Source of the DNA: a virus
Strand: one strand, 5' to 3'
Length of the DNA stretch: 21,158 bases
Virus record (IMG/VR): IMGVR_UViG_3300032223_000084
Coordinates: 1 to 21,158 of that record
Part shown: one piece after another, positions 1 through 21,158 of the stretch
How the letters are laid out: the number at the start of each line of letters is the position of its first letter
How positions within the stretch are numbered: position 1 is the first letter of the stretch
Notes under the pieces: generated by a model
The model's input: the letters and a program-made list of their open reading frames with translations, nothing else
The model's database searches: none
Told to the model about the DNA's origin: nothing
Translations under genes and position numbers: made by a program

Positions 1-467
1 CTACAGCGATGGGTGGCCCACTTGCTGGTATGGCGGTTGAAGCTATATCCAAGGCGATAGGTGTTGACCCTAGTCAAGTGCAAGAGACCATCAACTCAGG
101 CAAGATGAGCGCTGACCAAATTGCTGCACTGCAACAAGCAGAACTTGCCCTCAAAGCCAGAGCGCAGGAAATGGGTCTTGATTTTGAAAAGTTGGCCGTA
201 GCCGACCGTGCAAGCGCCCGTCAGATGCAGATGACCACAGGCAGCTTTATACCTCCTGCGCTGTCTATTATGATTGTGCTGGCTTGGGCGGCAGTACAGT
301 TCTTCCTCTTGACCCATGTAATTGAGCCGACTATGCGGGAACTAATTGCCCGTGTTTTGGGTACTTTAGATGGTGCATTGATGCTTGTCTTATCGTTCTA
401 TTTTGGTTCATCTTCAGGCTCACAAGCCAAAGATACTATGCTCCATCAATCGAGTCCAACAAAATGA
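1..467 (+). CDS. Holin of the GTA 3-TM type (5' end outside window)
   Basis: Likely phage holin, forming lesions in the inner membrane so that the downstream peptidase can reach the cell wall. The frame is open to the left edge (Thr-Ala precede the Met at base 9). The family normally has more N-terminal sequence before the Gly-Pro-Leu-Ala-Gly stretch seen here, so I treat the Met at base 9 as internal. Numbering from that Met, there is an amphipathic helical region at 20-75 with an ADRASAR motif (65-71), a hydrophobic segment at about 80-103, a second at about 113-133, and then YFGSSSGSQAK (131-141). The ADRASAR and YFGSS-GS-K signatures are what I recall of the GTA_holin_3TM family (PF11351). 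The gene overlaps the next one by ATGA, which implies translational coupling in a lysis cassette. The function is inferred from family resemblance; only two membrane segments are clear. Confidence 0.75.
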   Translation, partial: TAMGGPLAGMAVEAISKAIGVDPSQVQETINSGKMSADQIAALQQAELALKARAQEMGLDFEKLAVADRASARQMQMTTGSFIPPALSIMIVLAWAAVQFFLLTHVIEPTMRELIARVLGTLDGALMLVLSFYFGSSSGSQAKDTMLHQSSPTK

Positions 468-892
468 TACTGACCAAACACTTTACTCTTGAAGAGTTAA
501 CAATTACTGAACATAGGGAGTTTGACAATGTACCTAACGAAACTGAAAGAACAAATCTTGTCCGTCTTGCAATCTTCTTGGAGCAAGTTAAAGACTTGTT
601 GGGCGGCAAGCCTGTCATGGTTAACTCGGCCTTTCGATCAGCGCAAGTAAATCAAGCGGTGGGTTCTGCTCCTACCTCTCAACATAGGGTGGGCTGTGCG
701 GCTGACTTGCGTATCCCAGGAATGACCCCTGATGAGGTAGTCAAAGCCGTTATTGCTAGTGATTTACCCTACGACCAAGTTATTCGGGAGTTTGACCGCT
801 GGACGCATATCAGCATCCCCAATAGCCCTGAATTGACCCCTAGAAGGCAGGCGCTTATAATTGATAAGCAAGGAACAAGACCATACGCCTAG
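464..892 (+). CDS. M15-family peptidoglycan peptidase (endolysin)
   Basis: A 142-residue zinc D,D-carboxypeptidase-like or L-Ala-D-Glu-type peptidase that would cut cell-wall peptide stems at lysis. It matches the Peptidase_M15_3 pattern: N-terminal FTLEEL (7-12), SAFRS (55-59), SQH with seven residues from His74 to Asp81, and WTHISI (113-118) with His115. His74, Asp81 and His115 are the expected zinc ligands. Glu109 just upstream of the WTH motif is a candidate catalytic acid. The length is normal for a single-domain phage lysin without a cell-wall-binding domain. No signal peptide is visible, so export would depend on the upstream holin. The start overlaps the holin stop (ATGA) and has only a weak ribosome-binding site, consistent with coupling. 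No spanin-like gene is evident beside it. Confidence 0.9.
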   Translation: MILTKHFTLEELTITEHREFDNVPNETERTNLVRLAIFLEQVKDLLGGKPVMVNSAFRSAQVNQAVGSAPTSQHRVGCAADLRIPGMTPDEVVKAVIASDLPYDQVIREFDRWTHISIPNSPELTPRRQALIIDKQGTRPYA

Positions 893-899
893 GTAAATT

Positions 900-2984
900 A
901 TGCCGCTACAAAAAGTTGTTTTTAAGCCTGGAGTTAACAGGGAAAACACTCGTTATACCAACGAGGGTGGCTGGTATGAATCTGACAAAGTGCGGTTTCG
1001 TCAAGGCACGCCTGAGAAAATTGGCGGTTGGATACAATTTACAGCAAATAAATTTTTAGGTGTTTGCCGTACTCTTTGGAATTGGTTTACTTTAGCCAAT
1101 CTTTATACATTGGCCGTAGGTACAAATTTAAAATTTTATATTAACCAAGGTGGGGTGTTTTATGATATTACGCCTATTAGAGTTACTGCAACGCTAACCA
1201 ATCCGTTTACTGCAACTACAACAGTACCATACAGCTCAACCATTAGCGTTAACACAACCACTGCACATGGCGCTAACACGGGGGACTTTGTAACTTTTAG
1301 TGGGGCTACAAGTTTAGGCGGGAATATCACTGCCGCAGTGCTTAATAAAGAATACCAAATTGTAGTTACAAGCACAACCACTTTTACATTTACAGCAACT
1401 GCTACATCCAATGCAAGCGACACAGGGCATGGCGGCACAGTAACTGCAGCTTACCAAGTCAATACTGGCCCTGCGTATCAAAATCCGCTTGTAGGTTGGG
1501 GTGCGGGATTATGGGGCTATGGTACATGGGGTAATGGGCAGTCCGTTGTTTCAGCTCTTCAATTGTGGAATGCACAAAACTTTGGTGAAAATTTGATATT
1601 TGGCCCTCGTGGTGGTGGTCTTTATTATTGGAAAGCATCTAGCGGAACAACCACAAGAGGTGTTTTGTTATCCAGCTTGGGGGGAACGGTCACGTTCACC
1701 AATGCTTCTCCTACGGTTGTAACCTACACTATTCCTTTGACCGAAGGCACAGCCATACAGTTTAATGCTACGACTTCAATGCCCACAGGTGTAACGGCAA
1801 ATACTACTTATTACTTGTTTAACGTACAAGGCGTAACAGCTAATCTACTCAATAGTTCAGGTGCGGTAGTCAATACATCTTCTACGGGTTCAGGCGTTTA
1901 CATATCGCTATTAGTTGATGTACCATTGTTTCAAAATTACTTACTTGTATCTGATGCTTCTCGGTTTGTTATTGTGTTTGGTACAAACGACTACGGTTCT
2001 AGCACATTTGATCCAATGCTAATCCGTTGGTCAGACCAAGAAAATCCCTACGAGTGGACACCTGATGCAACCAATCAAGCAGGTAGTATTCGCTTGTCTC
2101 ACGGCTCACAAATTATTTCTGCTGTTCAGACTCGGCAAGAGATTGTGGTTTTTACTGACCAATCAGTTTATTCTTTGCAATATGTAGGCGCTCCTTACTA
2201 CTGGAGAACCCAGCTCCTTGGGGATAACATCTCCATCATGGGGCCAAACTCCGCAGTCATTGCATCTGGTATTGTGTATTGGATGGGTATTGACAAGTTT
2301 TATATGTACGATGGTCGTGTACAAACACTTAATTGTGATCTGCGTAAGTTTGTGTTTCAAGACTTAAATCAAAACCAAAGCCAACAAGTTTTTGCCAGTA
2401 CTGTTGAGGCTTATAACGAAGTCTGGTGGTTCTATTGCACAGAAAATAGTACAGCTATTGATCGCTATGTAGTTTATAACTACCTTGAAAAACTTTGGTA
2501 CTACGGTAGTATGTCTCGCACGGCATGGCTAGATACTGGGTTACAAGCGTATCCTTTAGCGGCTACTTACAATAATTACATACTCAACCAAGAAAACGGG
2601 GTTGATGATAGTGAGACTGGTTCTGCGGTGCCTATTGATGCTTATATTTCGTCTTCAGAGTTTGATATTGGAGACGGACATAATTTTGCATTTGTATGGC
2701 GCGTTCTACCTGACTTGACTTTTTCAGGTTCTACTGACGGCACAAGCCCAGAAGCTACCATGACGCTATACCCAATGTATAACTCTGGTTCTGGTACAAA
2801 TAATCCACGGTCAAACACGGCGTATAGCGTAAATTTACAGGCAAACCCTGAGACATTTACAGGGGAAGTTTATACAAGGGTACGTGGCCGACAGCTTATA
2901 TTTAAAATGGAATCCAACAAAGTAGGTACAACTTGGCAGTTGGGCGCCCCAAGGTTGGACATTCGTCCTGATGGTAGACGCTAA
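900..2984 (+). CDS. P22 gp10-like packaged-DNA stabilisation / tail hub protein with inserted beta modules
   Basis: A 694-residue virion protein. The N-terminus (FKPGVNRENTRYTNEGGWY, then DKVRFRQGTPEKIGGW) and the later FVIVFGTNDYGSS, IRWSDQENPYEWTP and SHGSQIISAVQTRQEIVVFTD stretches resemble the Phage_stabilise family (PF11134; P22 gp10). In P22 that protein plugs the portal after packaging and joins the head to the tail. Two Thr/Ser-rich beta inserts interrupt the recognised sequence. One, at roughly residues 95-190, contains HGANTGDFVTFSGA and looks like the FCCH-like module found in many phage structural proteins. The other, at about 262-345, contains GTAIQFN and GVTANTTYYL. The start is supported by an AGG seven bases upstream, and the gene follows the lysin stop by seven bases. 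It ends in a TAATG overlap with the next gene. The family call is by recognition of conserved stretches, without an alignment. Confidence 0.7.
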   Translation: MPLQKVVFKPGVNRENTRYTNEGGWYESDKVRFRQGTPEKIGGWIQFTANKFLGVCRTLWNWFTLANLYTLAVGTNLKFYINQGGVFYDITPIRVTATLTNPFTATTTVPYSSTISVNTTTAHGANTGDFVTFSGATSLGGNITAAVLNKEYQIVVTSTTTFTFTATATSNASDTGHGGTVTAAYQVNTGPAYQNPLVGWGAGLWGYGTWGNGQSVVSALQLWNAQNFGENLIFGPRGGGLYYWKASSGTTTRGVLLSSLGGTVTFTNASPTVVTYTIPLTEGTAIQFNATTSMPTGVTANTTYYLFNVQGVTANLLNSSGAVVNTSSTGSGVYISLLVDVPLFQNYLLVSDASRFVIVFGTNDYGSSTFDPMLIRWSDQENPYEWTPDATNQAGSIRLSHGSQIISAVQTRQEIVVFTDQSVYSLQYVGAPYYWRTQLLGDNISIMGPNSAVIASGIVYWMGIDKFYMYDGRVQTLNCDLRKFVFQDLNQNQSQQVFASTVEAYNEVWWFYCTENSTAIDRYVVYNYLEKLWYYGSMSRTAWLDTGLQAYPLAATYNNYILNQENGVDDSETGSAVPIDAYISSSEFDIGDGHNFAFVWRVLPDLTFSGSTDGTSPEATMTLYPMYNSGSGTNNPRSNTAYSVNLQANPETFTGEVYTRVRGRQLIFKMESNKVGTTWQLGAPRLDIRPDGRR

Positions 2985-3313
2985 TGACACAACAACCCCT
3001 TATTAACCCACCAGTGCCCAACTTACCTTTGGGTACGGATCAATATGAGCGCCGTTATCAAGACCAGTATTCCAACATTTTGCGTTTGTTTTTTAATCAA
3101 CTTAATAATGCTTTGGGTATATTGATTACGAAAATAACCATAACCTCCACTGTGTATACAGTAGCAACATTGCCTGATCCAGTTGTGGCGGGCGCTGGAA
3201 TACGAACTTTTGTATCAGACTCGTCTGTTACTACTTTTAATGCAACAGTTGCCGCTGGGGGTACAAACACTGTGCCTGTATTCTCAAATGGAACTAACTG
3301 GAAAGTTGGCTAA
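2984..3313 (+). CDS. Small virion-associated protein with C-terminal beta module
   Basis: A 109-residue protein. The N-terminal half is probably helical (DQYERRYQDQYSNILRLFF at 19-37, then an Asn/Leu-rich stretch to about 50). The C-terminal half, from about residue 55, is a short beta module of a kind recurrent at the ends of phage fibre and structural proteins (TVYTVATLP near 56-64, FVSDSS, and a final VPVFSNGTNWKVG). It lacks signal peptide and membrane segments. Its start codon overlaps the preceding stop by one base (TAATG) and there is no good ribosome-binding site of its own, so translation is probably coupled to the gp10-like gene. A minor head-tail or fibre-associated protein is the most economical reading. 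The exact role is unknown. Confidence 0.6.
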   Translation: MTQQPLINPPVPNLPLGTDQYERRYQDQYSNILRLFFNQLNNALGILITKITITSTVYTVATLPDPVVAGAGIRTFVSDSSVTTFNATVAAGGTNTVPVFSNGTNWKVG

Positions 3314-3346
3314 TATGTTAAACTTCAACTTATTTACGGGGAAAAT

Positions 3347-6300
3347 ATGAGTCTCCAACTAGCAGCACAACATTTAGCCCAGCACGGTCGCGGTGACGAC
3401 AAGATGCTTGTTCACATGACCCCTAAAGAAGTTAGCGGTCTACAACAGCTTGCCCAGATGCATGGGGGATCATTAACTCGTAACCCACATACTGGCCTTC
3501 CAGAAGCTGGGTTTTTAGATAGCTTGATGCCTACTATTATTGGTGCAGCGGCTATGTATTTTACGGGCGGTGCAGCGGCTCCTTTAATTGAAGGTTTGAG
3601 TAATGCCGCAGTTATTGGCGGTGGTGTCGGTCTTGCTGAAGCTGCACGTACTGGTAGTTTAAGCAAAGGTTTAATGGCTGGGCTTGGCGCTTATGGTGGC
3701 GCTGGATTGGCTGGCGGCATGATGGCTGGTGCTGGACAACAATTGGCAGGTGAAAGTCTAGCAGCAGAAGCTGCAAATAATCCTGATCTAGTATCATCAG
3801 TTAAACCTTTGTCTGCGGCTGATTATGCTAGAACAGCTTCAGCACAAGATATTGCTGCTGCTACAAAAAATGTATCAGGTTTTGATTTAGCGAAAGCAGG
3901 TTTTAGAAATTTAACAAACGAAGGTGGATTTTCTAATTTAGTAAATAATATGGGTGGAGGAATGAGTTTAGCTAAAACAGGTTTAGCTGCTATGTCTCCA
4001 ATAATAGCTGACCAAATGGTTCAAACCACTACAGCTCTTCCAACATCAAAAAGCGCTATACATCCGTTTATGTATGATCCAGGTGGCGGATATACAAGAT
4101 TAAATTCAATTTCTCCAGCGGAAAACTTTAAGGGGTTTGCTACTGGCGGTATTGCTGATGATAATTCACAAAGCATGTTTAACTATGCGCATATGCAACC
4201 TGCGGTAGATATGCATTCCGGTATTGGAGCAATACCTCAAAACATGGCTCGTGGTGGCGTTGCACATTTTGATGACGGTGGGAATATTAATTCAGACTAC
4301 ACACCCCAACAAATTGCCGACTATATTTCACAAAATAATTTATCTGGTGATTCTCTTGCCGCCGCTGAACAACAGTTTGGCGTTACTCCTGAACAAGTTT
4401 CATACGCACAAGCACAAGCTGCACCGCAATCACTTCCGCCTGATGTAGTTCAAATAGATCCTAGTGCAGTTAATAATCAACCAACTCCACAGCCTACGCC
4501 AGATCGTATGTACTATACTGATGATTCAGGTAACTATAATGATTCTTCCGGTAATTTTATTGATGTTAGTAATACCCCCGGGCCTAACAATATCGTGGGT
4601 GGTGGCGAAGGTTTTAAGGCCCCTGCTTCCATTGATGCAGCTTTAGCAGCATATCAAGCGGGTGATTATGGTCAAGCAGCCCAATTGCTCGGAGCTTCTG
4701 GTATGTCTGCGCAAGATGTTGTTAGTAAGTATGGTTTAAGCGCGGCTGATGCAGCTAATGTGGCCCAAAATCTTGGGTATACAGGAGACATGAGTAATAT
4801 AAATTACTATACTCCTCCTCCTGCAGCTGCCACAACAACGGGGGATAGCCCAGAAATAAACACAACCCCTCGCGCAGATTTAGCTCCTGCCGTAGCCGCA
4901 GATGCCCCCACATACACTAACTATACCCCTGACCAAATTGCACAGTATGTGCAGACAAGCGGCATTAATTTAAATGACCCAGCAGCTATTGCAGCCGCTG
5001 AAAAACAAACTAATATTGATCCTGCGGCTTATAACGCATGGTTTGCTTCAAATGCAAACCCATTTTCAGCGGCGGCTTTAACTAATCCAGCAAATGCAAC
5101 TGCGGCAAATGTAAGCGCTTTTGATGCGACTTTAGGCACTGCACCCGCAAATATGGGCATCAACAATGCAATTGCTACTGCATATAAAAATACAGGCGCT
5201 ACTGAAAATCTTGCTGGTAACATACAAGGTAATACCCAGCTTGCCAAAGAGATGGATACGTGGAACGTACCACCTGCTCAAATGGCAAAAACAACAGGGT
5301 ATACCGAAGCAGAAATCCAAGCGCTTTATGACGCCGTTGATCCTCATGGTAAGTTTGCATCTGCGGTTACTAAAACAGTTACTCCAGCACCAGCATCAAC
5401 ACTTTCTGGTATGGGAACAACAACTACACCCAACGGAACAGTATTAAATACATACACAGCACCTGGATCAACAACGCCTATCATACTTAATCCTGTCAAC
5501 CGCACAACTGAGAATGTAAACACACCAACTGATATTGCTACTGCGCCTGCTGGTGCTTTGGCTTCTGGTGTTGGCGGTAATAACGCAACCGTTAATCCTA
5601 ATGGAACAATTAGTCAACACCCTAATATCCCCGGTATACCTGTTGGTGGGTTTACTGGTGTAAGTTCATTAACTAATGCATATACTGCAGGCGGTGGGCA
5701 TACTGGCCCTACTAATTTGTATGTACCTAAAACTGTAGAAGAACTTAACGCTAAATATCCAGTAAGTGGTGGCTCTAAACAAATGCTTGATTATCTGTCT
5801 GGTAAAACTACAGAGAACCCAATATTGCACCCATACACACCTACAGGTCAAATTAGTAAAGACTATGCGTCATCTGTGGCAGGCTATCCTGAAAAAGATA
5901 CTTCGCAAAGAATGTATACATTTGATACTGCAACTAAAAAATATATTAGGAATCCTGATTTTATTCCACATAATTTTGATCCTAAAACAGGCGAAAAAGT
6001 TTATGGTAAATCCTTAAATCAAATTAGAGGGGATATGAATACTTTGAAAAATGATTCTGATTGGTTAAATTACATGAATACCAATAATATTCAACCGCAA
6101 CAAATTGCTGATGCAACTGGAGTATCGTTGGGTGAAGTTCTTCAGCATATCCAAACTGCAAAAGCAGGTAGTGGAGTTGGTACTACTTCTGGTAGTGGGG
6201 TTGGTGCTACTTCTGGATCAGCAACTAATTTACCCGGAGGGGTTACAGGGACTCCGTTAGCTGCATACCCTGGATATTACATGGCCAATGGTAAATATTA

Positions 6301-6718
6301 TGATAGTAAAGGTAACTTAGTTGCTAATAACGATAATGAACTTCAAAGCATATTAAACCCAGTAGTCGGCGCAAATGGTGGCATTATGCATGCTGCTATG
6401 GGCGGCGCAATGTACTCTTCTGGTGGTATTGGGGACCTTGGTAGCTATTCTGATGGCGGACGTTTACTGCGTGGCCCAGGTGATGGCGTTTCTGATTCAA
6501 TTCCTGCTACCATTGGTCAAGGAAGACCTGCCCGTCTAGCTGATGGCGAGTTTGTTGTACCCGCACGTATTGTGTCTGAGCTTGGCAATGGCTCAACAGA
6601 AGCTGGTGCTAGAAAACTCTATGCAATGATGGATCGAGTACAAAATACTCGTGGAAAAACAATTGGTAAAGGTAAGGTTGCTACCAACACCCGTGCCGAT
6701 AAATTCTTACCCGCATAA
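3347..6718 (+). CDS. Giant virion protein with hydrophobic N-terminal core and degenerate helical repeats (putative ejection protein)
   Basis: An 1123-residue protein with no catalytic motif that I recognise. The N-terminus has MLVHMTPKEVSGLQQLA (20-36) and GGSLTRNPHTGLPEAGF (40-56), which resemble proteins common in environmental phages. A Gly/Ala-rich hydrophobic region follows (about 57-135) that could insert in a membrane. Gly-Gly motifs occur near 265 and 299-311 (ARGGVAHFDDGG). From about 318 to 945 there are degenerate alpha-helical units, e.g. TPQQIADYISQNN, TPDQIAQYVQTSG and NNIQPQQIADATGVSLGEV, separated by Thr/Pro/Asn-rich linkers. The C-terminus (about 1009-1123) is a conserved-looking block with several GG motifs and LADGEFVVPA (1064-1073). 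GGGGA precedes the start at good spacing. Size, composition and position before two other giant proteins suggest an internal or ejection protein. A tail-fibre or tape-measure-like role cannot be excluded. Confidence 0.6.
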   Translation: MSLQLAAQHLAQHGRGDDKMLVHMTPKEVSGLQQLAQMHGGSLTRNPHTGLPEAGFLDSLMPTIIGAAAMYFTGGAAAPLIEGLSNAAVIGGGVGLAEAARTGSLSKGLMAGLGAYGGAGLAGGMMAGAGQQLAGESLAAEAANNPDLVSSVKPLSAADYARTASAQDIAAATKNVSGFDLAKAGFRNLTNEGGFSNLVNNMGGGMSLAKTGLAAMSPIIADQMVQTTTALPTSKSAIHPFMYDPGGGYTRLNSISPAENFKGFATGGIADDNSQSMFNYAHMQPAVDMHSGIGAIPQNMARGGVAHFDDGGNINSDYTPQQIADYISQNNLSGDSLAAAEQQFGVTPEQVSYAQAQAAPQSLPPDVVQIDPSAVNNQPTPQPTPDRMYYTDDSGNYNDSSGNFIDVSNTPGPNNIVGGGEGFKAPASIDAALAAYQAGDYGQAAQLLGASGMSAQDVVSKYGLSAADAANVAQNLGYTGDMSNINYYTPPPAAATTTGDSPEINTTPRADLAPAVAADAPTYTNYTPDQIAQYVQTSGINLNDPAAIAAAEKQTNIDPAAYNAWFASNANPFSAAALTNPANATAANVSAFDATLGTAPANMGINNAIATAYKNTGATENLAGNIQGNTQLAKEMDTWNVPPAQMAKTTGYTEAEIQALYDAVDPHGKFASAVTKTVTPAPASTLSGMGTTTTPNGTVLNTYTAPGSTTPIILNPVNRTTENVNTPTDIATAPAGALASGVGGNNATVNPNGTISQHPNIPGIPVGGFTGVSSLTNAYTAGGGHTGPTNLYVPKTVEELNAKYPVSGGSKQMLDYLSGKTTENPILHPYTPTGQISKDYASSVAGYPEKDTSQRMYTFDTATKKYIRNPDFIPHNFDPKTGEKVYGKSLNQIRGDMNTLKNDSDWLNYMNTNNIQPQQIADATGVSLGEVLQHIQTAKAGSGVGTTSGSGVGATSGSATNLPGGVTGTPLAAYPGYYMANGKYYDSKGNLVANNDNELQSILNPVVGANGGIMHAAMGGAMYSSGGIGDLGSYSDGGRLLRGPGDGVSDSIPATIGQGRPARLADGEFVVPARIVSELGNGSTEAGARKLYAMMDRVQNTRGKTIGKGKVATNTRADKFLPA
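6167..6214 (+). repeat. 24-bp in-frame tandem duplication
   Basis: Two adjacent 24-base copies (6167-6190 and 6191-6214) differ at two positions, both A to G. Each encodes an eight-residue Gly/Ser/Thr/Val unit (GSGVGTTS, then GSGVGATS) in a linker of the 1123-residue virion protein. Because the unit is a multiple of three, copy-number change would keep the frame. Confidence 0.85.
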
Positions 6719-6727
6719 GGAATCAAA

Positions 6728-9436
6728 ATGGCTGATCCAACAACAACGCAAAATATAAACTATGGTTTTGCACCAGAAGCTGCTCCTTATGCACAAGACG
6801 TATTGGGGCAAGCGCAAGCCTTAACTGATATTAATGCAAATCCGTATCAGCAGTACCAAGGCGATACGCTTGCTCAATTTACACCACTACAGAATTTGGC
6901 GTATGGTAATGCAGCCACGATGTCATCTGCGCCTCAGTTGCAAGATGCGTCTGCGCTAGCTGGGCAAGCGGGTCTTGGCGCGTTGAATACTGGGTATACA
7001 TATAACCCGTACCAGACCCAAAGCTTTACAAGTCCCGGTATGGCGCAGTCGTATATGAACCCTTATTTGGATGTTCAAAACAATGCTGCTTATAGAAATT
7101 CTCAAATTCAAAATGCACAAAATAATGCACAAGCTACTACGGCGGGTGCATTTGGTGGTGGTCGTCAAGCCATTATGGGCGCGCAAAACAATGCCGACTT
7201 GCAGCGCAACTTAGCTAAAAATCAATTTGATGCCTATAATTTAGGCCAACAACAATTTAATGTTGAGCAAGGACAAGCACAAAATGCAGCTCAACTTAAT
7301 GCCCAACAAGGGCAGTTTGGTGCTGGACTAGGGCTTCAAGGCCTTCAAACAGCCAATCAAGCGGCTACTAATTTGGCCAACATTGGTAACACCCAGTACC
7401 AACAAAACATGGGCATTAATCAGTTGCAGAACCAATATGGCGGTCAACAGCAACAGCAAGTCCAGAACGGCTTGAACCAACAGCAACAACAGTTCTTGAA
7501 CTATCAGAACTACCCATATCAACAATTGAACTTCATGCAGAACATGATCCGTGGCTTGCCCATGACAAATCAAACTGCATCTGTGTATCAGTCTCCAGGA
7601 AGCATGCTAGGCCAAGTAGCAGGTTTAGGTATTGGTGCTGCCGCCGCTTTGAATAAGAAAGAAGGCGGTTCTATTAGTAGCTTTAAAGAAGGCGGCTACA
7701 TAAAAAAGTATTCGGGCGAAGATGATGAGTCGCTAGTTCGTCTTAGCCCATTTGCTATGAAACAACTTATGGGCGACGCAACTACTATGTCAGGTACAGG
7801 CTTAAATGCTAATGCGGATTTACATGAAGCTGGTAGATTAAGTGGTGGTGTAAATCTTAATCGCATGGATAAAGGCATGGACAGTCGCCAAATGCAAAAC
7901 TTAATGGCTAACTACATGAACAATATTGGTGATGTAGGAATTAATGCTAATGTAAGTAGACCTCTGGAGAGAAATTTACCTGCTGATTTTTATCAAGAGA
8001 ATTTAATGGGTTCAGTTCCAGTTGGCGAAGGAAGACTAAGTGCTGGTATACATGGCACACATGTAGGCGGCGAACACCATAAAAACGCTCATTCATTGGC
8101 TTATAACACACCTTTTCACGGTGGGCATTTAAGTGCAAACATTATTAAACCTATAGAAGGCAAGCCATCTTATGGAGTGCAATACAACAGATCATTTAGT
8201 GGGGGTGGTGATATAACTGATCCATCCGAAGGTAAGCTACATCATATGATGAGTGATTTGTCTGATGGGCAACTACAACTAATCTTACAACACCCTACTT
8301 CTATGGCTGAGTTGCAATCTGCTCAATTAGAAATGTCTTCTAGGCATCAGGGCATGAGAGAAGGTGGGGCAGTTGCATTTGCAGTTGGTGGAAGTAATGA
8401 TGATCCGATGGGTACTGGGGCTATGGATATAACATCCGTCTCAAATGCAACAGCACAACCTTTTTGGAAACAACTTTTTAATGCTCCCGTGCCCCCTGCA
8501 TGGAAACAAAAACTTGAACAAGAATCAGACACTGCTAGAAAAGCAAGAGAGGACATGTCTGATTATGTGCCAAGGAGCAATGCCAATCCAGCTGCTGTTA
8601 AAGAAGCTTTTAAAAAGCCTGAAATTAAAAGTGGTATAAGCGATTTAGTTAAAAAGCCACCATCATTAGGCGAAGCGCGTAAAGCTGCTGAGAGCATGGG
8701 TGTTAAAACTGAGGATTTTGATTCTATTTACAAGAGAGTATTAGGTGATTTAAGTAGTGGTAATGCTGACATCATCAAGAGTATTAAAGAATTAACCGCA
8801 GAACAGGTAGGTGAAGCTAAAAATATCAAAGCTGAAGGTGACCGCAAAGCGATGATGAACTTTGGATTTAATCTAGCCGCTGAAGCTTCCCGTCCTGGTC
8901 AACCTGGTAATCAAGGTTTTGCTGGATTGTTGCGTAGTGCTGCTGCGGCTTCTCCATCGTATGCTGCTTCATTAGCTGACACAGAAAAAATGGCACGCGA
9001 GTCACAGCGTCTAGCTAATCAAATGCAGATCGAAATGACCAAGTATCAAGTTGCTCTTGATAAGGGTGATAAATCTGCGGCGGTTCAAGCATCGCACAAT
9101 ATAATGAATAATAAGATTCAACAGCAGCAAGTAAATAATGCCTATGAGCATGGCAAAGCTATGGAAAAACTAGAAGGTCAAAAGATTGGCATGATGGGTC
9201 AACGCTATGCTGCTATGCAAGGAAATCACCAAGTTAAACTTGGTGATTTCCGATTAAAATCAGAAATACAAGCACAGCGTGCATATGAGAATGAGCTTAA
9301 AAATAATCCTATGCTTCCTAGCCAATTAAAAGCACAAGGTATAACTCCAGAACAATATAAAAAACAACGCGCAGATGATATTCATGGAAATATATTACAA
9401 AGTATGGCTAGTAATCCTTTCCCACTAGAGGAATAA
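6728..9436 (+). CDS. Giant Q/N-rich virion protein with beta-barrel-like segment (putative DNA ejection protein)
   Basis: A 902-residue protein. Residues about 1-290 are Gln/Asn/Ala-rich and helical, with the recurrent phage motif AGAFGGGRQAI (about 139-149) and poly-Gln runs near 236-265. A short hydrophobic Gly/Ala segment (about 292-307) is followed by GG motifs (KKEGGSISSFKEGGY, 308-322). Residues about 358-494 contain short alternating strands (LSGGVNLNRMD, VGINANVSRPL, GRLSAGIHGTHV, GHLSANIIKPI, YGVQYNRSF), like an outer-membrane or beta-sheet repeat domain. More GG motifs follow, then a charged helical/coiled-coil C-terminal half (about 590-902). The start has AAGGA directly after the preceding stop, and the stop is one base from the next start. 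It resembles proteins of environmental phages that I associate with the ejectosome. No enzyme motif was seen. The role is inferred. Confidence 0.6.
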   Translation: MADPTTTQNINYGFAPEAAPYAQDVLGQAQALTDINANPYQQYQGDTLAQFTPLQNLAYGNAATMSSAPQLQDASALAGQAGLGALNTGYTYNPYQTQSFTSPGMAQSYMNPYLDVQNNAAYRNSQIQNAQNNAQATTAGAFGGGRQAIMGAQNNADLQRNLAKNQFDAYNLGQQQFNVEQGQAQNAAQLNAQQGQFGAGLGLQGLQTANQAATNLANIGNTQYQQNMGINQLQNQYGGQQQQQVQNGLNQQQQQFLNYQNYPYQQLNFMQNMIRGLPMTNQTASVYQSPGSMLGQVAGLGIGAAAALNKKEGGSISSFKEGGYIKKYSGEDDESLVRLSPFAMKQLMGDATTMSGTGLNANADLHEAGRLSGGVNLNRMDKGMDSRQMQNLMANYMNNIGDVGINANVSRPLERNLPADFYQENLMGSVPVGEGRLSAGIHGTHVGGEHHKNAHSLAYNTPFHGGHLSANIIKPIEGKPSYGVQYNRSFSGGGDITDPSEGKLHHMMSDLSDGQLQLILQHPTSMAELQSAQLEMSSRHQGMREGGAVAFAVGGSNDDPMGTGAMDITSVSNATAQPFWKQLFNAPVPPAWKQKLEQESDTARKAREDMSDYVPRSNANPAAVKEAFKKPEIKSGISDLVKKPPSLGEARKAAESMGVKTEDFDSIYKRVLGDLSSGNADIIKSIKELTAEQVGEAKNIKAEGDRKAMMNFGFNLAAEASRPGQPGNQGFAGLLRSAAAASPSYAASLADTEKMARESQRLANQMQIEMTKYQVALDKGDKSAAVQASHNIMNNKIQQQQVNNAYEHGKAMEKLEGQKIGMMGQRYAAMQGNHQVKLGDFRLKSEIQAQRAYENELKNNPMLPSQLKAQGITPEQYKKQRADDIHGNILQSMASNPFPLEE
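7438..7527 (+). repeat. CAA/CAG-rich poly-glutamine tract
   Basis: The stretch is dominated by CAA and CAG codons and encodes two separate runs of five glutamines (QQQQQ twice) plus further Gln/Asn/Tyr. It is low-complexity coding DNA in the N-terminal helical region of the 902-residue virion protein. CAA and CAG are mixed, so it is not a pure microsatellite. Confidence 0.7.
9221..9251. repeat. Perfect 31-base inverted repeat inside coding sequence
   Basis: The left arm GGAAATCACCAAGTT (9221-9235) and right arm AACTTGGTGATTTCC (9237-9251) are exact reverse complements around a single central A at 9236. As RNA this would fold into a stem of about 13-14 pairs with a tiny loop. It lies in frame within the 902-residue virion gene, about 190 bases before its stop, and encodes GNHQVKLGDF. 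There is no following U-tract, so it is not a standard terminator. Confidence 0.9.
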
Positions 9437-9437
9437 A

Positions 9438-12400
9438 ATGGCTCTATACAAGATTCAAGGGCCTGACGGAAAACGTTATGGTTTTGAAGCGCCTGCGGGC
9501 CTATCAGACTATGATGTTAATTTATTAAAAAATAAATTTTTTGCTCCTCCCGAAGCTGCCCCTGCGCCTCCTCCTGAACCTAAACCTGAGACAGGATTTA
9601 TTCCGTCTGTTAAACGTGGTTATGCTGGGCTTGAGTCTTTAATAGGCGATGTTCTACCTGCTATGGCAGCTCATGCCGTAGGCGCGGATGAATATGCTAA
9701 AAAGCAAATGAAAGAAGCTGCAGCTTCCCAAGAAGAAATTGCTAAAAAATATCCTGCTGAAGTTCCCTCATACAAAAATGTTAAAGATGTTGGAACTGGC
9801 TTCAAATATATCGTGGAGTCAGTTGGCGAAGCTATTCCGTCTATTCTTCCTAGCTTGTTTACAGGTGGCGCAGCAAGCATTATTGGACGTGGGGCAATTG
9901 CAGCGGCTAAAGAAGCGGCTGAAAAAGTTGTATTAGAAAAAAGCGCTGGTGTAGCCACTAAAGATTTGCTTGCAGAAGCTACTGCCGCTGGGGTAAAAGC
10001 CGCGCAAAATAGTGCGTTAAAACACGAAGCTATTGGCGCATTGGCTGGTTCTGCGGCGCAAAATATACCTGACGTATATCAGAATATTTACGAGAAAACA
10101 GGCAAGCAAGACCTTGGCGCGGCCTTAGCGTTCGGTGGATTTAACTCTGTCCTTGACGCCATCACGCCATTTAATGTGATGCGCAAAATAAAGCTGACTG
10201 GAATACCAGAAGAGCAAATTGCTGCGGCTTGGTATAAGCGTGCAGGCAAAGGCGTGTTGGAGGGGCTCGCCACAGAAGGTGGTACAGAAACGTTACAAGA
10301 GATATCCAGTGCCGCCGCTGAAAGACTTGTGGCCCAGCATGGAGACTTTTTTACCAAAGAAAACTTTGAGCGGTTTATCAATGCTGGACTTAAAGGTGGT
10401 ATAGGTGGTGGTGTAATTACGGGCGCTACAAACGTAGCATTTGGCAAAGGGCCTGAAGCTAAGAATGCTCCCCCCGCTGCAGAAGGAGCGACACCATCAC
10501 AACAAGTATTAGATCAATTAGCAACTCAACAAGCGGCAGGAACTACATCTACAGAACCAACGCCCGCAACAGTACCTCAAGCTGAAGCGCCTATAGGGGC
10601 AACACCAGGATTTAAAATATTAGAACAAGAGATGGCCAAAATTACATCTCCTGATAAAGTACCCACGCTTCCACCGCAAGAGTCTGATACTGATAAACTT
10701 AAAGCATATGTTGAGCAACAGAAAGCTGAGTTAGCTAATGGCGTTAGTAGTCAAGGTAAACCATTAAATCCATTTGCTAAAAAGAAAAAAGAAGAAAAGA
10801 TTGCTAAACTAGAAGCTAAATTAACGGAGACACCCAATGCTGAACCTGTCACCCCAACAACTGGAACAAGCGTTCCAGTACCTAGCGGACCCGATACAAA
10901 CGTGGCCCCTGCCACAGGAACTGAAGGAAATCAATTACCAGGAGTGGTTCCTGCTGGAGAGAATGTTCCAAGCGTTGTTGCAAGAGAAGCAGAGCAACAA
11001 GCTCCAGTAGGAGAAGCTAGAGAAATAATTAAAGAACAAGCTCCAATAACGGACAAATCATATTTAACGTCAGAAAAAGGTATATCAGACTATATAGCGT
11101 ATATTGATAAACGAGATGAGCTTTTTAAACAGATGGATGCATTGGGCGAAGAAAGCTCGGTTCTATTAGACAAAATAACTGATTTAGATAGTATCCGCGC
11201 AGCGAACGTTTTAGACGACAATGGCAAACCGTTAATTTTTGATGAAAACGGTAAATTTGATACAGACAAACACGACAAAGCTAAAGAAGATTTAAAAGCC
11301 AAGCGTAAAGAGGTTGACGCTAAATATGATGCTGTTATTAAACAGCTTGATGAACTTGACGCTGCCAGAGAAGCAGCAAAAAAAACTAAAGGAGAACCTA
11401 GTGTCACTGAGACCACTAAAACCAAGCAAGCAGAAGAAGAAAAACAAACAGCCCCAACCCCAGAACCTGTAACACATACTGAAGATCAGATTGATGATTA
11501 CAATGCAGCGGCAGAGTATCACAATGAGCAGAAGGGTAACGAAGAACGCCAACTGCCTACCTATGATAAGCTGACTCCAGAGCAAAAAACTTCTTACTTT
11601 TCTACCAACCCAACCAATGGCGAAGAGTACGATGAAGCGGCTAATAAATTAGCTAAAGAAATACATGGCAAGCGCAAACCAAAGGAGGCGCCGATACCTC
11701 CTGATGTTAGTGATATGCAGGCCGTTATTCAACGCATCCGTACTGCATCTGACAACCCATTACACAGAGCACTCGCTACCCTATTCAATAGTTTAAAGCT
11801 AAATACTAAGCTAAAGTTTGTTAATTCTTTGCCTAATGGCAGAGTAGCTGAATACAACCCAGATAACGATACTGTCTATGTCACTAAAAAAGGTATGGAT
11901 GAAACAGTGATGTTACATGAGTTAACTCATGCGGCTACAGTCAAATCTATTTACGATTATTTAAACGAAAAGATTCAAGACGAGACAAGAGGCGATGCAA
12001 TGGTGCATCTTGAGTTTTTGATGGAGCAGTCAAGACAAGACTTAGGCACTAAGTTTCCAGAGGCTTACGAAGACTTATATGAGTTTATAGCCCATGCCAT
12101 CACAGACGCTGAGTTTCAAAAGGCGTTGGAAGCCACGCCAATCACCAAAGAAAATTCTATATTTAATAGGAACACAAATGCGTTTACTGACTTCATCAGG
12201 TCTATCTTTCAATTCTTAGGTTTACTCAACGACAAATCTAATTTCAAAGCAGAAGCATTCAAGGCCCTTGAAGATATTGTCAGTGCGCCTCCAAAGAGTG
12301 GTGTGCCAGTAGGCCAGACACTTGGGTTTACAAAAACTCAAACAACCAAGCAAGCACCCACTGCACCCCAAACAGATAAGGAAATAATAGAGTCTGCGCT

Positions 12401-15400
12401 TAATCAAGTTAGACCAATGGTTCAGACCAGAAATGTTAGGTCAAGTATCAGAGGTTTATTTACTAAGCAAGGCGCGCAGTGGATGGTTGAGCGGTTCCAG
12501 AATGACCGCTATCCTTTAAAGCTGGCTGAAGACAGAGGAGTTCTATTCAACGTTATAGAACGCATGGGCGATAAAGTTAACAATGTATATGGTCAGATAA
12601 CTCGTTCATCGGGTATGGCCGTTGATTTGTTTAATAGGCACATGAAGTTTCCTGTACAATATGCCAATGATGCCGTTAAAAGATATGCAGATAAACGTGG
12701 TATTGATGTCAAAGAGGCTTTGGCTGAACTGCATTTGATATTAGAAACAAGGCATGAGCCAGAGCGCCGCGCAGTGCTATTCATGCTTAACGTACCGCTT
12801 GATGAAGTAAATCAAATACTAGAATTCCACGGCAAAAATTATTCTGCCTACGGTTTTAGGGATGAAGTTTTACGTCTATTAGGCAACCCCACTGAGTTGG
12901 AGAAGTTAGGGAATACCCCTTTACAACTGCGGGCGATGATGGACAAGATCATCCATAGTGTGCAGAACGATGTAAACTCACCGTTCAGGGCCAAGAGGCA
13001 AGAAGTAATTAAAAAGCGTGGTGAGCCCGAATACAAAGAAGTTGACCCCAAAGTCTTCAATATTAACGATCCCTCGTACAACGTGATTGCTAATAGAACA
13101 CCACATGAAGTTAATGTAATTAGACAAAAATTAGATACGGCTGAAAACAAAGCCGAGATCGATGATGTCGCCAAAAAAATCAAAGCAGTACATGAACAAA
13201 CTAAATTCCTCAATAAGATGGCTAACTACCAGTCTAAGCCAGTATCGAATGTTATTGAATTCTATGACTTCGGCCACTACGTTCCCTTCAAAGGACGCCC
13301 AAATGCTGTTACGCAAGCTGCTGAAGAATTAGACTTTGATTCACAAAAGCTAGGCGGTGAGATGCAAGAAGGCCAAGACCGCATGGAAGGCCGCTTGTCT
13401 GAGTCTGAGAACGCAGTACTACAATCCCTTGCTGATGGAGCATCTGCCGCTATGCGTGCAGGACGCAAAGACTTAACGCTGTCCATTAAGAATGCTATTG
13501 AAAAAGGCATAGCAATTCTCCAAGGAAGACCTGTAGTTACAATTAATTTTGATGACCGATTCCGTGGTATCGTAGATAAACAATCTATTGTTGGCCAAAA
13601 TAAAATATTCCATTACAACGAAGATGGAACTATTAACGTTATTGAGATTACTGATAAGCGCCAAAGCGAAGCTATACGCCGTTCATACAGGGAAAGCCAA
13701 CCTATTATGGATGCTATTAATAGTTTAACAAGTGGCATAGGTCAAACCCATACTCGCTACAACCCTGCTTTTGCGCCAATGAACTTTGTGCGTGATGCGC
13801 TTACCAATGCATTTACGATTGGCGCTGAGTTAGGCCCAGCTCGTGCAGGTAGCCTACTTACTTTTATAGCGACTGAAGTGGCTAGCGGTGGCTTGGCTAA
13901 ATCATTGAGATTCTCAAGACTTTATGCAGATGGTAAGTTCAATGAGATCAAAGCACTTGCTGGCGGTGATAAGTCCTATAATAGTCTTAACGGCTCAGAG
14001 CGTTATTATCGTGACCTCAGTAGTTATGTAACGCAAGGTGGTAAAGTCTCGTATCTACAAGGCGTAGCTGCTAAAGGCGCGCTAGACCAGCTAATTAAAG
14101 AAGTTGGTCGTTCTGGCATTTTGCAAAAGAAAGATCAAGTAGATAAGTTCATCGATATCTATAATGACATGTTTGAATTGTCTAGCCGCGTGGCATCTTA
14201 TCGGTTCTTGAAAGAAGAGATTACCAAAGACAATATCAAGAAAGGTATGGACACCGCTAAAGCCGAGGCTGATGCAGATATACAAGCCGTTGAATACGCC
14301 AAGAATTTAGCCAACTTTGAACAGGTGGGTCGTTGGGGTAAAAACGCTGGCGCTTTGTTTATGTTCTTTAGGCCCGCAGCTACAGGTGCTGTACGTGCTA
14401 TTGAAGCATTAGCTCCTGCTTTCTCACGCATTAATGAAGCAGAGTTTAGGGCTAATGAAAAAGAACGTGGCATGTCTGAGAAACAGATAGATGAGGCTTT
14501 GGCTACATTGAAAGCTCGTCAGCAACATGCTCGTGTTATGGCTGCGGCTTTAACAGGTGTTGGTGTAAGTATGTTCTTGATGGCATCTATGATGTCAGGA
14601 GATGATGACCAGGGGCGTAATAAAGTTTTGAGTGACGATATGTCTAGATGGACTCGTTACGCTAGGTTCCCAATCCCAGGTACAGATATTATTTTGCAGA
14701 TTCCTTGGGGCTTTGGTTTAGGTTCATTTGCAGCGGCTGGGGCACAGATTGCTTCTATGTTTGCTGGGCGCACCTCTATGGCTGATGGGCTGTCTAATAT
14801 TGTTACGATTGGCCTTGACTCATTTTTGCCTATCCCAGTATCTAGGATTAGCCCTGTGGATAACTTCCCTGCATGGGCTATGGATTCTGTAACACCCTCG
14901 CCATTGCGCCCATTCTTTGAATATGTGATGAATATGGATGGCCTAGGTAGGGAGATCTATAACAATCGCCAAACAAAATATGGCGACGCATTTACAGGCG
15001 GCGACAATATACCTGAACTGTACAAGTACGCAGCCCGTGAGCTATTCAATGCAACCAACGGCGCTGTGGACTGGAGCCCAAATACAATATACTTCTTTGC
15101 TAGCAACTATGTAGATGGTATGGCAAAGGCATTAACAGGGACTGTAAACCTAGGCTTAACAGTCACAGGACAAAAAGACTTTGACTTAAAGAACGATACA
15201 TTGTTTTTAAACAGTTTCTTTGGGTCTAAATCCAATGTGGACGCGCGGGAGTTTAGCAAGGTAGAGAATCAAATTAAAGGCATAGAAAAGCGCGTCAATG
15301 CGCTCAAAGACAAGCCCGAACAATTTGAACAATACATGAATGAGAACCCAACAGATTACTATCTTGTGCAGTTCTACAATCAGCAGATCAATGGTTCTTT

Positions 15401-15557
15401 AAAGACACTCAGGACCCAGGCTAATCAAATCCGCGTCAACAAAGATATGAACATTAGAGAGCGCAAAGAACGGCTTGATGAAATAATTAAGATGGAAAAT
15501 TTAGTCAAGAGGCAACTTTTGAATAACTTTGAATCTATTTCAAATATTAAACCCTAA
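9438..15557 (+). CDS. Giant 2039-residue virion protein with HELTH metallopeptidase-like motif and LPD38-like C-terminus
   Basis: Probable internal or ejection protein. The first 35 residues (YKIQGPDGKRYGFEAPAG) form a small module seen at the start of many phage proteins. Hydrophobic Gly/Ala stretches lie near 131-160 and 318-336. A Pro/Thr/Glu-rich, partly coiled-coil linker runs from about 340 to 720. A metallopeptidase-like motif HELTH is at 827-831, with Glu882 in YEFIAHA as a possible third zinc ligand. The C-terminal third resembles the large polyvalent protein domain LPD38: NPAFAPMNFVRD (about 1442-1453), GRWGKNAGALFMFFRPA near 1630, a membrane-like segment at about 1699-1720, a Gly/Ala-rich one at 1755-1777, and SPNTIYFFASNYVDG further on. 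AGAGGA precedes the start. The gene ends convergently, overlapping the opposite-strand gene by four bases. A peptidase role in virion maturation or host-wall penetration is inferred; LPD38 is assigned from memory. Confidence 0.65.
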   Translation: MALYKIQGPDGKRYGFEAPAGLSDYDVNLLKNKFFAPPEAAPAPPPEPKPETGFIPSVKRGYAGLESLIGDVLPAMAAHAVGADEYAKKQMKEAAASQEEIAKKYPAEVPSYKNVKDVGTGFKYIVESVGEAIPSILPSLFTGGAASIIGRGAIAAAKEAAEKVVLEKSAGVATKDLLAEATAAGVKAAQNSALKHEAIGALAGSAAQNIPDVYQNIYEKTGKQDLGAALAFGGFNSVLDAITPFNVMRKIKLTGIPEEQIAAAWYKRAGKGVLEGLATEGGTETLQEISSAAAERLVAQHGDFFTKENFERFINAGLKGGIGGGVITGATNVAFGKGPEAKNAPPAAEGATPSQQVLDQLATQQAAGTTSTEPTPATVPQAEAPIGATPGFKILEQEMAKITSPDKVPTLPPQESDTDKLKAYVEQQKAELANGVSSQGKPLNPFAKKKKEEKIAKLEAKLTETPNAEPVTPTTGTSVPVPSGPDTNVAPATGTEGNQLPGVVPAGENVPSVVAREAEQQAPVGEAREIIKEQAPITDKSYLTSEKGISDYIAYIDKRDELFKQMDALGEESSVLLDKITDLDSIRAANVLDDNGKPLIFDENGKFDTDKHDKAKEDLKAKRKEVDAKYDAVIKQLDELDAAREAAKKTKGEPSVTETTKTKQAEEEKQTAPTPEPVTHTEDQIDDYNAAAEYHNEQKGNEERQLPTYDKLTPEQKTSYFSTNPTNGEEYDEAANKLAKEIHGKRKPKEAPIPPDVSDMQAVIQRIRTASDNPLHRALATLFNSLKLNTKLKFVNSLPNGRVAEYNPDNDTVYVTKKGMDETVMLHELTHAATVKSIYDYLNEKIQDETRGDAMVHLEFLMEQSRQDLGTKFPEAYEDLYEFIAHAITDAEFQKALEATPITKENSIFNRNTNAFTDFIRSIFQFLGLLNDKSNFKAEAFKALEDIVSAPPKSGVPVGQTLGFTKTQTTKQAPTAPQTDKEIIESALNQVRPMVQTRNVRSSIRGLFTKQGAQWMVERFQNDRYPLKLAEDRGVLFNVIERMGDKVNNVYGQITRSSGMAVDLFNRHMKFPVQYANDAVKRYADKRGIDVKEALAELHLILETRHEPERRAVLFMLNVPLDEVNQILEFHGKNYSAYGFRDEVLRLLGNPTELEKLGNTPLQLRAMMDKIIHSVQNDVNSPFRAKRQEVIKKRGEPEYKEVDPKVFNINDPSYNVIANRTPHEVNVIRQKLDTAENKAEIDDVAKKIKAVHEQTKFLNKMANYQSKPVSNVIEFYDFGHYVPFKGRPNAVTQAAEELDFDSQKLGGEMQEGQDRMEGRLSESENAVLQSLADGASAAMRAGRKDLTLSIKNAIEKGIAILQGRPVVTINFDDRFRGIVDKQSIVGQNKIFHYNEDGTINVIEITDKRQSEAIRRSYRESQPIMDAINSLTSGIGQTHTRYNPAFAPMNFVRDALTNAFTIGAELGPARAGSLLTFIATEVASGGLAKSLRFSRLYADGKFNEIKALAGGDKSYNSLNGSERYYRDLSSYVTQGGKVSYLQGVAAKGALDQLIKEVGRSGILQKKDQVDKFIDIYNDMFELSSRVASYRFLKEEITKDNIKKGMDTAKAEADADIQAVEYAKNLANFEQVGRWGKNAGALFMFFRPAATGAVRAIEALAPAFSRINEAEFRANEKERGMSEKQIDEALATLKARQQHARVMAAALTGVGVSMFLMASMMSGDDDQGRNKVLSDDMSRWTRYARFPIPGTDIILQIPWGFGLGSFAAAGAQIASMFAGRTSMADGLSNIVTIGLDSFLPIPVSRISPVDNFPAWAMDSVTPSPLRPFFEYVMNMDGLGREIYNNRQTKYGDAFTGGDNIPELYKYAARELFNATNGAVDWSPNTIYFFASNYVDGMAKALTGTVNLGLTVTGQKDFDLKNDTLFLNSFFGSKSNVDAREFSKVENQIKGIEKRVNALKDKPEQFEQYMNENPTDYYLVQFYNQQINGSLKTLRTQANQIRVNKDMNIRERKERLDEIIKMENLVKRQLLNNFESISNIKP
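10860..10879. repeat. 8-bp inverted repeat with 4-nt loop
   Basis: ACTGGAAC (10860-10867) and GTTCCAGT (10872-10879) are exact reverse complements around AAGC. The hairpin lies in the Pro/Thr-rich linker of the 2039-residue gene and has no U-tract. It is probably incidental. Confidence 0.5.
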
Positions 15558-15775
15558 CTAACTCTCCATGCCCTAACACCGAGAATATGCTTCTCGGTTG
15601 TAGTGAAACATCGGCATTTAATGCCAGATTGTTTTGCCGTGGTATCAATCACATAGGCCATGTATGCAGGGCGCATCGTTGGTATAAAGAAGCTGTCCCC
15701 TACATCCATGCCTGTGTATGGAAATATCCAAGTCGGTTCGTCAAGCGGTTGCGATTCCGTCAGTCTCTTTTTCAT
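15554..15775 (-). CDS. Small phage protein of unknown function, end of replication operon
   Basis: A 73-residue protein beginning MKKRLTESQPLDEP. It contains GMDVGDSFFIP (22-32), RPAYMAYVI (35-43), SGIKCRCFTTTE (50-61) and a terminal GVRAWRVS. The pattern VGDSFF-IP, then a Gly-Ile-Lys strand, then an Arg-rich WRV end recurs in small phage proteins with a compact alpha/beta or DNA-binding-like look. I do not know its function. I chose this Met because the sequence from here looks like a complete small-protein start. An in-frame ATG at 15820 would add 15 residues, and neither start has a good ribosome-binding site. The gene overlaps the end of the primase-helicase by 35 bases (80 if the upstream start is used), suggesting coupled translation. 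Its stop overlaps the convergent virion gene. Confidence 0.65.
   Translation of the reverse strand: MKKRLTESQPLDEPTWIFPYTGMDVGDSFFIPTMRPAYMAYVIDTTAKQSGIKCRCFTTTEKHILGVRAWRVS
15578..15598. terminator. Candidate bidirectional hairpin at the convergent junction
   Basis: ACCGAGAA (15578-15585) and TTCTCGGT (15591-15598) form a perfect 8-bp stem around a five-base loop. The hairpin begins 21 bases past the stop of the rightward virion operon and lies within the last codons of the leftward 73-residue gene. Neither side has a run of Ts, so it is at best a weak or factor-assisted terminator. Its position, where both transcription units must end, is the main argument. Confidence 0.4.
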
Positions 15776-18581
15776 TGAATAAGTAGGATATGTCCATCTC
15801 GATCTTATAGGCTTGCACATTGTGCGAACCTACGGCATCCCGCCAACCAGCGGCCATCTGCTTCTTGAACTTACCCTTGAGTATGCCTGACTGCTCTAAG
15901 CGCATCTCAAACTCCTTGGGGCCTAGCTTGATATCACGCAAGTAGTCTTTCATGGCAGAAGACGATATCCAAATCAAACCCTCTTCAACTTCAGCACGAA
16001 TGTATAGCGCATTGCGTGGCTCAGTAGATACCTTGCCATCCTTGATAACAAGGATATTGGCAATGTTCTTATTGATGAAGTCTCCAAGTATATCGGTACG
16101 GTTGTCTAGGTCGTCTCGCGCCTTACCATTGATGATATTGATAAAGTCTTGGCCTACCACAGAGAAGATTCTGTCTAGATCAAAAGCAAATAGTGCTAGA
16201 TCATTGCCAATCTCACCGCTCTTACGGGACACTGCCAACAGATTAGCAAGGAATCGATACTCACTATTCTTTGTATACTCCTCTCCGATGCGCAGATACA
16301 TCTTGTCAATAGAACTCTTGACTTCAGGAGTGCCTCGTCTAAACAATTCTTTAACAAAGATAGGTCCAGCATGGCCATAGTGTGTTTTGAATACATCAAA
16401 CATTACTTTACCGCGTTCTGCAGTTAGCTCGTATCCGGCAACATCAGGCATCTTCAAGTATGGTTCAAGCAAGCGCACATTCTCTGCGTTGGTGTTGGAC
16501 TTGAATATTGCCATGATATCTTTCATGGGCGTGTTGGTAGTGATAACACCGATCTGCTTGGTATTGAACGATGCTTCGCGCTCCTCATTGGTAGAAGCTT
16601 TCAATCTGATCTTGGGCTGACCTGATGAAATGTTATAGATCAAATGCGACATGAACTTACCATCTGCGTTTGACTGTTCATCTAATGGGAACGGAATGTT
16701 CTTTAGAGTGATCATGCGCTGAATCAATGCGTTCTGCGTACCATCAAACACGGCTAGTGCATCGGGCTTGCCCCATATACTACTCATGCCCAACATAGCG
16801 CCAGTCTTACCGCATCCTGGGGGCCCAGCCAATGAGAGTGTGACTCCATTAACGTTTGTTAACTCCATGAGTATCGAACCAAACCCACAAAGCAAAGTAA
16901 ATGCGTGCCACTCATAGCCTGGGTCATTAAACATCTGAACGGCTTCTTTCCATGATTGGAAACTGCCACTCGCATGTAAATGCTTAACAACGTTCTTTGA
17001 CATTGGTGATGTAGGTGCATGGCGTATTGATCCATCAGCCATATACTCATCGTTTCCAATTACAAATGATTCTAAATTTTCTGTCCATCCTTGTTGAATT
17101 CTCATGACATCTGCTCTCTTAGTTGAGGTTAAATAAGTTGACCACTTTACTAAATAGCTCTGCACTTTGGATATGCTTGTTGGCTCAAAGGTGACGCTAT
17201 TGTTCAGTAGTATTGTTTTCAGTTTCTCTTGTGATCCTACATCCTTTAAAGGTAGGAAATATTCTTTCACTCCTTCAAGGGGTAATTCAACATTCATAAC
17301 CAAGCACTCACCATCGTGAGGGGAATATAAACGTTGCACAGGGTAAGTTGCAAAGGGTAATAATAGTTCGTCTGGGTCTTGTACCATTCCTTTCTTTGTC
17401 GATCTTAGGGCGGGAGTATAGTATACGCCCCCAGTTGCTCCCTTGGAAAATGGTTTTAGGAAGTCAGGGAATACTACCCTTTTTCCTTCCACTTGCCTAG
17501 GTGCGTCCTCTTCGGTGCTATCTTGTTCGGTCGGTTCCAATTCTTCTGGGATTCTGAGAACTTCTCCAAGTTTGATAGGCCCTGATATCTTGCCTCTGTA
17601 TGGGCATCCCTCACATCCCGCTCTATTGGCTCGTTCAAATGCTTCACAGCCATGAGACCACTCAGCGGCGGTAAGGGATTGCGCTGACTTGCTACTTGTA
17701 TTGTTGGCATCATATCGCGGGTCGTGTTCTGACATTGTATGTATGGCAGTATCGCCATCACGACACCTGCTGGCGACAGATATTCCAGCGTACCACAATG
17801 GCTCCTCGCAACCAACTTCGGTGAGTAATTTCTTAATTTGTTCACAACCTGTTCCTTCCAAACTTTTTGTAGCTATCGTTGCAAAGTCGTATTCAAAGTT
17901 ACTTCTCCTTGCTTCATAAATAGCTTTGGTATCGTCATCTAAGCCTTTCTCAACATTCTTCAAATCAAACTTGGGCGCAATGCTACCCAAGGCGTGCGCT
18001 AGGCTTTCAAATGGGTGAGTCTGTACATCAGTCAATAAGTCTGATGGCATGGGTGGGTCGTATCTATAGTTAGATGTCCCTGGGATTCTCATCAACCGTG
18101 CCGCGTCAGCGGGTACGGCTTCATCAATCACCATCTTGTGGTCTAAGCATAACTGCTTAAACTGTTTTGCATACCCTTTCCATTCTTCTCCTGCAATCTC
18201 CTCGTCAAATATCCAGTAAGCATGTATCCCGCCACCTGAATCTATGACTACGGGTAAAGGCCAGTTAATTTCTGTACAGAATCTATCAATATCGGTTAGC
18301 GCGGCTTCCTTGCTATCGTATTTAGCTTTTCCGTGCATGACATCTAAGTCAAGAAAAAATGCCTTTACAAACACACATGTGTCGGCAGTACGTCTGAGTC
18401 CAGAATAAGTTCCTGGTGTGAAGTAAACATTAATATTTGCATCTATGAACTTCTGCGCTATAGCAAGCGCTTTATCCATGTCTGTTTCAAATCTTGGTGT
18501 TATCTTTCCATCTTTATCTATTCCAGCAATGCACACATACCCCTGCGTTGGGAAAATTTTCTCAAAAAATTGTTTGTTCAT
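15741..18581 (-). CDS. AEP-type primase fused to P-loop helicase
   Basis: A 946-residue replication protein that would lay primers and unwind DNA at the fork. The N-terminus matches archaeo-eukaryotic primases: FFLDLDV with Asp78 and Asp80, SGGGIHAYW (115-123), Asp153, and RIPGTSNY (165-172). Cys312, Cys323 and Cys326 form a partial zinc cluster in CEAFERANRAGCEGCPYRG, a linker common in phage primases. The C-terminal half has Walker A GPPGCGKT (586-593), Walker B-like FPLDE with Asp634/Glu635, and a probable sensor segment GVITTNTP, resembling the DUF927-type helicase superfamily. Length fits a bifunctional primase-helicase. A terminator-like hairpin sits just upstream, and the start has no strong ribosome-binding site, so expression may be controlled separately from the preceding genes. 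The activities are inferred from motifs, which are intact. Confidence 0.85.
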   Translation of the reverse strand: MNKQFFEKIFPTQGYVCIAGIDKDGKITPRFETDMDKALAIAQKFIDANINVYFTPGTYSGLRRTADTCVFVKAFFLDLDVMHGKAKYDSKEAALTDIDRFCTEINWPLPVVIDSGGGIHAYWIFDEEIAGEEWKGYAKQFKQLCLDHKMVIDEAVPADAARLMRIPGTSNYRYDPPMPSDLLTDVQTHPFESLAHALGSIAPKFDLKNVEKGLDDDTKAIYEARRSNFEYDFATIATKSLEGTGCEQIKKLLTEVGCEEPLWYAGISVASRCRDGDTAIHTMSEHDPRYDANNTSSKSAQSLTAAEWSHGCEAFERANRAGCEGCPYRGKISGPIKLGEVLRIPEELEPTEQDSTEEDAPRQVEGKRVVFPDFLKPFSKGATGGVYYTPALRSTKKGMVQDPDELLLPFATYPVQRLYSPHDGECLVMNVELPLEGVKEYFLPLKDVGSQEKLKTILLNNSVTFEPTSISKVQSYLVKWSTYLTSTKRADVMRIQQGWTENLESFVIGNDEYMADGSIRHAPTSPMSKNVVKHLHASGSFQSWKEAVQMFNDPGYEWHAFTLLCGFGSILMELTNVNGVTLSLAGPPGCGKTGAMLGMSSIWGKPDALAVFDGTQNALIQRMITLKNIPFPLDEQSNADGKFMSHLIYNISSGQPKIRLKASTNEEREASFNTKQIGVITTNTPMKDIMAIFKSNTNAENVRLLEPYLKMPDVAGYELTAERGKVMFDVFKTHYGHAGPIFVKELFRRGTPEVKSSIDKMYLRIGEEYTKNSEYRFLANLLAVSRKSGEIGNDLALFAFDLDRIFSVVGQDFINIINGKARDDLDNRTDILGDFINKNIANILVIKDGKVSTEPRNALYIRAEVEEGLIWISSSAMKDYLRDIKLGPKEFEMRLEQSGILKGKFKKQMAAGWRDAVGSHNVQAYKIEMDISYLFNEKETDGIATA

Positions 18582-18593
18582 TTTCGCAGAGAC

Positions 18594-18619
18594 AAAAATA
18601 ACGGGGACACCCCCGCTAT
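18594..18619 (-). terminator. Intrinsic-terminator-like hairpin upstream of primase-helicase
   Basis: On the minus strand ATAGCGGGG pairs with CCCCGTTAT around a GTGT loop. That gives nine pairs including one G-U, with five consecutive G-C pairs, and four further Ts follow immediately. It lies in the 50-base gap between the HTH gene and the primase-helicase, and its T-run ends 12 bases before the primase ATG. On the plus strand there is no following T-tract, so it is directional. It could be a true terminator, an attenuator or an mRNA processing/stability hairpin. Confidence 0.7.
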
Positions 18620-18631
18620 GGTTACAAGTGA

Positions 18632-18952
18632 TTAACCTACTTTAATTGGACGACCAATCATGTCCTTTAAGTAAGCGCGTGCGTCAGCGAGGTTCTTGCA
18701 TGGTAGCAGTCCTCTTTGAAAATCCTCTTCTACAAGTTGAATAAATGTTTCGATCTTCGCGCGTTTTTTGTGACGAATGTGTCCACCCCTAAACCATGTA
18801 TGAATGGTCTGACGAGTTGTATCAAAGACTTGAGCTATATATGATGCGGGGAAGTTTGCTTTGATGCACGTATCAGCTAAGTCAATACCTAACCGATACG
18901 GGCCCACTTCCTTCACAGTATCAACTAAGTCAGTACTGTATGTTCGTGACAT
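18632..18952 (-). CDS. Helix-turn-helix DNA-binding protein (putative regulator)
   Basis: A 106-residue basic protein. Residues 34-54 form a helix-turn-helix: PASYIAQVF as the first helix and TRQTIHTWF as the recognition helix, followed by RGGHIRHKKRAKIE. The arrangement resembles homeodomain-like or XRE-type HTHs. The C-terminal half is a helical region with LVEEDFQRGLLP and a final RAYLKDMIGRPIKVG that may dimerise. The start overlaps the stop of the upstream Cys4 gene by one base (TAATG), so the two are translationally coupled. The only spacer downstream contains the terminator-like hairpin. It may act as a transcriptional regulator of the early operon or as a replication-origin binder. 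Neither role is shown by the sequence, and the specific family is not recognised. Confidence 0.7.
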   Translation of the reverse strand: MSRTYSTDLVDTVKEVGPYRLGIDLADTCIKANFPASYIAQVFDTTRQTIHTWFRGGHIRHKKRAKIETFIQLVEEDFQRGLLPCKNLADARAYLKDMIGRPIKVG

Positions 18953-19779
18953 TACTTCTTAGTCCATTTCTTCACAATGTCGCTTACATCCTCTACCTTC
19001 TCAGGCGTAGGCTTCTTCACATCACGCTTAACAGGGTCGGCAACTTCAGGCGCTTCAACTTGTGTATCAGACTTGTACACTGTGAGTTTAATAGCGTTCT
19101 CCGCTGCGGGTGACTTACTCTGTGCCAAGAGAATGTTCTTGAGTTCGGGGCCCGCCGCGCCAACAGGCGAGAAGAGCAAACGTGGGACAGGAGAGTTAAT
19201 ATCAAACTCCATCTTGGTGATCACTTTGCCAGCACTAACATTATTGTTAGCAAGCATTTGAACGTAGGGTCTGAAAGGCCATCTGCCGTTCTCTTCCTTA
19301 CCAAATGTGCTAGTAGCGGGCAGAACTAACTGATGCACATGCCCAGCGGGATCGTTGGGTAGAACAACTGCAGTTCTCCAAGACAAACGACATGCTGTAC
19401 CTGTACCGCCTGTACCTGAACCCTTAACGGATTGTGGGCAGTTAGAGCATGAGTCTGACTGTGGCTCTTCGACTTCTGCATCAGGAGTCTTAGAATCGTT
19501 TGACCAACAAGCGGGAGCTAGTTTAACGCCCTTCTTGTATGTTGAGTTGTAGTATTGGCGTGATGCCTCATGTGCCATCTTAACAAAGATAACATTCATA
19601 GAGCTATCTCCATTTACGGAGACTTCTTTGCCACCTACTATTTTGCGGAACACTCGTCCCTCAATAGAGATTCTTACGTTTCCGCCAGTAGCGTTGCCCG
19701 CTACTGCTTTGGTATCTTCATCAAGACCTAGTTCTACTAGATTGTCTACGCCTAAAATTGTTGCTAAATCGTTGCTCAT
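18952..19779 (-). CDS. Cys4 zinc-ribbon-like protein of the replication module (candidate ssDNA-binding protein)
   Basis: A 275-residue protein with four well-spaced cysteines (Cys91, Cys111, Cys114, Cys130) in a Gly/Ser-rich loop between beta-rich segments. Examples of these segments are VRISIEGRVFRKIVGGKEV (35-53) and CRLSWRTAVVLP (130-141). This arrangement suggests a beta-barrel (OB-like) core with a zinc-binding insertion. Gene neighbours (helicase, primase-helicase) fit an ssDNA-binding or replication accessory role. The C-terminus is Pro/Lys/Glu-rich and ends in basic KKWTKK, unlike the acidic tail of classical SSBs, which argues for caution. The ribosome-binding site AAGGA overlaps the stop of the preceding gene. 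The protein type is familiar from phage replication clusters, but I cannot name the family. The SSB assignment is inference. Confidence 0.55.
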   Translation of the reverse strand: MSNDLATILGVDNLVELGLDEDTKAVAGNATGGNVRISIEGRVFRKIVGGKEVSVNGDSSMNVIFVKMAHEASRQYYNSTYKKGVKLAPACWSNDSKTPDAEVEEPQSDSCSNCPQSVKGSGTGGTGTACRLSWRTAVVLPNDPAGHVHQLVLPATSTFGKEENGRWPFRPYVQMLANNNVSAGKVITKMEFDINSPVPRLLFSPVGAAGPELKNILLAQSKSPAAENAIKLTVYKSDTQVEAPEVADPVKRDVKKPTPEKVEDVSDIVKKWTKK

Positions 19780-19788
19780 GAATTTTCC

Positions 19789-20193
19789 TTAAACTAATGT
19801 TGAACTAACTGAAGCCTTGCGAATTACGATATCGTATTCACGCATGGCATTTATGCCGACAGGGAGTCCTTCTCTGCCTTCCATAAATTCTTTAAAATTC
19901 TTTTGACTGATACGGCGCTCAAGCAAATCAATAGACGCTTCGGTCTCAATGAAATTTTTGAATGCGTCCCAATCAGTACAAAAGAAACGCTCCTTCACTT
20001 GGCGTGTTACTGTGCCACTTGAAGTCTTTAAACCATTGGTGTTTGTCTCGGTACAAATCGCAAGCAAAGCCGCTTTGATCTGTTCCATTGCATCTTTCAT
20101 ATCTGCATCTTCCATCTCGTACTCTGCTTTGAGAGTCTCTCTTGCTTTGCGCATCTCAATGTAATCTGCGACTAATTCTTCTGCGTTACTCAT
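19789..20193 (-). CDS. Coiled-coil phage protein of unknown function
   Basis: A 134-residue protein. Residues about 2-47 are a charged heptad-like helix (Glu/Lys/Met/Ala-rich, no Pro). A beta hairpin-like segment follows (GLKTSSGTVTRQVKERFF, 54-71), then TDWDAFKNFIE (73-83) and LLERRISQKNFKEFME (90-105), and finally LPVGINAMREYDIVIRK (110-126). The pattern, with a coiled coil plus a TSSGT strand and a DWD-FI helix, is seen in small phage proteins near replication and recombination genes, but I do not recognise a named family. GAGGA stands upstream at proper spacing. The start overlaps the stop of the SNF2-like helicase gene by eight bases, so the two are probably co-translated. A helicase partner or recombination accessory role is a guess. 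Confidence 0.6.
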   Translation of the reverse strand: MSNAEELVADYIEMRKARETLKAEYEMEDADMKDAMEQIKAALLAICTETNTNGLKTSSGTVTRQVKERFFCTDWDAFKNFIETEASIDLLERRISQKNFKEFMEGREGLPVGINAMREYDIVIRKASVSSTLV

Positions 20194-21158
20194 CTTGTAA
20201 TTCCTCGTTGTACAGGTCTACCAATTTCTCGTGCAAATCAACTTTGTTCTGCAACATCGTATACATGCGCTTCTCCACCTCAGACCCTTGAAGGTGTATC
20301 ACTGTCATTTTATTTTTCTGTCCTACTCTATCAATTCGAGCTATACATTGTAGATAAGTTTCGACTGACATTACAGGAGACCAAAAAATAACTGTATCGG
20401 CGGCCGTCAATGTTACACCATGTGAAGCCGCTTGTGGTTGGATGAGTAAAACCCTCGGGTTTACCATAGTTTGAAAATTGTTGAATGTTATTGAACGTTG
20501 ATTCGCAGTGACATCTCCTGAGATTACTGCATTAGATACTCCGTGTTTATCTAAACATGTCTTAATAAGTGTTAGCGTATGTTTATACGGAACAAAAATT
20601 AATACTTTATTAGATGTTTCTTCAATCACCTCTAGCATAACGTTGAGTCTAGGTGACACATCGAACTCAACTACATTACCATCATCAGTGTAGACTGCTC
20701 CACCTGACAACTGTAATAATCTTGACAGAGCAGACGCGGCATTGACAGTGCTTATAGTTTCGCCCACTGTTTGAATCTGCATCTCTTTAACTAACTCTTT
20801 GTAGAACTTGGTAGCTTGTGGTGTAAGTGGTATGAGTCTCGTCTGATAAATTAAATCAGGAAGATCAAGACACTGTGCCTTCTCGTATCGGATCGCGGGT
20901 TGCAATGCGCCATATACTGTATCTCTCGCATTTGGTTTCGGAACCCACTTAAAACGTGTCAATTGAGTCATCACCATGTCTTTCCAAGCGGTCATATACT
21001 TGGGTACTCTTTGAGGTGAAACGAGCTTGGCGAGGCCAAACGCATCGATGGGAGACTGTGCAGATGGTGTGCCTGTCATCATCCATAGCCAAGTGTTTGG
21101 CCTGATCATACGCGCGAGAGTGCGCCAACGCTTTGTGGATGGATTCTTGTATGCGTTC
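20186..21158 (-). CDS. SNF2-type superfamily 2 helicase, C-terminal part (5' end outside window)
   Basis: 323 residues are visible, and the frame stays open to the right edge through NAYKNPSTKRWRTLARM, so the Met at 21109 is internal. The motifs are those of SNF2/DEAD-like SF2 ATPases. There is a KNPSTKRW block followed by MTGTPS (motif III; the TGTP bases are at 21065-21076). LIFVPYKHTL is motif IV, and QPQAASHGVTLTAADTVIFW is motif V. QCIARIDRVGQ (20318-20350), with both arginine fingers, is motif VI. The nucleotide-binding Walker A and DEAD-like motifs would lie outside the window. Phage SNF2-like helicases occur in replication/recombination clusters, where they may remodel forks or branched DNA. 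Here the gene is first of the visible leftward operon. The promoter is outside. Confidence 0.85.
   Translation of the reverse strand, partial: NAYKNPSTKRWRTLARMIRPNTWLWMMTGTPSAQSPIDAFGLAKLVSPQRVPKYMTAWKDMVMTQLTRFKWVPKPNARDTVYGALQPAIRYEKAQCLDLPDLIYQTRLIPLTPQATKFYKELVKEMQIQTVGETISTVNAASALSRLLQLSGGAVYTDDGNVVEFDVSPRLNVMLEVIEETSNKVLIFVPYKHTLTLIKTCLDKHGVSNAVISGDVTANQRSITFNNFQTMVNPRVLLIQPQAASHGVTLTAADTVIFWSPVMSVETYLQCIARIDRVGQKNKMTVIHLQGSEVEKRMYTMLQNKVDLHEKLVDLYNEELQDE

Follow-up and report, generated by a model that had tools for sequence, protein, structure and literature searches.

The start of the primase-helicase gene in the 21,158-nucleotide stretch of viral DNA analyzed here (the window) raises the question of why a terminator-like hairpin should stand directly in front of a start codon. 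The gene encodes a protein of 946 amino acids on the minus strand (15741..18581), with an AEP prim-pol domain and a DUF927 helicase, and has no Shine-Dalgarno (SD) sequence; a gene for an HTH protein of 106 amino acids (18632..18952, minus strand) adjoins the leader upstream. On the minus strand the order is HTH stop codon, TCACTTGTAACC, ATAGCGGGG(GTGT)CCCCGTTAT, TTTTGTCTCTGCGAAA and primase ATG. The GC-rich hairpin ATAGCGGGG(GTGT)CCCCGTTAT, here called P2 (18598..18619, minus strand), is identified by folding, a terminator scan and covariation; it lies 12 nt from the HTH stop and has nine pairs, which include five G-C and one G.U, around a GTGT loop. The stem is followed by a run of five Ts (18594..18598, minus strand), matching the U-tract of an intrinsic terminator, whose first T is shared with the last stem pair, and then by the single-strand motif GTCTCTGCGA (18584..18593, minus strand; core CTCTG at 18587-18591), two As and the ATG, with 12 nt between the end of the T-run and the ATG at 18581. 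The motif, defined by alignments, spacing and copy number, occupies the SD position. The initial annotation had described a nine-pair GC-rich hairpin with a T-run ending 12 nt before the ATG on the coding strand, and its coordinates and pairs are as described; it did not include the invariant GTCTCTGCGA, the missing SD or a second hairpin, P1 (GGTTA(ATCACTTG)TAACC; 18620..18637, minus strand), which is predicted by folding and overlaps the HTH stop codon. Elsewhere in the window, very long plus-strand ORFs on the structural side (9438-15557 and 3347-9436; 2039, 1123 and 902 amino acids) run toward the minus-strand replication operon and meet it at about 15.55 kb.

The evidence for the hairpin from this single sequence is modest. 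The minus-strand stem at 18598-18619 is the top-ranked terminator-like site of the region, where the scan gave 21 such sites against 16.9 ± 4.6 in shuffled sequences. The 76-nt leader folds with an energy of -19.8 kcal/mol (z = -2.3); in this folding-energy check, proposed at the outset, 5 of 200 shuffles were equally good, and the result is modest on its own. We take the hairpin as real because its conservation settles what one sequence leaves modest. A search of the minus strand from 18580 to 18950 gave no sigma-70-like site, which agrees with the earlier statement that there is no room for a promoter between hairpin and gene. Searches with Rfam 15 covariance models gave nothing at the gathering threshold in the window and nothing at E ≤ 5 in 18450-18750. 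A third hairpin, in which the T-run would pair with GCGAAAA, was rejected, as this partner is not conserved in relatives.

For comparison we assembled 115 distinct primase upstream regions, with protein identities of 36-100%. Since the relatives were fetched by protein similarity (110 of 115; the other five came from an exact-motif scan), their upstream DNA was not selected. An automatic rule assigned 95 sites to class X (hairpin, mostly a T-run, a CTCTG-like motif and the ATG), 16 to class Y and four to neither; after reassignment by eye of locus L227, which has a loop of 10, to class X and of L235 to class Y, the final numbers are 96, 17 and two. The element-bearing relatives are all metagenomic contigs, and many of the sites are phylogenetically related. 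No relatives of the primase were found in bacterial genomes, and the three matches to the motif there all lack the hairpin and were judged to be chance. The motif is absent from the cultured Pseudomonas phage Rollin and Rhizobium phage RHph_TM27A (22-25% identity). Relatives of the virion proteins are present in cultured phages of Pelagibacter, Roseobacter and Planktothrix, which hints at the phage neighborhood of this group; tblastn did not find the primase in those phage records.

A GC-rich hairpin lies just upstream of the primase ATG at 96 of the 115 distinct sites, or 91 of 110 once the five motif-fetched sites are dropped, at a distance of 12-27 nt from the ATG and with a mean energy of -14.6 kcal/mol. 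A stem of at least 7 bp is found just upstream of 61 of 62 distinct primase starts, compared with 16 of the 247 starts of other ORFs in these loci. The stem alignment contains 78 double-change cells in stem pairs against 19.4 in shuffles, none of 500 of which reached as high a value, and sliding the stem partners reduces this count to 0-4; likewise, 96.9% of stem cells are paired, as against 51-74% with the partners slid. The GC at the base of the stem is nearly invariant. A covariance model built from 62 sites detects a single strong copy in each locus, and likewise in each whole contig; the copy always precedes the primase, and sites left out of the model's building are recovered as well. 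With a single exact or strong copy per contig, a repeated class of promoter or terminator was rejected. Conservation of the stem in related phages had been named as a check by the initial annotation, and these compensatory changes supply it. On this comparative evidence the hairpin is real and, across a large group of water-borne, uncultivated phages, old; it probably serves as a switch that controls the replication of phage DNA.

The sequence downstream of the stem is conserved in its own right. In the closer relatives of the window TTTTTGTCTCTGCG is essentially invariant in the alignment while the stem and loop change. In the wider set the pentamer is CTCTG at 68 of 96 sites, another CTG-containing form at 18 and neither at 10, so that CTG is present near the primase ATG in 86 of 96. 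Of the 94 scored sites, 92 have the pentamer 6-9 nt beyond the stem, and its distance to the ATG is 5-13 nt; L191/L192 have lost it, and a clade with about 10 members carries CTAAG or a similar sequence instead. The 15-mer has at least 119 matches in viral contigs, including prophages, T4-like phages and coding regions, where roughly 80 would be expected by chance on a rough estimate of ours from the size of the collection, not computed by the search tool. The matches in T4-like phages were treated as unrelated because what is conserved there, downstream of the prohead protease gene, is another motif (GCGACTTT with CATACATATAAC). In those T4-like contigs (L281-L360) a terminator hairpin 3' of the prohead protease-like gene is directly followed by TGCGACTTT(A/G)A and CATACATATAAC; the former motif resembles TCTCTGCGA by overlap, and the arrangement is possibly a conserved phage promoter abutting a terminator.

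The leader also shows a consistent relationship with the SD sequence, which we scored with the simple 4-mers AGGA, GGAG, GAGG and AAGG in the SD window. None of the 96 class X primase starts has such a 4-mer, whereas it is present at 12 of 17 class Y starts, and among neighboring genes at 92 of 101 starts of an SSB-like gene and 56 of 92 starts of the HTH gene. In the tree class Y is nested within a larger clade of class X and has lost the element, and the covariance model matches no class Y site. A different hairpin stands in its place, with compensating arm changes seen by eye, together with a promoter-like GTAGTATAAT. In the class Y loci L221, L230, L234, L241, L246, L253, L267 and L270 the last 125 nt before the ATG form a replacement leader, in which TCCC..GGGA surrounds a small hairpin, ACTGTTGAC or a similar conserved sequence follows, and most members have an SD. 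This mirror pattern of SD and element provides our best evidence that the leader may have a role in translation initiation or its control. Primase codons 3-4 show no synonymous change (AAA in 80 of 80, CAA in 79 of 79); we gave this little weight, because the start of the SSB-like gene is under similar constraint, and rejected it as a sign specific to the element. The product of that gene, 275 amino acids long and encoded two positions upstream of the primase, found no named family in Pfam and PHROG searches; that it is SSB-like is our guess from operon position and sequence.

The initial annotation had suggested that the upstream HTH gene hints at a regulated switch between an early regulator and the replication enzyme. 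The gene is indeed a constant part of the operon, with a homologue upstream of the primase in 95 distinct loci, and its model is all-helical, yet XRE/lambda-repressor folds were matched weakly (best E 0.17). The switch is not supported: in L185, L189, L198, L200, L202 and L278 the HTH stop is 116-325 nt away while the element still adjoins the primase ATG, and the stem is not one DNA operator, because its sequence varies too much; an HTH operator was rejected on both counts. P1 is frequent in relatives (mean z of -1.0 over 95, with many below -2) and absent in some clades, and was rejected as an obligatory part. Part of the extra sequence between HTH gene and primase lies inside P1, between GGGGGAAAGC and GAGTACCCC. 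In L198, L200, L202 and L278 this is a large insertion about 60-300 nt before the ATG with borders GGGGGAAAGC ... GAGTACCCC(AC), seemingly in tandem in L202, and it looks like a mobile or expandable structured segment. In L173, L177, L179, L181 and their relatives, another hairpin of the GCCCCCGTAAGGGGC type is found about 3.2 kb upstream of the primase, 25-45 nt before an ORF of about 520 amino acids in the same operon, where there is an SD-like AAGG.

The conservation and spacing of the leader, the compensatory changes in its stem, its attachment to the primase ATG and its anticorrelation with the SD are matters of observation. We propose that the leader is a leaky terminator fused to an SD-free translation-control region, acting at the RNA level as a cis element of the primase-helicase gene, a reading to which we give about an even chance. 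In it the GC-rich hairpin is followed by about 7 nt of T-rich spacer, then by the CTCTG-type motif and finally by an ATG that lacks an SD. The hairpin and U-tract would act as a leaky intrinsic terminator in most genomes, and the primase would be made only from read-through of the upstream operon. On the read-through mRNA, the hairpin and the single-stranded CUCUG would form a start region under regulation, most likely as a translational operator for a phage or host factor. That factor could be a host RNA-binding protein, the primase itself or some other protein of the phage.

How much of this is termination alone can be judged from the T-run. The element has the GC-rich stem, small loop and orientation on the transcribed strand of an intrinsic terminator, with the T-run directly after the stem in the window, and at least four Ts follow the stem at 87 of 96 sites (L227 checked by eye), which bears out the earlier view of the hairpin as terminator-like. 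Because most sites retain these Ts, termination probably does belong to the function; given a textbook U-tract at 87 of 96 sites, simple termination could even be the chief role. The element would then be a leaky intrinsic terminator closing the SSB/HTH operon, whose fixed read-through fraction sets a low primase level, and the conserved downstream bases would be the distal U-tract and the start region only. The GC stem, its mean energy and its rank as the strongest terminator-like site of the region all fit this account, which we nevertheless hold to be unlikely, as GTCTCTGCG is invariant in closer relatives while stem and loop vary, the element tracks the primase ATG and not the end of the HTH gene, and the SD is consistently absent. 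The sites that fail the four-T rule (L154, L160, L161, L162, L164, L183, L200, L201 and L202) include a clade of five in the tree (L160, L161, L162, L164 and L201) with TTATT, TAATT, TAACT or no T-run, which keeps the hairpin and CTCTGCG, with GTCTCTGCG or ACTCTGCG remaining; L161, L162 and L164 thus retain hairpin and motif without a proper T-run. Decay of the T-run beside a persisting hairpin and CTCTGCG means that selection acts on more than termination. An intrinsic terminator or attenuator shares the GC-rich stem, small loop and immediate T-run seen in about 90% of relatives, but the phage element ends 12-27 nt before a start codon to which it is evolutionarily tied, has an invariant downstream motif and is kept in a clade without the T-run.

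The initial annotation had also offered tuning of mRNA processing or translation. The translational half is favored by the CTCTG in the SD position and the missing SD, whereas an element for mRNA processing or stability (such as a 5' hairpin remaining after RNase cleavage), or else a hidden promoter overlapping the hairpin, is in our estimate very unlikely: tandem hairpins do lie between the cistrons, and in clade Y the promoter-like GTAGTATAAT sits between the HTH gene and the clade's own hairpin, but the window has no sigma-70-like site in this gap on the minus strand, the stem sequence varies, and such an element alone would not explain the invariant motif. A role in DNA, as a single-stranded initiation site where the encoded AEP primase recognizes the hairpin and its 3' single strand and starts replication, is quite unlikely but draws on the protein itself. 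The primase-helicase matches Pfam DUF927 (1e-21) and primase PHROGs, and relatives show no variation at the residues that fit the AEP-primase motifs DxD and sxH. An AF2 model of the first 340 residues (pLDDT 91.5) matches the folds of S-2L PrimPol, RepB' and the pRN1 primase, and Foldseek aligns the N-terminal domain with RepB' (3h20, E 5e-8; 3h25, with ssiA DNA, E 3e-5). The single copy per genome, the CTG near the ATG and the nearly invariant GC of the stem base would also suit such a site. Against it, an origin need not sit 5-13 nt from a start codon or replace an SD, and the model search of whole contigs found a single strong match on one strand and no second site on the other. A GC-skew switch across the element, sought as a mark of an origin, was likewise lacking in class X, although this is a weak test. 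A long shot is a dual role in which the primase would recognize the hairpin and CTCTG as single-stranded DNA when initiating replication and as RNA when repressing its own SD-free translation, on top of a transcription-capping terminator.

Known systems offer partial parallels for each role. In phage T4 the replication proteins gp43 and gp32 repress their own mRNAs via leader structures, with the DNA polymerase gp43 acting through a hairpin and ribosome-site sequence (PMC3014915). As in the T4/RB69 gene 43 operator, the phage leader joins a hairpin to a single strand that extends over the ribosome site in the gene of a replication enzyme (PMC3014915), the hairpin lying 12-27 nt and the motif 5-13 nt before the primase ATG. 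However, gp43 binds a hairpin with a conserved loop about 40 nt upstream (PMC3014915), whereas here the loop and stem vary, the 3' single strand is conserved and there is no SD. In RSF1010, ssiA consists of a hairpin of about 21 nt and 13 nt of 3' single strand with a proposed GTG priming triplet (PMC4434180). The ssiA/ssiB and RepB' system resembles the phage arrangement in the hairpin with 3' single strand and in a replicon with a same-fold AEP primase (PMC4434180), a likeness in fold and layout; RSF1010 has one site per strand, while the phage has one that overlaps a translation start. In pRN1, an operon of a repressor and a prim-pol-helicase is coupled to an essential stem-loop (PMC4234260). 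The pairing of a small regulator with a prim-pol-helicase next to a conserved stem-loop is shared, although the pRN1 stem-loop is about 100 nt long and downstream of the gene (PMC4234260).

Taken together, the results describe a single-copy regulatory element at the gene of a replication enzyme. It is deeply conserved across a large group of uncultivated aquatic phages and has no match among curated RNA families. If our reading of a leaky terminator fused to a translation-control region is correct, one short sequence would both end transcription and start translation without an SD, and would give a direct handle on the timing of DNA replication in these phages. If the element should instead be a primase-recognition site, it would extend the RepB'/ssi logic of plasmids to tailed phages.
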